Origin: Acidobacteriota bacterium
GTDB taxonomy: Bacteria; Acidobacteriota; Aminicenantia; Aminicenantales; Saccharicenantaceae
DNA: 64,000 nucleotides
Assembly (NCBI GenBank): GCA_029569255.1
Contig: JAKQUO010000048.1
Coordinates: 1-64,000, forward strand
Direction of reading: 5' to 3'
Shown: positions 1 to 64,000 of the stretch, piece by piece
How the letters are laid out: each line of letters opens with the position of its first letter
How positions within the stretch are numbered: position 1 is the first letter of the stretch
Translations under genes and position numbers: made by a program
The notes under the pieces: model-generated
The model's database searches: none
Told to the model about the DNA's origin: nothing
Seen by the model: only the letters and a program-made list of their open reading frames with translations

Positions 1-1
1 T

Positions 2-325
2 CTGGGGAAGCTGGCGCCGAGATGCCGGGCGAAGATCGAATCGATCGCCATGGACATGTGGGATCCGTACTTGGCCTCGATCCGGAAGCACGTTCCGCAG
101 TCCGAGGAGAAGGTCGTGTTCGATCGCTACCATCTGATGACGCATATGGTGAAGGCGGTCGACGAAGTGCGCAAAGCCGAGCACCGGGAACTCATGCAGA
201 GCGCTGATGAAAGGCTCAAGGGGACGAAATACCTGTGGCTGTATTCGAAAGAGAACCTGCCTCGGGAGAAGAGGGGCCGGTGCGGCGGCTTGAACCTTTA
301 CCCTGTTACCCACAAGAATGTCTGA
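2..325 (+). pseudogene. ISL3-family transposase fragment
   Basis: The reading frame is open from the window edge. It reads as the DDE-domain part of an ISL3-type transposase: a segment like 'IAMDMWDPYLASIRKHVPQS', then 'VVFDRYHLMTHMVKAVDEVR', then 'LKGTKYLWL'. These match the conserved 'DMW.pY...v...P.a.iVfDrfH...' block of the family. After about base 280 the similarity stops and the frame ends in an unrelated short tail, so the C-terminal half of the enzyme is missing. The 5' part lies outside the window. It is probably a dead remnant. Confidence 0.75.
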
Positions 326-670
326 AGAACCAAAAAACAAGGTTTTGCTGTCAAATAAAAACATGGCGATCAAGATATCTGGCTTCCAACAAAACCTTCA
401 GAATTTAGAAGACGCGCACTTGCGATTATCGCAGCGCCAAATAGCTCGAGTGACCCCCTAATCACAGAGAGCAAAGAAATATCTTCTTAGCTTTCTAAAC
501 TGGGAATAAATAGCGCTCGGCGGCCCAAGGATTAAGCGCCTGTCGTAAAACCCCCTCTTGACTTTGTGAAGGGGAGTTGTGAAGAGAGGAGCCTTGACAG
601 AGCTGAATGAATAGGTTCCGTGCCTATCAACCGGATCAGTTGTTGTTGATGCCCCCGAGTTTGAGCGGCT
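326..670. other. AT-richer gene-free stretch
   Basis: No convincing gene is visible between the ISL3 fragment and the IS21 remnant. Base composition is clearly less GC-rich than the rest of the window. A sequence ending in 'gagtgaccccct' near 450-462 could be the terminal repeat of the degraded ISL3 element, but no matching partner is visible. Confidence 0.4.
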
Positions 671-676
671 GGGCCG

Positions 677-735
677 TGTCAATAGGCGTGTATATTTACG
701 AGGTAAGTCTGCGCATACTTTTACGAGGTCTGGGG
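677..735. repeat. Probable IS21 terminus with repeated 'tttacgaggt'
   Basis: Two near-identical copies of 'tttacgaggt' occur about 25 bp apart just downstream of the IstB remnant stop. A 'tgtcaata' sequence lies on the outer side. IS21-family ends carry repeated transposase-binding sites and begin with TG, so this fits the right end of the element whose istB remnant follows. No left end is visible. Confidence 0.4.
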
Positions 736-750
736 GGTTCGGGAGCCGGC

Positions 751-990
751 TCATTCCAGGGGCGCTCCTCTCAGGGCTTGGTTGAAGTCCTTTAGCCGAT
801 AGCTATGCCCGTCGATGTTGAAGATATGGGCCTTGTGGAAGAGGCGGTCCAGGATTACCGTCGCGGCCATCTCGTCGCCGGAGGAAATTTGGACCCAGTC
901 CTTGACCAAGCGGTTCGAGGGAATAATCGTCAAGCCCTTCATGTAGTGGACCGAGACGAACTGGAAGAATAGGTTCATTCCCGGCCTGTC
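751..990 (-). pseudogene. IstB-like ATPase C-terminal fragment (IS21 family)
   Basis: The minus strand encodes the last ~80 residues of an IstB helper ATPase: 'MNLFFQFVSVHYMKGLTIIP', 'SNRLVKDW', 'AATVILDRLFHKAHIFNIDG' and 'HSYRLKD'. These correspond to the sensor and C-terminal motifs of the family ('TSN..f..W', 'A..DRL.Hh....i.G.SYR'). Upstream of about base 990 the similarity ends abruptly where an oppositely oriented IS91 fragment begins. The Walker A and B region is gone, so this is a remnant. Confidence 0.75.
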
Positions 991-1290
991 GCCAAGGAGG
1001 TCGTCGAGCGCGGCCTCGACTGCGGCGATCCGCGCTTCGGCTCCGCCCGGACCCGCTGCCCGGACTGCCACGGGGAACATCTGCTGACGTTCTCCTGCAA
1101 GACCCGCGGCTTCTGTCCCTCTTGCCACGCCGAGCGCCGGACGGAATGGGGTCGGCAACCGGCGCGGCGACGATGCTGCCGGGATCGAGCGGATGGACCG
1201 CCTGGAGCTCGTCGTCCGTGTGACCTCGCGTATCCCCGGCAAAGGCCAGGCCGTGGTCCGCTGCTACGGGCTTTACGCCGTCGCCCGCGC
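991..1290 (+). pseudogene. IS91-family transposase remnant (N- and C-terminal pieces)
   Basis: Frame 1 from about 991 encodes the IS91 zinc-binding head: 'ERGLDCGDPRFGSARTRCPD', 'C', then 'FSCKTRGFCPSCHAERRTEW' with CxxC/CxxC spacing. From about 1180 another frame encodes a piece like the IS91 C-terminus ('VTSRIPGKGQAVVRCYGLYA'). The catalytic HUH/Y2 core between them is missing, and the two pieces are out of frame. This is an internally deleted element beside the IS21 remnant. Confidence 0.65.
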
Positions 1291-1291
1291 T

Positions 1292-1963
1292 TCATTCATG
1301 CTCAATCGAGCGGAGGTAGGCTTTGTAAGCCGCGCGCGTGTTGAGATTGCGCAGCCGGAGTTTTTCGCCCATGGGGACGACCGCCGTGCGGCGGATCTTA
1401 TAGAGAGGGAGGAGACCCCTCTCGCCGGTCTCGAGCAGGGACTCGACGGCCGGGATGATCGTGCGCCGATAGACGGCGAAGAGCGGTTCGAAATGCCCGG
1501 CCGGATCGACGGGGACGGCGATGTCGGCGTCCCGCGCCGCCCGGGCCAACGAGCGGAGAAGGGGAGAGGGGACCTCGGGGATGTCGCAGGCGACGACCAA
1601 ACAAGCCTCGTTCCGGGCGGCCCTCAAACCGGCCAGCAGGCCCCCGATCGGTCCGAGACCGGGTGTTTCATCCGGAACGGCCTTGAGCCCGTGGACCGGG
1701 CCGCGGGCGGGGGAGGAGGGATGGCGGGATGAGCTTGTGCGGGGGCCCCTCGCAAGTGCGATGCTTTGTCCGGGCGAGACGGAGATCAGGACTTCGTCGA
1801 AATAGGGCTCGATCTGGGCCAGGACGTGCTCGAGGAGCGTCTTGCCGCCGACATCGAGCCGGGCCTTGTCGGCCTTCATCCGGCGGCCGCGCCCGCCGGC
1901 CAGCACGATCGCCGTCATCGGCTTCCCGCCGCAGCGGATCTTCCTTTTCATCCCGCCCATCAT
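1292..1963 (-). CDS. mobA: Molybdenum cofactor guanylyltransferase MobA
   Basis: MobA transfers GMP from GTP to molybdopterin to give the bis-MGD form of the cofactor in the cytoplasm. The N-terminal nucleotide-binding signature 'TAIVLAGGRGRRMKADKA' is clear. It is followed by 'GPIGGLLAGL' and the metal-binding 'VVACDIPEV'. Between the first domain and 'GPIGG' there is an extra segment rich in Ser, Pro and Arg (about residues 63-90) that is longer than usual. The start is uncertain: the tandem ATG at 1963/1960 is used here, with ATGs at 1951 and 1918 possible. Translation further upstream would only read through the palindromic repeat at 1992-2020. No other molybdenum-cofactor gene is in the window. 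Confidence 0.85.
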   Translation of the reverse strand: MMGGMKRKIRCGGKPMTAIVLAGGRGRRMKADKARLDVGGKTLLEHVLAQIEPYFDEVLISVSPGQSIALARGPRTSSSRHPSSPARGPVHGLKAVPDETPGLGPIGGLLAGLRAARNEACLVVACDIPEVPSPLLRSLARAARDADIAVPVDPAGHFEPLFAVYRRTIIPAVESLLETGERGLLPLYKIRRTAVVPMGEKLRLRNLNTRAAYKAYLRSIEHE

Positions 1964-1991
1964 ATGTCCCTGCTCGTGCCATTTCAAGAAA

Positions 1992-2020
1992 GGGGACACG
2001 TGCCGGAGGTACATGTCCCC
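1992..2020. repeat. REP-like palindrome, copy 1
   Basis: Arms 'ggggacacgtgcc' and 'ggtacatgtcccc' surround a 3-nt loop 'gga'. It lies just upstream of mobA and reads with the C-A mismatch polarity on the plus strand. Confidence 0.9.
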
Positions 2021-2047
2021 TTTCGTCCCCAGTTGAAGACGAAAACC

Positions 2048-2073
2048 CGGGACACGTACAAGTACATGTCCCG
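2048..2073. repeat. REP-like palindrome, copy 2
   Basis: Shorter copy with arms 'cgggacacgtac' and 'gtacatgtcccg'. It has the same orientation as copy 1, 28 bp away, in the mobA to HD-gene intergenic region. Confidence 0.85.
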
Positions 2074-2207
2074 TTTTCAGTTCCCGAAGCGAGCCGGCTC
2101 GCCGGGCCGGCGAGCGGCCGACGGCGGGAATACCCCGAGCGTAGCAGAGCGGATCCACCGACGATCCCCGAGGCCCTGCCGCGGCCGCTCACGCGTTCCG
2201 CCGCGGC

Positions 2208-2236
2208 TTGACTTGCCTCGGGCGGCCGGACATAAT
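2208..2236 (+). promoter_or_regulatory. Sigma70-type promoter for the HD-domain gene
   Basis: TTGACT (2208-2213), a 17-nt spacer and CATAAT (2231-2236), 20 nt before the ATG at 2257. Sequence match only. Confidence 0.6.
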
Positions 2237-2256
2237 GAGCGGGCGGCCACACCCCC

Positions 2257-3150
2257 ATGCTTCTCAAGCAACAGGACTTCTACCGCTCGCTGACCGCGCT
2301 TTCGCCGGGTCTCGTCGAGCGCGTCCGCCGGACGATCGAGGAGTCCGAGCGGAGGTTCACCGGCGGGAAGGAGGCCCGCGGCGGCTTCCTCTGGGAGCAC
2401 TCCGTCATCGTCGCGGCCCAGTCGTTCCGCCTGGCCAAGGCCGAGAAAGAGAACCCGGACCTGGCCGCGATCGTCGCACTCCTGCACGACTCGGGCAAGT
2501 TCGCCGGCGGGCGCTACCACGCCGACGACAAGCCCGAAGAGGAGGAAGCGGCCCGCTTCGCCCGCAAGACGCTCGAGACGGACGGGCTGAAGATGGCCGA
2601 CATCGGCCACGTCATCCGGGCCCTGCGCGCCCTTTACCGGTCGGGCGCCAGCCGCAACCGGCTGGCCGACATCGTCCACGACGCCGATTTCCTGTCCAAG
2701 TTCGGCTACGTCGGCGTGGCCAACTTCTTCGTCAAGTCCACCCTCCGGGGCCGCAACCTCGAGTCGGCGGCGATGGACTACCTGAGCAAGGAGCTGACCT
2801 ACGCCTCGGTCCTCCCGGCCAACATGCGCACGGCCGCGGCCCGCAAGATGGCGGTCAAGAAGGCCGCCGATTCCCTGCGCTTCTTCCGGTCCTATCTCGG
2901 CGAGCTCAACGAGGCCCACGGCATGGAGCTTCGCGTCCGGACGGTCGACGTCCCGGTGACCGGCGCCCGAGCCCGCCAGGCCCGGGTGACGCTCGTTCTC
3001 CCGGCCTCCTGCGGCGCCTGCGGCGGCAAGTGGGAGACGGACTTCCGCACGGAGAAGGGCCCGAAGTGCGAGAGGCTCGAGGCCTCGCTCCGCTGCGCCG
3101 CCTGCGGCGCGAAGCGCTCGATCTCGTTCTGCCTGCCCGAGCTGGGGTAG
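2257..3150 (+). CDS. HD-domain phosphohydrolase with C-terminal zinc ribbon
   Basis: This 297-residue soluble protein has an HD superfamily metal site: H48 in 'WEHS', H77-D78 in 'ALLHDSGK', and a later Asp in 'IVHDADFLSK'. This fits a metal-dependent phosphohydrolase of the YedJ-like type, but the substrate cannot be read from sequence. The C-terminus adds a treble of cysteine pairs (C252/C255, C271, C280/C283, C292) that looks like a zinc ribbon and is unusual for this fold. A good promoter lies directly upstream and the gene is followed after 68 bp by the glycosidase-like lipoprotein gene. Zinc ribbons of this kind suggest nucleic-acid or protein binding, which is inference only. Confidence 0.75.
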   Translation: MLLKQQDFYRSLTALSPGLVERVRRTIEESERRFTGGKEARGGFLWEHSVIVAAQSFRLAKAEKENPDLAAIVALLHDSGKFAGGRYHADDKPEEEEAARFARKTLETDGLKMADIGHVIRALRALYRSGASRNRLADIVHDADFLSKFGYVGVANFFVKSTLRGRNLESAAMDYLSKELTYASVLPANMRTAAARKMAVKKAADSLRFFRSYLGELNEAHGMELRVRTVDVPVTGARARQARVTLVLPASCGACGGKWETDFRTEKGPKCERLEASLRCAACGAKRSISFCLPELG

Positions 3151-3218
3151 GGGCCGGCGGAGCTCGCTCACGGCCGCGGGCCAGGCCCCCGGCGGCGCCG
3201 GCCCTCGAAGGAGGAACG

Positions 3219-5141
3219 TTGAAAAGAGACGCGAAACACCTCGCCGCCTCGGCCCTCGTCGGACTCGCCGCCCTGCTCTCCCTGTCTTCTTGCGCCCGCC
3301 CGCCGTCGCCTTCCGCCGCCCCGCGCGTCGCCTTCGCCGGCGTCCGGTCCTCGATCTACGGCCTCAAGCCGTTCCCCGGGCCGGACTCGTGGAAGAAGGC
3401 GATCATGGCCATGGCCGGCCATCATCCCGGCGCGACGCCCGTCGCCGTCTGGATCGTCGGCCACCTCGGCCGCCCCCGGGACTGTGTCCTCGAGTTCCCC
3501 GGCGACGGCCAGGCCTACCCCGACATCCGGTTCGACGAGTTCGACAGGCACGAGCCCTATCTCGAGGCCTTCGACCGGGCCGGCATCAAGGTCTTCCTCC
3601 AGGTCGAGCCGGCCCACGCCGACGTCAAGACCCTCATCGACCTCGTCCTCGGCCGCTACGGGAAGCACCCCTCGGTCATCGGCTTCGGCGTCGATGTCGA
3701 ATGGCACCGCGAGGCCGACCGGCCCCAGGAGGGCGTGCCGGTCGACGACGACACGGGCCGGCAGTGGGAGGCTTGGGTCAAGGCCCACGACCCCGCCTAC
3801 CGCCTGTTCATCAAGCACTGGGACGAGCGTTGGCTCTGCCCGACCTACCGGGGCGACATCGTCTTCGTCGACGACAGCCAGATCGTCGACAGCGCCGAGG
3901 CGCTGGTCAAGGAATTCGAGGCCTGGGGGAAACACTTCTACCCCAATCCCGTGATGTTCCAGATCGGCTATCCCTCGGACCGCCCCTGGTGGTCGAAGAT
4001 GCCCGAACCGCCCAAGACCCTGGGCCGGGCCATCGCCGCCCGGATCGACCAGCCGTGCGGGATCGTCTGGGTCGACTTCACCCTCCGGGAGGCGCTGCCG
4101 CTCGATCCCTTCCTGCCGGAGCCCGTGTTCGGGGTCAAGATCTACGAGCACCCGGGGCCGTTCGGGCCGCTCGTCGACGGCTGGCGCGGGCTCGGCGTCA
4201 ACACCGTCTTCGCCGGCGAGGCGCTGGCCCGCGACCCGGGCTTCCGGTCGCTCCTCCGCCGGAACGGCATCGCCCTGTTCGTCATCTTTCCCGTCTTCCA
4301 GGACCCCGAGGCGCTGAAGGCCCGGCCCGAGCTGGCCGCGCTGACGGACGAAGGGCGCCCGGCCCGCGACGAATGGGTCGAGTTCGTCTGCCCTTCGCGG
4401 GAGGAGTTCGTCCGCGGGAAGGCCGACCGCCTGGCCGAGCTCGTCCGCGCCTCGGATCCCGAGGCGGTCAGCCTCGATTTCATCCGCGACTTCGTCTTCT
4501 GGGAGAAGGTCCATCCCGACCGCTCGCCGGCTTCGCTGCCGCGGACGTGCTTCTGCCCCGTCTGTCTCGAGCGCTTTTCCCGGGAAACGGGGATCGCTCT
4601 CCCCGCGGGCCTCGAGGCCGCCCCCGCGGCCGCCCGCTGGATCCTGGCCAACCACCCCGCCGAGTGGACCGACTGGAAGTGCGGCGTCGTCGCCCAGGCC
4701 GCCGAGACCCTGGCCGCGGCCGCCCGCCGGACGAAGCCGGGGGTCCTGGTCAACGTCCACGCCGTCCCGTGGAAGGCCGACGACTTCGGCGGGGCCGTCC
4801 GCGCGGTGGCGGCCCAGGACGCGGCCCGGCTCTCGCGCCCGGCCGACCTCCTCTCGCCCATGACTTACCACCACATGGTCCTGCGGCCGCCCGCCTGGGT
4901 CCACGAGGTCGTCGCCGACCTCCGGGCCCGGTCCCGGGCGCTCATCCTGCCCAGCATCCAGGTCGCCGAGGCCTACATCGACGAGCCCCTGCCGGCCGAC
5001 GAGTTCCGGGCCGCGCTCGAAGAGGCCCTGAAGCCCCCGTCCCTGGGCGTCGTCCTGTGGAACTGGGAGGCGCTCGACCGGTCGGCGGAGAAAAAGGAGA
5101 TTTTCCGCGCCGCCGCGGCATTGAAAAAGCCCGCCCGATAG
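3219..5141 (+). CDS. Lipoprotein with putative glycoside-hydrolase (TIM-barrel) domains
   Basis: Starts at TTG 3219 with a strong 'ggaggaac' ribosome site; no ATG fits as well. The N-terminus is a lipoprotein signal with lipobox LSSC (Cys25), so it is probably anchored in a membrane. The 640-residue protein resembles the loosely defined 'hypothetical glycosyl hydrolase' groups. There is a first barrel-like half ('GFGVDVEWHRE', 'FVDDSQIVDS') and a second half with 'VSLDFIRDFVFWE', a Cys pair 'CFCPVCLERF', 'LLSPMTYHHM' and 'GVVLWNWEAL'. Acidic residues at the ends of predicted strands (VEW, LDF) are plausible catalytic sites. It precedes a GH18 gene by 25 bp, so a role in polysaccharide breakdown is likely. 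The family assignment is tentative. Confidence 0.6.
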   Translation: MKRDAKHLAASALVGLAALLSLSSCARPPSPSAAPRVAFAGVRSSIYGLKPFPGPDSWKKAIMAMAGHHPGATPVAVWIVGHLGRPRDCVLEFPGDGQAYPDIRFDEFDRHEPYLEAFDRAGIKVFLQVEPAHADVKTLIDLVLGRYGKHPSVIGFGVDVEWHREADRPQEGVPVDDDTGRQWEAWVKAHDPAYRLFIKHWDERWLCPTYRGDIVFVDDSQIVDSAEALVKEFEAWGKHFYPNPVMFQIGYPSDRPWWSKMPEPPKTLGRAIAARIDQPCGIVWVDFTLREALPLDPFLPEPVFGVKIYEHPGPFGPLVDGWRGLGVNTVFAGEALARDPGFRSLLRRNGIALFVIFPVFQDPEALKARPELAALTDEGRPARDEWVEFVCPSREEFVRGKADRLAELVRASDPEAVSLDFIRDFVFWEKVHPDRSPASLPRTCFCPVCLERFSRETGIALPAGLEAAPAAARWILANHPAEWTDWKCGVVAQAAETLAAAARRTKPGVLVNVHAVPWKADDFGGAVRAVAAQDAARLSRPADLLSPMTYHHMVLRPPAWVHEVVADLRARSRALILPSIQVAEAYIDEPLPADEFRAALEEALKPPSLGVVLWNWEALDRSAEKKEIFRAAAALKKPAR

Positions 5142-5166
5142 AGTAGATATGAGGGCAGGAGCTCAG

Positions 5167-6249
5167 ATGAGAGCGGCCCGCCCCTTCGCCCTGCCCGTCC
5201 TGGCCCTCGCCTTGGCCGCCTGCTCCGCATCCGTCCCGCCGGACACCTCGCCGTCGCGCCCGAACAAGGTCGTCATGGGCTATTACCCGTCCTGGGTGAA
5301 GGGGACCTACGGCCACGCCCAGATCCCCTTCGGGTATCTCACCCACATCGTCCACGCCTTCGCCTGGCCCGACGCCTCCGGCAACCTGGTCGCGCCCGCC
5401 GGCCTGCTCTACCCGGCCCTCAACTCGTCCGCCCGCGCGGCCGGGGTCAAGATGGTCCTCGGCCTCGGCGGCTGGGGCAACTGCGACGGGTTCCCGCCGA
5501 TGGCCGCCTCGGCCGCCAACCGGGCCCGGTTCATCGGCCAGCTCGTCGATTTCTGCAGGACCAACGCCTACGACGGCGTCGACATCGATTGGGAGTTCGT
5601 CGAGGGCGACCGGCAAAAGGCCGATTTCTCCGCCTTCATCGAGGCCCTGGCGGCGTCCTTCAAGGCCCAGTCGCCGCCCCTGCTCCTGACCATGGCCGCG
5701 CCCTCGGGGAACTACCACGGGCGCTGGATCGATTTCGAGCGCCTGGCCGGCGAGTTCGACTTCGTCGGCTTCATGACCTACGACTACCACGGCGCCTGGT
5801 CCGACCACTCCGGCCACAACTCGCCGCTCTACGCCTGGGGCGGCGACGGCTGCGGCTCGCTCGACGAGACCTACGCCTACGGCCGGAGCCGGCAGGTCCC
5901 GGCCGCCAAGCTCCTCGTCGGCGTGCCCTTCTTCGGCCGTTCTTTCGACTGCGGGGGCCTGCGCCTGCCGTTCACGGTGAGCGACGGCTGGGACTACAAG
6001 GACATCGCCGCCCTTCCCGCCTCGACCTGGACCCGATTCTGGGACAGCCAGGCCCGGGTTCCCTACAAGGTCCGGACCGACGGGACGATGACGATCTGCT
6101 ACGACGACCCGAGCTCGGTCTCGCTCAAGTGCCAGTACGTCAAGGACAAGGCCTCGGCCGGGGTCATCATCTGGGCCCTCGGCCAGGACTGGCGCGGCGG
6201 GACGTCCGAGCTCCTCGAGGTCGTCGGGAAGTCCTTCGGGGCCCGCTGA
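5167..6249 (+). CDS. GH18 chitinase-like lipoprotein
   Basis: Glycoside hydrolase family 18 cleaves beta-1,4-linked N-acetylglucosamine polymers or the chitobiose core of N-glycans. The DxxDxDxE catalytic motif is intact in 'YDGVDIDWE' (D136, D139, D141, E143, the acid). 'MVLGLGGWG' and 'VGFMTYDYHG' supply other conserved barrel strands. The lipobox is LAAC with Cys19. The start at 5167 is chosen over an upstream ATG at 5149 because 'caggagc' sits at correct spacing before it. At 360 residues it is a single-domain enzyme without visible binding modules. It lies between the putative glycosidase lipoprotein and the GH42 gene, probably in one transcript. Chitinase and endo-beta-N-acetylglucosaminidase activity cannot be separated from sequence. 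Confidence 0.85.
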   Translation: MRAARPFALPVLALALAACSASVPPDTSPSRPNKVVMGYYPSWVKGTYGHAQIPFGYLTHIVHAFAWPDASGNLVAPAGLLYPALNSSARAAGVKMVLGLGGWGNCDGFPPMAASAANRARFIGQLVDFCRTNAYDGVDIDWEFVEGDRQKADFSAFIEALAASFKAQSPPLLLTMAAPSGNYHGRWIDFERLAGEFDFVGFMTYDYHGAWSDHSGHNSPLYAWGGDGCGSLDETYAYGRSRQVPAAKLLVGVPFFGRSFDCGGLRLPFTVSDGWDYKDIAALPASTWTRFWDSQARVPYKVRTDGTMTICYDDPSSVSLKCQYVKDKASAGVIIWALGQDWRGGTSELLEVVGKSFGAR

Positions 6250-6285
6250 CGGCCGGACGCGGAGCTTTGCGAAGAGGTGAACGCG

Positions 6286-8610
6286 ATGCGCAGAACCGGA
6301 CACATCCTCGGCGGCCGGGCCGCGCTTTGCGCCCTCGCCGCCGCCGTTCTCGCCCAGGCCGCGCCCGGCGCCGCAGCCGCCGCCGACGGGACCCGGGGCT
6401 TCTTCCCCGTCTCGGTCTGGTACGCCGGCGGCAAGGCCCGGGCCCCCATGCTCGAGACCGTCACCCCGGCCTCGCGCGAGGCCTGGAGGAAGGACATCGA
6501 CCAGATCAGGCGCCTCGGCTTCAACACCGTCCGGACCTGGGTCGAATGGACGGCCTGCGAGAAGACCGAGGGGACGTACGACTTCTCCGCGCTCGAGCTC
6601 CTGACCGACCTCGCCGGCGAGGCCGGCCTGCGGGTCATCGTCCAGGTCTACATCGATTCGGCGCCGGACTGGGTCGGCCGGAAGTTCCCCGAGGCCAAGT
6701 TCGTCGCCTCGAACGGCGTCGCCGTCGAATCGCAGGCCTCGCCCGGCTTCTGCTTCGACCACGCCGGCGTCCGGGAGAAGGTCCTCGGTTTCTTCAGGGC
6801 GGCGGCCCGGGCGGTCCGGGACAAGCCCGCCCTCTACGGCTGGGACCTCTGGAGCGAGCCCCACATCATCAACTGGGCCGAGGTCTATTACGTCGGCGAC
6901 CTCCAGTCGGTCCAGTTCTGCTACTGCCCCTCGACCCAGGCCCGGTTCCGCGACTGGCTCGAGAAGAAGTACGGCACGGTCGAGGCCCTGAACAAGGCCT
7001 GGTACCGGACCCTCCGGTCGTGGGACGAGGTCCAGCCGCCGCGCTTCGGCACCATCCTGACCTTCACCGACTACATCGACTGGAAGGAGTTCATCTCCGA
7101 CAAGCTGGCCGAGGACCTGGCCCTCAAGGCCGCGGCCGTCAAGTCGGTCCTGCCGGCGACGGTCGTGACCAGCCACTCGGCCGGGCCGGGCATCTTCACG
7201 CGGCCGGACTGGTCGGGGACGCCCGACGACCGCAAGATGTCCGACAGCGTCGATTATTACGGCGCCTCGATCTACCCCAAGCACGCCTGGACGATCAGGC
7301 CCTGGTCGCCGTACTACCGGTCCTCGGGCCTCGACTTCGTCCGGTCCATGGGCATCGGGAACGGCGGCTTCTACATCGGCGAGCTCCAGGCCGGCTACGG
7401 CGTCTTCGGCATGAAGATGAGCCAGCCGGTCGTCGCGACGGACACGCGGGACTGGATGTGGAGCGCGGTGGCCTACGGGGCCCGGGCCGTCAACATCTAC
7501 GCCTACTACCCGATGAGCACGGGCTACGAGGCCGGCGGCTACGGCCTGGTCGAGCTCGACGGCAAGGTCACCGAGCGGGCCGAGGCCGGCGGGAGGATCG
7601 CCCGGACGATCACCGCGAACAAGGACCTCTTCCTCGGCGCGCAGCCGGCCAAGGCGGAGATCGCCATCCTCTACAACCCGCTCTCGCACATGGTCGGCGG
7701 CCAGCAGGCCTACACCGGCGAGGGCCAGACGGTCGGCGCCAACAACCTGAGCGAATCGCTCCAGGGCGTCCACCGGGCCTTCTTCGAACGGAATGTCCCG
7801 GTCGATTTCCTCCACGTCCGCGACCTCGGGACGCCGCGGGCGGCCGGCTACCGGCTGATCGTCGCGCCCTACCCGGTCATGATGTCCCGGCCCCACGTCC
7901 GGGCCCTGGCCGACTACGTCCGGGGCGGCGGGACGCTGGTGACGGAGGCGCGGTGCGGCTGGGTCGACGAGAAGGGGGCCTCCAGCCCGGTCGTCCCCGG
8001 CGGCGGGCTCCACGAGGTCCTGGGCTGCCGCGAGACCGAGCTCACGCCGCTCCCCAAGACCGGCGCGATCGAGATCACGGCGCGGGACGAGGCCCTGCCC
8101 CTGCTCGAGCCGGGCGACCGGCTCGACAGCCTCTTCTTCGAGGAGGCCTTCGACGTCTTCGGCGGCTCGAGCCGCGTCCTGGCCAAGTTCTCCGACGGGC
8201 GGCCGGCCGTGGTGGCCGCGCCCTTCGGGAAGGGCAGGGCCATCATCGTCGGCTCGTTCCCCGGCTCGGCCTATCACCACTTCCGCAATCCCAACAACGG
8301 CAAGCTCTTCGCCGGGCTGGCCGACTGGCTGAGGATCGAGCCGGCGGTCGAGGTCGGCCCGCCGGCGCCGGACGCGGCCGTCGAGGGCCGCCTGCTCCAG
8401 GGCGACGGCTACGCGCTCCTCTTCGGCTTCAACCGGGGCGAGGAGACGGTCACGGCCAGGTTCGGGATCAAGGCGGGCCGGGGACGCGTCACGGCGACGG
8501 ACCTGGAGACGGGGGCGTCGGTCAAGGTCGCGACGGAGCGCGGCCGGGCCGTCGTCGAGAAGGCCCTCGAGCCCTCCGAGGCCTGGGTCGTGCATATCAA
8601 GCAGAGATGA
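6286..8610 (+). CDS. GH42-type beta-galactosidase, secreted
   Basis: This 774-residue protein has an N-terminal signal peptide (ends near residue 33). It shows the GH42 layout: a TIM barrel ('FNTVRTWVEWTACEKTEGTY'), acid/base Glu191 in 'WDLWSEPH', a predicted nucleophile Glu366 in 'FYIGELQAGYG', then a trimerisation-like Rossmann domain ('YRLIVAPYPVMMS', 'ADYVRGGGTLVTEARCGW') and a small C-terminal beta domain. Family 42 enzymes release terminal galactose or arabinose from oligosaccharides. ATG 6286 is chosen because 'gaagagg' precedes it by the right distance; a GTG at 6277 is an alternative. The stop codon is followed at once by palindromic repeats. Confidence 0.85.
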   Translation: MRRTGHILGGRAALCALAAAVLAQAAPGAAAAADGTRGFFPVSVWYAGGKARAPMLETVTPASREAWRKDIDQIRRLGFNTVRTWVEWTACEKTEGTYDFSALELLTDLAGEAGLRVIVQVYIDSAPDWVGRKFPEAKFVASNGVAVESQASPGFCFDHAGVREKVLGFFRAAARAVRDKPALYGWDLWSEPHIINWAEVYYVGDLQSVQFCYCPSTQARFRDWLEKKYGTVEALNKAWYRTLRSWDEVQPPRFGTILTFTDYIDWKEFISDKLAEDLALKAAAVKSVLPATVVTSHSAGPGIFTRPDWSGTPDDRKMSDSVDYYGASIYPKHAWTIRPWSPYYRSSGLDFVRSMGIGNGGFYIGELQAGYGVFGMKMSQPVVATDTRDWMWSAVAYGARAVNIYAYYPMSTGYEAGGYGLVELDGKVTERAEAGGRIARTITANKDLFLGAQPAKAEIAILYNPLSHMVGGQQAYTGEGQTVGANNLSESLQGVHRAFFERNVPVDFLHVRDLGTPRAAGYRLIVAPYPVMMSRPHVRALADYVRGGGTLVTEARCGWVDEKGASSPVVPGGGLHEVLGCRETELTPLPKTGAIEITARDEALPLLEPGDRLDSLFFEEAFDVFGGSSRVLAKFSDGRPAVVAAPFGKGRAIIVGSFPGSAYHHFRNPNNGKLFAGLADWLRIEPAVEVGPPAPDAAVEGRLLQGDGYALLFGFNRGEETVTARFGIKAGRGRVTATDLETGASVKVATERGRAVVEKALEPSEAWVVHIKQR

Positions 8611-8623
8611 TGGGGACACGCAT

Positions 8624-8654
8624 GGGGACATGCACCGCCCCGGTACGTGTCCCC
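8624..8654. repeat. REP-like palindrome, copy 3
   Basis: Arms 'ggggacatgcacc' and 'ggtacgtgtcccc' with loop 'gcccc' and T-G polarity on the plus strand. A half-site 'ggggacacg' (8612-8620) precedes it, directly after the GH42 stop codon. Confidence 0.9.
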
Positions 8655-8712
8655 GATCATGCCTGGTCACGGGGGCGCATGGCAAATCGATGGGGGCGAG
8701 GACTTTCGGGCA

Positions 8713-8743
8713 GGGGACATGTACCGCCCCGGTACGTGTCCCC
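8713..8743. repeat. REP-like palindrome, copy 4
   Basis: Arms 'ggggacatgtacc' and 'ggtacgtgtcccc' with loop 'gcccc' and T-G polarity. It lies in the GH42-ROK intergenic region. Confidence 0.9.
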
Positions 8744-8782
8744 ATTCTTTGGACAAAAAAGAAAGGGGACAAGAGCAAGAAC

Positions 8783-8811
8783 GGGGACACGCGCCCGAGG
8801 CACATGTCGCC
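8783..8811. repeat. REP-like palindrome, copy 5, carrying the ROK start codon
   Basis: Degenerate copy 'ggggacacgcgcc' ... 'ggcacatgtcgcc', inverted relative to copy 4. The ATG of 'acatgtc' in its right arm (8804-8806) is the best start codon for the ROK kinase gene. Confidence 0.75.
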
Positions 8812-9871
8812 GTTATGCGGCGGGATCGACGTCGGCGGGACGAAGATCGCCTCGGCCCTGTTCGACGAGAACGGGGAGATCTCGGCCCGGGACAAGATCG
8901 CCATCGACAGGCGGGGCGGCGACGCGGCCGCGGCCCAGGTCGCCGGGCGGATCGAGGCCCTGGCCGACGCGGCCGCCAAGGCTGGCGGGACGCTGGCCGC
9001 CGTAGGCATCGCCGTCCCCGGCATCGCCTATTCGGCCAGCGGCCAGGTCTGGGCCCCGAACATCCCCGGCTGGGACCGGTATCCGCTGTTGGACAAAGTC
9101 CGGGGACATGTCCCTCTGGCGCGGCGTGCCCCTCTTGTCTTGGTGTCCGACCGGAGCGCCTATGTCGCCGGCGAGGCCTGGCGCGGCGCGGCGGCGGGGG
9201 CCAGGGACGCCGTCTTCCTGGCCGTCGGCACGGGCATCGGCCTGGGCGTCATTTCCGGCGGCCGGATCGTCCACGGGCATGAGGACATCGCCGGGGCCGT
9301 CGGCTGGTTCGCCCTGGACCCCGGCTTCAAACCGGCGTACGCCTCCATGGGGTGTTTCGAGGCCGAGGCCTCGGGGAGCTCGGTCGCTCGCAAGGCCCGG
9401 GAACGGATCGCCGCCGGCCGCTCCTCGCGCATTCTCGATCTCGCCGGCGGCCGCGCCGAGGCTGTCACCGCCGAGACGGTCGCCGCCGCGGCCCGGGCCG
9501 GGGACGCCTTGGCCCGTGAGATCGTCGCCGAGGCCGTGACCTATCTCTCCATGGGTGTGGCCAACATCGTCAGCCTCCTGAACCCCGAGACGGTCGTCCT
9601 CGGCGGCGGCCTGTTCCGGGCGGCCGACCTCTTCCTCGAACCCGTCCGCCGGGAGTTCCGGCGCTGGGCCCAGCCGCTGGCGGCCCGGGCGGTCCGGATC
9701 GAGCTCTCCAAGCTCGGCGAGGCCGCCGGGCTCTACGGCTGCGGGAGATTGGCCTGGCAGTATTATCAAGAACAAGAAAGGGGACACGTACCGGAGGTAC
9801 ATGTCCCCCCTCGAACCCGCCCCGGCAGCGCGCATCGGAAGCGGCGCAATAAGCGGAGAGATGCCAAGTGA
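8804..9871 (+). CDS. ROK-family sugar kinase
   Basis: ROK kinases phosphorylate glucose, N-acetylglucosamine, N-acetylmannosamine or fructose with ATP. The ATP-binding 'GGIDVGGTKIASALFD' opens the protein. 'LAAVGIAVPG', 'AVGTGIGLGVISGGRIVHG' and the zinc-site region 'MGCFEAEASGSS' follow. The full cysteine set of the classical zinc motif is not present. Only 'MSPLC' precedes the fold, and that ATG is supplied by a palindromic repeat; no Shine-Dalgarno is evident. A decayed repeat lies in frame near residue 100 ('KVRGHVPLARRAPL'). The last ~30 residues ('ERGHVPEVHVP' onward) are read from another repeat and its flank. The core domain looks complete, so it may still be active. It sits beside a SIS isomerase, as expected for amino-sugar catabolism. 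Confidence 0.8.
   Translation: MSPLCGGIDVGGTKIASALFDENGEISARDKIAIDRRGGDAAAAQVAGRIEALADAAAKAGGTLAAVGIAVPGIAYSASGQVWAPNIPGWDRYPLLDKVRGHVPLARRAPLVLVSDRSAYVAGEAWRGAAAGARDAVFLAVGTGIGLGVISGGRIVHGHEDIAGAVGWFALDPGFKPAYASMGCFEAEASGSSVARKARERIAAGRSSRILDLAGGRAEAVTAETVAAAARAGDALAREIVAEAVTYLSMGVANIVSLLNPETVVLGGGLFRAADLFLEPVRREFRRWAQPLAARAVRIELSKLGEAAGLYGCGRLAWQYYQEQERGHVPEVHVPPRTRPGSAHRKRRNKRRDAK
9102..9132. repeat. Decayed REP-like palindrome inside the ROK gene
   Basis: The left arm 'ggggacatgtccc' is intact; the right arm 'ggcgtgcccc' lacks one base. It lies in frame within the ROK coding sequence, in a region where family members vary in length. Confidence 0.55.
9780..9808. repeat. REP-like palindrome, copy 6, in the ROK 3' end
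   Basis: Arms 'ggggacacgtacc' and 'ggtacatgtcccc' with loop 'gga' and C-A polarity. It is translated as part of the ROK C-terminal tail. Confidence 0.9.
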
Positions 9872-9882
9872 CCGGGCAACTC

Positions 9883-9911
9883 GGGGACATGTGCCGAAGG
9901 TCGGTGTCCCC
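9883..9911. repeat. REP-like palindrome, copy 7
   Basis: Arms 'ggggacatgtgcc' and 'ggtcggtgtcccc', inverted relative to copy 6. It lies just before the Shine-Dalgarno of the SIS gene. Confidence 0.8.
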
Positions 9912-9931
9912 CTGACATAAGGAGAAAGACC

Positions 9932-10771
9932 ATGTCCGCACAGAACTACCTCGGCATCGTCCAGTGGATCCTGGCCGAGATCCAATCGCGCGAGATGACG
10001 GCCATCAAGGCCGCGGCCAGGCTCATGGCCGCCTCCATCCGCCGGAAGGGCCGCGTCTACATGTTCGGCAGCGGCCACTCGGTCATCCCGGTCCTCGACA
10101 TCTTCCCCCGCTACGGCGGCTTCGTCGGCTTCTTCCCGCTCTGCGACCCGCGGCTGATGTGGTCGAACGTCATCGGCCCCGGCGGCGCCCGCGAGCTCCT
10201 CTGGCTCGAGCGCCAGGAGGGCTACGCCAAGGTCTTCCTCCAGAGCTTCCCGCTCGAGCCGCGCGACGTCATGCTCGTCTTCTCCCACGGCGGCCTCAAC
10301 GCGGCCCCGATCGAGGTGGCCCTCGAGGCCAGGGCCCGCGGCCTCAAGGTCGTCGCCGTCTCCTCGCACGCCAACGCCGCGGCCGGCCGGCGCCCCCATT
10401 CGTCGGGGAAGGCCCTGTCGGAGATCGCCGACGTGGCCATCGACAACCACGTCCCGCCCGAGGACGCCCTCGTCGACGTCGGGCAGACTGAGCGCGTCGC
10501 CGCGGGCTCGACCGTCGCGGCCGTCTCCATCGCCATGGCCCTGGTCGCCGAGACGGCCGCCGCCCTGGCCAAGGCCGGGAAGGTGCCGCCGACCTTCGTT
10601 TCGCCCAACGTCCGCGGCGTCCCGGCCGGCCACATGGCCGGGGTCTATCGGGCCTTCACCGAGTTCTGCTACGCCCGGCCGTTCAAGGCCGCGAAAAGGC
10701 CCGGCGCCCGGCCCGGCGGGAAGCGGGCCGCCAAGCGGCCGAAGGCCCCCGCGAAAGGCCCGCGCCCGTGA
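9932..10771 (+). CDS. SIS-domain sugar-phosphate isomerase/binding protein
   Basis: This 279-residue cytoplasmic protein is of the 'sugar isomerase domain' (UPF0309/MurQ-like) type. The phosphosugar-binding signature is 'GRVYMFGSGHSVIPVLDIF', with a second Ser-rich strand 'VMLVFSHGG' and 'VVAVSSHANA'. Related proteins act on phosphorylated amino sugars or as regulators, and the exact substrate is unknown. The last ~35 residues are a Lys/Arg/Pro/Ala-rich tail that is probably disordered. The start ATG has a strong 'aaggagaaa' site. The 3' end overlaps the MFS gene by 4 bp (GTGA), implying translational coupling. With the ROK kinase upstream this suggests an amino-sugar processing unit. Confidence 0.8.
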   Translation: MSAQNYLGIVQWILAEIQSREMTAIKAAARLMAASIRRKGRVYMFGSGHSVIPVLDIFPRYGGFVGFFPLCDPRLMWSNVIGPGGARELLWLERQEGYAKVFLQSFPLEPRDVMLVFSHGGLNAAPIEVALEARARGLKVVAVSSHANAAAGRRPHSSGKALSEIADVAIDNHVPPEDALVDVGQTERVAAGSTVAAVSIAMALVAETAAALAKAGKVPPTFVSPNVRGVPAGHMAGVYRAFTEFCYARPFKAAKRPGARPGGKRAAKRPKAPAKGPRP

Positions 10772-11967
10772 CCGGCGACGGCGCCCCAAGCCCTCTCGCC
10801 GTCGGCCGGCTGCAGGCCTCGGCCTGGGCCGGCATGTTCGTCTTCGGCATCGTCATGGCCGTCCTGGGCGCCATCCTCCCGTCGCTCTTCGACCGCTTCG
10901 GCTTCGGCGCCGGCATGGCCGGGAACCTTTTCCTGGCCATGAACTTCGCCATGCTGGCGACGACGGTCTTCTTCGGGCCGCTCGTCGACCGCTTCGGCTT
11001 CAAGCCGCTCCTGGCCGTCTCGTCCGCCCTCGTCGCCCTGGCCTTCTTCATGCTCTCGCGGGCCTCCGGCTACGGCCTCGTCCTGGCCGCGGCGGTCGTC
11101 CTCGGCCTCGGCGGCGGCGCCCTCAACGGCGGCACGAACGCCCTGACGAGCGACCTGCACGAGGGCGAGAGACGAGGCGCGGCCCTCAACGTCCTGGGCA
11201 TCTTCTTCGGCTTCGGCGCCCTGTCCATCCCCTTCCTCATCGGCACGCTGCGCCAGAGTCTGGGCGTGCCGACGATCCTCCTCGTCGCCGCCGGGCTCGG
11301 CCTGGTCCCGCTCGTCATCTACGCCGTCCTGCCCTTCCCGCGGGCCAAGCAGGAACAGGGCTTCCCGATCATGGAGGCGGCCCGGATCGCCCGCAGCCCT
11401 CTCCTCTGGCTTTGCGCCTTCGTCCTCTTCTTCCAGTCCGGCAACGAGTTCACGGCCGGCGGCTGGATCTCGACCCATCTCCAGAAGACTCACGGCCTCG
11501 GCGCCGGCGCGTCGGCCATCGTTCTGGCCGGCTACTGGGCGGCCATCATGTCGGGCCGGCTCCTCTCGAGCCGCCTCGTCCGGCGCCTCCGCAGTGAGAC
11601 GCTCATCCTGGGGAGCGCCGCCCTGGCCCTGGCCGCGGCCTCGCTCCTGGCCCTGGCCCGGTCGGGAGCCGCGGCGGCCGCGGGCGCCGTCCTGCTCGGC
11701 CTCGGCTTCTCGGCCATTTTTCCCACGACCCTGGCCGTCGTCGGCGGCCGCTTCGCCTCGCTGACCGGCACGGCTTTCAGCGTGGTCATCGCCGTCGGGT
11801 TGGCCGGCGGCATGCTCGGGCCCTGGCTGGCGGGGCGGATCGCCGAGACGTCGAGCCTGAGGCGGGGACTGGTCGTCCCCGTCGCCGGCTGCGCCATGAT
11901 CGTCGTACTCGCGCTTCTCGTCGGCCGCGAGCTCCGCCGGACGGCGGACGAAAGGAAACTCCCATGA
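10768..11967 (+). CDS. MFS transporter, sugar-type
   Basis: This 399-residue hydrophobic protein has about 12 predicted membrane segments in two repeats, typical of the major facilitator superfamily. The cytoplasmic loop after TM2 contains the family motif region 'FFGPLVDRFGFKPLL' (G-x-x-x-D-R-x-G). Fold and context suggest it imports a mono- or disaccharide released by the neighbouring glycosidases, but substrate cannot be inferred from sequence. It starts at GTG 10768, overlapping the SIS stop by 4 bp, and its stop overlaps the GH116 start (11964) by 4 bp, so the three genes are probably co-translated. Confidence 0.8.
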   Translation: MTGDGAPSPLAVGRLQASAWAGMFVFGIVMAVLGAILPSLFDRFGFGAGMAGNLFLAMNFAMLATTVFFGPLVDRFGFKPLLAVSSALVALAFFMLSRASGYGLVLAAAVVLGLGGGALNGGTNALTSDLHEGERRGAALNVLGIFFGFGALSIPFLIGTLRQSLGVPTILLVAAGLGLVPLVIYAVLPFPRAKQEQGFPIMEAARIARSPLLWLCAFVLFFQSGNEFTAGGWISTHLQKTHGLGAGASAIVLAGYWAAIMSGRLLSSRLVRRLRSETLILGSAALALAAASLLALARSGAAAAAGAVLLGLGFSAIFPTTLAVVGGRFASLTGTAFSVVIAVGLAGGMLGPWLAGRIAETSSLRRGLVVPVAGCAMIVVLALLVGRELRRTADERKLP

Positions 11968-14726
11968 GATCACCGGGAAACCGGGCCCTCGCCCTGATGT
12001 GCTCCGCCGTCGCGTGGGCCGCGCTGACCGGCGCGGCCCCGGCCGGCCCGCCTGCGGGCGACGCCGTCGCCGACGCGGCCAAGGCGGAGCTCTTGCGCAA
12101 GTACGCCCCCCTGCTCGCGGAGAAGGGCGTCGCCGACGAGGCCGGCCGCGAGATCGCCGGCCGCCTCGACGGCCTCGTCTCTGCGGCCCGGTCGCGGGGC
12201 GCCGGGACGGCCAAGGACGCCGTCCGGCTGGCCCTCGACGCCCTCAACCACTCCGCCTCGAACCTGGCCGGCTTCCCCCAGGCGGCCTTCGACCGGCCCA
12301 TCGGCCACACGCTCGAGACGTTCGGCCGCACGGTCGCCCCGGGCAATATCGAGGCCCGGGCCGAGGGCAGCGGCTGTCCCGTCGGCGGCATCGGCGCCGG
12401 CGGCTTCGAGCGGCTGATGAACGGCAACTTCTCGACCTGGTTTCTCAGGCCCGGCTGGATGGTCGAGGACACCGTCTGGGCCGACCAGTTCCACGTCTTC
12501 ATGCGGACGGCCGGCCGCACGGTCGCCCGGACGCTCTCCACGACCGCCCCGCCCGCCGGGGCCGGCCTGGGCGCCTGGGCTTGGAACTACCCCGTCGGCC
12601 GGGGCGACTACTTCGCCCTCTATCCCAAGTCCGGCTTCTCCTACGAGAAGAACCCGGAGTTCCCGGTCAAGCTGGCCGTCGTCCAGTTCTCGCCGGTCAT
12701 CGCCAAGAACTACAAGGAGACGAGCTATCCGGTGGCCGTCTATCGCTGGGTGGCCGTCAATCCGACCAAACAGCCGGTCGACGTCAGCCTTCTCCTGACC
12801 TGGGAGAACATGGTCGGCTGGGAGGCCGTCCCGGCCCCCCGCCCGGCCGCGGGCGCGCCGCCGCAGGCCTCCTTCGTCTGGGACCGGTCGAGCGCCGGCA
12901 ACGTCAACGAGTTCGTCGAGAACGGCCGCCACAAGGGCGTCCTGTTCCGGCGGGAGGGCCTTGACGTCCGGACAGGCAACGCCCTGGCCGGCACGATGGC
13001 CATCGCCGTCCTGGAGACGACGTCCCAGGTCCGAGCCCACGTCCAGGCCGCCTTCGACCCCCGCGGCGACGGCGCCGACGTCTGGACGCGGTTCGCCGCC
13101 GACGGCACGCTCGACGGGACCCGCGCCTCGGCCCCGGCCGCGGCCGGCCGGGAGACCGGCGCGGCCCTGGCCGTCTCGTTCACGCTCAAGCCGGGCGAGC
13201 GGCTCACTGTGCCCTTCGCCGTCGCCTGGGACTTCCCCTACTACGAGTTCGAGCCCGGGGCCAAGCAGAAGAGGAAATACACGGCCTTCTTCGGCGCCGA
13301 GGGCGCGAACGCCTTCCGCATCGCCTCCGAGGCCCTGGTCCGGGCCGCCGAGTGGGAGATGGCCGTCGACGCCTGGCAGAGGCCCATCCTGTCCGACGCC
13401 AGGCTCCCGGACTGGTTCAAGCAGGCCCTGCTCAACGAGCTCTACGTCCTGTCCGAGACCAGCGTCTGGGACGCGACGACCGACCTCCACACCTATCTCG
13501 AGAGCGCCGATTACCTCATGTACGGCACGACCGACGTCGACTCCTACTGCTGGCACGTCCTCCGGCTCTGGCCCGAGCTGGAGAAGCGCAACATGGAGTT
13601 CATCGCCCGGACCGTGCCGCTCGAGGACCCCTCTTTCCGGGCCTTCCAGTACGCGACGGCCTTCCCGAACGAGGTCCCGGCCGACAAGCTCGGCCGCTAC
13701 TGGGACACGGTCAAGGCCCCGGGCATGGTGCCCCACGACCTCGGCTCGCCGCGCAAGAGGCCCTGGACGCTCCTGAACGCCTTCGACTGGCAGAACGCCA
13801 ACGTCTGGAAGGACCTCAACCCGAAGTTCCCGCTCCGGGCCTACCGCGATTTCCTGGCCGACGGCGGCTTCGACGTCGGCTTCCTGATGAAGATGTTCGA
13901 GGCCTCGGTCCTGGCCCTGGACACGCTCGAAGCGAAGTTCGGCGACAAGGCGAGCCACGTCCCGCTCAACGAGGGCATCCCCGACCAGACCTACGACACC
14001 TGGCGGATGAAGGGCGAGAGCGCCTACGTCGGCCTCACCTGGCTGGCCGGGCTCAAGGCGGCCATCCGGATGGGGGAGACCCTGAGCTTCCGCGGCCTGG
14101 CCCGGGTGAGCGAGGTCGACATCGGCGCGGTCACGGAGAAATACAAGGGCTGGTTCGCCGCCGGCCGGGCTTCCCTGCGCAAGCTCTGGGACGCCGAGCG
14201 GGGCTACTTCCGCATCGACGCCCGGACGGACGACATCATGACCGACCAGCTCTTCGGCGTCTGGTACGCCCGCATGCTCGGCATCGAGGCCGACGACGAC
14301 AGGGCCGTCGCGCCGCCCGCCGACGTCTCCCGGGCGCTCCGGACGGTCTACGGGGCCAACGTCCTCGGCTACGGGCGGGGCCTCATGGGCGCGGTCAACG
14401 GCCGCCGGGCCGACGGCTCCCAGCTCCGCGGCCAGCAGGGCGACGAGGTCTGGGTCGGCACGGCCTACGCCTTCGCCGCCCACCTCGCCCTCGAGGGCCT
14501 CGTCGAGGAGGCCCTGCACACGGCCTACGGGGTCTACCACGTCGTCTACAGCCCCTTCGGCCAGGGCTACTTCTTCAAGACGCCGGAGGCCTATCTCGAC
14601 CCCGGTGAGGCGCAGTGGGACGACGCCTCCAAGACGCACGGCGAGCGGACCTTCCGGGCCATGAAGTACATGAGGGCCGGCGCCGTCTGGGCCCTCTACG
14701 AGGCGCTGTTGAAAAACCGGCCCTGA
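11964..14726 (+). CDS. GH116-family beta-glycosidase (GBA2-like), secreted
   Basis: Family 116 includes bacterial beta-glucosidases/xylosidases and the animal bile-acid glucosylceramidase GBA2. This 920-residue protein has a signal peptide (to about residue 25), an N-terminal beta-sandwich domain and an (alpha/alpha)6 barrel. The predicted nucleophile is Glu513 in 'LHTYLESADYLMYGTTDVDS'. The predicted acid/base is Asp678 in 'PDQTYDTWRMKGESAYVG'. 'GMVPHDLGSP' and 'VWKDLNPKFPLRAYRD' are further family landmarks. Its start overlaps the MFS gene by 4 bp ('ATGA'). It is followed by the sulfatase-like gene after 23 bp. Specificity for glucosides, xylosides or N-acetylglucosaminides cannot be told from sequence. 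Confidence 0.85.
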   Translation: MRSPGNRALALMCSAVAWAALTGAAPAGPPAGDAVADAAKAELLRKYAPLLAEKGVADEAGREIAGRLDGLVSAARSRGAGTAKDAVRLALDALNHSASNLAGFPQAAFDRPIGHTLETFGRTVAPGNIEARAEGSGCPVGGIGAGGFERLMNGNFSTWFLRPGWMVEDTVWADQFHVFMRTAGRTVARTLSTTAPPAGAGLGAWAWNYPVGRGDYFALYPKSGFSYEKNPEFPVKLAVVQFSPVIAKNYKETSYPVAVYRWVAVNPTKQPVDVSLLLTWENMVGWEAVPAPRPAAGAPPQASFVWDRSSAGNVNEFVENGRHKGVLFRREGLDVRTGNALAGTMAIAVLETTSQVRAHVQAAFDPRGDGADVWTRFAADGTLDGTRASAPAAAGRETGAALAVSFTLKPGERLTVPFAVAWDFPYYEFEPGAKQKRKYTAFFGAEGANAFRIASEALVRAAEWEMAVDAWQRPILSDARLPDWFKQALLNELYVLSETSVWDATTDLHTYLESADYLMYGTTDVDSYCWHVLRLWPELEKRNMEFIARTVPLEDPSFRAFQYATAFPNEVPADKLGRYWDTVKAPGMVPHDLGSPRKRPWTLLNAFDWQNANVWKDLNPKFPLRAYRDFLADGGFDVGFLMKMFEASVLALDTLEAKFGDKASHVPLNEGIPDQTYDTWRMKGESAYVGLTWLAGLKAAIRMGETLSFRGLARVSEVDIGAVTEKYKGWFAAGRASLRKLWDAERGYFRIDARTDDIMTDQLFGVWYARMLGIEADDDRAVAPPADVSRALRTVYGANVLGYGRGLMGAVNGRRADGSQLRGQQGDEVWVGTAYAFAAHLALEGLVEEALHTAYGVYHVVYSPFGQGYFFKTPEAYLDPGEAQWDDASKTHGERTFRAMKYMRAGAVWALYEALLKNRP

Positions 14727-14749
14727 ACCGCTATCTTGATTTTTAAGGC

Positions 14750-17116
14750 ATGAACGCTAAACAACGGACGGCAGCGTGGGTCCTCGCGGCCGGCGCCGTC
14801 GCCGCGGCCGCCGCGGCGGCCTGGTTCCTCGCCGGTCCCGGACGGCCGTCCGCCCCGGCCAGGATCGGGCGGCTCTGGGCCAAGAAGGGGACGGCCAAGC
14901 CCAACGTCATCCTGGTCACCCTCGACACGACCCGGGCCGACCACCTGGGCTGCTACGGCGGCGCCGCCGCCCGGACGCCCGTCCTCGACGGCCTGGCCCG
15001 CCGCGGCGTCCTGTTCGAGCAGGCGGCCACGGCCTCGCCCCTGACCCTGCCGGCCCACTCGACGATCCTGACGGGCATGTACCCGACCTACCACGGCGTC
15101 CGGGTCAACGGCAACACGGCCCTGAACGAGGACCAGACGACGCTGGCCGAGGTCTTCGCCGCCCGGGGCTACGACTGCGGCGCGTTCGTCGCCGCCTTCG
15201 TCGTCGACGGCCGCTGGGGGCTCAAGCAGGGCTTCGGGACCTACGACGACAGGCTCGACATGACCCGGTCGAAGCACATCGACCTCGGGGCCATCCAGCG
15301 TCCGGGGAACGAGGTCCTGGACTCGGCCCTGGGCTGGCTCGACGGCCGCAGGGACCGTCCGTTCTTCGCCTGGATCCACCTCTACGACCCGCACCTGCCT
15401 TACGAGCCGCCCGAGCCCTATCGCTCCGAGTACGCCGGAGCCGGCCCGGCCGGGCTCTACTCGGGCGAGATCGCCTTCATGGACGAGCAGGTCGGGCGTC
15501 TCACCGCCTGGCTCGACCGGACCGGCCTCGACCGGACGACGGTCCTCGTCCTCGTCGGCGACCACGGCGAGGGGCTGGGGGACCACGCCGAGAGCGCGCA
15601 CGGGTTCTTCATCTACGACTCGACCCTGCACGTCCCCCTCATCGTCGTCGCCCCGCTCGACGGCTTGGCCGGCAAGCGCGTCCCGGCCCAGGTCAGCACG
15701 GCCGACCTCTTCCCGACCATCCTCGACCTGGCCGGCCTCTCCGGGGTCGGGGAGGTCCAGGGCCGCTCGCTCGTCCGGCGGATGTTCCGGCCGGGCGCGG
15801 GGCGGGAAACCCCGGCCTACGGCGAGTCCATGGCCCCGAACATCCAGTTCGGCTGGAGCCCTCTCCACGTCCTGCGGACGAGCCGGTGGAAATACATCGA
15901 CGCGCCGCGGGCCGAGCTCTTCGACATCGCCGCCGACCCGGGCGAGCGGGTCAACCTCGCCTCCCGGGAGCCCGGCGTCGTCCGGGCCATGAAGGCCGGC
16001 CTGGACCGCCTCATGGACGAGACGGGCCGGGGAGCGCCCGCGCCGCAGGCGGCCAACCTCGACAGGGAGACCATGGAGCGGTTGACCGCGCTGGGCTACG
16101 TCGGGGCCCCCGTCGCGGCCCGGAAGGCCTCCGGCGCGTCCGCTCCCTTGGCCGACCCCAAGGACAAGCTGGCGGTCTTCGAGAGGGTCACGGCGGCCGG
16201 CGGGCTGGTCACGGCGGACAAGTACGCCGAGGCCGTGCCTCTCCTGGAAACGGCCCTGGCCGAGGAGCCCGGCATCCCCCAGGCCATGCTCGTCCTCTCG
16301 ACCTGCTACAAGGAGCTCGGCCGGCCGGAGGAGGCCAAGGCCATGCTGGACATGGTCCTCAAGGACGACCCCGAGAACCTCCAGGCCCTGATCAGCCTGG
16401 CCAACATCCTCCTCGACGAGGGCCGGGACGACGATGTCCTGGCCCTCTGCAAGCAGGCCCTCAACGTGGACGAGACCAACACCCAGGCCCTCCAGATCGT
16501 CGGCGAGATCCACATGGGCCGGCTCGAGTTCGACCAGGCCCTGCCCTACATCGAAAAGGCCGCCGACGTCCAGGCCAAGAACGACCGGAGCCGCTTCAAC
16601 CTGGCCGCCTGCCTGATCGGCCTCGGGCAGTTCGACCGGGCCGAGCCCATCCTCAGGGCCGTCCTCGAGGCCTCGCCGAAGTGGCCGCTGGCCCGGTTCA
16701 ACCTGGGGCTCCTGTGCGAGGAGCGGGGGAGGCTCGAGGAGGCCCGGGCGGCCTACGCTCAGGAGGTCGAAACCTATCCCTCGGAGTTCAAGGCCCGGTT
16801 CAACCTGGGCAAGCTCCTGTTCAAGCTCGGCGACCGGGCCGGGTCGCTGGCCGAGATGCGGCAGGTCGTCAAGCTCACGCCGAAGCTGGCCGAGGGGCAC
16901 CTCTTCCTGGCCCGCGGCCTCCTCTACGAGGATGTCCCCTTGGAGGAGGTCGAGGCCTCGGCCGAAAGGGGGCTGGCCCTGGCCGATACGCCCGAGCTCA
17001 AGGCCATGGGCTGCTTCCTGCTGGCCGACGTCTACAACCGGATGCGCCGGCCGGACAAGATGGAAGAGGCCTTGCGCCGGGCCCGGGCCTTCCAAGCCGA
17101 AAAGGAGTCGCGATGA
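14750..17116 (+). CDS. Sulfatase-like (alkaline-phosphatase fold) protein with TPR repeats
   Basis: An N-terminal membrane anchor (residues 9-30) leads into an alkaline-phosphatase-superfamily domain: 'NVILVTLDTTRADHLGCYGG' (metal Asp59), 'HLYDPHLPYEPP', 'LVGDHGEGLGDHAESAHGF'. The position used by true sulfatases for formylglycine (C/S-x-P-x-R) reads T99-L-P-A-H103. It therefore lacks the convertible Cys/Ser, and Thr is the likely nucleophile/metal ligand as in phosphodiesterases and phosphomutases of the superfamily. From about residue 470 to the end are several tetratricopeptide repeats. It probably acts outside the cytoplasmic membrane. The 3' end overlaps the next gene by 4 bp (ATGA). Sulfatase, phosphatase or transferase activity all remain possible. 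Confidence 0.75.
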   Translation: MNAKQRTAAWVLAAGAVAAAAAAAWFLAGPGRPSAPARIGRLWAKKGTAKPNVILVTLDTTRADHLGCYGGAAARTPVLDGLARRGVLFEQAATASPLTLPAHSTILTGMYPTYHGVRVNGNTALNEDQTTLAEVFAARGYDCGAFVAAFVVDGRWGLKQGFGTYDDRLDMTRSKHIDLGAIQRPGNEVLDSALGWLDGRRDRPFFAWIHLYDPHLPYEPPEPYRSEYAGAGPAGLYSGEIAFMDEQVGRLTAWLDRTGLDRTTVLVLVGDHGEGLGDHAESAHGFFIYDSTLHVPLIVVAPLDGLAGKRVPAQVSTADLFPTILDLAGLSGVGEVQGRSLVRRMFRPGAGRETPAYGESMAPNIQFGWSPLHVLRTSRWKYIDAPRAELFDIAADPGERVNLASREPGVVRAMKAGLDRLMDETGRGAPAPQAANLDRETMERLTALGYVGAPVAARKASGASAPLADPKDKLAVFERVTAAGGLVTADKYAEAVPLLETALAEEPGIPQAMLVLSTCYKELGRPEEAKAMLDMVLKDDPENLQALISLANILLDEGRDDDVLALCKQALNVDETNTQALQIVGEIHMGRLEFDQALPYIEKAADVQAKNDRSRFNLAACLIGLGQFDRAEPILRAVLEASPKWPLARFNLGLLCEERGRLEEARAAYAQEVETYPSEFKARFNLGKLLFKLGDRAGSLAEMRQVVKLTPKLAEGHLFLARGLLYEDVPLEEVEASAERGLALADTPELKAMGCFLLADVYNRMRRPDKMEEALRRARAFQAEKESR

Positions 17117-18123
17117 AGCAACCGACAGCTCTGTCCGCCCGCCGGCCGGCTGTGACGGCGGCCCTGGCCCTGGCCCTGGCCCTGCCCGCCCTGGCCCAGT
17201 ACCGCGAGTACCATATCTCGGGGAAGGTCGTGGATTCCCGGAAGAACGCCCTGGCCGGGGTCGCGATCCTCCTGAGGGACCAGGCCACGAGCCGGAGCTA
17301 CTCGATCAAGACCAAGGCGGACGGCACGTTCAAGTTCGTGGGCCTGCCGCACGGCGTCTACGCGGTCGTCTTCAAGAAGGACGGCTTCGCCGAGAAGACC
17401 GACGAGTGGAGGTTCGAGCAGCCCCAGGACCAGATGTTCCGCGTCGAGGTCCCGCCGGTGACGATGGTCTCCACCGAGGTCCTGGCCGAAGCGGAGGCGA
17501 TGAAGCGGGCCGAGGCCGGGGTCAGGGCCGCGGCCGAGAAGGTCAGGTCCGGCGAGTACGACGCGGCCATCGCCGCGCTCGGCCCCCTCATCGCCAAGAA
17601 CCCCAGGGACTCCAACGCCCTCTACATCCTCGGGATGGCCCACCAGAAGAAAGCCCAATGGCCCGAGGCCATCGCCGCCTTCCTCGAGGTCCGGGAGATC
17701 GTCCCGAGCTTCGCCGCGGCCCATTACCAGCTGGGCGTCTGCTACCAGCAGACGGGCGAGCCCGACAAGGCCCTGGCCGCCTACGCCGAGGCGATGAGGC
17801 TCGACCCGGCCAACCCGGACAGCCCCTACAACTCCGGGCTGATCCTCTTCGGCCGGTCCCAGGCGTCCGAGGCCCTGGCCTTCTTCGAGAAGGCCCTGGC
17901 GCTCCGGCCGGACGACCCGGCCTTCCTGGAGATGGCCGCCCGGTGCCACATCAACCTGGCCGCGGCCCGCAAGCCGGACGGGACGATCGAGGCCGACAAG
18001 GCGGCCTTCGAAAAGGCCCTCGGCTATCTCGAGAAGGCCAGGGCCGGGTACGCGGCCGACCCCGGCAAGGTCAAGTTCATCGGCGAGCTCATCGCTCTGG
18101 TCAAGGAAGAGCTCAAGAAGTGA
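17113..18123 (+). CDS. Exported carboxypeptidase-regulatory-like domain + TPR protein
   Basis: This 336-residue protein has a cleavable signal peptide (to about residue 29, 'LALPALAQ'). A carboxypeptidase-D regulatory-like beta-sandwich follows (about 33-115, 'ISGKVVDSRKNALAGVAILL', 'GTFKFVGLPHGVYAVVFKKD'), then four or more TPR units (about 140-280, 'DSNALYILGMAHQKKAQWPE'). It has no enzymatic motif, so a periplasmic scaffold or carbohydrate/protein-binding role is likely. Its first domain resembles the N-terminal extension of the TonB-dependent receptor encoded next. The ATG overlaps the upstream stop by 4 bp and has 'aaaggag' before it, so it is coupled to the sulfatase-like gene. Confidence 0.75.
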   Translation: MKQPTALSARRPAVTAALALALALPALAQYREYHISGKVVDSRKNALAGVAILLRDQATSRSYSIKTKADGTFKFVGLPHGVYAVVFKKDGFAEKTDEWRFEQPQDQMFRVEVPPVTMVSTEVLAEAEAMKRAEAGVRAAAEKVRSGEYDAAIAALGPLIAKNPRDSNALYILGMAHQKKAQWPEAIAAFLEVREIVPSFAAAHYQLGVCYQQTGEPDKALAAYAEAMRLDPANPDSPYNSGLILFGRSQASEALAFFEKALALRPDDPAFLEMAARCHINLAAARKPDGTIEADKAAFEKALGYLEKARAGYAADPGKVKFIGELIALVKEELKK

Positions 18124-18124
18124 C

Positions 18125-18142
18125 TCCCGGGATATCCCGGGA
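18125..18142. promoter_or_regulatory. Perfect 18-bp palindrome next to the receptor promoter
   Basis: 'tcccgggatatcccggga' is a perfect inverted repeat that starts directly after the TPR gene stop codon and ends 4 bp before the -35 box of the receptor promoter. It looks like an operator for a dimeric regulator; there is no U-tract to make it a terminator. Confidence 0.5.
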
Positions 18143-18146
18143 GGGC

Positions 18147-18176
18147 TTGACACGGGGCGGGCGGGCATCATATTAA
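18147..18176 (+). promoter_or_regulatory. Sigma70-type promoter for the TonB-dependent receptor
   Basis: Consensus TTGACA (18147-18152), 18-nt spacer and TATTAA (18171-18176). It leaves a leader of about 200 nt before the receptor ATG at 18386, which holds no recognised riboswitch or small gene. Confidence 0.65.
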
Positions 18177-18385
18177 TTAAGACAAGGACGAGGGTGGAGC
18201 ATGGGTTCTTTGCCGAACCCATGAAACGCTCGGACCACGGTTCTATAGAGCGATAAATGAACGGGCCGCGATAAGGAGGAGCCAGAGGCGTCACTAAACA
18301 GAGACCTAAGGCCGTCCCTCCGGCCGGGCCGGACGGGGCAGGGGTTCGAGACACCTTCGGGAAGAGAGGAGAGGCCAAGAACAAG

Positions 18386-21300
18386 ATGAGAAAGCACTTG
18401 ATCGTCTTAGCCCTCGCTTTGGGGCTTGTCCTTCTCAACGGCGCCGCGCTCCTGGCCCAGTCGGTCATGGAAGGCAAGATCACGGGCACGGTCACGGACG
18501 AGAACGGCGAGCCGCTCCCCGGGGTCAGCGTCGAGATCACGGGCGCCACGATCATGGGCAAGCGGGCCGCGGTGACCTCGGCCCGGGGGACCTTCGTGTT
18601 CCTGAACGTCCCTCCGGGCAAGATCGCCATGGCCGTTTCCCTGGCCGGCTTCAAGACCTGGGTCCAGGACAACCTGGCCCTGGGCGCCGGGAGCGCTCTC
18701 GAGGTCAATCCGGTCCTTGTCGCCGGGGCGATCGAGGAGCAGATCACGGTCCTGGCGGCCAGCCCGATCGTCGACGTCAAGACCTCGGCCGTCGACTCCC
18801 GGCTGGAAAGCGAGATGCTGGCCAAGCTGCCGACCACGCGCGACGCGTTCTACGACCTGGCCCTGACGACGCCGGGCATGTTCGACGTCGGGAGCAGCGG
18901 CGGCTGGCTGCCCAGCCCCACGGCCTACGGCGGCTCGAGCATGGAGAACGTCTTCCTGGTCAACGGCGTCAACACGACCAACCCGCGCGGCGCGGCGTTC
19001 GGCTCGCTGGTCAGGGTCAACTACAACGCCGTCGAGGAAGTGCGCGTCGTCGCTTTGGGCTCCAAGGCCGAGTACGGCAGCTTCTCGGGCGCGGCCATCG
19101 ACGTCCTGACCAAGTCCGGGAGCAACAAGCTCCACGGCAACGTCGCCTACTACACCGAGCTCCGCGGCGGCTTTTTCCAGGAGAACTATCCCATCACGAG
19201 CCCGGGCGATCCGAACCACTACCTGAAAGCGCCCGACGACTGGCTCTTCTACTACGGCGGCGACAGGCTGGCCGGGGAGACCAAGAAGAATTGGGAGGGC
19301 AATTTCACCATCGGCGGGCCGATCGTCAAGGACAAGATCTGGTTCTACGGCGCGCTCGACTACATCCGGTCGGCCAGCCTGCCCGTGAACTGGGGCCTCA
19401 TCAACGAGTCCTGGGGCCGTTACGCCGACCTCAAGGTCTCGGCCGAGCCGCTCCGGAACACCCGGGCCTGGGTCTCCTACCACTTCGAGAACAACAAGGG
19501 CACCGGCTGGAGCTGGGGCAGCCAGCCGGAATGGGACACCTCGATGACCTACGGCGCCGGGTCCAAGAACAACACGCTGTCGGCCCAGTTCCAGTGGCTG
19601 CCCTCGAGCACGGCCATCTTCACGGCCAAGTACCTGGGCTTCTGGACGAACGACAGGCCCGTTGTCCCGGCCGACGCGCCCGACCATCCCGGCTACATCA
19701 ACTGGTGGAAGTGGGGCAAGGGCTACGGCGTCAACGGGGCCTTCCCCTTCATCGAGGCCCAGAAATCCACCCGCCAGACGATCCAGGCCGACGTGTCGAC
19801 CTACGTCGAGGACTTCCTCGGCGAGCACGACATCAAGTTCGGCGTCCAGTACACCAAGGGCCGCGGCAACTGGATGGGCGGCTACTTCCAGAACTACGCC
19901 AACTTCACCTATCCGCTGGGCGGCTGGTGGGGCTACTATTCGGGCCTCGGCTACTCCGTCGACGCCCTCAAGTCCCAATGGTACTACTACGGCACGATCG
20001 GCTTCGACGACGGCCTGCTCTTCTACAACAACAAGACCATCGACAATCCGTTCCTGACGGTCCGCACGGCCGACTCCCTGGGCCTGTTCGTCGACGACCA
20101 GTGGTCGCCGACCAAGCGCCTGACCTTCAACCTGGGCTTGCGCTTCGACCGGATGACGACCAAGTACGGCGAGGGCAAGGTCTTCGACTTCCTGCGCACG
20201 CCGAGCGACATCAACGACCCGAACCTCGGCGTCCTGCGGACCCGGGCGGGCTCGGGCAATATCTTCGACTTCAAGACCCTCTCGCCGCGCCTGGGCGCCA
20301 CCTACCAGCTGACCAAGGACGGCAAGACGGTCCTCCGGGCCAACTACGGCCGCTATTACATGCCCCTGGCGGTCGAGTTCATGCGCCGCTTCGGCCCCGA
20401 CATGCAGACGACCAACCTCGACTACGAGATCTACTGGGTGCCTTGGGATATCGCCGACGCCGACGGCAACGGCTATATCGACTGCATGGGGGTCAGCGGC
20501 GTCAACGAGCTCCGGGAAGCCGTCCGGCACATCCACGGCCAGACGCCCATCTACGTCGAGCACCGCACGACGGACCGGTCCTGGACCCTGAACGTGGCCG
20601 AGGGCGTCAAAGACATGTTCACCGACCAGATCTCCCTCAACATCGAGCGGGAGCTCGTCAAGGACTTCTCCCTCGGCGCCACCTACATCTACAAGCACTC
20701 GGCCAACCTCTTCGTCAACGTCCCCATCAACGAGGTCACCGGCCGGGAGTGGGCGTACGACCGCGTCCGCTTCGACCCGGAGTTCGGCGACCCCGTCGAC
20801 CTCTACAGCGTCAAATGGGAGGACTACAACGGCGACGGCGTGATCGACGGCGCGGACATCGCCTGGATCGGCACCCACGGCGACTATCGGGTCGAGAACC
20901 AGCAAGCGTACAACTACATCGACGGCGAAACGCCGATCAAACCCCAGAGGACCTACCAGGCCCTGCAGTTCGTCCTCAACAAGCGCTACTCCAACCGCTG
21001 GCAGGGGCTGGCCTCGCTGGTCTATTCCTGGTCGAACGGGACGGCCCAGCGGACGATGCGCCAGGACGACAACATGATGGGCCCGATGATCACCGACGAC
21101 ACCTGGATGGGCACGCTGAACTACACCGTCAACAACATGAACGGCGTCCTGCCGTTCGTGCCCAAGTGGGAGATCAAGGCCTCGGGCTCGTACACCGTTC
21201 CCGGCGTCGAGATGGACCTGGGCCTGCGCTTCAGGTTCCACACGGGCCGGCCCCTCTGGCGGCTGGAGCCCTACGACGTGGCCACCCAGTGGGGCCAGCC

Positions 21301-21568
21301 TCCGGGCTCCGTCATCAGCAGCGGCGGGACGGGCCGGATCGTCTCGAGCACGACCCCGATTTACCTGCCTTCGTTGGCCATCTTCGATCTCCGGGCCGAG
21401 AAGGCCATTCAGGTCAGGGGCTTGGGATCGCTCCACATCATCGCGGACGTCTTCAACCTCTTCAACAGCGCCAACGTCACCAACGCCGAGTACTCCGGGC
21501 TGTGGGGCCGGATCACGGGCATCAGCGACGCCCGCCGGTTCCGGCTCAGCTTCATGTACCAGTTCTAG
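18386..21568 (+). CDS. TonB-dependent receptor, Oar-like, with carboxypeptidase-regulatory N-terminus
   Basis: Outer-membrane receptor of 1060 residues. It has a signal peptide (to about residue 24), then a carboxypeptidase-regulatory-like domain (about 30-110, 'ITGTVTDENGEPLPGVSVEI'). A plug domain follows ('SPIVDVKTSAVDSRLESEML', 'YGGSSMENVFLVNGVNTTNP', 'VEEVRVVALGSKAEYGSFSG'), then a large beta-barrel ending in aromatic 'FRLSFMYQF', as expected for BAM recognition. Such receptors import large substrates, here most likely oligosaccharides given the surrounding glycosidases, using TonB-ExbBD energy (not encoded in the window). No SusD-like partner is present. It has its own promoter with a palindromic operator-like site, and a strong terminator follows. 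Confidence 0.9.
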   Translation: MRKHLIVLALALGLVLLNGAALLAQSVMEGKITGTVTDENGEPLPGVSVEITGATIMGKRAAVTSARGTFVFLNVPPGKIAMAVSLAGFKTWVQDNLALGAGSALEVNPVLVAGAIEEQITVLAASPIVDVKTSAVDSRLESEMLAKLPTTRDAFYDLALTTPGMFDVGSSGGWLPSPTAYGGSSMENVFLVNGVNTTNPRGAAFGSLVRVNYNAVEEVRVVALGSKAEYGSFSGAAIDVLTKSGSNKLHGNVAYYTELRGGFFQENYPITSPGDPNHYLKAPDDWLFYYGGDRLAGETKKNWEGNFTIGGPIVKDKIWFYGALDYIRSASLPVNWGLINESWGRYADLKVSAEPLRNTRAWVSYHFENNKGTGWSWGSQPEWDTSMTYGAGSKNNTLSAQFQWLPSSTAIFTAKYLGFWTNDRPVVPADAPDHPGYINWWKWGKGYGVNGAFPFIEAQKSTRQTIQADVSTYVEDFLGEHDIKFGVQYTKGRGNWMGGYFQNYANFTYPLGGWWGYYSGLGYSVDALKSQWYYYGTIGFDDGLLFYNNKTIDNPFLTVRTADSLGLFVDDQWSPTKRLTFNLGLRFDRMTTKYGEGKVFDFLRTPSDINDPNLGVLRTRAGSGNIFDFKTLSPRLGATYQLTKDGKTVLRANYGRYYMPLAVEFMRRFGPDMQTTNLDYEIYWVPWDIADADGNGYIDCMGVSGVNELREAVRHIHGQTPIYVEHRTTDRSWTLNVAEGVKDMFTDQISLNIERELVKDFSLGATYIYKHSANLFVNVPINEVTGREWAYDRVRFDPEFGDPVDLYSVKWEDYNGDGVIDGADIAWIGTHGDYRVENQQAYNYIDGETPIKPQRTYQALQFVLNKRYSNRWQGLASLVYSWSNGTAQRTMRQDDNMMGPMITDDTWMGTLNYTVNNMNGVLPFVPKWEIKASGSYTVPGVEMDLGLRFRFHTGRPLWRLEPYDVATQWGQPPGSVISSGGTGRIVSSTTPIYLPSLAIFDLRAEKAIQVRGLGSLHIIADVFNLFNSANVTNAEYSGLWGRITGISDARRFRLSFMYQF

Positions 21569-21590
21569 CACGCGGCACGCGCGGCATCTC

Positions 21591-21625
21591 GCCCGGGGGG
21601 CGCCGCCCCCCGGGCTTTCTTTTAT
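21591..21625 (+). terminator. Rho-independent terminator after the receptor gene
   Basis: GC-rich hairpin 'gcccggggggc' / 'gccccccgggc' with a tiny loop, followed by 'tttcttttatt'. Confidence 0.9.
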
Positions 21626-21643
21626 TCTTATTTCTTCCCGGCA

Positions 21644-21678
21644 CCGCCCCTCCGCGCATCCCCGGGGCGGGCTTTTTT
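21644..21678 (+). terminator. Second terminator-like hairpin
   Basis: 'ccgcccc' pairs with 'ggggcgg' around a 13-nt loop, followed by 'gcttttttg'. It backs up the terminator at 21591. Confidence 0.6.
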
Positions 21679-21691
21679 GCCAGGGCGGGAA

Positions 21692-21720
21692 TTGCGTCTG
21701 TCCGCGAAAAAGGCTAGATT
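21692..21720 (+). promoter_or_regulatory. Weak promoter candidate for the GWxTD gene
   Basis: TTGCGT, 17-nt spacer, TAGATT; 19 nt before the ATG at 21740. The -35 box is poor. Confidence 0.4.
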
Positions 21721-21739
21721 AGAAAGACGAGAGGTCCCC

Positions 21740-23872
21740 ATGAAACGGATCGTCGGGCTGGCCGCCGTCCTGGCGTTCCTGGCCCCCCTCGTCGCCGGCC
21801 AGGACCTGGGCGCCCGGCGGCCCGCCCCGGCCAAGGGCGACGCCTCCAAGGCCGCCCCATCGCAGGCCGTCCTCCCCGAGCGATACCGCCGCTGGCTCGA
21901 CGAGGAGGTCGTCTACATCATCGCCAAGCGCGAGCGGGAGGTCTTCCTCCAGCTCCAGACCGACCGGGAACGGGACATCTTCATCGAGGCCTTCTGGAAG
22001 CACCGCGACCCCACCCCGGGAACGCCCCGGAACGAGTTCGAGGAAGAGCACCGGCGACGGCTGGACCACGCCAACAAGGTCTACGGCCGCTCGACGCCTC
22101 AGCCCGGCTGGAAGACCGACCGCGGCCGGATCTACATCCTCCTCGGCCCGCCCAAGAGCATCGAGCAATACAGCAACGTCAACGGCGTCCACCCGACCGA
22201 GATCTGGTTCTATCTCGGGGACCCGGCCTTCGGCCTGCCGACGGCCTTCAATGTCGTCTTTTTCAAGAAAGAGGGCGCCGGAGACTACATCCTCTATTCG
22301 CCGACCGAACACGGGCCGAGAAGCCTCATCGCCAGCTCGATGGGCGGCTATCGCGACGTCAGCCGCGTCTCGAGCGCCCTGTCCAACGACCAGGCCGCCT
22401 ACAAGGAGCTCCAGGAGCTCGAGCCCAACCTGGCCCGCCAGACCCTGAGCCTCATCCCCGGCGAGGCCGCGCAGCCCGGCTACGAGTCGCTGGCCTCGAC
22501 CCGCCTCATGGCCGCGATCGCCCAGGCCCCCCAGAAGAAGGTCCAGACCGAATACGCCGACGCCATCCTGAAATACAAGGACTTCATCGAGGTCGATTAC
22601 ACGGCCAACTACATCGCCAGCGACTCGCTGGCCCAGGTCATCCGCGACCCGGGCGGGGCGAGCTTCGTCCACTACACGATCGAGCCGGCCCGGATCTCGG
22701 CCGAGGAGAGCGGCGGGCGATACGAGATCCGCTTCCTCATGAACGGACGGGTCTCGGACGCGTCGGGCCGGACCGTCTACCAGTTCGACAAGGACTTCCC
22801 GCTGAGCCTGACGGCGGCCGAGCTCGAGGACGTCCGGGCCCAGTCCCTGTCCATCCAGGACGCTTTCCCCCTCGTTCCCGGGACCTACACGTTCGACCTC
22901 CTCCTCAAGAACGCCCTGTCCAAGGAATTCGCCGGCGCGAGCTCAAGCCTCGTCGTCCCCGGGCCCGGCGGGCCGCCCGGACTGGGGGCCCTCCTGCTGG
23001 GCTACGGGTCCGAGCGCGCCAGGCCGGGCCCCCGCGAGCGCGTGCCCTTCAAGGTCGGCGACACCCAGATCCTCTGCCAGGCGCGGAAGACCTTCGGGGC
23101 CGGGGAATCGCTCGTCCTTTTCTGCCAGCCCCACGGGATCACGGCGGAGCTTCGCTCGTCCGGGGCCCTCCGGACGACCTTCTACCGGGAGGACGAGGAG
23201 ATCCTGGGGAAGACCCGGCCGCTGGCCGACGCGCCGCCCGAGGGCGTCACCGACATCCAGCCCCTCGCGGACTTCGCGCCCGGCTACTATCAGGTCCGGG
23301 TGGCCTTGCTCGACGGCGAGGGGAAAGAGCTGGCCCGGGCCAAGGAGCATTTCGAGGTTTCCCTGTCCGCCAAGATCCCCCGGCCCCGGGTGGTGTCCAA
23401 GGTCATCCGGGCCTCGGGACGCGGCGAGGAGCTCTTCATGACCGGCGTCCAGCTCCTGAACAGGGGGGACCTCGAGTCCGCCCGGGCCCGGCTCGAGGAG
23501 GCCCGCAACCTCGAGCCGACGCGGGTCGATTACGCCGTCGCTTTCGCCCAGGCCCTCTTCCGCTCGGGGGATTACGTGGGCGTCCGGGACGCCCTGATGC
23601 CTTGGGCCGAAGCCGAGGATTCTCCCGCCGAGGTGCCGGCCCTGCTCGGCTACGCCGGCCAGGCGCTGAACGATTTCGGGTCGGCGGTCAGTTATTACAC
23701 GGTCTATCTGGCGCGCTTCGGCGCCAATGTCGAGATCCTGAACTATCTGGGCGCCTGCCATCTGCGGCTGGGGAACAAGGACGAGGCGCTCAGGGCCTGG
23801 ACGAGATCGCTCGAGGTCAGCCCCGATCAGCCGAAGATCAGGGACCTCGTCGAGTCGCTGAAGAAGAGATAG
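21740..23872 (+). CDS. GWxTD-domain protein with C-terminal TPR
   Basis: This exported 710-residue protein has a signal peptide (to about residue 20). The GWxTD motif is at residues 123-127 in 'QPGWKTDRGRIYILLGPP', within a domain known mainly from Acidobacteria and related phyla and lacking a known biochemical role. The preceding stretch 'FLQLQTDRERDIFIEAFWKH' with 'RDPTPGTPRNEF' is the usual lead-in. The middle contains beta-rich sequence resembling a filamin/Ig-like segment. The last ~150 residues are TPR-like ('GVQLLNRGDLESARARLEEA'). Start ATG 21740 has 'gagagg' upstream. It follows the receptor gene and its terminators, so it is probably transcribed separately. An envelope role is likely; function is unknown. 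Confidence 0.8.
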   Translation: MKRIVGLAAVLAFLAPLVAGQDLGARRPAPAKGDASKAAPSQAVLPERYRRWLDEEVVYIIAKREREVFLQLQTDRERDIFIEAFWKHRDPTPGTPRNEFEEEHRRRLDHANKVYGRSTPQPGWKTDRGRIYILLGPPKSIEQYSNVNGVHPTEIWFYLGDPAFGLPTAFNVVFFKKEGAGDYILYSPTEHGPRSLIASSMGGYRDVSRVSSALSNDQAAYKELQELEPNLARQTLSLIPGEAAQPGYESLASTRLMAAIAQAPQKKVQTEYADAILKYKDFIEVDYTANYIASDSLAQVIRDPGGASFVHYTIEPARISAEESGGRYEIRFLMNGRVSDASGRTVYQFDKDFPLSLTAAELEDVRAQSLSIQDAFPLVPGTYTFDLLLKNALSKEFAGASSSLVVPGPGGPPGLGALLLGYGSERARPGPRERVPFKVGDTQILCQARKTFGAGESLVLFCQPHGITAELRSSGALRTTFYREDEEILGKTRPLADAPPEGVTDIQPLADFAPGYYQVRVALLDGEGKELARAKEHFEVSLSAKIPRPRVVSKVIRASGRGEELFMTGVQLLNRGDLESARARLEEARNLEPTRVDYAVAFAQALFRSGDYVGVRDALMPWAEAEDSPAEVPALLGYAGQALNDFGSAVSYYTVYLARFGANVEILNYLGACHLRLGNKDEALRAWTRSLEVSPDQPKIRDLVESLKKR

Positions 23873-23876
23873 CGGC

Positions 23877-26699
23877 TCACTTGCCCGCTTCCGTCACGTT
23901 CCAGCCCCGGACCTTGACCTTGGGCGTTTCGCCGAAGAGGTCGTCGGTCAGGAAGACCCCCGAGAGCTTGCGCGTCTCGCCGGGGAGCAGGGTGATGTAG
24001 TTGTCGTCGAGATAGATCGGCAGGACCGGCTCGCCGCCGGCCTCGCGGACGACCAGGACCTCGACCATGAAGGCCAGGTCCGGCGAGGGATTGGCGATCT
24101 CGAGAGCGACCTTGGTCTGCGGCCCGCTCTTGCTGAACTTGGCCTTGACCCTGACGGCGACGGGCTTGAGCCGGGCCAGCGCGGTGAGGTCGGCGTAGTC
24201 CTTGACCGGCGTCACGTACCACGTCGTGCCCGTCTCGTCGAGGGTCTCGGGCTTGGCCGAGAGGGCGTAGAAGTTGGCGTCGACGAGACGGTTCTTCTCC
24301 CCGAAGACGCGCAGGTCGAGGAAGTAGGTCGCGGAAACGCCGGCCGGCGGGCGCAGGACGTCGATCGTCTTGACCTCGTCGGCGGCCAGCCCGAAGTCGA
24401 CCGTCTTGGCGATGAGCTCCTTGAGCCCGAGGTCGAGGACCCGGACGGAGGCCTTGAGCCGGGGCGACGGCGCCGCGGAGCTGTTCACGGCCACGATCTC
24501 CCGGTTGCCGTAGTTGAAGAGGATGTGGACCGGCTCGCCGGCCTTGCGGGCGCCGTAGAAGGCCCCGGTCGGCTGGAGGGAGTAGTCGTAGAGCTGCCAC
24601 CAGAGCTTCGGCCAGGCCGAGTTGTACATCCACTGGATGACCCCGGTGGCCTTGGGCTTGTTGGCCGCGAAGGCCTCGAACATGGCCCGCATCCCCTCGT
24701 AGTTGAGGAACTGGGCCTTGCGCAGGTAGTCCTCGAGGTCGGCCGGCTTGCCGAGGCGCCGGTCCATGGCCTCGTTGTAGCGGTCCAGGGTCTTGAACAT
24801 CCCCCGGCAGCAGTGGAAATACCAGAAGTCGTTGATGGGCCAGAGCTTGTCCTCGGGGATCATCTTGCGCAGGCTCTCGAGGGGCGGGACCTGCGGGCCG
24901 GGCCCGGTCTCGGTGTTGAAGCCGTAGGCGCCGCCGTTCTTGGTGTCGACGTACCAGTAGACCGGCGGGACGTAGTCGTAGGGGCCGAGCATCTTCACCC
25001 CCGACGGGCCGGTGATCGCGCTCGTCTTGCCCTTGGCCGAGACGAGCGTCGGCCGGGTCGGGTCGACCTCCTTCTGGATCTCGATGTAGCGGCGCTCGAG
25101 GTCGGGGTGGGGGAGCATGTCGCTGGCCTGGGTCCAGACGAGGATGGAGGGGTGGTTGCGGAGCCAGAGCAGCTGGTCCCTCCAGGAGGCGGCCACGAGG
25201 TCGATGAGCTCGGGGGTCGAGATGCCGCCGTAAGGCTCGTCGGCGGGCCGGCCGAGGTAGTCCGTCCATTCCCAGTGACAGCTCCAGCCGACCATGACCA
25301 GGAGGCCGAGGCGGTCGCAGAGGTCGTAGAGGGACTCGCTCGTGCCCCAGAAGCCCTCGAACCGGAGGGCGTTGAGGTTCATGTGACGGGCGTAGAGGAC
25401 CTCGGCGGCGAGCTTCTTCGGCTTGACATCGAGGAGCAGGTCGTCGGCCCAGCCGCCGCCGCGGATGAGGACCTTGCGGCCGTTGAGCGTGAAGCCGCGG
25501 TGGCCCTCGCCGGTGCGGTAGTCGCCGACCTCGCGGATGCCGAAGCGGACGGTCCGGTAGTCCGAAGGCGGGACGCGGGGGGCGCCGGGCAACCGCTTCA
25601 GGTCCTTCGCGGGCTGCCCGTCCCCGGGCTCGTCGGGCGGGGCGGCGGGCGCGGCGGCTTCGGCGGCCTTGTCCGGCTTGACGGTGAAGGACAGGCCGAG
25701 GACGTAGAGCTCCTGGGCGCCGAGGTCGTGGGTCCACCAGACCCGCGGGTCCTTGATGACGAGCTGGGGCGTCGCCTCGGGGAGGAATTCGATCCGGCGC
25801 GTCTCCTTGGGGCGCAGGGTGACCTCGCGGGAGAAGCGGCCGCCTTCGAACTGCCCTTCGAGCGTGCCCGCGAGGTCCCGGTCGCCGTGGTTGACGACCT
25901 CGGCCGAGACGGTCAGGCGCGCCTCCTTGAGGCCGGCCAGGTCGAGCTTGGTCCGGACGAAGGGGTTCTCGATCGAGACGAGGCCGGTCCGACGGACGCG
26001 GACCTCGCGGAAGAGGCCCATGGCCTTGTCGGGCGGGGCCGGGTTCCAGTCGACCCAGCCGATCGTCGGCTCGCCCTTCTTCGGCGGGATGACCTCGACC
26101 GCGAGGACGTTCTTCTCGGCCGTCCTGACGTCCGCGGTGACGTCGATGGAGAAGCGGCGGTAGGCGCCGTAGACGGCCGAGGCGTCGGCCACCTTCTTCC
26201 CGTTGAGCCAGATGTTGGCCCGGTAGTTGATGCCGTCGAACTCGAGGCGGGTCGTGGCCGGGCCGCGGCTCACCGGGACGATGAACTCCTTGCGGTACCA
26301 CCAGGAAACGGCGAACGGCTCGGCCGGGACCTTCTCCAGGTTCCGGCCGAAGAAGAGGTCGGAGTAGACGTTGTTCTGGACGAGGGTCCCCAGGACGGTC
26401 GAGGGGACGACGGCCGGGTACCAGCTCTCGATCCTGAAGCCGGGCTTGGAGATGTCCTCGCCGGTCCCCTTGACCTTCTCGGACGACTGGATGTTCCAGA
26501 GGTCGCCGAGGTTGACGGTCTGGTCGAAGACCGGGCGGGGGATGGCCTTGGCGGCCGGCCGGTCCTGAAGGCCGGGCCGGTACTGGGCCGGGACCGCGAG
26601 GGCGAAGCCGGCGGCCAGGGCGGCCAGGGCGACGAGGCCCAGGGCGGCGGCCCGACGGCGGTGGGGCAGGCCTGATCGCGGAGAGCGGGGAGCGTTCAT
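23877..26699 (-). CDS. GH2-family exo-beta-D-glucosaminidase/mannosidase-like enzyme, secreted
   Basis: This 940-residue protein has a signal peptide or membrane anchor (residues 15-37) and the GH2 five-domain plan. There is a sugar-binding jelly roll ('PFAVSWWYRKEFIVPV', 'GINYRANIWLNGKKVADASA'), immunoglobulin-like domains, a TIM barrel and C-terminal beta domains. 'WVDWNPAPPDKAMGLFREV', 'QASDMLPHPDLERRY' and the predicted nucleophile region 'YGFNTETGPGPQVPP' closely follow the exo-beta-D-glucosaminidase (CsxA) branch, where an Asp replaces the usual acid/base Glu. A role in removing glucosamine or mannose from oligosaccharides is likely. A TATAAT promoter and 'aggaggctcc' site precede the ATG. 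The gene converges on the GWxTD gene with 4 bp between stops. Confidence 0.85.
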   Translation of the reverse strand: MNAPRSPRSGLPHRRRAAALGLVALAALAAGFALAVPAQYRPGLQDRPAAKAIPRPVFDQTVNLGDLWNIQSSEKVKGTGEDISKPGFRIESWYPAVVPSTVLGTLVQNNVYSDLFFGRNLEKVPAEPFAVSWWYRKEFIVPVSRGPATTRLEFDGINYRANIWLNGKKVADASAVYGAYRRFSIDVTADVRTAEKNVLAVEVIPPKKGEPTIGWVDWNPAPPDKAMGLFREVRVRRTGLVSIENPFVRTKLDLAGLKEARLTVSAEVVNHGDRDLAGTLEGQFEGGRFSREVTLRPKETRRIEFLPEATPQLVIKDPRVWWTHDLGAQELYVLGLSFTVKPDKAAEAAAPAAPPDEPGDGQPAKDLKRLPGAPRVPPSDYRTVRFGIREVGDYRTGEGHRGFTLNGRKVLIRGGGWADDLLLDVKPKKLAAEVLYARHMNLNALRFEGFWGTSESLYDLCDRLGLLVMVGWSCHWEWTDYLGRPADEPYGGISTPELIDLVAASWRDQLLWLRNHPSILVWTQASDMLPHPDLERRYIEIQKEVDPTRPTLVSAKGKTSAITGPSGVKMLGPYDYVPPVYWYVDTKNGGAYGFNTETGPGPQVPPLESLRKMIPEDKLWPINDFWYFHCCRGMFKTLDRYNEAMDRRLGKPADLEDYLRKAQFLNYEGMRAMFEAFAANKPKATGVIQWMYNSAWPKLWWQLYDYSLQPTGAFYGARKAGEPVHILFNYGNREIVAVNSSAAPSPRLKASVRVLDLGLKELIAKTVDFGLAADEVKTIDVLRPPAGVSATYFLDLRVFGEKNRLVDANFYALSAKPETLDETGTTWYVTPVKDYADLTALARLKPVAVRVKAKFSKSGPQTKVALEIANPSPDLAFMVEVLVVREAGGEPVLPIYLDDNYITLLPGETRKLSGVFLTDDLFGETPKVKVRGWNVTEAGK

Positions 26700-26726
26700 G
26701 GAGCCTCCTGGGTCGGGGATAGCCCC

Positions 26727-26756
26727 ATTATATCGGAACCCCCGGAGGGCGCCAAA
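26727..26756 (-). promoter_or_regulatory. Promoter for the GH2 gene
   Basis: On the minus strand: TTTGGC (26756-26751), 18-nt spacer, perfect TATAAT (26732-26727), 27 nt before the start codon. Confidence 0.6.
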
Positions 26757-26806
26757 CGCCCGACGCCCTCCTCATGCGGCCGGCGGCGGACCGTCTCGAG
26801 GGAATA

Positions 26807-26835
26807 GGGGACATGTACCCAAGGTACATGTCCCC
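26807..26835. repeat. REP-like palindrome, copy 8
   Basis: Perfectly complementary arms 'ggggacatgtacc' / 'ggtacatgtcccc' with loop 'caa'. It begins exactly at the base after the GH38 stop codon (26836-26838, minus strand). Confidence 0.9.
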
Positions 26836-29800
26836 TCATTTTTCGACGAGGAGGGTGACGATGCCGAAGGCGGGGACGTCGACAGGGGCCGGGACCGGGG
26901 CGCCGGGGACGCCGTCGACGTCGCCGAGGAAGACCCGGCCGCCGTCGAAGGCGGGGCCGGAGAGGCGGAGGGCCTGCGGCGCGGAAGAGGCGTTGAGAAG
27001 GCGCAAGGCGAAGCCCCGCCCGTCGGCCGACGGCTTGAGCGACATGGCCGCGAAGGACGGGGAGTCGATGGCCAGCGGGAACCGGGGGACCGCGGCGTCC
27101 GGGTCCGCGGGGACGGCCAGGAGCGGCGAGACGGCTTCCAGGCCGAGCCTCTTGGCCGCGGCCGTGTCCCCGCCGCGGTGCGGGGCAACGATGTAACGCA
27201 GGGTCACCGGGCCCTCCTGGTCGGCCTTGTAGTTGGTGTGCCAGTAGTTGTTCATGGCGTAGGAAAAGAGCGTCGTCGAGGGCTCGATCCTGCGGAGCCA
27301 GACGCGCCGTTCGCCCTCGCGGGGGGTCTCGTCGGTGAGGGCGCCGAACTCGACCAGCGGGGCGTCGAGCGAGGTCCAAGTGACGCCGAAGCCGCCGTTC
27401 GAGACGTCGACGCTGTCCCGGGCGCAGAGGAAATCGCGGCAGGCCCCGGCGATCTGGTCGGCTTCGGGCCGGACGAAGCCCCAACCGGCGTCGACCCGCG
27501 TCTCGGCGCCGGGGACGGCGAAGGGGAAGGCGATGTGGACGCTCTCCTTCTCGCGGACCTTGTCCTTGTCGATCGTCACCGCGAGTTCGAGGCGGGCGAG
27601 GCCGTCGATCACCCGGTATTCCCGGACGAGCGAGCGGGCGCCGGGCGCGGCGGATCTCGCGACGAGCGAAGCCACGACAGGCCCGGGATCGCCGGGGACG
27701 ATCTCGGCCGGGGCGGACGTCCGGGCCGTCCGCGGATCGACCCCGGGCACGTAAAGGTAGTGGCCGAGGCCGGGCCACTTCGCCGGGTCGACGAGCTCAC
27801 GGACGGCCCCGTCCTTCCACCGGAGGCTCCGGACGGTCCCCGAATCCCGGCAGACGCGAGCCGAGATCTCGCCGTTCGCCAGCCCGGGTTCGCCGCCGGG
27901 CCCGTCGACGGCGGCCAAGGCGCGCTCTCCGCCGGGGCCGGCCCCCCCGGCGGCGGCCGGGCCCTTCCCGATCGAATACCGGAGCGCCCCGAACCCCGGA
28001 ACGGCCTTGGCGACGAAGGCCAGCTCGCCCGTGCGGAGCCGCTGCGACGGGACCGGCGCGCCGGAGGCGTCGCGGACGAGGTCGCCGGCGGCGCTCAAGC
28101 CGGCCGGCACGACGACGAGATCGGTCCGCTCCCAGGAGCAGGTGTTGACGACGTCGATCGCCTGCCGGCCGGCGGCCGCAGCGGGGCCCGGGCCTTTCCC
28201 GGCCGTGCTCCCCGACGCCGCGGCCAGGAGCTCCGTCGACAGCCGCTCGGCCCTTTCGGCGAAGGCCTTCTTGCATTCCCACTGGGCCCGCGGCCCCTCG
28301 CCGTCCGGGTTCGAGACGCTGTCGTGCGCGCCCCAGGTGTGCTCGCTGAACAGGACGACCTGGCGCCAGGCTTCGGCGGCCTTGTCGGCGGGGAAGCCCG
28401 GGCGGCCCAGGACGGACCAGAGCGCCTCGGCCTGGACGAGCCGGTTCGCGCTCGTCCGGCTCATGGCCGTCTCGCGGGCGGTCGAGGCCGCGCCGTCCTC
28501 CCAGGTGCCGCTGAAGTCGCCCCGCACGACCGGGACCTCCGCGCCGTGCCGGCGCTCGAACTCGGCGAACATCTCCGAGGCCGAGGCGATGACGAACCGC
28601 GGCGAGACATAGCGCTCGTTCCAGGCCCGGACCGCGTCGGCGAGGTCGGGGTCCGGCGGCCCGTTGTCGCCGCCGACCGTGTAGCGGACCTGGACCATGG
28701 AGTACGGATAGCCCCTCTCGGCGAGCTCGTTCATGTACTCGACGATCCGGTCAGGCGGCGCCTTCTTCAGGGGGCCCATGTTGAGGCCGTGGAACCAGGA
28801 GTAGCCCCGCCCGGCCATCCAGAAGAGGACCCGCTCCTGGCCCGAGGGCGAGACCCAGCGGAACGGCTTGTCGGCCCAGGTCTTGAGCGACCAGCCGACG
28901 CGGTCCCCGCCGTCGAAGAGGCTGGGCATGTAGTTCGGCCCGCTCGAGACGTACTTGATCCCGGCCAGGGCCAGGGCCGGGACGAACGACCACGACTGCC
29001 CGGGGATGTCGGTGACCATGACCGAATCGACGGCCGTCCCGGCCTCGCGGCCGAGCTTGCGGGCGAAATCTGTCAGGCGGACGAGCTCCTCGGGGTGGCA
29101 GAGCCCGGTCAGGACGCCGGCCAGGGTCGCCTGGAGGCCGAACCCGCCTTTCCGCATCGCCTCGAGGAAAGCGCTTCTCTCGGCCTCGCCGGCCTGACGG
29201 AAGTAAGTCTCCACGGCCCAGGCCTGTTCCGTGTTCCACTTGAAGCGCGCCCCCTCGGGGTAACCGGCCGTCTTCCCGGCCAGGGCGATCGCTTCCCGGA
29301 AATACCGCCAGTGGTTCTTTTCGACGACCGGCTGGGGGTCGGAATAACCGATGTCGACGTGGGAGTGGGGGAGGAGCCAGATCTCGCGCTTGGCCACCGG
29401 CCGGAGGAGGAGCTCGCCGCGCCGGACCGAGCCGTCGTCGAGGGCGACCTCGAGCGCGATCGCGCGGTCCTTGTCGACGGCCGGGAGAAGGAACTCCAGG
29501 GCGTTATAGCCCAGACCGAGATCGAGGCTGGCCCGCTCCGCGTCGCCGCACGAGACGAGGGCCTTGGCCGGCGGCCCGAGGTGGCTCATCCCGACGCGGA
29601 CGATCTGGCAGAGCCGGCCGCGGTCGCGGACGAGGGCCTGCTCGCTCCGGGCCCAGGCCTCGCGGCGCAGGTCGTCGCAGAAGGCCATGACCCAGTCGTT
29701 CGACCCGGCCTTCTCGCCGGAGATCCCGATGCGGAGGGGCCGGCCGGGATGAAGGCGCGCGGCCGGGACCTCGAGCCACATGAAGCCGAAGAGCTCGTCG

Positions 29801-30204
29801 AACTGGTCGACCATGACCGTCTTGAACGAGAGGACGGCCCGGCCCGGGCCCGTCTCCCGCCACTCGCGGCGCGACGAGTCGGCCGAGGTCCGGAAGTCGA
29901 GGGCCGTGGCGCCGTCGATCGCGAGCTCGAAGCGATGGGCGCCCTTGCCCGTGGCCAGGCCGGCCAGCCAGACGAACGTGGCCGGCCGGTCGCCCCAATC
30001 CGCCGGGACCGCCTCCGTTTCCCACTCGATGGCCGGGGTCCCGTCCGAGGCCCGGGCGATGAGCGCCGTGGAGATATCGGGATAGGGCGAATGGTAGTCC
30101 AGGGTCATCCCCGACACCGTCCGCCCGTAGCCGCGGAGCCCTTCGGCCCCGGCGGTCGCGGCGGAGACCGGGGCCAGCCGGACGCGCGGTCCCGGCGACG
30201 TCAC
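26836..30204 (-). CDS. GH38-family alpha-mannosidase
   Basis: Large 1122-residue enzyme of the GH38 fold. An N-terminal accessory domain precedes the catalytic domain with 'EIWLLPHSHVDIGYSDPQP' (His/Asp zinc ligands), 'RFKWNTEQAWAVETYF' and the probable nucleophile Asp in 'SVMVTDIPGQSWS'. 'SSGPNYMPSLFDGGDRVGW' and 'FWMAGRGYSWFHGLNMG' complete the site. It then has the long beta-sandwich C-terminal region. Family 38 removes alpha-linked mannose from N-glycan-type structures. No signal peptide is evident, so it is probably cytoplasmic or exported in an unrecognised way. It starts at GTG 30204, overlapping the OmpA-like stop by 4 bp (GTGA). Confidence 0.85.
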   Translation of the reverse strand: MTSPGPRVRLAPVSAATAGAEGLRGYGRTVSGMTLDYHSPYPDISTALIARASDGTPAIEWETEAVPADWGDRPATFVWLAGLATGKGAHRFELAIDGATALDFRTSADSSRREWRETGPGRAVLSFKTVMVDQFDELFGFMWLEVPAARLHPGRPLRIGISGEKAGSNDWVMAFCDDLRREAWARSEQALVRDRGRLCQIVRVGMSHLGPPAKALVSCGDAERASLDLGLGYNALEFLLPAVDKDRAIALEVALDDGSVRRGELLLRPVAKREIWLLPHSHVDIGYSDPQPVVEKNHWRYFREAIALAGKTAGYPEGARFKWNTEQAWAVETYFRQAGEAERSAFLEAMRKGGFGLQATLAGVLTGLCHPEELVRLTDFARKLGREAGTAVDSVMVTDIPGQSWSFVPALALAGIKYVSSGPNYMPSLFDGGDRVGWSLKTWADKPFRWVSPSGQERVLFWMAGRGYSWFHGLNMGPLKKAPPDRIVEYMNELAERGYPYSMVQVRYTVGGDNGPPDPDLADAVRAWNERYVSPRFVIASASEMFAEFERRHGAEVPVVRGDFSGTWEDGAASTARETAMSRTSANRLVQAEALWSVLGRPGFPADKAAEAWRQVVLFSEHTWGAHDSVSNPDGEGPRAQWECKKAFAERAERLSTELLAAASGSTAGKGPGPAAAAGRQAIDVVNTCSWERTDLVVVPAGLSAAGDLVRDASGAPVPSQRLRTGELAFVAKAVPGFGALRYSIGKGPAAAGGAGPGGERALAAVDGPGGEPGLANGEISARVCRDSGTVRSLRWKDGAVRELVDPAKWPGLGHYLYVPGVDPRTARTSAPAEIVPGDPGPVVASLVARSAAPGARSLVREYRVIDGLARLELAVTIDKDKVREKESVHIAFPFAVPGAETRVDAGWGFVRPEADQIAGACRDFLCARDSVDVSNGGFGVTWTSLDAPLVEFGALTDETPREGERRVWLRRIEPSTTLFSYAMNNYWHTNYKADQEGPVTLRYIVAPHRGGDTAAAKRLGLEAVSPLLAVPADPDAAVPRFPLAIDSPSFAAMSLKPSADGRGFALRLLNASSAPQALRLSGPAFDGGRVFLGDVDGVPGAPVPAPVDVPAFGIVTLLVEK

Positions 30205-30881
30205 GGCTGCGGCGCGCCCTTGACCGATTCCCGGGCGATCTTCTTCAGCTTGTCGTTGGCCATGATGGCCAGGTCGACCCGGCGGTTCAGCTGCCGGCCC
30301 TCGACCGTCGCGTTGTCGCCGATCGGCTGGTCGGGGCCGTAGCCGTTGACGGTGAAGCGGGCCGACTGGACGCTCTGCCGGGCCAGGTAGGCGGCCACGG
30401 CCTTGGCCCGGTTCTCGGACAGGGGCATGTTGATCTCGCGCGTCCCGGTCGAATCGGTGTGGCCCTCGATGAGGATGTTGGTGTCGGGGTACTTGTTGAG
30501 GATGGCCGCGAGCTTGACCAGGTTCTCCTGGCTGGCCGGCCGGAGGTCGTACTTGTTGATGTCGAACATGAGGCCGGAGTCGAAGGTGATCTTGATGCCC
30601 TCGCCGATCCGGTCGACCTTGGCGCCCTGCAGGTCGCGGCGCATCTCTTCGGCCTGCTTGTCCATGTGGCGGCCGATGAAGGCCCCGGCCGCGCCGCCCA
30701 CGGCCGCTCCGGCGATGGCCCCGAGAAGCGTGTTGCCGGCGATCTTGCCGACGACGCCGCCGACGACGGCGCCGCCCGCCGCGCCGATGGCCGCGCCCTT
30801 GGCGGTCTTGCTCCAGCTGGCGCAGCTGTAGCTCATCAGCACCAGGCCGATCGTCAGAACGGCGATGAGACTTCTCTTCAT
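30201..30881 (-). CDS. OmpA-family envelope protein with glycine-zipper segment
   Basis: This 226-residue protein begins with a signal sequence ending near Cys20 ('LVLMSYSCAS'), a possible but non-canonical lipoprotein site. Residues about 28-72 are Gly/Ala-rich glycine-zipper repeats ('AAIGAAGGAVVGGVVGKIAG') likely to insert into membrane. Residues about 100-215 are an OmpA-like peptidoglycan-binding domain ('LIEGHTDSTGTREINMPLSE', 'NRAKAVAAYL', 'GYGPDQPIGDN', 'LNRRVDLAI'). It probably tethers the outer membrane to peptidoglycan. A 'ggaggagg' site precedes the ATG. It is translationally coupled to the GH38 mannosidase gene, an unexpected partner. Confidence 0.85.
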   Translation of the reverse strand: MKRSLIAVLTIGLVLMSYSCASWSKTAKGAAIGAAGGAVVGGVVGKIAGNTLLGAIAGAAVGGAAGAFIGRHMDKQAEEMRRDLQGAKVDRIGEGIKITFDSGLMFDINKYDLRPASQENLVKLAAILNKYPDTNILIEGHTDSTGTREINMPLSENRAKAVAAYLARQSVQSARFTVNGYGPDQPIGDNATVEGRQLNRRVDLAIMANDKLKKIARESVKGAPQP

Positions 30882-30912
30882 GACGGAACCTCCTCCGTAA
30901 CGTTCCTGGGTT

Positions 30913-30931
30913 CCCGCGGAGAGGCCGCGGG
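30913..30931 (-). promoter_or_regulatory. 5'-UTR stem-loop of the OmpA-like gene
   Basis: 'cccgcgg' and 'ccgcggg' form a stem with loop 'agagg'. From the -10 box at 30936-30941 the transcript should begin at about 30929, so the hairpin would sit at the very 5' end of the mRNA. Confidence 0.45.
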
Positions 30932-30935
30932 CTCT

Positions 30936-30965
30936 ATTGTAGCCTCAGCCTGGGCCCAATAGCAA
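30936..30965 (-). promoter_or_regulatory. Promoter candidate for the OmpA-like gene
   Basis: On the minus strand: TTGCTA, 18-nt spacer, TACAAT (30941-30936). Confidence 0.5.
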
Positions 30966-31226
30966 ACGGGATGATTTCACAGGGGCCGCGCAACGCCTTA
31001 TCAAAGACATTTCGCAGGATCGAGGCTCCGAGTCGCTCCGCCGCGATTCTGCCCCTCGCTCGCTGACGCTCGCGAGTAAGGAAGCAAGAAGGGCCCTGGA
31101 GAGGAATCCCCGTGTCCTGCCCCATTTTTCGCAATAGCCTTGGACGGGGCCCTCCTTGCGTTGGCCCCATTCTCGGGCGGGCGGCCCGGCCGGTCAATCG
31201 CCCCGCGCGGCGATTGGGGAGGTGAA
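30966..31226. other. Intergenic stretch without recognised gene
   Basis: About 260 bp between the OmpA-like promoter and the small inverted-repeat element. Short open frames on the minus strand have no recognisable protein similarity. Confidence 0.5.
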
Positions 31227-31309
31227 GGGGTCAAACCTTTAAAAGTTTAATTTTTCGCCGGTCCCGGTGCATGCCGGTCAATAAATTAAACTTTTAAAGG
31301 TTTGACCCC
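31227..31309. mobile_element. 83-bp MITE-like inverted-repeat element
   Basis: Terminal inverted repeats of about 25 bp: left begins 'ggggtcaaacctttaaaag', right ends 'cttttaaaggtttgacccc'. They flank a 33-bp centre and encode nothing. The outer 'gggtcaaacct' is also found at the right end of the larger element at 49188-49399, suggesting one family of ends. Confidence 0.75.
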
Positions 31310-31404
31310 GTCTTTTTTTCTAAGTATGATGAGGCGGCCACGACCGAGTTCGATGACATCCGATGTTCCGGGCCGGCCGCGCGCGCCGGTCGGGGGAGGA
31401 GAGC

Positions 31405-33147
31405 ATGCCCTTCACGGGAAAGAAACGAATCGGCGCGCCCACGCTGGGCGTCTTCGTCCCCTGCGATCCCCGCATCGACGAGGAGTCGCGCACCCGGGCT
31501 TTCAACATCGGCGAGATGACCGCGGCCCTGCTGGCCAAGCGGCTGCGCCTGCCCGACGGCACGCCGCCCAACGTCTTCACCTGTTCGCGCCTGGTCGACA
31601 GCGAGGCCACGGCCGACGCCGGGGCCCGGGAGCTCAAGGAAGCGGGGGCCGGGGCGCTCCTCATCGTCCCCGACACCTGGTTCTTCCCCGGCAAGACGGC
31701 CATGGCCGTGACCGCCCACTTCGCGCCCTCGACGCCCATCGCCTGCGTCGGCGGCAACAACGCCCCCAAGCCCGGCGTCGTCGGCATCGACGCCCTGGTC
31801 GGCGCCTACGCCCAGACCGGCCGGCTCTGCCCGATGGTCATCGGCTCGATGCCCGAGACCGGCCTCAACCCGGAGTTCGACGCCAAGACCCAGGAGGAGA
31901 TCGTCGACCTGGCCTACGCCATGCTGGCCCGCGCCGCCCTCCAAGGCAAGCGCTTCGTCGCCATCGACACCGACTCCATGCAGATGGAGACCGCCCTCAA
32001 CCACGTCCACGCCGCCCGGCGCTTCTTCGGCCTGGAGAGCGCCCGCGAATCGATGAAGCTCTTCGCCGACATGGTCCGCAAGAAGGGCGGCTACGACCCG
32101 GCCGAGCTCAAGGCCCTCCGCGGCTGGATCGTCAACGAGAAGTTCAAGGGCCGCATCTTCGCCCATTCGGACGAGCTCGTGAGATCGGGCCGGGACGTCC
32201 TCACCGGGAAGCCGGTCAAAGCGCCGGCCCTCTCGGCCGGCGACCGGGCCAAGCTCGACGAGGGCCTGGCCCTCTACCTCATCCTCCGCAACTACATGCG
32301 CGACGTCAACGCCATCGGCGGCGGCTGGACGAACCAGCTGGCCTGGGGCTCGGACCGCCGCGGCCTGCCGCTCTCCACGGCCGACATCGCCGAGTCGCTC
32401 TTCAACTCGACCGAGGACCACACCGGCCGGAAGACGGTCGTGCCCTTCGCCACCGAGAACGACATCCAGGCCCTCCTGACCATGATCGCCTACTGCTGGC
32501 TCTCCGGCGGGAAGCCGACGCTCTTCATGGACTTCCGCAAGGTCTACGAGCCCTGGGAGATCGAGAGGAACGCCAAGGCCCTGGGCCTCGACCTGCGTCC
32601 CTACAAGGCCGAGCCCTGGATGGCGCGGGGCTTCATCGACGGCGACAACTCCGGCTCCGCCTCCCTCGACTACGGCCAGAAGTGGTTCCTCTACAAGGCG
32701 GTCGAGTTCTACTTCCCCGGGCTGGGCTTCTCTGTCAGCTATCTTTCGCCCAAGGGCATCAAGGGGCTGGCCGGCCGCGTCGCCTACTCGGACCTCTCGG
32801 GCCTGTTCACCATGGTCCAGGACGAGGCCCAGTCGGTCGAGCTCCCGGCGCCTCTCGCGGAGCGGGTCTGCCACGCCTCCGACTACACCTGGCCGCACAC
32901 CTTCCTGACCTTCGACCACGTCCCGGCGAGCCAGGCCAAGATGGGCATGCCGGCCAACCACTTCCACATGGTCACGGGCATGCCCCGGCGCCGCTGGCAG
33001 CACTTCTCCGACTACGCCAACATCCTCAATTACCGCTGGGAGAACGCGCCCGAGTTCGTCGAGGGCCTGGACCGGCCGCTGCCGATGCTCTATCGCATCA
33101 ACGGCGGGGAAACGGCGGCCAAGCTCATGCTGGCCGGCCGGCGTTAA
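31405..33147 (+). CDS. fucI: L-fucose isomerase
   Basis: FucI interconverts L-fucose and L-fuculose in the cytoplasm as a Mn-dependent hexamer. The 580-residue length fits the family (about 590). Conserved stretches are 'RIDEESRTRAFNIGEMTAAL', 'GGGWTNQLAWGSDRRGLPLS' and 'FNSTEDHTGRKTVVPFATEN', where the Glu of 'FATEND' is a metal/catalytic residue. The Asp of 'LFMDFRKVYEP' and His of 'PANHFHMVTG' are further ligands. The start at 31405 is chosen for its strong 'gggggaggagagc' site. No fuculokinase or aldolase is in the window, so the rest of the fucose pathway must lie elsewhere. A tRNA-Glu gene follows after 45 bp. Confidence 0.9.
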   Translation: MPFTGKKRIGAPTLGVFVPCDPRIDEESRTRAFNIGEMTAALLAKRLRLPDGTPPNVFTCSRLVDSEATADAGARELKEAGAGALLIVPDTWFFPGKTAMAVTAHFAPSTPIACVGGNNAPKPGVVGIDALVGAYAQTGRLCPMVIGSMPETGLNPEFDAKTQEEIVDLAYAMLARAALQGKRFVAIDTDSMQMETALNHVHAARRFFGLESARESMKLFADMVRKKGGYDPAELKALRGWIVNEKFKGRIFAHSDELVRSGRDVLTGKPVKAPALSAGDRAKLDEGLALYLILRNYMRDVNAIGGGWTNQLAWGSDRRGLPLSTADIAESLFNSTEDHTGRKTVVPFATENDIQALLTMIAYCWLSGGKPTLFMDFRKVYEPWEIERNAKALGLDLRPYKAEPWMARGFIDGDNSGSASLDYGQKWFLYKAVEFYFPGLGFSVSYLSPKGIKGLAGRVAYSDLSGLFTMVQDEAQSVELPAPLAERVCHASDYTWPHTFLTFDHVPASQAKMGMPANHFHMVTGMPRRRWQHFSDYANILNYRWENAPEFVEGLDRPLPMLYRINGGETAAKLMLAGRR

Positions 33148-33149
33148 TG

Positions 33150-33178
33150 TTGACACTCCGGGGGGATTCTGCTATTTT
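33150..33178 (+). promoter_or_regulatory. Promoter of tRNA-Glu
   Basis: TTGACA, 17-nt spacer, TATTTT, ending 14 nt before the mature tRNA. Confidence 0.7.
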
Positions 33179-33192
33179 TGATGCCCCTCTGC

Positions 33193-33268
33193 GGCGCCAT
33201 CGTCTAGAGGCCTAGGACAGGTGGTTCTCAGCCATCAGACCGGGGTTCGAATCCCCGTGGCGCTGCCA
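33193..33268 (+). tRNA. tRNA-Glu (anticodon CTC)
   Basis: 76-nt cloverleaf. The acceptor stem 'ggcgcca'/'tggcgct' has one G-U pair; the anticodon loop 'ttctcag' contains CTC; the T-arm is 'cggggttcgaatccccg'. The CCA end is encoded. Confidence 0.95.
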
Positions 33269-33276
33269 ATCCGCAT

Positions 33277-33951
33277 TTGACTTCCCCTCCGACTCAATCT
33301 ATGCTCCCAATCTGGATTATTCACGAAACGGGACGGCCCTCGGATGCGAGGCCCGAGGGGGGAAGCCGTGCTCTTCGGTACTGCGAACCCCCGAGAACGA
33401 AGCAGATGGGGCCGGAACGGTTCGCCCGGAGGGTGAAAACGCCCGATCATAAGAGAGGCAGATGGGCCGGCACATGGGGACATGCACTTCCAGTGCGTGT
33501 CCCCGTTCAGACAGGCGGGACACGTACCGGGGCGGTACATGTCCCGACACGCGCCTCGAGCACCTGGCAACTGATCCCATATCCACCCACAGAAAAAGGA
33601 AGAGAACCCCCCGTCTACGCCGTCCTCAACAAGAGCTACCGCCAGAAATTCTTCATCGACACCGGGGCGACGACGACCATCATCCCCGCGGCGGCCGCGG
33701 CGGCGCTGGGCATCCGGATCGACGACACGACGCCCGTCGTCGGCCTCCAGGGCGTGGCCGGGAGCGATCTCGCCTACCAGGTCCGCCTCGAGTCGATCGA
33801 GATCGAGCGCCAAACGGTCTTCGACATCCGGGCCATCGTCTACGACCTGGGCGAGGACGAGAACGCCGGCCTGCTCGGCAACGATTTTCTCCAGAGCTTC
33901 CAGGTCGACCTCGACAGCATCAAAGGCGTCCTCAAGCTCCGGAAGAGGTGA
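33277..33951 (+). CDS. Retropepsin-like aspartic protease with repeat-derived N-terminus
   Basis: Only about residues 109-224 (33601 onward) look like a real protein domain: a retroviral-type aspartic protease. The active site is 'FFIDTGATTTIIP' (D-T-G), with strands 'GVAGSDLAYQVRLESIEI' and 'IVYDLGEDENAGLLGNDFLQ' and the closing 'VDLDSIKGVLKL'. These bacterial homologues are usually periplasmic and have an N-terminal signal. Here everything upstream of 33601 is a composite palindromic repeat element (33459-33607) followed backward by tRNA flank, so the native 5' part has been lost. The frame stays open through the repeat, encoding Arg/Pro/Gly-rich sequence. It may be a pseudogene or an in-frame fusion. 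Confidence 0.6.
   Translation: MTSPPTQSMLPIWIIHETGRPSDARPEGGSRALRYCEPPRTKQMGPERFARRVKTPDHKRGRWAGTWGHALPVRVPVQTGGTRTGAVHVPTRASSTWQLIPYPPTEKGREPPVYAVLNKSYRQKFFIDTGATTTIIPAAAAAALGIRIDDTTPVVGLQGVAGSDLAYQVRLESIEIERQTVFDIRAIVYDLGEDENAGLLGNDFLQSFQVDLDSIKGVLKLRKR
33476..33504. repeat. REP-like palindrome, copy 9
   Basis: Arms 'ggggacatgcact' / 'agtgcgtgtcccc' with T-G polarity, inside the MITE-like element. Confidence 0.85.
33516..33546. repeat. REP-like palindrome, copy 10
   Basis: Arms 'cgggacacgtacc' / 'ggtacatgtcccg' with loop 'ggggc' and C-A polarity, so it is inverted relative to copy 9. Confidence 0.85.
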
Positions 33952-34346
33952 CATCAGCCGGAGCATGGGCCTTCAGAACGAGCCGCTCACGGCGGCGCCG
34001 CCGGCGCTCTACGCCGGCGTCCGCGCCAGGCCCTTGCTCCGCCCCAAGGCCCTCAAGGTCGCCCGGGTTGTCTTCTCTCTCGCCCCGGCTGCGGGCTATC
34101 CGATCGCCGGGAGCCTGTCCCACGGAGCGGGTGAAGGCCCGACTGGCCGAAGCGACCCTCCCGACCGGCTATCGCGCCTGGCCGCTCCTTCCCTCTATCG
34201 TCCCGGCCGTCATCGCCTCGGACCCCGTCCTCGGCGTCCTGCGCCTCGCGGGACGCCGTCTCACGGGACGCCGTCCGGACGCCGCGCGCCCCGCTCCTCG
34301 CGGCGGCCGTCCGAGGGCCGCCGCGTTCCGTGCACCGCCCGGGCGG
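33952..34346. other. GC-rich stretch without a recognised gene
   Basis: About 400 bp between the protease and the galactokinase promoter. Two plus-strand frames stay open, one from ATG 33965 and another around 34130-34320 ('ATLPTGYRAWPLLPSIVPAV'). Neither matches a known family, and the latter part becomes Arg/Pro-rich low complexity. A frameshifted old gene is possible. Confidence 0.35.
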
Positions 34347-34375
34347 TTGACTTTTTTTACGGCGAGTCGATATTC
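34347..34375 (+). promoter_or_regulatory. Promoter candidate for galactokinase
   Basis: TTGACT, 17-nt spacer, ATATTC. A second -10-like TATAGT lies at 34400-34405, just before the Shine-Dalgarno. Confidence 0.45.
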
Positions 34376-34420
34376 CTGGCCCTCCCGGGCGTCTGTTGAT
34401 ATAGTGGGGGAGGAGAGAGC

Positions 34421-35584
<1,164 letters not shown>

Positions 35585-35615
35585 CGGCCCTCCGCCGGCG
35601 GTTCCCCCGGCCTGC

Positions 35616-35644
35616 TTGACTTTCCCCGCGAGCTTTCTTAACAT
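35616..35644 (+). promoter_or_regulatory. Promoter for the 5'-nucleotidase gene
   Basis: TTGACT, 17-nt spacer, TAACAT, with an overlapping CATAAT three bases further. The leader is about 100 nt. Confidence 0.55.
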
Positions 35645-35752
35645 AATCTTGACAACTCGGGGGCGGGGGCATCCTAACCTGATGGCATGTTCAGGCAAGT
35701 TTCTCACCATCCTCGTTCGAGGGTGAATTCCGTCACAAGAGGAGGATCGATC

Positions 35753-37507
35753 ATGGAGAGGAGATTCGCAAGGACCCTTGTGGTCATGGTCCTCGTCCTG
35801 GGGCTGGCTTCCCTAGGGTTGGCCCAGACGAAGGTCCTGACCATCCTGCACGCGAACGACACGCACTCGGCGATGCTGCCGTTCACGCATCAGCCCTGTC
35901 CGGCGCCCTTCGCCTGGCTCTGCCCGGCCAGTTGGCCGGGCTGGCTGGACTTTTGGCTGGGCTGGTTCGACGATCTCCGCGGCCCCGGCGGTTTCGACCG
36001 GGGCTACGCCGGCATCGCCCGGATGGCCACCCTCATCAAGCGGATCCGGATGGCCAGGACGAACGTCCTGGCCCTGCATGCCGGGGACGTCTCCGTCGGC
36101 AGCTTCATGTTCAACGAGTTCCTGGGCTATCCGGAGATGAAGATCATGGAGGGCCTCTACGACGCCATGACGCCAGGCAACCACGAGTTCGACCTGGGCA
36201 TGGACACCCTGGCCGGGGTCCTTTCCGGCCGCGTCGCCGGCGGCCCGGCCGTCACCGTGCCGATGCTCAACGCCAATTACAACTTGGAGGGCCACGCGCT
36301 GGCGGGCCTCCTCCGGCCCTCCATCGTCCGCGCGATCGACGGGATCAAGGTCGGCGTCTTCGGCATCGGCAACGAGGACCCCACCAACTTCTCGGCCGAG
36401 ATGGTCGCCCGGTTCTCCGGCGACCCCTACACGGCCGCCGGTATCGCGGCGGGCGGGCTGCGGGCGGCCGGGTGCCAGGTCGTCATCTGCCTGTCCCACC
36501 TGGGGACGGTGCTCGACACGGAGGGTCTCTCCCAGGTCCCCGGCATCGACATCATCGTCGGCGGCCACAGCCATGATCTCTTCGACCGGGCCGTCCTCCG
36601 CAACGGCAAGGTCATCGTCCAGGCCGGGAGCCACGGCCGCTGGCTCGGCGAGCTCCGCGTCTCGGTCGATCCCGGCGGCAAGGTCCGGTTCCTCAACTGG
36701 CGGACCCACGAGCTCGACAAGAGCGTCCGGCCCGATCCCGAAGTCAAGGCCCAACTCGATGTGCTCCAGGCGCAGGTCGAGGCCGACCCGCGCTTCGGGC
36801 CCGTCTTCACGGAGCCCGTCGCCTACGCCGTCCGGACGATCGACCACGACTGGCCGGCCAGGGGGCCGAACCGCGACGCGGCCTTGGGCATCCTCGTCGC
36901 CGACGCGATGAAGAAGGCCTTCCTGGCGGTCGCCGGGCAGGGCGGGCTCCCGCCGGTCGACTGCGTCCTCGACCCCATGGGCTACACCGAGTTCGGCATC
37001 CCGGCCGGCAAGATCGTCGGGAACGACATCCTGCGGGCCGTTCCTTACGGGTACGATCCCGCGTCGGGGCTGGGCTTCAAGCTCGTCGTCGTGCCCGTCC
37101 CGGGCCGGAACATCCTCGGCCTGCTCGAGTACACGCTGACCTACGTCGAATACACGCGGTCCCTGTGCGTCCAGCCCTCCGGGCTGACCTTCGCCTACGA
37201 CTCGTCGAAGCCCCCGGCCGCGGGCCTGGGGCAGATCAGCCGGCTCGATCCGATGTCGGTCAAGATCGGCGGCGAGCTCGTGGCCGCGAACCCGGCCAAG
37301 ATCTACTTCGTCGGCATGACCGACCAGGTCTTCAATTTCATCAACAACCTGACCGGCGGGCAGATGATCAAGTTCGACACGGGCCTGTTCGAGTACAACG
37401 TGGTCCGCGACCATATCAAGTCCCTGAGGTTCGTCAACTACGTCTCCGAGGGGCGGGTCATCGACACGGCGCCGACCGTGACGACGAAGGCCTGGCGGCG
37501 CAAGTAA
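35753..37507 (+). CDS. Exported 5'-nucleotidase / metallophosphoesterase
   Basis: This 584-residue protein has a signal peptide (to about residue 25). The N-terminal dimetal phosphoesterase domain shows 'LTILHANDTHSAML' (D36, H38), 'HAGDVSVGSF', 'MTPGNHEFDLGMDTL', 'VVICLSHLGT' and 'DIIVGGHSHDLF'. The C-terminal 5'-nucleotidase domain provides substrate binding ('AAGLGQISRLDPMSVKIGG'). Such enzymes hydrolyse extracellular nucleotides or UDP-sugars to nucleosides and phosphate. An unusual Trp/Pro-rich insertion follows the first metal motif (about residues 43-75, 'LCPASWPGWLDFWLGWFDDL'). The start at 35753 has 'agaggagga' upstream. A strong terminator follows, so it is monocistronic. Confidence 0.9.
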   Translation: MERRFARTLVVMVLVLGLASLGLAQTKVLTILHANDTHSAMLPFTHQPCPAPFAWLCPASWPGWLDFWLGWFDDLRGPGGFDRGYAGIARMATLIKRIRMARTNVLALHAGDVSVGSFMFNEFLGYPEMKIMEGLYDAMTPGNHEFDLGMDTLAGVLSGRVAGGPAVTVPMLNANYNLEGHALAGLLRPSIVRAIDGIKVGVFGIGNEDPTNFSAEMVARFSGDPYTAAGIAAGGLRAAGCQVVICLSHLGTVLDTEGLSQVPGIDIIVGGHSHDLFDRAVLRNGKVIVQAGSHGRWLGELRVSVDPGGKVRFLNWRTHELDKSVRPDPEVKAQLDVLQAQVEADPRFGPVFTEPVAYAVRTIDHDWPARGPNRDAALGILVADAMKKAFLAVAGQGGLPPVDCVLDPMGYTEFGIPAGKIVGNDILRAVPYGYDPASGLGFKLVVVPVPGRNILGLLEYTLTYVEYTRSLCVQPSGLTFAYDSSKPPAAGLGQISRLDPMSVKIGGELVAANPAKIYFVGMTDQVFNFINNLTGGQMIKFDTGLFEYNVVRDHIKSLRFVNYVSEGRVIDTAPTVTTKAWRRK

Positions 37508-37511
37508 GGGC

Positions 37512-37603
37512 AGCGGCCCGAGGGGAGGCCCGCGGGCGGTTTGGGGAACGTTCCCTGAAGGGGGGAGGAGCGGCCCCGCCCGCCCGCCCCTCGGCCGCTT
37601 TTT
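37512..37603 (+). terminator. Long-stem terminator after the 5'-nucleotidase
   Basis: 'agcggcccgagggg' pairs with 'cccctcggccgct' (one bulge) around a large internal region, followed by 'ttttt'. Confidence 0.7.
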
Positions 37604-37674
37604 CGTTCGGGGCCGGCCGTAAAGCCCGGCTGCCGGGGACTCGTGCCCGGGGCGCGCGTCCCCGAACCGGGGCC

Positions 37675-38940
37675 TCAGTCCGCGCCGAAGGGTTCCTCGA
37701 TAGAAACGGCCTCGAGCCCCCCGAGATGGCGGGCCCCGTCGGCGGTGACGACCAGGCAGTCCTCGGTCCGGACGCCGAACTCGCCGTAGATGTAGATCCC
37801 GGGCTCGTTGCTCAAGGTCATGCCCGGCTCGAGCTCGAGGGTGTTGCCCTTGACGAAATAGGGGTACTCGTGGCCCTCCATGCCGATGCCGTGGCCGAGG
37901 CGGTGGGCGAAGTACTTGTAGCCCGGGCCGTAGCCCTCGTCCTCGACGACCTTGCGGGCCGCGCGGTCGACCGACTCGCAGGTCGCCCCCGGCCGGGCCG
38001 CGGCCAGGGCCGCCTTCTGGGCCTTCCGGACGATGTCCCAGACCTTCCGCTGCTTGTCCGAGGGCTGGCCGAACACGACCGTCCGGGTGACGTCGGAGCG
38101 GAAGCCCTCGATGGCGCAGCCGCCGTCGACGAGGACGATGTCGCCCTCGGCGAGCGTCCGCTGGACCTGGGAGCCGTGGGGGAAGGCCGAGTTGGGGCCG
38201 AACTGGGGCCCGCCGCTTCCCGTCGACCCGAGCTTCTGGGCCGCCGCCGCGATGGCCCCCGAGAGGTCGCGCGCGGCCATGCCGGCCCGGAGCGTCTTGA
38301 AGCCCTCCCGGTAGGCCAGCTTGATGATGCGGTTGGCCAGGTCCATGTAGGCGATCTCTTTCTCCGTCTTGACGCCGCGGCAGCCCTCGGTGACGGGAGC
38401 GCCGTCGGCGATCTCGAGGCCGGGGAGCGCCCGCCGCAGGCCGTGGACCTCGAACGCGCGCAGGTCCGGGGCCGTCCCCAGCCGGCCGCCCGCCGCCGCC
38501 CCGAGGTCCTTCATGACCCCGCCGATGAGGGCGTAGGGGCTCTCGTGCTCCTCCCAGACGCGTATCTCCTGGCCGGCCGGGACGAGCTCCTTGGCCCGCT
38601 CGGCCTCGAAGGCCGGGCAGACCCAGACCGGGTCCTTCTTCCGGCTCAGGACGACGCCGAAGACCCGCTCGCTCAGCCACCAGCCGACCTTGGTGAAATA
38701 GACGAGATTGGTCCCGCCGCCGATGAAGACGGCGTCGAGCTTGTTGGCGGCCAGGAGCCTGCGGGCCTTCTCGCGGCGGGCGGCGTAGTCTTCGGGCCCG
38801 AGCGGCTGGACGCCGGCGGCGAGGTTTCGGAGCTCCTGGGCGCCCGAAGCCGGACGGGCGTCCGGCGCGGACGTCCCGAGGCCCAGCGCGGCCAGCGAAA
38901 CGGTCCCGGTCTTGATGAACGAACGGCGGGTCAACGGCAT
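37675..38940 (-). CDS. Tat-exported M24-family Xaa-Pro peptidase
   Basis: Aminopeptidase P-like metalloenzyme of 421 residues removing N-terminal residues next to proline. The N-terminus carries a twin-arginine signal 'TRRSFIKTGTVSLAALGLG', so it is exported folded. The 'pita-bread' catalytic domain has all five metal ligands: D272 and D283 ('VDGGCAIEGFRSDVTRTVVF'), H350 ('HRLGHGIGMEGHE'), E379 ('LSNEPGIYI') and E393 ('GVRTEDCLVV'). The creatinase-like N-terminal domain spans about 45-175. It converges with the 5'-nucleotidase gene. A possible decayed palindrome lies at 37635-37663, just past its stop. Confidence 0.9.
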   Translation of the reverse strand: MPLTRRSFIKTGTVSLAALGLGTSAPDARPASGAQELRNLAAGVQPLGPEDYAARREKARRLLAANKLDAVFIGGGTNLVYFTKVGWWLSERVFGVVLSRKKDPVWVCPAFEAERAKELVPAGQEIRVWEEHESPYALIGGVMKDLGAAAGGRLGTAPDLRAFEVHGLRRALPGLEIADGAPVTEGCRGVKTEKEIAYMDLANRIIKLAYREGFKTLRAGMAARDLSGAIAAAAQKLGSTGSGGPQFGPNSAFPHGSQVQRTLAEGDIVLVDGGCAIEGFRSDVTRTVVFGQPSDKQRKVWDIVRKAQKAALAAARPGATCESVDRAARKVVEDEGYGPGYKYFAHRLGHGIGMEGHEYPYFVKGNTLELEPGMTLSNEPGIYIYGEFGVRTEDCLVVTADGARHLGGLEAVSIEEPFGAD

Positions 38941-38996
38941 GCTCTCCTCCTCCGATGAGCGATAGATATCACATCTCGCGCCGACGGGAAAGGCCC

Positions 38997-39025
38997 TTTA
39001 TTTCGGGGACGGAAACGTGGATAAT
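38997..39025 (+). promoter_or_regulatory. Promoter candidate for the unknown lipoprotein
   Basis: TTTATT, 17-nt spacer, GATAAT; about 15 nt before the ATG at 39041. Confidence 0.4.
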
Positions 39026-39040
39026 GGGCCGGTTCATCCG

Positions 39041-40282
39041 ATGCGCAAGACAACGCTCGTTTCTCTCGTCGCGCTCGTCGCGCTCGGCGCGGTCCTCGGC
39101 GCGGCCGCCGCCTGCCGGGACGACGCCGGAGCTTCAGGCGCCGCCCGCCCGGCCGGTCCGGCCGCTCCGCCTTCCGACGCCGCGCCCTCGCCTCCGCCGC
39201 CCGCGACCGACCGTCCGCTCGACGATGTCTTCGCCTTCTTGGCCGGTCTGCCGTCCGGCTCCTCCTCGCTCGCGGCGTTCGAAGAGGAGCCCGGCTGGAA
39301 ATCCTTCGCGGCCGATGCTGAAACGCACTGGCGGGCCTTCGACGCCGCGGTCCTCGGGCCCATGCGGGCCTGGAACGACAAGGACTTCGGGCTGGCCCGG
39401 GAGAGGACCGCGTCCCTGCTCTATCCTTTCGGCGGGCCCGACCTGGCCACGGCCTCGGCCCTTTTCCCCGGCGCCGCGACCGTCGTCCTCATGGGCCTCG
39501 AGCCCGTCGGAAATTTGCCGGAGTTCGAACGGCTGACGCCCGAGGGGAGGGCCGAAGCTCTGGCCGATCTCGGGACGCTGGCCTTCGAATTCCTGACCCA
39601 CGGCTATTTCGCCACCATGGACATGATGGACATCTACTCCAAACGGAAGATCGACGGCGCCCTGCCCGTCATCGCCTTCTTCGTCAAGAGAGCCGGCGAC
39701 TCGGTCGCCGGCGTCCGCCGCCTCTCCCTGGACGAGAAGGGCGCCTGGACGGAAACCCCATACGAACGGCTGAAGGAACGCCCGCGCCGGCCCTACGGCG
39801 TCCGGATCGACTGCTTCAAGCCGGGAGAGACAGCGCTCCGGACCGTCTACTATTTCTCCTGCAATATCGAGAATCAGTCCTTCGCGGCCGGCTCGCCCCT
39901 CCATCGCTTCTTCGGCGGTTTCGAGGGCGTGACGACCTTCGTCAAGGCGGGCTCCTATCTCCTCCATTGGAACAACTTCTCGACCCTCCGGGACCTCGTC
40001 CTCGAGCGCAGCCTCTACGTCCTCGAGGACGACACGGCCATCCCGTACCGCTTCTTCAAGAGGGACGGCTGGGCCGTGACGCTCTTCGGCCGCTACGCCA
40101 CCCCGGTCAAGGACTTCACCAACGTCGAGCAGCCCGACCTCAGGGCCGCCTACGAGGACCCGGACGGGGATGTGCGTCCGCTGCCGTTCCATTTCGGCTA
40201 TCGCTGGCGAACGCAGGTCGACAATCTGATGCTCGCCGAGAGGCCCCGCAGGCCTTCTAAGGCGCCTGTTGAGGGGAAATAA
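39041..40282 (+). CDS. Conserved-looking lipoprotein of unknown function
   Basis: This 413-residue protein has a lipoprotein signal (Cys25 in 'GAAAACRDD'), then a Pro/Ala-rich linker to about residue 60, then one globular domain. Distinctive segments are 'VIAFFVKRAGDSVAGVRRLS', 'LRTVYYFSCNIENQSF', 'FVKAGSYLLHWNNFSTLRDL', 'LEDDTAIPYRFFKRDGW' and 'LFGRYATPVKDF'. I recall similar unnamed proteins in Bacteroidetes, but I cannot confirm this here, and no catalytic motif is evident. The start at 39041 is chosen because it gives a proper signal; a GTG at 39017 would add eight residues. It stands alone between the M24 peptidase (divergent) and the AT-rich stretch. Confidence 0.7.
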   Translation: MRKTTLVSLVALVALGAVLGAAAACRDDAGASGAARPAGPAAPPSDAAPSPPPPATDRPLDDVFAFLAGLPSGSSSLAAFEEEPGWKSFAADAETHWRAFDAAVLGPMRAWNDKDFGLARERTASLLYPFGGPDLATASALFPGAATVVLMGLEPVGNLPEFERLTPEGRAEALADLGTLAFEFLTHGYFATMDMMDIYSKRKIDGALPVIAFFVKRAGDSVAGVRRLSLDEKGAWTETPYERLKERPRRPYGVRIDCFKPGETALRTVYYFSCNIENQSFAAGSPLHRFFGGFEGVTTFVKAGSYLLHWNNFSTLRDLVLERSLYVLEDDTAIPYRFFKRDGWAVTLFGRYATPVKDFTNVEQPDLRAAYEDPDGDVRPLPFHFGYRWRTQVDNLMLAERPRRPSKAPVEGK

Positions 40283-40368
40283 CTGGGCCGAGATCCGGTT
40301 CCGAGTCGACCGGCAAGAACTCGGCGCAAGAACCGGCTCCCCGGCCCTTTCATGCGCGCGAACATCAG

Positions 40369-40397
40369 TTGACACGGTTAGAAGTTTTCCATCTAAT
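40369..40397 (+). promoter_or_regulatory. Promoter of the SnoaL-like gene
   Basis: Consensus TTGACA, 17-nt spacer, TCTAAT, only 10 nt upstream of the ATG. Confidence 0.65.
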
Positions 40398-40407
40398 AGA
40401 AAACATC

Positions 40408-40800
40408 ATGCCTAATCAAAACATTAAAAAAACGATCATCGATTTGGAAACATCGGCTCTCGAGGCCTGGCACAATGGCGATCCCTCTCCCTATCTCGAC
40501 CTTTATTCGAAGGACTTCACCTATTTCGACCCTGCCCACGAAAGGCGACTCGATGGTTGGGACAAGATCAAGGAGTTGTATGAAGGCATGCGGGGAAAGG
40601 TCAAGATGGACAGATTCGAGATGATAAATCCCGTGGTCCAGCAAGCCGATGGAATGGCGGTCCTGACCTTCAACCTGCAATCCTACTCGGGTGAAACGGT
40701 CTGGAAAGAGAATTGCACCGAAGTCTATAGGCTCGAAGAACATGATGAGTGGAAGATCATCCACAGCCATTGGTCGTTGACCAAGCCACCCATGGATTGA
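40408..40800 (+). CDS. SnoaL-like / AtzH-like NTF2-fold protein
   Basis: This 130-residue cytoplasmic protein has an NTF2-like cone fold: N-terminal helix 'IIDLETSALEAWHNGDPSPY', 'LDLYSKDFTYFDP', 'GWDKIKELYEGMRGKVKMDR' and the sheet ending 'EVYRLEEHDEWKIIHSHWSL'. Such small proteins are either isomerases/hydrolases or ligand-binding domains; no catalytic set can be named. Codon use and GC content are clearly lower than in neighbours, suggesting transfer. The ATG lies about 4-5 nt after the expected transcription start, and there is no Shine-Dalgarno, so it may be translated from a nearly leaderless mRNA. Confidence 0.7.
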   Translation: MPNQNIKKTIIDLETSALEAWHNGDPSPYLDLYSKDFTYFDPAHERRLDGWDKIKELYEGMRGKVKMDRFEMINPVVQQADGMAVLTFNLQSYSGETVWKENCTEVYRLEEHDEWKIIHSHWSLTKPPMD

Positions 40801-41189
40801 CCACGCGGTCACGCTTGTGGAGCCGCCGGGAGCTCGGACGCCGGCGAAAAGCGGATGCGCGGCATCGCCATATGCGATCGATCCCGCACAGGCCCGCCGG
40901 CGCCAGCAATCCAAAAGGGACCACTCCTTCAGGCAAAAAAGCACTTTACATAGGTGACCTTGCAAAAAAAACGTTCGATACACTCAATCTCTATGTGTGT
41001 AACGCAGGAAGCCCGTTTAAGATAAACAACACAGCATTTGCGTTTTATAATAACCATAACATATCAAAAGTGAAGGCAAGCCCTTTCATGGTAAACTTCA
41101 ATCCGTCTAACTACAGACCGGCGTTTTATGTTTTTTGGATTACCTATGAAAGAAGATAAACGATGGATTCGAACTTGCCGGGAGGAGCT
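40801..41189. other. AT-rich stretch, possible degenerate coding fragment
   Basis: A plus-strand frame open to 41159 ends in protein-like sequence ('KKTFDTLNLYVCNAGSPFKI', 'PSNYRPAFYVFWITYERR') but has no good start or recognised family. It is either a gene fragment or chance. Confidence 0.3.
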
Positions 41190-41603
41190 ATGAATCCGAT
41201 GCGTGCAGTTGTAGGAATTATTGGAAGCTTAATAATCATTTTGCTAGCTGCCTATTGCCATGATTTGGTGAAGTTCAGGAGACACGAATTATCAGATGAA
41301 AAGGAGATTTATTCTGAAAGAGCAACGCAGGGTAAGTTCTGGCATATAATATCATCGGACGAGGCAAGGACCGGATTTATGGAGATGTATGGGATAGAAT
41401 TACCGGATAATGACTTCAATAAGAACTACCTGCTAATCTCAGATGGCAGGAAAATACTAGGGCTTGGGTATAGGGCTATTAGCCAATATCTATGGCATTA
41501 TGATTTCCCTAAAGGAATTGCCAGGTTTGGCAAAAAGCACTTCCCGCATACAGTCTTTGTGTACAAGACAAGCAGAATATATATTCACCCACCTGCCGAT
41601 TAG
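41190..41603 (+). CDS. Small membrane-anchored protein of unknown function
   Basis: This 137-residue protein begins with one transmembrane segment ('AVVGIIGSLIIILLAAYC'). A soluble, mixed-charge domain follows ('GKFWHIISSDEARTGFMEMY', 'NYLLISDGRKILGLGYRAIS', 'FVYKTSRIYIHPPAD'). No family is recognised. The ATG at 41190 has an excellent 'gggaggagct' site, which supports a real gene over the upstream ATG at 41163. GC content is far below the window average and codon use is AT-rich, so it is probably acquired. It lies between the SnoaL-like gene and tRNA-Gln. Confidence 0.6.
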   Translation: MNPMRAVVGIIGSLIIILLAAYCHDLVKFRRHELSDEKEIYSERATQGKFWHIISSDEARTGFMEMYGIELPDNDFNKNYLLISDGRKILGLGYRAISQYLWHYDFPKGIARFGKKHFPHTVFVYKTSRIYIHPPAD

Positions 41604-41943
41604 TCAAGAACTGAGCCTCGCCTAAATTCTGATACATTAAGAACTAGATTCTTATTGCCCGCCTGAGCTGGCGGCATTGTTATAGTGACACGGCCATTTC
41701 TCGATTTTCTCCTTCACGTCTTCCGTCGGCAAGAAGCTGATGTGTGGCGATAACCGCAATCTGGACGAAGGAGGAAGTGGGCCTTCGCAAAGGGGCTTGA
41801 GTAAGGTATAAATCTACAAAACTCTTCCCTCTGTGCCACGGGCGTGCCAAACTAGATTGAATTACGCTGAAACTACGACTACTAAATTGAAAGACAAAAC
41901 CGGTAGATTCCTCTTTGGTCCGGGGAATCAGGCAAAGAAGAAC
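41604..41943. other. Gene-free AT-rich stretch beside tRNA-Gln
   Basis: 340 bp with no open frame of note and no visible att repeat of the tRNA 3' end. Composition matches the preceding small genes. Confidence 0.45.
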
Positions 41944-42017
41944 TGGCTGGGAAGCTAGGATTCGAACCTAGATTGCATGATCCAGAGTCATGAGTCCTGC
42001 CGTTGGACGACTTCCCA
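41944..42017 (-). tRNA. tRNA-Gln (anticodon CTG)
   Basis: 74-nt cloverleaf on the minus strand. The acceptor is 'tgggaag'/'cttccca', the anticodon loop 'ctctgga' contains CTG, the T-loop is 'ttcgaat', and the CCA is encoded. Confidence 0.95.
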
Positions 42018-42028
42018 GCGGCGAGGCT

Positions 42029-42057
42029 ATCTTAAAGAAAATCGCCGGGAATTTCAA
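42029..42057 (-). promoter_or_regulatory. Promoter of tRNA-Gln
   Basis: On the minus strand: TTGAAA, 17-nt spacer, TAAGAT, ending 11 nt before the tRNA. Confidence 0.65.
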
Positions 42058-42066
42058 GCGAAAACA

Positions 42067-42109
42067 GGGGGCGCGTACCCGGGGCTCGCCCCCGGGGTAC
42101 ATGTCCCCC
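42067..42109. repeat. REP-like palindrome, copy 11 (extended loop)
   Basis: Arms 'gggggcgcgtaccc' / 'gggtacatgtccccc', with a secondary GC hairpin 'cggggctcgcccccg' in place of the short loop. It lies between tRNA-Gln and the flippase-like gene. Confidence 0.75.
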
Positions 42110-42136
42110 TGTTTCGTGGTAATATTGCCTCCGGCC

Positions 42137-43165
42137 ATGAAGCGCCCGCTCCTCAAGCTCATCTTCCTTTTGGTCCTGACCGGCGCCCTGCTCTATTTCT
42201 TCGGCCGGAGCGTCGAGTGGCGCGAGGTGCCGGCCCAGATCGCCGCCGTCAACCCGCCCCTGTTCCTCCTCGCCGTCGCCCTGGCCGCCCTCCACTTCGT
42301 CACCCGGTCGCTCCGCTGGCAGATCCTCATCGCCCGCCAGAAGCTCGACGTCCGCTTCCGCAACCTGGTCGCGGCCAACGTCGTCGGCTTCACGGTCAGC
42401 GCGGTCGTCCCGGGCCGCCTGGGCGAGCTGGTCAAGCCCGTCTACCTGGCCCGCAAGGAGTCCCTGCCGGCGGGCTTCACCATCGGCACCGTCGTCATCG
42501 AGCGCATCTTCGACCTGACCACGCAGTGCTTCCTGGTCGGGGCGTTCCTCATTTCCCGGCCCCTGTTCGCCGGGTCCTGGCCGGTCGGCGCCGACGCCGG
42601 GAGGAACCTGACCTTCTGGGGCACGGCCGGCGTCGCCCTGGCCGCCGTGCTCGTCGGCGCCTCGGTCGCCCTGTTCGTCCTCAGGGACAAGGCGCTCCGG
42701 GCCGTCGGCTTCCTGCTCAAGCCCCTGCCGGAGCGGGCCCGGGCCGCCGTCCTGAGGGCGCTGGCCAGCTTCATCGAGGGGCTCAAGATCTTCCGCACGC
42801 CGCGCCAGCTGGCCCTTTACGCGGTCCTGTCGCTCATCGTCTGGCTCGGGATCGTGCTTTTCTACTGGGTCTTCTTCTTCGCCTATCGCGTCAAGGTGCC
42901 CTATTTCATGGTCGTCCCCTACGTCTTCCTGACGGCCGTCGGCGCCTCCATCCCCACGCCCGGCATGGTCGGCGGTTTCCACTATTTCAGCAAGCTCGGC
43001 ATGGTCCTCCTCCTGGGCCTCCAGGCGGACCGGGCGGCCGGCCTCACCCTGGTCGCCCACGCCGTCCAGATCGCCGTGACATGCGCCCTGGGATATGCTA
43101 TATTGGCCCGCGAGGGCCTGACCCTCCTCCAGCTCAGGCGGATGGGAGAGAGCGAGTCCCCATGA
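42137..43165 (+). CDS. Lysylphosphatidylglycerol synthase TM-domain (flippase-like) protein
   Basis: This 342-residue integral membrane protein has about eight predicted helices. It is of the LPG_synthase_TM/UPF0104 family: 'ALHFVTRSLRWQILI', 'VGFTVSAVVPGRLGELVKPV', 'GTVVIERIFDLTTQCFLVGA' and 'VGASIPTPGMVGGFHYF'. Stand-alone members lack the aminoacyl-transferase domain of MprF and are thought to move lipids or lipid-linked sugars across the membrane; substrate is unknown. ATG 42137 is the first start past the palindromic repeat, without a strong Shine-Dalgarno. Its stop overlaps the nrdR start (ATGA), so they are coupled. Confidence 0.85.
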   Translation: MKRPLLKLIFLLVLTGALLYFFGRSVEWREVPAQIAAVNPPLFLLAVALAALHFVTRSLRWQILIARQKLDVRFRNLVAANVVGFTVSAVVPGRLGELVKPVYLARKESLPAGFTIGTVVIERIFDLTTQCFLVGAFLISRPLFAGSWPVGADAGRNLTFWGTAGVALAAVLVGASVALFVLRDKALRAVGFLLKPLPERARAAVLRALASFIEGLKIFRTPRQLALYAVLSLIVWLGIVLFYWVFFFAYRVKVPYFMVVPYVFLTAVGASIPTPGMVGGFHYFSKLGMVLLLGLQADRAAGLTLVAHAVQIAVTCALGYAILAREGLTLLQLRRMGESESP

Positions 43166-43617
43166 GGTGCACCTACTGCGGCTTCCTCGAGAGCAAGGTC
43201 ATCGACTCCCGGGAGAGCAAGAAGGGGATCTCCATCCGCCGCCGGCGCGAGTGCCTGTCCTGCAAGCGCCGCTTCACGACCTACGAGAGGGTCGAGGAGA
43301 TCCCCTACATGGTGGTCAAGAAGGACGGCTCCCGCCAGCCCTTCGACACCCAGAAGCTCCTGCGGGGGATGATGAAGGCCTGCGAGAAGCGGCCCATCCA
43401 GATCTCGCAGCTCGAGGAGATCGTCGAGGAGATCGAGTCGCTCCTCCAGGAGCGGCCCGACAGGGAGATCGGCGTCGCCGAGATCGGCGAGCTGGTCATG
43501 GGCCGCCTCAAGGGGCTGGACAAGGTCGCTTACGTCAGGTTCGCCTCGGTCTACCGGGAGTTCGGCGACGTCGCCGAGTTCCGCCGGGAGCTCGAGGACC
43601 TGATGAAGGAAAAATAG
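43162..43617 (+). CDS. nrdR: Transcriptional repressor NrdR
   Basis: NrdR senses ATP/dATP and represses ribonucleotide reductase genes by binding paired NrdR boxes. The 151-residue length and layout are standard. The N-terminal zinc ribbon has C3/C6 and C31/C34 ('MRCTYCGFLESKVIDSRESK', 'RRRRECLSCKRRFTTYER'). It is followed by an ATP-cone domain starting 'VVKKDGSRQPFDTQKLLRGM'. The gene overlaps the flippase-like gene by 4 bp and is followed by hsp20 after 15 bp. Ribonucleotide reductase genes are not in this window. Confidence 0.95.
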   Translation: MRCTYCGFLESKVIDSRESKKGISIRRRRECLSCKRRFTTYERVEEIPYMVVKKDGSRQPFDTQKLLRGMMKACEKRPIQISQLEEIVEEIESLLQERPDREIGVAEIGELVMGRLKGLDKVAYVRFASVYREFGDVAEFRRELEDLMKEK

Positions 43618-43632
43618 CCCGCGCCTTCCGCC

Positions 43633-44085
43633 ATGGTCCGCCGCATCAAGCCCGTGTCCCGGACGGTCCGGGCCGTCGCCCGGATCGGGACGAAGGAGCG
43701 CGAGCCGGGGCGCCCCGGGACCCGGCTGCCGGAGCTCGCCGCCGTTTCCGCGCCGGCCGTCGACGTCTACGAGACCGCCGGCGAGTTCATCGTCGAGATC
43801 GAGCTCCCCGGCGTTTCGGAGAAGGACGTCAAGGTGCTCCTCTTCTCGAGCCGGATCGAGGTCAGCGGCTTCAAGCGGGAGCTGGCGGCCCACGCCGGGT
43901 CGCGCTACATGAGGCTCGAGCGGGAGTTCGGGGCCTTCCGCCGGGACGTCGTCGTCCCGGGCGCGATCGTGCCGGACCAGGCCGCCGCCGCCCTCGAGAA
44001 CGGCGTCCTGACCGTGGTCCTGAAGAAGCCGCCCCGGCGGCGCCGCGATGTCGAGATCAAGTCACGCCGCGACGGGGCGGCCTGA
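43633..44085 (+). CDS. Hsp20-family small heat-shock protein
   Basis: This 150-residue protein has an alpha-crystallin domain from about residue 45 to 135: 'AVDVYETAGEFIVEIELPGV' with 'SEKDVKV', then 'RSYMRLEREFGAFRRDVVVP'-like sequence (here 'RYMRLEREFGAFRRDVVVPG') and the A-x-x-x-n-GVL motif 'AAAALENGVLTVVL'. The tail is Arg/Lys-rich. It acts as an ATP-independent holdase for unfolding proteins. It lies 15 bp upstream of lon, so chaperone and protease are likely co-expressed. No CIRCE or other heat-shock operator was seen in the short spacers. Confidence 0.9.
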   Translation: MVRRIKPVSRTVRAVARIGTKEREPGRPGTRLPELAAVSAPAVDVYETAGEFIVEIELPGVSEKDVKVLLFSSRIEVSGFKRELAAHAGSRYMRLEREFGAFRRDVVVPGAIVPDQAAAALENGVLTVVLKKPPRRRRDVEIKSRRDGAA

Positions 44086-44100
44086 ACAGGGAGTTGAGCG

Positions 44101-46508
<2,408 letters not shown>

Positions 46509-46518
<10 letters not shown>

Positions 46519-47483
46519 GATACCTCGGCGAGAGGCGCGTCGTCTCGCACATCCGCCGGGCTTTCGGGGATCGCCGCCGCGGCGTCCTCGTCGGCATCGG
46601 CGACGACGCCGCGCTCGTCCGGACGCCCGGCCGTCTGCTCCTCTCGACCGACCTCCTCGTCGAGGACGTCGATTTCCGGCGCGACGCGCACCCGCCGCGG
46701 CTCCTCGGCCGCAAGGCCCTCAACGTCAACCTCAGCGATATCGCCGCCATGGGCGGCCGGCCCCTCCACGCCGTCGCCGGCCTGGCCCTGCCCGCCGATA
46801 TCGAGGAGAGCTGGCTGAAGGCGTTCCTGGCCGGGTTCCGGGCCGCGGCCCGCGAGGCCGGCGTGGCCCTGGTCGGGGGCGACCTGTCCCAGGCGGAGAG
46901 GATCGTCGTCGCGGTCACGGTGACCGGCGAGGCGCGCTTCCCGGTCCTGCGGAGCGGGGCCCGGCCGGGCGACGCGGTCTTCGTCTCCGGGACGCTGGGG
47001 GACGCGGCCGGGGGGCTCCGGCTCGTCGAGGAGGGCGGTCACCGCGGCGTCGTCAAGGCGGTCCGGCCGCTCATCGAGGCCTTCCTCGACCCGGCCCCGC
47101 GCCTCGGGCTGGGGGCGCTCGTCGCCCGGAGGAAGCTGGCCTCGGCGATGATCGATCTCTCCGACGGCCTGTCGGTCGACCTGTCCCACATCTGCGAGGA
47201 GAGCGGGGTCGGCGCGGAGATCGAGGCCGAGCGCGTCCCCGTTTCCGCGGCCCTGGCCCACATGGCCCGGGACCCCCTGTCGATGGCCATCAACGGGGGC
47301 GAGGACTTCGAGCTCCTGTTCACGGTCCGGCCGCGGCACGTCGCCGCCGTCGAGAGATTGGCCGCGAGGCACCGCCTGAGCCGCATCGGGCGGATAACGG
47401 CCGGGCGCCGGCGCGTCCTGATCGGCCCGGGGAAGAGGAGAAGCGACCTTCGGGCCAAGGGCTTCGAGCATTTCACGGGCTGA
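46509..47483 (+). CDS. thiL: Thiamine-monophosphate kinase
   Basis: ThiL phosphorylates thiamine monophosphate to the active diphosphate cofactor. The 324-residue protein has the PurM/ThiL ATP-binding fold: 'GVLVGIGDDAALVRTPGRLL' (Mg-binding Asp pair), 'LLVEDVDFRRDAHPPRLLGR', 'ALNVNLSDIAAMGGRPLHAV', 'GVALVGGDLSQAERIVVAVT', and 'SAMIDLSDGLSVDLSHIC' with 'NGGEDFELLFTV'. All are family hallmarks. The ATG lies inside the end of lon (10-bp overlap), so it is translationally coupled. It converges with the HtrA gene. Confidence 0.93.
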
Positions 47484-47564
47484 GGGCCGCGGCCGGGCGG
47501 CCGGGACGCCGGCCGCGAAGGCCGCCCCGGCCGGACCGGGCCCCGCCGTCCCCGACGAAGCGCG

Positions 47565-49076
<1,512 letters not shown>

Positions 49077-49102
49077 GGATTTCCTCCGAAATCAGTCATT
49101 TG

Positions 49103-49131
49103 AGAATAGCACATTCGGGTCCGGATTTCAA
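49103..49131 (-). promoter_or_regulatory. Promoter of the HtrA gene
   Basis: On the minus strand: TTGAAA, 17-nt spacer, TATTCT, 26 nt before the ATG. Confidence 0.6.
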
Positions 49132-49264
49132 CGTCCTCAACCCCTTTTTAACGCGCGCCGGCCGGCCGGAGTTGCATCTTCAAGACGGGGTCAGATCTAC
49201 CTGGTTCTCTTCCATTTTCTGTGGGTGGCTATGGGATCGGTTGCCAGGTGCTCGAGGCGCGTGT

Positions 49265-49295
49265 CGGGACATGTACCGCCCCGGTACGTGTCCCG
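49265..49295. repeat. REP-like palindrome, copy 12
   Basis: Arms 'cgggacatgtacc' / 'ggtacgtgtcccg' with loop 'gcccc' and T-G polarity. It is the exact reverse complement of copy 10. Confidence 0.9.
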
Positions 49296-49314
49296 TAGGC
49301 CTGAATGCCTGAAT

Positions 49315-49343
49315 GGGGACACGTACTGGGAGTACATGTCCCC
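49315..49343. repeat. REP-like palindrome, copy 13
   Basis: Arms 'ggggacacgtact' / 'agtacatgtcccc' with C-A polarity, inverted relative to copy 12. Confidence 0.9.
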
Positions 49344-49448
49344 ATAAGCCGGCCCATCTGACCCACACAACGTGGAAGAGAACCAGGCAGGTTTGACCCT
49401 CTCTTCCGAAATGGCATCGGGCCGGCGATTTTGTTAAGATGGGGCCCG

Positions 49449-50099
49449 ATGCCGACCAAGCGCCGCGGGCTGTTCATCGTCCTCGAGGGGATCGACGGGT
49501 CGGGCAAGACCACCCAGGCCCGGAACCTCGTCCGGCGCCTCCGCCGCCGCGGCTTCGAGACGTCCTTCTTCCGCGAGCCGACCCGGGGCCGTTTCGGCCG
49601 GGAGATCAGGCGGCTGGCCGTCCGGGCCGGCTCGGCGACGCCGGCGCGGGAGCTGGCCCTCTTCGTCAGCGACCGGAAGGAGAACGTGGCCAGGAACATC
49701 GGCCCCGCCCTCGAGGCCGGCCGCGTCGTCGTCCTGGACCGCTACTACTTCTCGACCATGGCCTACCAGGGCGCCAAGGGCCTCGACGTCGGGCGCATCC
49801 GGCGGTTGAACGAGGCCTTCGCCATCGCCCCGGACCTGGTCATCGTCCTCGACGTCGACGCCCGGGCCGGCCTGGCCCGCATCGCCGGCCGGAAGCGGCG
49901 CGACGGGCTCTTCGAGCGCGAGGACTACCTCGTCCGCGTCCGCCGGATCTTCCGCGGCCTCCGCGGGCCCGGCGTCGTCCATCTCGACGGCCGCCGCGAC
50001 CGGCGCGCCGTCGGCCGGGCCATCTGGAGCTGCGTCGAGGCGCTCCTCCCGCCCCGACCGCGGATGAGCCTCGGGGGTCGTCTCCGTTCGCCGCGGTGA
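49449..50099 (+). CDS. tmk: Thymidylate kinase
   Basis: Tmk phosphorylates dTMP to dTDP. The P-loop 'FIVLEGIDGSGKTTQA' is at residues 9-24. The substrate-binding DR motif is 'VVLDRYYFSTMAYQGAKGLD', and the LID region 'IAGRKRRDGLFEREDYL' follows. The 216-residue length is standard with a slightly longer Arg-rich tail. The start at 49449 is chosen because 'MPTKRRGLFIVLEG' fits the family; a TTG at 49431 would add six residues. It begins 49 bp after the MITE-like element, which may have displaced its original promoter. A -10-like 'ttaagat' lies just upstream. Confidence 0.92.
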   Translation: MPTKRRGLFIVLEGIDGSGKTTQARNLVRRLRRRGFETSFFREPTRGRFGREIRRLAVRAGSATPARELALFVSDRKENVARNIGPALEAGRVVVLDRYYFSTMAYQGAKGLDVGRIRRLNEAFAIAPDLVIVLDVDARAGLARIAGRKRRDGLFEREDYLVRVRRIFRGLRGPGVVHLDGRRDRRAVGRAIWSCVEALLPPRPRMSLGGRLRSPR

Positions 50100-50136
50100 A
50101 ACTTCACGCCGTCCCGCGGCGGCGCATGTCCCGTTT

Positions 50137-50165
50137 TTGTCTTTTAAATGGCGGAATGCTATGAT
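50137..50165 (+). promoter_or_regulatory. Promoter of the class A PBP gene
   Basis: TTGTCT, 17-nt spacer, TATGAT, ending only 14 nt before the ATG at 50180. The leader would be about 8 nt and shows no Shine-Dalgarno. Confidence 0.55.
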
Positions 50166-50179
50166 GGCCTATCGATCCC

Positions 50180-52621
50180 ATGAAGCTCCCCGGACTCAAG
50201 TTCAAGATCAAGCGATTCAAGAAAGGCACGCTCCTTCGCGCCTTCCTCATCCTCGTCCTGGCCGGGCTGGCCGTGGGCCTGGGCGCGGTCTTCGGCGCCT
50301 ACCGCGCCATCAGGGACAACCTCCCCGACGTCGCCGACCTGGAGACCTTCCGGCCCAAGCTCATCACCACCGTCTACGCCGCCGACGGCGCGCCGGTCAA
50401 GGAGTTCGCCGAGGAGCGCCGCATCGAGGTGCCGTACAGCCGCCTGCCCAAGTCCCTCGTCGAGGCCATCGTGGCCACCGAGGACCCGAGCTTCTTCCGC
50501 CACGGGGGGGTCGACCTCCGCGGCATCCTGCGGGCCGTCTGGGCCGACGTGTTCAAGGTCATCGGCGGCCGGCGGCCCGAGGGCGGCAGCACCATCACCC
50601 AGCAGCTGGCCCGCTCCCTCTTCCTCCACCGCGAGGTCAGCCTGCGCCGCAAGCTCAAGGAGCTCTGGGTCGCCCGCGAGATCGAGAAGCTCTATCCCAA
50701 GGAGAAGATCCTCGAGCTCTACTGCAACCACTTCTTCCTGGGCCACGGCGCCTACGGCGTCCAGGCCGCGTCGAGCGTCTTCTTCGGCAAGGACGTCGCC
50801 GACCTCACGCTCGAGGAGTCGGCCATGATCGCCGGCATCTTCCGCGGCCCGGCCGTCTACTCGCCCTACAACAACCCGACCGGCACGCTCAACCGCCGCA
50901 ACCACGTCTTCAACCGGATGGTGGCCGAGGGCTACCTCAGCCGGACGGAAGGGGAGGCGGCCAAGCGCCGGCCGATGGACGTCCTGCCGGCGAGGAGCCT
51001 CAGGTCGGAGTTCGGCGCCTACTTCTTCGAGGAGGTCCGCCGCTACCTCGAGAAGAACTACGGCTACGACGGCCTCTACCGGGCCGGCCTCAAGGTCCAC
51101 ACGACCCTCGACCCGACCCTGCAGCGCTACGCCGAGCGGGCTCTCCGGTCGGGGCTGAGGAGCTCGGAGAAGGGCGTCGCCGGCTGGGTCGGGGGCAATC
51201 CGAACCTGCTCACGGCCGAGCCCGGCGACCTGAAGGCCCTGGCCGCCTCGGCCAAGGCCCCCCTCGAGGAGCAGTGGCTCCTCAGCTGGGAGAACCAGGC
51301 CCTCGAACCGGACGAGGTTTACGACGCCATCGTCCTCTCGGTCTCGCGCGCCGAGGCCGACGTCCGGCTCAAGAACGCCGTGGGCAGGATGACGGCCAAG
51401 GACATCGGCTGGACCAAGGCCAACCGCCTCGACGCCCTCGTCAAGCGGGGCGACGTCGTCCAGGTCCGGGTCGTCTCCTATGACGAAGCGGCCCGGACGG
51501 CCGCGGTCTCGCTCGACGAGAAGCCGCGGCGCAACGGCGCCTTCGTCGCCCTCGACCCCAAGACCGGGCAGATCAAGGCCCTGGTCGGCGGCTACTCCTT
51601 CGCCGAGAGCCAGTTCAACCGGGCCGTCCAGGCGCCGCGCCAGACCGGCTCGGCCATCAAGCCCTTCCTCTACACGGCCGCCCTGGAGCACGGCTTCACG
51701 CCGGCCAGCCTCATCGCCGACGAGCCCGTCACCTTCATCGACCGCTGGGACGGCGAGCCCTGGTCGCCCAAGAACTACGACCGCAAGTACAAGGGCGCCG
51801 TGACCGTCCGCGCCGGCCTGGAGCAGTCGCGCAACGTCGTCACGGCCAAGCTCCTCGACTACATCTCGCCCCAGGTCGGCGTCGACTACTGCCGGCGCTT
51901 CGGCATCACCTCGCCCCTCTACCCCTACCTGTCACTCAGCCTGGGGACGTTCGAGGTCACTCTCCTCGAGATGGTCTCCGGGTTCTCGGCCTACCCCAAC
52001 AAGGGCGTCCGGGTCCTGCCCCATTTCATCAGCCGGATCGAGGACAAGGACGGCAACGTCCTCGAGGAGGCCCGGGCCGAGTCGCAGGAGGTCGTCCCGC
52101 CCCAGACCGCCTACATGATGACCTACCTCATGCGCGGGGTCGTCGAGTCGGAGGGCGGGACGGCCGCGGCGGCCTCGGTCCTGGGTTGGCCGCTGGCAGG
52201 CAAGACCGGTACGACCGACGACTACTCGGACGCCTGGTTCATCGGCTTCTCGCCGGACCTCTGCGCCGGGGTCTGGGTCGGCTTCGACAGGCCCGTCCCT
52301 CTCGGCCCGAGACAGACCGGCGCGGCCGCGGCCCTGCCCATCTGGCAGTCCTTCTTCGCCCGGGTCATCGACGACGCCCGGAAGAAGGCCGCGGAGGAGG
52401 GGATCGCCGACTTCCAGCCTCCCGACTTCGAGGCGCCGGCGAACGTCGTCTTCGCCGAGATCGACCGGAAGACCGGCCTCCTGGCCACGCCGAGCTGCCT
52501 TTTCCCGTTCCGGGAGGTCTTCTTCCCCGGCACGGAACCGGGGCGCTACTGCACGCTGGCCGACCACCTGCGCGTCCTCGACTACTACGGCAGCGGCAAG
52601 GCCGCGGACGACGACCGCTGA
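50180..52621 (+). CDS. Class A penicillin-binding protein (PBP1A-like)
   Basis: Bifunctional peptidoglycan synthase of 813 residues. A cytoplasmic basic tail and one TM helix (residues 20-42) lead to a GT51 glycosyltransferase domain with catalytic Glu101 ('AIVATEDPSFFRHGGVD'), 'EGGSTITQQLARSLFL' and 'RKLKELWVAREIEKLYPKE'. A linker/OB-like region comes next, then the transpeptidase domain with nucleophile Ser491 (S-A-I-K), 'EQSRNVV' (SxN) and K675-T-G-T ('AGKTGTTDDYSDAWFIG'). It polymerises and cross-links lipid II outside the membrane. All motifs are intact. A hairpin following the gene faces the other strand and serves the FecR-like gene. Confidence 0.93.
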   Translation: MKLPGLKFKIKRFKKGTLLRAFLILVLAGLAVGLGAVFGAYRAIRDNLPDVADLETFRPKLITTVYAADGAPVKEFAEERRIEVPYSRLPKSLVEAIVATEDPSFFRHGGVDLRGILRAVWADVFKVIGGRRPEGGSTITQQLARSLFLHREVSLRRKLKELWVAREIEKLYPKEKILELYCNHFFLGHGAYGVQAASSVFFGKDVADLTLEESAMIAGIFRGPAVYSPYNNPTGTLNRRNHVFNRMVAEGYLSRTEGEAAKRRPMDVLPARSLRSEFGAYFFEEVRRYLEKNYGYDGLYRAGLKVHTTLDPTLQRYAERALRSGLRSSEKGVAGWVGGNPNLLTAEPGDLKALAASAKAPLEEQWLLSWENQALEPDEVYDAIVLSVSRAEADVRLKNAVGRMTAKDIGWTKANRLDALVKRGDVVQVRVVSYDEAARTAAVSLDEKPRRNGAFVALDPKTGQIKALVGGYSFAESQFNRAVQAPRQTGSAIKPFLYTAALEHGFTPASLIADEPVTFIDRWDGEPWSPKNYDRKYKGAVTVRAGLEQSRNVVTAKLLDYISPQVGVDYCRRFGITSPLYPYLSLSLGTFEVTLLEMVSGFSAYPNKGVRVLPHFISRIEDKDGNVLEEARAESQEVVPPQTAYMMTYLMRGVVESEGGTAAAASVLGWPLAGKTGTTDDYSDAWFIGFSPDLCAGVWVGFDRPVPLGPRQTGAAAALPIWQSFFARVIDDARKKAAEEGIADFQPPDFEAPANVVFAEIDRKTGLLATPSCLFPFREVFFPGTEPGRYCTLADHLRVLDYYGSGKAADDDR

Positions 52622-52634
52622 CCGGGCGCCGGGG

Positions 52635-52684
52635 AAAATAAAGGGGGGCGCCCCTCCGACCGGCCACGGAGGAGAGGCGCCCCC
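52635..52684 (-). terminator. Terminator of the FecR-like gene
   Basis: On the minus strand: GC-rich hairpin ('gggggcgcctctcc' / 'ggaggggcgcccc') followed by 'tttattttcc'. Confidence 0.8.
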
Positions 52685-52699
52685 GATGGAAAGGGGTGG

Positions 52700-54640
52700 C
52701 TACTTTCTGCGGATGCTGCCCCCGGAGGAGCCCCGCGACGAGCCCGAGGAGCCTCGAGAGCCGCTTGAAGAGCCGCGGGACACCGAGCCTCCGCCGCCGG
52801 AAGAGGGGCCGCGCGAGACGCTCCCCGATCTCCCCGCCGGCGAGGACCCCACCCTGGCCCCGCTCGAGCCGCTCGCCCGGCCCGACGAGGGCCTGGCGTA
52901 GGAGCCGGAGGACGGCCGGGAGGCCGGGCCCGTGAACGTCCGGGCCCTGGCCGCGCCGCTGTCGCCGTAGGACGGGGGCCGCGTGATGGCCGGGGACGAG
53001 GGGTAGCCGTTGACGTTGCGCGCGGCGCCGGGGCGGGAGGTCGTTCCGCCGACGACCGGGTCGCTGCGATAGCCGGAGACGGAGCTCGCGCCCGCCGCCG
53101 GGGCGCCGTCTTTCTTGCGGACGCTGCCGGAGGAGGAGCCCGAGGACTTCCCCGTGGAGCCGGATTTCTGGCCGCCCGAGGGGCCCTTGACGCTCTGCGG
53201 CTTGACCGCCCCGTCGGCGGCCTTGCCGGGGGCCTTGCCCGGGTCGTCGGGTTTGCGGATGGCCCGCGGCCCGGTCGCGGACGGCGAGCCGGCGGCCCCG
53301 GCCTCGCCGGTCCGGATGACGCGCCGGTCCTGGGTGAGGCCGGCGCCCTTGTCGGAGTTCCGGAGGAGGACCCGGCCGCCTTCGATCGGCTGGACCGAGA
53401 CCCTCGTCCCCGACGGCTTGAGGCTGAGGCTCCGGTTCGTCAGGCTCATCCGGTCCAGGCTCTTGAGGGCGTCGCCGCGCAGGGCCTTCCGGGCGATGTC
53501 GGGGTCGCGGAGCTGGTCGCGCCGGACGACCGTGAGCGCCCGCGACTGGTAAGGATAATAGGCGCCGTAGTAATGGCCGTAATACGCGCCGCCGAAAATG
53601 ACCCCGGGGTAGCCCCAATAGCTGAGCGGGGCCCAGCCGAAATAATAGTCGTCCCACCACCAGTTGACCCAGCCGGGGCCCCAGAGGCTCATCGGGATCC
53701 AGTACCAGCCGATGTCGAGGCCCCAGTGCCAGCGGCCGTAGTGGAAGGTCGACCAGCCCCAGGGATCGTAGGGCCACCAGGTCCAGCCGGAAAGCGGGAG
53801 CCAGGTCCAGCGGCCGTTGTAGTAGGGCCGCCAGTCGTCGTCGACCCCGTTCGGCACCCAGACGTTGCCGTAGGGCGGGAGGTAGACCCATTCGCCGTGC
53901 TCCTCGAGGTCGGCCTCGTAGTCGGACAGCTCCTCGGGCAGGCGGCGCCGGGCGATCTCGCGGCCGGTGGCCGCGGTCCGGGACTCGTTGAAGCGGTCGA
54001 AGCCGTCGTTGGCGACGGCGATGAAGGACGAGGGCTTGGAGGCGAAGCGGCCCTCGGAGATCTCCAGCCGCTGGGAGGCCTTGAGGAGGGTAGATCCCTC
54101 CTCGCCGGCGGCCTCGATGAGGCCCCGGTGGACCTGGATCTCCGTGTCCCGGTTCTCGCGGACGTCGACCCGGTAGACGCCGCGGTCGAGGACGTAGAAC
54201 GAGGAGTCGGCCGAGTGGAGCTCGATCGATTTCTCCTTTTTCAGCGTGCCGACGACCAGATAGACGCGGCCCGACCAGACCCGGATGCGGGCGCTCTCGT
54301 CGTCCTTCTTGGGCAGGTTCAGGATGTCGACCTTGGTGTCGTTGTCGAGGCGAAGATAGTTGGACCGGCCGAAATGGACCTCGACCCGGCCTTCCGAGGC
54401 GCTGATCCGGTCGCCTTCGCTGATGGGCATGTTCAGGGCCGCTTCCTCGTAGCCGAGGTCGGAGGCCCGCTGGACGAAGACCTTGCCGTCGACGAAGCTC
54501 AGCCGGGCGATGGAATCGTTGGTGTATTTCGCGTCCTTGGTCTCCTGGGGGTCCTGCGGGGCTGGCGCCTGCGCCTCCCGGGCGAAGACGCCGACGGCGA
54601 GAGCCAAGACCGCGGCCGCGACGAGGCATGTTCTCTTCAT
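52700..54640 (-). CDS. FecR-domain envelope protein with Trp/Tyr-rich region and Ser/Gly/Arg tail
   Basis: This 646-residue exported protein has a signal peptide (1-20). Residues about 40-190 form a FecR-like beta domain ('KVFVQRASDLGYEEAALNMP', 'VEVHFGRSNYLRLDNDTKVD', 'VYRVDVRENRDTEIQVHRGL'). Residues about 215-370 are very rich in Trp, Tyr, Gly and Pro ('WVYLPPYGNVWVPNGVDDDW', 'GRWTWLPLSGWTWWPYDPWG'), as in DUF6600 proteins. The last ~170 residues are Ser/Gly/Arg/Pro low complexity ending 'SSGGSIRRK'. There is no sigma factor beside it, so it is unlikely to be a classic FecR regulator; a surface or matrix role is inferred. It has TATAAT at 54665-54670 and a 'gaggagaagg' site. Confidence 0.8.
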   Translation of the reverse strand: MKRTCLVAAAVLALAVGVFAREAQAPAPQDPQETKDAKYTNDSIARLSFVDGKVFVQRASDLGYEEAALNMPISEGDRISASEGRVEVHFGRSNYLRLDNDTKVDILNLPKKDDESARIRVWSGRVYLVVGTLKKEKSIELHSADSSFYVLDRGVYRVDVRENRDTEIQVHRGLIEAAGEEGSTLLKASQRLEISEGRFASKPSSFIAVANDGFDRFNESRTAATGREIARRRLPEELSDYEADLEEHGEWVYLPPYGNVWVPNGVDDDWRPYYNGRWTWLPLSGWTWWPYDPWGWSTFHYGRWHWGLDIGWYWIPMSLWGPGWVNWWWDDYYFGWAPLSYWGYPGVIFGGAYYGHYYGAYYPYQSRALTVVRRDQLRDPDIARKALRGDALKSLDRMSLTNRSLSLKPSGTRVSVQPIEGGRVLLRNSDKGAGLTQDRRVIRTGEAGAAGSPSATGPRAIRKPDDPGKAPGKAADGAVKPQSVKGPSGGQKSGSTGKSSGSSSGSVRKKDGAPAAGASSVSGYRSDPVVGGTTSRPGAARNVNGYPSSPAITRPPSYGDSGAARARTFTGPASRPSSGSYARPSSGRASGSSGARVGSSPAGRSGSVSRGPSSGGGGSVSRGSSSGSRGSSGSSRGSSGGSIRRK

Positions 54641-54762
54641 GGTCCTTCTCCTCTTCCGCTTCTTATTATAGCAAGAACTATGCCAACGCTCTTCCCTGTC
54701 GATAGGGGGAAAAGGGGCCGGAACTGTCCTGTCCCGGTGACGCTTTCCAGGCTGGAGGACAG

Positions 54763-55815
54763 TCAGTCCCCGGGGAGGTCCCAGCGGCGCCGGAACGTCC
54801 GGAGAGGCTCTTCGAGCTCGGCCCGGAGCGACGGGGACAGGGCGCCGGGCGCGGGGCTGTCCCCGGAGGAGAGCGCCGCTCCCGGCCTCCCCGCCAAGGC
54901 CTTCAGGACCTCCCGGACCCCTTCCCGGAGGGCCTCGAGGTTGTAGCCGCCCTCGAGCACCAAGGCCAGGCGGCCCGAGGCCGTTTTGTCGGCCATGGCC
55001 ATGAGCGCGGCCGCGAGCCGCCCGAAGCCGGCCGGCGTCACCTCCATGCCGCCGAGGGGATCGCCCGCGGCGATGTCGAAGCCGGCGCTCGACAGGATGA
55101 CGTCGGGCCCGTACTGGGCCGCGACCGGGGCCACGACCTTCTCGAAGACGTGGAGGAAATCGGCGTCGCCCTTGCCGGCGAGCAGGGGAACGTTGAGGTT
55201 GTGGCCGTAGCCCTCGCCGCGGCCGAAGAAGCGCGCCGCGCCCGTGCCGGGGTAGAAGGGGGCCTGGTGGGTCGAGACATACATGACGTCGCGGCGCTCG
55301 TAGAAGGCGCGCTCCGTGCCGTTGCCGTGGTGGAGGTCCCAGTCGACGACGAGGACCCGTTCGGCGCCGCGGCGGCGGATGAGGTGCTCGGCGGCGACGG
55401 CGACGTTGTTGAAAATGCAGAAGCCCATGGCCCGCGAGGCCTCGGCGTGGTGCCCCGGGGGCCGGACGAGGGCCAGGGCGTTGCGGACCGAGCCGTCCAT
55501 GATCAGGTCGACGGCCTCGATGAGGCCGCCGGCCGCGAGCCGGGCCGTCTCCCACGTCTTCGGGCCGGCCGCGGTGTCCATGTCCAGCGGCACGGTCCTG
55601 CCGGCGGTGGAGCCGATGAGGTCGATGTAGCCGCGCTCGTGGACCCAGCCGAGCTCCTCGTCCGTGGCCGGGCGGGGCGCGACGGGCCGGTAGGGGACCG
55701 GCGGGTCCTCCTCGAGCATCCGGAGAAGGACCTCGATGCGGGCCGGGGACTCGATGTGCCCGGCGCCCATGTCGTGCGCCATGAAGCGCCGGTCGATGAC
55801 CACGCCCGTTTTCAT
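54763..55815 (-). CDS. Histone-deacetylase-fold amidohydrolase
   Basis: This 350-residue zinc hydrolase of the arginase/deacetylase fold is related to AcuC, acetylpolyamine amidohydrolases and HDACs. 'ALVRPPGHHAEASRAMGFCI' carries the catalytic His pair (H122/H123). 'VVDWDLHHGNGTE' supplies zinc ligands D160 and H162, and 'SSAGFDIAAGDPLGG' the third Asp. 'LEGGYNLEALREG' closes the site. Bacterial members deacetylate acetyl-CoA synthetase, polyamines or other small amides, and the substrate here is unknown. It lies alone between the FecR-like gene and the symporter gene on the same strand. Confidence 0.9.
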   Translation of the reverse strand: MKTGVVIDRRFMAHDMGAGHIESPARIEVLLRMLEEDPPVPYRPVAPRPATDEELGWVHERGYIDLIGSTAGRTVPLDMDTAAGPKTWETARLAAGGLIEAVDLIMDGSVRNALALVRPPGHHAEASRAMGFCIFNNVAVAAEHLIRRRGAERVLVVDWDLHHGNGTERAFYERRDVMYVSTHQAPFYPGTGAARFFGRGEGYGHNLNVPLLAGKGDADFLHVFEKVVAPVAAQYGPDVILSSAGFDIAAGDPLGGMEVTPAGFGRLAAALMAMADKTASGRLALVLEGGYNLEALREGVREVLKALAGRPGAALSSGDSPAPGALSPSLRAELEEPLRTFRRRWDLPGD

Positions 55816-55846
55816 TCTCTAGATCCGTCCGCTGCGCCGCCTAAGC

Positions 55847-55871
55847 GGGGACACGTACCGCTCGTGTCCCC
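55847..55871. repeat. REP-like palindrome, copy 14 (short)
   Basis: Perfect arms 'ggggacacg' / 'cgtgtcccc' around 'taccgct'. It lies between the symporter stop and the deacetylase-like start, minus-strand sense. Confidence 0.8.
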
Positions 55872-56005
55872 CTTCTTCAGGCGCCCGATGCCGGCTGAAC
55901 GACCGCTTTCCGCTCACTTCGCGATGCCCCTCGGTCCCTCTCCTGCGGCCTCCCGCAGATCCGTCCGATCACGCCTATCGACCATCCCCTTGATGGCCGA
56001 CGCGA

Positions 56006-57472
56006 TCATCCCTTCGGGAAGAACTTCTCCAGCTCCTCCGGCTTGGGCTTCGGGGTCAGCAGGCTGACGGCGACGAGCGCGGCCAGCGAGGCGAAGAGAG
56101 AGGGGTAGATGAGCGGGATGCCCCAGGGGTCGCCGTCGGGCGCCGGCACGCCGGGGACCTTCGACAGGATGAAGAAGGCCAGGCAGACGACCGTGCCGGA
56201 GACGATCGAGGCCAGGCCGCCGGCCTTGGTCACCCGCTTCCAGGCCAGGGCCGCGATCAGGGCCGGGGTGATGGCCACGCCGTAGATCGTGTAGGCGAAG
56301 AAGCTCATCTCCAGGACCGACTTGAGCTGGGTGGCCAGGAGATAGGCCAGGACGCCGATGGCGACGACGAGGACCTTCTGCAGGGCGACCATGTTCTTCT
56401 CTCCCGGCGCCTTCTTCAGGAAGCGCTGGTAGATGTCGCGCATGACCGTCGTCGAGGGCGAGAGGAGGTAGTTCATGCCCGTCGAGATGACGACGGCGCA
56501 GGCCGCCCCGAGCAGGAGCACGCCGACCGGGAAGGGGACGAGCTGCTTGGCCGCCATCAGCACGACCTTGCCGCCGGCCTTGGGGACGCTCAGGTCGATC
56601 TGGCCCTGGAGCTTGCTGAAGGCGAAGACGGCGATGACGACGACGATCGTCTCGACGAAGATCGTCCCGACCGTCCACCAGGCCACGGCCTTCTTGGCGT
56701 CTTTCCCCGACTTGGCGCTGTAGAACTTCTGGTACATGCTCTGGACGCCCAGGAGCAGGAACATCGTCGACAGGAAATAGCCGACGGCCTTGAGCCACGG
56801 GTGGGCGCCGAACTGGCTGTTGACGACGGCGAAATAGCCCGGCTCGAGGGCCGCCTTGGCCGCGGGCAGGCCGCCGGCGGCGGTGACGACGAACGGCACC
56901 GCGAGCAGGCAGGCCAGGACGATGATGATGCCGTTCGGCAGGTCGGTGTAGGCGATGGCGACCATGCCGCCGAGGGCCGTGAACAGGATGACGAAGGCCG
57001 CGGCGATGAGGGTGCCCGCCGCCTCCGAGATCCGGCCGTCGGTGATGACGTTGAGGATGAATCCCCCGGCGACGAACTGGTAGGAGACGATGGAGACGAA
57101 CGACAGGATCAGGGCGATGGCCCCGAACAGGCGCGCCGCCGGGCCGTAGCGGACCTCGAGAACGTCCCCGACCGTGTACTGGCCGAAGGTGTGGATCTTG
57201 GCCGCCAGGAAGTAGATCAGGATGATCCTGACCCAGGCGCCCGCGGCCAGCCACAGGGCCGAGAAGCCGGCCTTGGAGGCGAACTCGGCCCCGCTGATGA
57301 ATGTCCCCGAGCCGATCCAGGTGCAGATCAGGGTGAAGACCATGACCTGCCACCTGAGGCTCCGCCCGGCGACCATGAACTGCTCCTGGCTCTTGATCCG
57401 GCGCGACCGGACGAAGTTCAGGACCGTTAGGGCCGCGAGATAGGCGAGGATGATGACGAGATAGGTCGACAT
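56006..57472 (-). CDS. Sodium:solute symporter (SSS family)
   Basis: This 488-residue integral membrane protein has about 13 predicted helices. SSS features include the N-terminal 'FMVAGRSLRWQVMVFTLICT' with 'WIGSGTFISGAEFASKAGFS', the cytoplasmic loop 'QYTVGDVLEVRYG', and 'GAACAVVISTGMNYLLSPST' with 'TVMRDIYQRFLKKAPGEK' typical of PutP/SGLT-type carriers. It imports an organic solute with sodium; a sugar, amino acid or carboxylate cannot be distinguished. It is followed downstream by about 130 bp of untranslated sequence and a palindrome. It starts 39 bp after the SMC stop on the same strand. Confidence 0.88.
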   Translation of the reverse strand: MSTYLVIILAYLAALTVLNFVRSRRIKSQEQFMVAGRSLRWQVMVFTLICTWIGSGTFISGAEFASKAGFSALWLAAGAWVRIILIYFLAAKIHTFGQYTVGDVLEVRYGPAARLFGAIALILSFVSIVSYQFVAGGFILNVITDGRISEAAGTLIAAAFVILFTALGGMVAIAYTDLPNGIIIVLACLLAVPFVVTAAGGLPAAKAALEPGYFAVVNSQFGAHPWLKAVGYFLSTMFLLLGVQSMYQKFYSAKSGKDAKKAVAWWTVGTIFVETIVVVIAVFAFSKLQGQIDLSVPKAGGKVVLMAAKQLVPFPVGVLLLGAACAVVISTGMNYLLSPSTTVMRDIYQRFLKKAPGEKNMVALQKVLVVAIGVLAYLLATQLKSVLEMSFFAYTIYGVAITPALIAALAWKRVTKAGGLASIVSGTVVCLAFFILSKVPGVPAPDGDPWGIPLIYPSLFASLAALVAVSLLTPKPKPEELEKFFPKG

Positions 57473-57511
57473 GCCGCCCTCCTTCGCGCCGGGCGGGGCC
57501 GGCGCCCGCGC

Positions 57512-60500
57512 TTATGCGATGTCGGGCGGCGCCTCGCCGCCCTTCTTCTCGAGCTTGACCGAGAGGAGCTTGGTCATGTTGGGCTCGGCCATGGTCGTGC
57601 CGTAGATGTAGTCGGCCACTTCCATCGTCTTGTAGTTGTGGGTGACGAGGATGAACTGGGTCTGGTGCTTGATCGTCCGGAGCAGGTCGAGGAAGCGGGC
57701 CAGGTTGACGTCGTCGAGGGCCGCGTCGACTTCGTCGAGGAAGCAGAACGGCGAGGGCCGGTAGCGGAACATGGCGAAGAGGAAGGCCAGCGAGGTCAGC
57801 GACTTCTCGCCGCCCGAGAGCAGGCTGAGGCTCTGGACGCGCTTGCCCGGCGGCTGGGCGACGATCTCGACGCCGCTCTCGAGCGGGTTCTCCGGCTCGA
57901 GGAGCTTGATCTCGGCGTGGCCGCCCTTGAACAGCGAGGCGAAGAGGTCGCGGAAGTTCTTGTTGACCTCCTCCAGGGCCCTGAGGAACTGGGCCTTGCT
58001 TTCCTCGTCGATCTTGCGGATGGCCTCCTCGGTCGAGGCGATCGACTCGCGGAGGTCCTGGCGCTCGGCCGACAGGAAGTCGAAGCGCTTCTTCTGCTCG
58101 AGGTACTCCTCCTCGGCCATGAGATTGACGGCCTTGAAGCGGTTGACCGTCTCGCGGGCCTCCTCGAGCTCGCGCTCGACCTCCTCGTCGGTCATCTCGG
58201 CCGCGGGGCGGGATCTCCTCGCGGCCCGGCGGGGCTTGGGCGTCTCGGGCGCCGCGTCCGGCGCCCCGGCGGGGGCCTCGGCTCCCTCCTCGCCCTCCTC
58301 CTCCTGGTCCTCGACGGCCTCCTCGGCCGGCGCGGCCTCGCCCCCGGCCCCGGCGGCGGCCTCGGACGCGGCCTGGAGCTCGGCCTTGAGCTCGGTCAGG
58401 GTCTTCTTGAGCTCCTGCCAGCACATCTCGTCGAGGTTGACCAGGTCGCGGTCGACCTCGGCCTTGCGGATCTCGTGCCTGACCCGCTCGTCCTTGGCCG
58501 CCTCCTCTTCCCGGCGCGTCCCCTGGACCGAGGTCTCCGACGCCTCGAGCGCGGCCCGTCCCCGTTCGAGGGCCGCCTCGGTCTCTTCGAGCGCGGCCTC
58601 GGCCCCGACGCGATCCCCGTCGATCGTCCCGACGCTCTCCCGGAGGGCCTGGATCTCGCGGCGCAGGCGGGCCTGGGCCTCGCCGCTCTCCCGGACGTCG
58701 GCTTCGAGAGCCTCGATCTTGGCCGCCGCGGCCGCCTTGCGCCTCTCGGTGGCCCGGACCTGGTCGCCGAGGCCGTTCATCTTCTCCTGGACGAGGTCGA
58801 GGCCGGCCTTGGCCTCGAAGAAGCGGCGCTCGAGCTGCTCCGCCTCGGCGACGAGGCCGGCCTGGGACCTCTCCCGCGCCTCGAGCGTCTCTTTGAGCGA
58901 CCGGGCCTCGGCCTCGATGCGGGCGACGCCCTCGCTCGTCCCCCGGAGGGCCTCGGTGAGGCGGCTCTTCTCGCCGCGCATGACCTCGAGCTCCCGGAGG
59001 AGTATGGTTTGGGCCGTGCGGATCCTCTCGCCGTCGCCCCGTCCGTAGCGGAGCTCGCGCTCGCGGTCCTGGATGGCCCGCTCGGTCCGCTCGAGCTCCC
59101 CGCGGACGCCGGCCAGGTCGGCCTCGAGCGCCGCGATGGCCTTGACCTCCGCCTCGATCCCGGCCGCGACGGGCAGCGCCTCGGCTTCGAGCCCGGCCAC
59201 CGCCGTTTCGAGCTGGCGCATCTCCGAGGCCAGGGCCACCGCGCCCTCGGCCTTCTGGCCCAGCCGGAGCAGGCCCGAGGCCAGGAGCAGGTCGCCCGAC
59301 GGCGTCAGGAAGTTCAGCCCGGGGTGGTCGAGCCAGATGCGGACGGCGTCGCCGACGCCCTCGACGATGACCGCGTCCTCGAGACCGGCCAGGCGGCCGC
59401 GCAGGCGGTCGTCCGGCTCGATGAGGCTCCGGAGCTGCCCGACGACGCCGGGCCGGGCCAGGACCTCGGCCGGGATGGCCGGACGGGCCGACGCCGGGAC
59501 GAGGAGGTAGGCGCCGCGCAGCCCCGCGGGCACGCCGCGGAGGAACTCCTCGGCCGGGACGACCCGCGACCGGGCCCCGTCGCGCCAGAAGGCGTCGAAG
59601 AGCAGGGCGTTGGAGGGGTCGGTCTTGATGAGGTCGGCCAGGATGCCGAGCCCGCCGGGGACCTCGTCGGCCGCCGCCTCGCCGCGCTCCTTCTCGTCGA
59701 TCCTGCGCAGGGCCTGGAGATGGTAGGCGGTCTCGTCGCGGCGGGCCTTGAGGGCCTCGAGCCTGTCCTTGGCCGATTCGGCGGCGGCGCGGGCGGCGCC
59801 GATCGAGGCCTCGATGTCCTCGGCCCGGCCGGCCAGCGTCCGCCGGGAGCCGCGCTGTTCCTCGAGCTCCGCCTCGAGGGCGGCCGCCCGGCCGGCGTTC
59901 TCGACGAGGAAGCCGTCCTGCTCGGCGAGCTGGGCGGTCTGCTTCTCCTCCTGGCGGAGGAGGAGCTCGAGCTCCTTGTCGGAGCGGGCGCTCTCGTTCT
60001 TGGTCTCGGTCAGGGCCTGGAGGGCCTGGAGGTAGAAGCCGCGCAGGCGCTCGATCTCCTGTTCGGCGGCGCGGCGGCCCTCTTTCGCGGCGCCGAGCTC
60101 CGCTTCGGAGGCCTCGACCTCGGCGCGGCGGGCCTCGAGCGCGTCTCCGAAGCCGCCGACGCGGCCCTTGAGGTCCTCGATCTCCTTCGCGAGCTGGAGG
60201 ACGTCCGCGAGCAGCTCGTCGCGGTCGGCCCCGGCCCGCTGCCTCTTCTCCTCGAAGAACTCGAGCCTTTTCGTCTCGCGCTCGATGTCGCTGGCGACGC
60301 GGGCGGCGCTCGACTTGAGGCCGAAGACCCTCTCCTGGGCGTCCTTGAGCGCTCTTTCCAGGTCCCAGTGCTCCCGGCGCCGGGCCGCGGCCTCCCGCTC
60401 CTCGTCCTTGAGCCGGGCCGTGACCTCCTGCTCGCGCCGGAGGCTCGCCTCGTGCTGGGCGGCGGCCTCGCGCTGGGCCCGCTCGAGGACGACGAGCTTC

Positions 60501-61180
60501 CTCTGGTAATGATGCGAGGTCAGCTCGCGGATGCGCTCGCGCAGGCGCCGGAAGCGGTTGGCCGCCTGGGCCTGGCGCTGGAGGGAGTTCTTGGCCTTCT
60601 CGACCTCGATGACGATGTCCTCGAGGCGGACGAGGTTCTGCCCGGTGCTCTCGAGCTTCAGCTGGGCCTGGCGCTTCTTGTCCTTGTAGAAGGCCGTGCC
60701 GGCGGCCTCCTCGATGAACTGCCGTTTCTCGGCCGGCTTGGAGGTGACGAAGTTGCCGATCGCGCCCTGCTCGATGACGAAGTACTCGGAGCCGCCGATG
60801 GCGTGCTTCCACAGCTCGTCCTGGATGTCCTTGAGGCGGACCGTCTTGCCGTTCATCCGGTACTCGCCCTCGCCGGAGCGGAAGACGCGGTGGGAGACCG
60901 AGAGGGTCTCGTCGCCCTCGGCCAGCGTGAGGGCGGCGTCGGCCATGTTCAGGGCCGGGCGCTTGGCGTTGCCGCTGAAGATGACCTCCTCGGTCCGGTC
61001 GCCGCGGACGTTCTTCTGGCGGTGGCCGCCGAGGGTCCAGAGGATGGCGTCGACGAGGTTCGACTTGCCGGTGCCGTTGGGGCCGACGATGGCCGTGATG
61101 CCGGGATGGAAGACGATCTTGGTCCGCTCGGCGAAGGACTTGAATCCCTGCAGCTCGAGCTTCTTGATGATCATGCTCAT
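57512..61180 (-). CDS. smc: Chromosome segregation protein SMC
   Basis: This 1222-residue SMC ATPase organises and segregates chromosomes, normally with ScpA/ScpB. The Walker A 'IVGPNGTGKSNLVDAILWTL' is at residues 31-50. Two long coiled coils (about 165-490 and 645-1040) flank a hinge (about 497-642, 'GGLGILADLIKTDPSNALLF'). The C-terminal head has the signature 'LSLLSGGEKSLTSLAFLFAM' and Walker B 'CFLDEVDAALDD'. The second coil contains an unusual acidic/Ala/Pro-rich insertion at about residues 930-993. The gene has a leader with a perfect 14-bp palindrome. No scpA or scpB is visible in the window. Confidence 0.95.
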   Translation of the reverse strand: MSMIIKKLELQGFKSFAERTKIVFHPGITAIVGPNGTGKSNLVDAILWTLGGHRQKNVRGDRTEEVIFSGNAKRPALNMADAALTLAEGDETLSVSHRVFRSGEGEYRMNGKTVRLKDIQDELWKHAIGGSEYFVIEQGAIGNFVTSKPAEKRQFIEEAAGTAFYKDKKRQAQLKLESTGQNLVRLEDIVIEVEKAKNSLQRQAQAANRFRRLRERIRELTSHHYQRKLVVLERAQREAAAQHEASLRREQEVTARLKDEEREAAARRREHWDLERALKDAQERVFGLKSSAARVASDIERETKRLEFFEEKRQRAGADRDELLADVLQLAKEIEDLKGRVGGFGDALEARRAEVEASEAELGAAKEGRRAAEQEIERLRGFYLQALQALTETKNESARSDKELELLLRQEEKQTAQLAEQDGFLVENAGRAAALEAELEEQRGSRRTLAGRAEDIEASIGAARAAAESAKDRLEALKARRDETAYHLQALRRIDEKERGEAAADEVPGGLGILADLIKTDPSNALLFDAFWRDGARSRVVPAEEFLRGVPAGLRGAYLLVPASARPAIPAEVLARPGVVGQLRSLIEPDDRLRGRLAGLEDAVIVEGVGDAVRIWLDHPGLNFLTPSGDLLLASGLLRLGQKAEGAVALASEMRQLETAVAGLEAEALPVAAGIEAEVKAIAALEADLAGVRGELERTERAIQDRERELRYGRGDGERIRTAQTILLRELEVMRGEKSRLTEALRGTSEGVARIEAEARSLKETLEARERSQAGLVAEAEQLERRFFEAKAGLDLVQEKMNGLGDQVRATERRKAAAAAKIEALEADVRESGEAQARLRREIQALRESVGTIDGDRVGAEAALEETEAALERGRAALEASETSVQGTRREEEAAKDERVRHEIRKAEVDRDLVNLDEMCWQELKKTLTELKAELQAASEAAAGAGGEAAPAEEAVEDQEEEGEEGAEAPAGAPDAAPETPKPRRAARRSRPAAEMTDEEVERELEEARETVNRFKAVNLMAEEEYLEQKKRFDFLSAERQDLRESIASTEEAIRKIDEESKAQFLRALEEVNKNFRDLFASLFKGGHAEIKLLEPENPLESGVEIVAQPPGKRVQSLSLLSGGEKSLTSLAFLFAMFRYRPSPFCFLDEVDAALDDVNLARFLDLLRTIKHQTQFILVTHNYKTMEVADYIYGTTMAEPNMTKLLSVKLEKKGGEAPPDIA

Positions 61181-61210
61181 GACGTCGCGGTTCTTTCGGC
61201 CGATTGAGCC

Positions 61211-61224
61211 CGGCCCCGGGGCCG
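61211..61224. promoter_or_regulatory. Perfect GC palindrome in the smc leader
   Basis: 'cggccccggggccg' lies between the probable smc -10 box (61242-61237, TACAAT on the minus strand) and the start codon. It would form a hairpin near the mRNA 5' end. Confidence 0.4.
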
Positions 61225-61236
61225 GCGAAGAGGGCT

Positions 61237-61265
61237 ATTGTATGCGAATCGCCCGCCTTTTTAAA
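61237..61265 (-). promoter_or_regulatory. Promoter candidate for smc
   Basis: On the minus strand: TTTAAA, 17-nt spacer, TACAAT. Confidence 0.45.
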
Positions 61266-61276
61266 GAGGCCCGGCA

Positions 61277-61307
61277 GGGGACATGTCCCGCCTCGGCACG
61301 TGTCCCC
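61277..61307. repeat. REP-like palindrome, copy 15
   Basis: Arms 'ggggacatgtccc' / 'ggcacgtgtcccc' with T-G polarity, between smc and tRNA-Thr. Confidence 0.85.
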
Positions 61308-61350
61308 GCTCCCTCGCGCCGCCGTTCTTCGCTCCCGGCCTCGCCCTCAT

Positions 61351-61379
61351 TTGACTGACGAGCCGGTTTCGTCTATCTT
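61351..61379 (+). promoter_or_regulatory. Promoter of tRNA-Thr
   Basis: TTGACT, 17-nt spacer, TATCTT, ending 18 nt before the tRNA. Confidence 0.65.
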
Positions 61380-61397
61380 AATCGGGCCTTCCGATAA

Positions 61398-61473
61398 GCC
61401 AGCGTAGCTCAGTCGGTAGAGCAGCTGATTCGTAATCAGCAGGTCGGAGGTTCGATCCCTCTCGCTGGCTCCA
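61398..61473 (+). tRNA. tRNA-Thr (anticodon CGT)
   Basis: 76-nt cloverleaf. The acceptor is 'gccagcg'/'cgctggc', the anticodon loop 'ttcgtaa' contains CGT, the T-arm is 'ggaggttcgatccctc', and the CCA is encoded. Confidence 0.95.
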
Positions 61474-61576
61474 GCGGTCCCCGGTTCCCCAGCGACGGCC
61501 CCGCGGGCCCTCCGCCCCGGCGGAGGCCGGCGGGCCGGGCTCGCCTCCCGCTCCGAGCGTCCGATCGGCGTCCGAT

Positions 61577-61605
61577 TTGCAGCCGCCCCTCACTTGTAAT
61601 ATGAT
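61577..61605 (+). promoter_or_regulatory. Promoter of the PurL-like/PurM-like pair
   Basis: TTGCAG, 17-nt spacer, TATGAT, 49 nt before the first ATG. Confidence 0.55.
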
Positions 61606-61654
61606 GATGTCCATCCCGATGCCGTCGAGCGAGTCTTTCCAAGGAGTGAGGACC

Positions 61655-62755
61655 ATGAACCCGGTCGAAAAAGCGCTGATGCACGCTCTCTTCGTCCATC
61701 TGCACCACAACATCGACAAGGCCATCGACTTCAAGGCCATCGAGGCCTTGAACGAGAAGGTCGGCAAGCTCTTCCCGAACGCCCTCGCCGTCGGCCCTGG
61801 CGACGACGCCGCGGCCTTCAAGTTCCCCGGTCTCAAGGAGACCTTCGTGGGCAAGATGGAGAGCCACTGCTCTCCGGGCGTCCCCCGGCCCTACGACGCC
61901 GCCGCCACGGGGGCGGGCGGGGCCATGCGCGACGTCGTGGCCATGGGCGCCCGGCCCCTCTTCCTGATGAACTTCATCGGCACCAAGCCGCTCCACGAGA
62001 AGGTCCTCGTCGGGCCATGCGGCTTCTCCGGGGCCTGCACCTGCGGGACGTGCGTCGAGATGACCAGCGGCGAGCGGGTCGGCCTGATGGTCAAGGGCCT
62101 CGGCGACATGTGCCGGGCCATGGACGTCTTCATCGTCGGCGGCGGCTTCTCGACCTCGTTCTCGGACGTCGTCCCGGCCGTCGTCGTCGCGGTCTTCGGC
62201 AAGCTCGTGGCGCCCAAGGTCCTGACCAAGCCGGCCAAGGCCGCCGGCGACCGGTTCATCCTGATCGGGCGGACCGGCAGCGACGGCAACGACACCCTTT
62301 ACCGGGCCGGCCTGGTGAAGACGATGAAGCCGGCCGTGGCCCTGTTCAGGGAGGAGCGAAAGGTCATGGACGCGACCCTGGCCGCCTTCCGGACCGGCAA
62401 GATCAAGTCCTGCTCCGACCTCGGCGCGGCCGGCATCGGCGCGGCCGTCTGCGAGTCGGCCCGCTACGGCGGGTTCGGGGCCCGTGTCGATCTCGCCAAG
62501 GTCCCGCTCAGGGAGAAGGGCCTCACGCCGGAGGAGATCCTGATCTGCGAGTCCCAGGCCCGGATGTCGGTCCAGGTGGCCGAGAGGGACGTCGACACCG
62601 TGCTCCGGGCGGTCCGGGGCGAAGGCGTCAGGGCCGAGGTCATCGGCGTGATCAACGACGACGACCAGGAGGTCTTCGAGCACAAAGGCAAGACCGTGGC
62701 CGTCATCCCCAACCGGCCCTCGAAGGCCGTCATGGCGGAGCTGCGCAAGGTCTGA
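61655..62755 (+). CDS. Half-length PurL-like AIR-synthase-fold protein with Cys cluster
   Basis: This 366-residue protein has one copy of the PurM/PurL fold. 'ALAVGPGDDAAAFKFPG' is the nucleotide/Mg site. 'KMESHCSPGVPRPYDAAATG' with 'AGGAMRDVVAMGARP' matches the PurL block 'K.EtHnhPs...p..GAaTG.GG..RD....GA.P'. 'MVKGLGDMCRAMDVFIVGGG' matches 'v.GI..ygN..gvp.vgG'. Normal bacterial PurL is about twice this size, with two such units. A loop at about 118-140 carries Cys122, Cys128, Cys130 and Cys133, a pattern suited to metal or Fe-S binding and not part of standard PurL. The ATG has 'aaggagtgagg'. It is 4 bp upstream of the PurM-like gene. A role in purine synthesis is likely, but the exact reaction is open. 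Confidence 0.7.
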   Translation: MNPVEKALMHALFVHLHHNIDKAIDFKAIEALNEKVGKLFPNALAVGPGDDAAAFKFPGLKETFVGKMESHCSPGVPRPYDAAATGAGGAMRDVVAMGARPLFLMNFIGTKPLHEKVLVGPCGFSGACTCGTCVEMTSGERVGLMVKGLGDMCRAMDVFIVGGGFSTSFSDVVPAVVVAVFGKLVAPKVLTKPAKAAGDRFILIGRTGSDGNDTLYRAGLVKTMKPAVALFREERKVMDATLAAFRTGKIKSCSDLGAAGIGAAVCESARYGGFGARVDLAKVPLREKGLTPEEILICESQARMSVQVAERDVDTVLRAVRGEGVRAEVIGVINDDDQEVFEHKGKTVAVIPNRPSKAVMAELRKV

Positions 62756-62759
62756 GGGG

Positions 62760-63890
62760 ATGCCGGCGAAAGACGCGAAGTCCGCCTACGCCCGGTCCGG
62801 CGTCGACTACGCCAAGATCGAGCCGTTCAAGATGGCCATGGTCCGGGCCGGCAAGCGGACGCTCGCCTTCCCGAACCGGCGCGGGGTCCATGTCGACGCG
62901 GGGAGCGTCGGCGCCCACGGGGCCGTCTTCGAGTACCGGGGCGGCCGGCCCCACCTCTGGTGCATGACCCAGGAAGGCCTGGGGAACAAGAACTGGATCG
63001 CGGAGTGGATGTACCAGCACGCCGGGACCGGCCGGACGTATTACGAGGGCATCGGCATCGACACGGCCCTGATGGCGGCCAACGACGTCATCTGCCAGGG
63101 CGCCCTGCCCGTGATCTACACCGACGAGGTGGCGGCGGGCGACAGCGAATGGTTCGAGGACGAGCGGCGGAGCCGGGACCTGGCCGAGAGCTTCTACCGG
63201 GCCTGCGAGATGTGCGGCATGGCCCTGCCGGCCGGGGAGTCCCCGGCCCTGCGCTACCTCGTCAAGGCCGAGCCGCCGGTGCGGAGCGCGCCCTCCCTCT
63301 CCGGGTGCGTGACCGGCCTCATCGCCCCCCCGACGAGAATGATCACCGGCGAGAAGATCGCCGTCGGGGACCGCATCGTCGGGGCCCCGTCCTCGGGGCT
63401 CCACGCCAACGGGGTCTCCCTGGTGATCGAGCGGGCCCTGGCCCTCAAAGACGGGTTCCTGACGCCCCTCCCCGACGGGAGGACCCTGGGCGAGGAGGCG
63501 CTCATCCCGACGCGCTCCTACGTCGGGCTCGTCGAGGCCCTCCTGGATGAGGGCGTCGAGATCCACGCGCTGCTCGGCGGCACGGGCGGCGGCATCTCCA
63601 AGATCGCCTACGCCAAGACGCCCTTCACCTACCGGGTCAAGAGGTGGGTGGAGGAGGTCCCGCCGCTTTTCCAGTTCATGCGCCGGGCCGGCGTCAGTCT
63701 CGAGGACTGCCTGACGACCTTCAACTGGGGGATCGGGTTCTACGTCTATGTGCCCGAAAGCGAGGTCGACCGGACCCTGCAGGCGGGCCGGAAGGCCGGA
63801 TACGACCTCCTCGAGCTCGGCCAGGTCGAGGCGGGAGAGCGGCGGGTCATCTTCGAGCCGGAGAAGCTCACGCTCGCGGCGATCGAATAG
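62760..63890 (+). CDS. PurM-like phosphoribosylformylglycinamidine cyclo-ligase
   Basis: This 376-residue AIR-synthase-fold protein resembles PurM. 'TYYEGIGIDTALMAANDVIC' with 'QGALPVIYTDEVAAGDSEWF' matches the PurM 'iGiDlvAm..NDi...GA.Pl.f.D' block. 'SGCVTGLIAPPTRMI', 'VGAPSSGLHANGVSLVIERA' and 'HALLGGTGGGISKIAYAKTP' follow the later motifs. PurM closes FGAM to AIR with ATP. It is slightly longer than usual (about 345) because of a Cys-containing insert 'YRACEMCGMALPAGESPALR'. It starts 4 bp after the PurL-like stop with 'gagggg' overlapping that stop. Because its partner is a half PurL, the pair might work as a heteromer. The symbol purM is plausible but not certain. Confidence 0.75.
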   Translation: MPAKDAKSAYARSGVDYAKIEPFKMAMVRAGKRTLAFPNRRGVHVDAGSVGAHGAVFEYRGGRPHLWCMTQEGLGNKNWIAEWMYQHAGTGRTYYEGIGIDTALMAANDVICQGALPVIYTDEVAAGDSEWFEDERRSRDLAESFYRACEMCGMALPAGESPALRYLVKAEPPVRSAPSLSGCVTGLIAPPTRMITGEKIAVGDRIVGAPSSGLHANGVSLVIERALALKDGFLTPLPDGRTLGEEALIPTRSYVGLVEALLDEGVEIHALLGGTGGGISKIAYAKTPFTYRVKRWVEEVPPLFQFMRRAGVSLEDCLTTFNWGIGFYVYVPESEVDRTLQAGRKAGYDLLELGQVEAGERRVIFEPEKLTLAAIE

Positions 63891-63933
63891 CTCCGCGCCG
63901 TCGCGCTCCGGCCGGGTCCGACGGGGGACAGCG

Positions 63934-64000
63934 ATGCCAGGAACGAAGAAACGAAAACCGTTCGCGGCGGCCGCCCTCGGCGCCGTCGTCTTGTGCGCCG
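63934..64000 (+). CDS. Start of an exported protein (cut by window end)
   Basis: An ATG at 63934 with 'gggggacagc' upstream begins 'MPGTKKRKPFAAAALGAVVL' and 'CA', a basic n-region followed by a hydrophobic core typical of a signal peptide. It is 43 bp downstream of the PurM-like gene on the same strand. The rest is outside the window, so no function can be given. Confidence 0.5.
   Translation, partial: MPGTKKRKPFAAAALGAVVLCA

Follow-up and report, generated by a model that had tools for sequence, protein, structure and literature searches.

The window, that is, the whole 64,000-nt stretch of DNA analysed, belongs to a metagenome-assembled genome (MAG) of an Acidobacteriota bacterium, designated G000 here, whose closest named relatives are Candidatus Aminicenantes MAGs. 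A ROK-family sugar kinase of 355 aa is encoded on the plus strand at positions 8804–9871, with the stop codon at 9869–9871. On its 5' side lies a GH42 beta-galactosidase-like gene (6277–8610, plus strand, Pfam), and on its 3' side a gene for a SIS-domain protein (9932–10771, plus strand, Pfam SIS_2). The gene row is GH42–kinase–SIS–MFS transporter, and with these neighbours the kinase has the appearance of belonging to a sugar-use operon. Its product is a member of the ROK family according to the Pfam ROK domain (1.1e-47, 163.4 bits vs. a gathering score of 22.9). The top NCBIfam model is the ROK glucokinase TIGR00744 (3.1e-59), with a score of 200.8 bits, which is under the cut-off of 260.35. 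The AlphaFold2 (AF2) model has a mean pLDDT of 82.5 and shows the ROK fold when compared with glucokinase 2qm1 (Z 31.6, rmsd 2.9, 305 aligned residues). A viral-contig scan for the kinase gave no match.

The kinase gene carries palindromes of the REP type (GGGGACAYGTACC...GGTACRTGTCCCC) at three sites, namely the start codon, codons 100–110 and codons 326–335, and the repeat copies described in the first-pass annotation were all found in their places. The start copy, GGGGACACGCGCCCGAGGCACATGTCGCC (8783–8811, plus strand), contains ATG 8804 in its right arm, giving M-S-P, and the same junction is found in the genome of a congener, G006. The middle copy, GGGGACATGTCCCTCTGGCGCGGCGTGCCCC (9102–9132, plus strand), lies in frame near residue 100; its left arm is exact and its right arm has decayed, as had been noticed before. 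The end copy, GGGGACACGTACCGGAGGTACATGTCCCC (9780–9808, plus strand), is intact and is read as RGHVPEVHVP. It is followed by a C-terminal extension of 20 aa (9809–9868, plus strand), which is basic and predicted to be disordered. Three more copies on the plus strand, missing from the first-pass annotation, flank the kinase in the spacers: two in the GH42–kinase spacer (8624–8654 and 8713–8743, the latter complete and with an RNA z-score of −4.1), and an imperfect one in the kinase–SIS spacer (9883–9911).

These palindromes belong to an abundant family. The window contains 17 exact GGGGACAYGT arms, compared with 0.17 expected from shuffled sequences, and the G000 genome contains 155, compared with one occurrence of the reversed control pattern. 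With a length of 29–31 nt and 47 complete copies in G000 under stringent matching, the family has the size and copy number of REPs. The palindromes fold as hairpins. Their two arms differ at a single base, ATG in one and ACG in the other, so that each copy can be oriented. None of the six frames of the consensus GGGGACAYGTACCNNNNGGTACRTGTCCCC has a stop codon, unless the loop bases themselves form one. Genomes of the genus have 2 to 166 GGGGACAYGTAC arms each, those of the family's other genera 0 to 4, so the REP is essentially restricted to the genus. An Rfam search returned tRNAs only.

RAYT (Y1_Tnp) genes are flanked by the same REP on both sides in G009 and G011, and the REP is located just upstream of the RAYT gene in G004. 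RAYTs with the exact REP at their flanks were found in these three congeners only; the Y1_Tnp search gave no match in the REP-rich genomes G005 and G006, the latter being 73% complete. In G000 itself the association takes a variant form only: its nearest RAYT, 57–59% identical to the RAYTs of G009, G004 and G011, is bordered on either side by a palindrome whose arms read GGGGACACACAC. This pattern fits a REP/RAYT system, from which we infer that the palindromes move. A G000 RAYT with this variant at both flanks is located on contig C57 (~114.8–115.5 kb; palindromes at L042:1382–1406 and 2068–2092). A second palindrome family, GGGGTCAAACCTTTAAAAGTTTAATTT, with inverted arms of 30 nt, is present in the window at 31224–31312, and its motif also flanks another G000 RAYT (L041:1355 and 2695). 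In addition, the window contains a composite REP-containing segment in two inverted copies about 15.6 kb apart (33459–33608 and 49203–49360), which match over 103 nt at 93% and over 55 nt at 87%.

In the AF2 model, the middle REP of the kinase occupies the turn between helix 94–102 and strand 111–115, and the protein alignment indicates that the length of this turn varies across the family. The REP replaced 7 native residues of the helix–strand turn with about 10. As this is not a clean insertion, either a deletion came along with the REP or trimming took place afterwards. The span from GW[D/V] to SDR is 75 nt in G004 and in the outgroups G026, G031 and G032, 84 nt in G006 and G012, 87 nt in G000, 93 nt in G009 and G003, and 126 nt in G001. 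Intact middle REPs, read as [RG]GHVP.V[HR]VP, are present in G006, G009, G005 and G001; the last genome has two of them in opposite orientation with 12 nt between, which resemble a REPIN pair. The copy of G000 is half decayed, and the loops of G003 and G012, judged by position and partial similarity, are apparently older, decayed remnants. There is no middle REP in G004 or in more distant relatives, and G014, from another genus, has a long loop of its own, which is unrelated. The same loop is found empty, filled, double and apparently decayed within one genus.

In the GH42 tree, G004, G001 and G005 group together (98/98), and in the rpoB-region DNA tree, which resolves three groups only, G004 is placed with G005 (100/99). 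The nesting of the REP-free G004 with G001 and G005 means that the REP was either lost in G004 or gained repeatedly elsewhere. The left junction ATA-AGG-GGA-CA is common to G006, G009 and G001 at this site, and this favours one ancestral insertion with loss in G004 over repeated filling of the loop.

The kinases of most relatives stop about 4–12 residues past the conserved LAW. The G000 kinase continues via QYYQEQE into the REP and then for 20 more residues. The 30 C-terminal residues (326–355) are found in G000 alone and have no counterpart among the orthologues, which agrees with the earlier suggestion that the last ~30 residues derive from a repeat copy and its flank. The G006 gene has two TAA codons ahead of the equivalent REP, so that the palindrome corresponding to the C-terminal copy of G000 lies there 3' of the kinase stop, within the kinase–SIS spacer. 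The kinase of G003 has a C-terminal extension of its own, unrelated to this one. Residues 331–355 of G000 are predicted to be disordered (pLDDT about 36–42); the disorder and the poor codon usage of the tail match the expectation for recently captured non-coding DNA that would now be translated.

The kinase is not the only gene with such inserts. Among 90 loosely matched REP sites in the window and in REP-centred stretches of the genome, 14 overlap a gene called by a home-made codon-usage gene caller, and several of these arise by chance or lie at starts that are doubtful. Coding sequence makes up about 88% of the window, yet most REPs are intergenic. The earlier remark that repeats tend to be kept out of coding sequence therefore describes this genome, but intragenic REPs, also at both termini of ORFs, have been published (PMC3733652). 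A DnaE2-type error-prone polymerase contains three in-frame REPs (L153:1433–4381, contig C30, minus strand). At two of its three REP loops, G008 and G009 have REPs as well; G002, G003 and G012 have remnants there that resemble GGHVP. FolC has two REPs in one loop of the C-terminal domain (L159:2479–3906, contig C46, minus strand); the same loop has a single REP in G008 and in G009 and is REP-free in G002, G003, G004, G005, G011 and G012. In a TupA-like tungstate-binding protein, two REPs are located between the signal peptide and the mature domain (L142:2477–3460, contig C17). The REP is read as RGHVP..VHVP in the kinase, as GDTY..MSP in DnaE2 and as GTR..GTCP in FolC, i.e., in all three frames. 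The longest reading of a MobA-like ORF of the window (1292–2014) also starts at a REP ATG; a later start, at MTAIVLAGG, is likelier there, which means that automatic annotation may misplace the start.

As regards the kinase start, the kinases of relatives generally begin a few residues ahead of FCG/LCG, and in G003 and G012 the start codon of the kinase shares bases with the GH42 stop codon on its 5' side (ATGA). A REP occupies this place in G000 and G006, and its right arm, ATG-TCC/TCG-CC, runs straight into L-C-G; in these genomes the REP appears to have displaced the ancestral start. ATG 8804 does lie inside the right arm of the palindrome, as the first-pass annotation stated, and the choice of this codon hangs on the gene model. 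A start downstream of the repeat, which was raised there as well, is impossible with ATG, GTG or TTG unless the DVGGTK motif is lost, because none of these codons occurs in codons 2–95, and the first one, TTG at codon 96, is past the motif. Translation might begin upstream, at ATG 8690 or 8630, both in frame and with no stop codon before 8804, which would leave the REP inside an N-terminal extension, or the REP might be a regulatory leader hairpin. We regard this as a minority possibility, though one to be taken seriously. A G-rich stretch at 8690 can pair with the anti-Shine–Dalgarno sequence, but its spacing is poor; in G006 an ATG preceded by AAAGGTGAAGG is located 12 codons 5' of the REP ATG, so the use of the REP ATG is uncertain even in that genome. 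On the other hand, such an N-terminal extension exists in no relative, both upstream ATGs of G000 sit among the REP copies of the spacer, and ATG 8804 itself is preceded by GAGG with a pairing energy of −5.9 kcal/mol, though just 3 nt away. Since 8690 and 8630 lie in a REP-rich spacer and the next downstream start is past DVGGTK, ATG 8804 is the likeliest start. The N-terminal peptide predicted from it is (M)SPLCGGIDVGGTK.

Palindromes at both ends and in the middle of a gene might also mean that the kinase is a pseudogene in the making, with the tail as read-through of a damaged 3' end. The REP tail and the REP loop indeed have poor coding scores (−18.7 and −7.6 per 20 codons, with most of the kinase at +8 to +15), and a predicted RNA hairpin of −22.8 kcal/mol (z −2.0), with ATG 8804 in its 3' arm, spans and would occlude the start. 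However, the ORF has neither an internal stop nor a frameshift, GC3 is 0.85–1.0 outside the REP-derived parts, and the motifs DVGGTK (P-loop-like), SDR, GTGIG and GGG are intact in the protein alignment. The kinase body, taken without the REP-derived parts, is under purifying selection, with dN/dS (NG86) of 0.22–0.30 to each of six relatives. Degeneration is accordingly unlikely, and the kinase is probably active, as far as its sequence can tell. It is also conceivable that the repeat pattern was produced by the assembly, as this MAG consists of 62 contigs and short repeats can confuse assemblers. But in the separate MAG G006 (RBG_16_66_30), REPs are likewise present at this start junction, in this loop and just past the stop, and the loop copy is common to other MAGs, so an artefact is hardly credible.

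The first-pass annotation spoke of a gene assembled around repeats. That the repeats built the kinase is ruled out, as relatives without any REP at the gene have full-length orthologues. An ancient kinase was thus invaded, and the REPs came late, to two of its boundaries and to one loop. What survives of the idea that repeats have become the start, middle and end of one protein is that REP DNA serves as coding sequence of an intact, selected gene; a gene-building role does not. We consider it quite probable (roughly 0.85) that a normal ROK kinase was invaded by a genus-specific REP and that copies were retained where the protein tolerates them. RAYT-type (Y1) transposases would probably move REP copies, which land mostly between genes. 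The consensus being stop-free and 29–31 nt long, a copy that lands within or beside an ORF is translated as long as the net change in length leaves the reading frame intact. Selection would then retain only copies in tolerated places, where they are presumably neutral: just ahead of the first strand, with the ATG of an arm turned into the start codon; in a turn whose length varies; and beyond the last helix, with the stop displaced.

A bolder reading would make the REPs of the genus a recurrent source of new protein sequence, with the same permissive loops of several enzymes independently re-occupied and with a structured kinase start, borne by the REP hairpin, in place of translational coupling to GH42. 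It is prompted by the palindrome being open in all frames and by the ATG of one arm being preceded by GAGG/GGAGG; we find it improbable. Three proteins of one uncultured genus provide a clean natural series of a selfish palindrome: empty, single, inverted pair and apparently decayed. The series allows tests of REP entry into coding sequence, of the limitation of tolerance to loops and ends, and of loss versus re-acquisition. For annotators, it is a warning that start codons may come from REP arms and that stops may be displaced.

The nearest published parallel is provided by the intragenic GTAG/CGTC REPs of the Di Nocera type, palindromes of 20–40 bp that are mostly intergenic, with some in frame within ORFs (PMC3733652). 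They occur singly, as dimers or in clusters, at the N-ends, at the C-ends and in the interior of ORFs, DnaE2 included, and two Xanthomonas species have a REP at approximately the same position of recB (PMC3733652). The Aminicenantes REP is similarly a short, mostly intergenic palindrome with in-frame copies in ORFs and with DnaE2 among its targets; it differs in its GGGGACAYGTACC arms, and the GTAG/CGTC end tag is not apparent in the listed G000 palindromes. A limited literature search found no report for the phylum Aminicenantes. Rickettsia palindromic elements (RPEs) are mobile palindromes inserted in frame into unrelated, presumably functional protein genes (PMC10969869). RPEs are about 150 bp long, encode a peptide conserved in one frame and form a largely intragenic family, whereas the REP described here is about 30 bp long, is read in three frames and is mostly intergenic, and thus is not an RPE. 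With REPIN/RAYT systems it shares the REP palindromes, the inverted pairs and RAYTs flanked by the cognate REP, as far as the available parts of two accounts describe them (PMC3116915, PMC2817692); in these parts, the accounts concern extragenic REPs, while the kinase REPs are intragenic. Intragenic REPs, including start and end copies, have already been published. Compared with the GTAG/CGTC cases, the kinase has start, middle and end copies in one gene, and one site can be compared in the filled, double, apparently decayed and empty state across a single genus, which adds unusually good comparative resolution.
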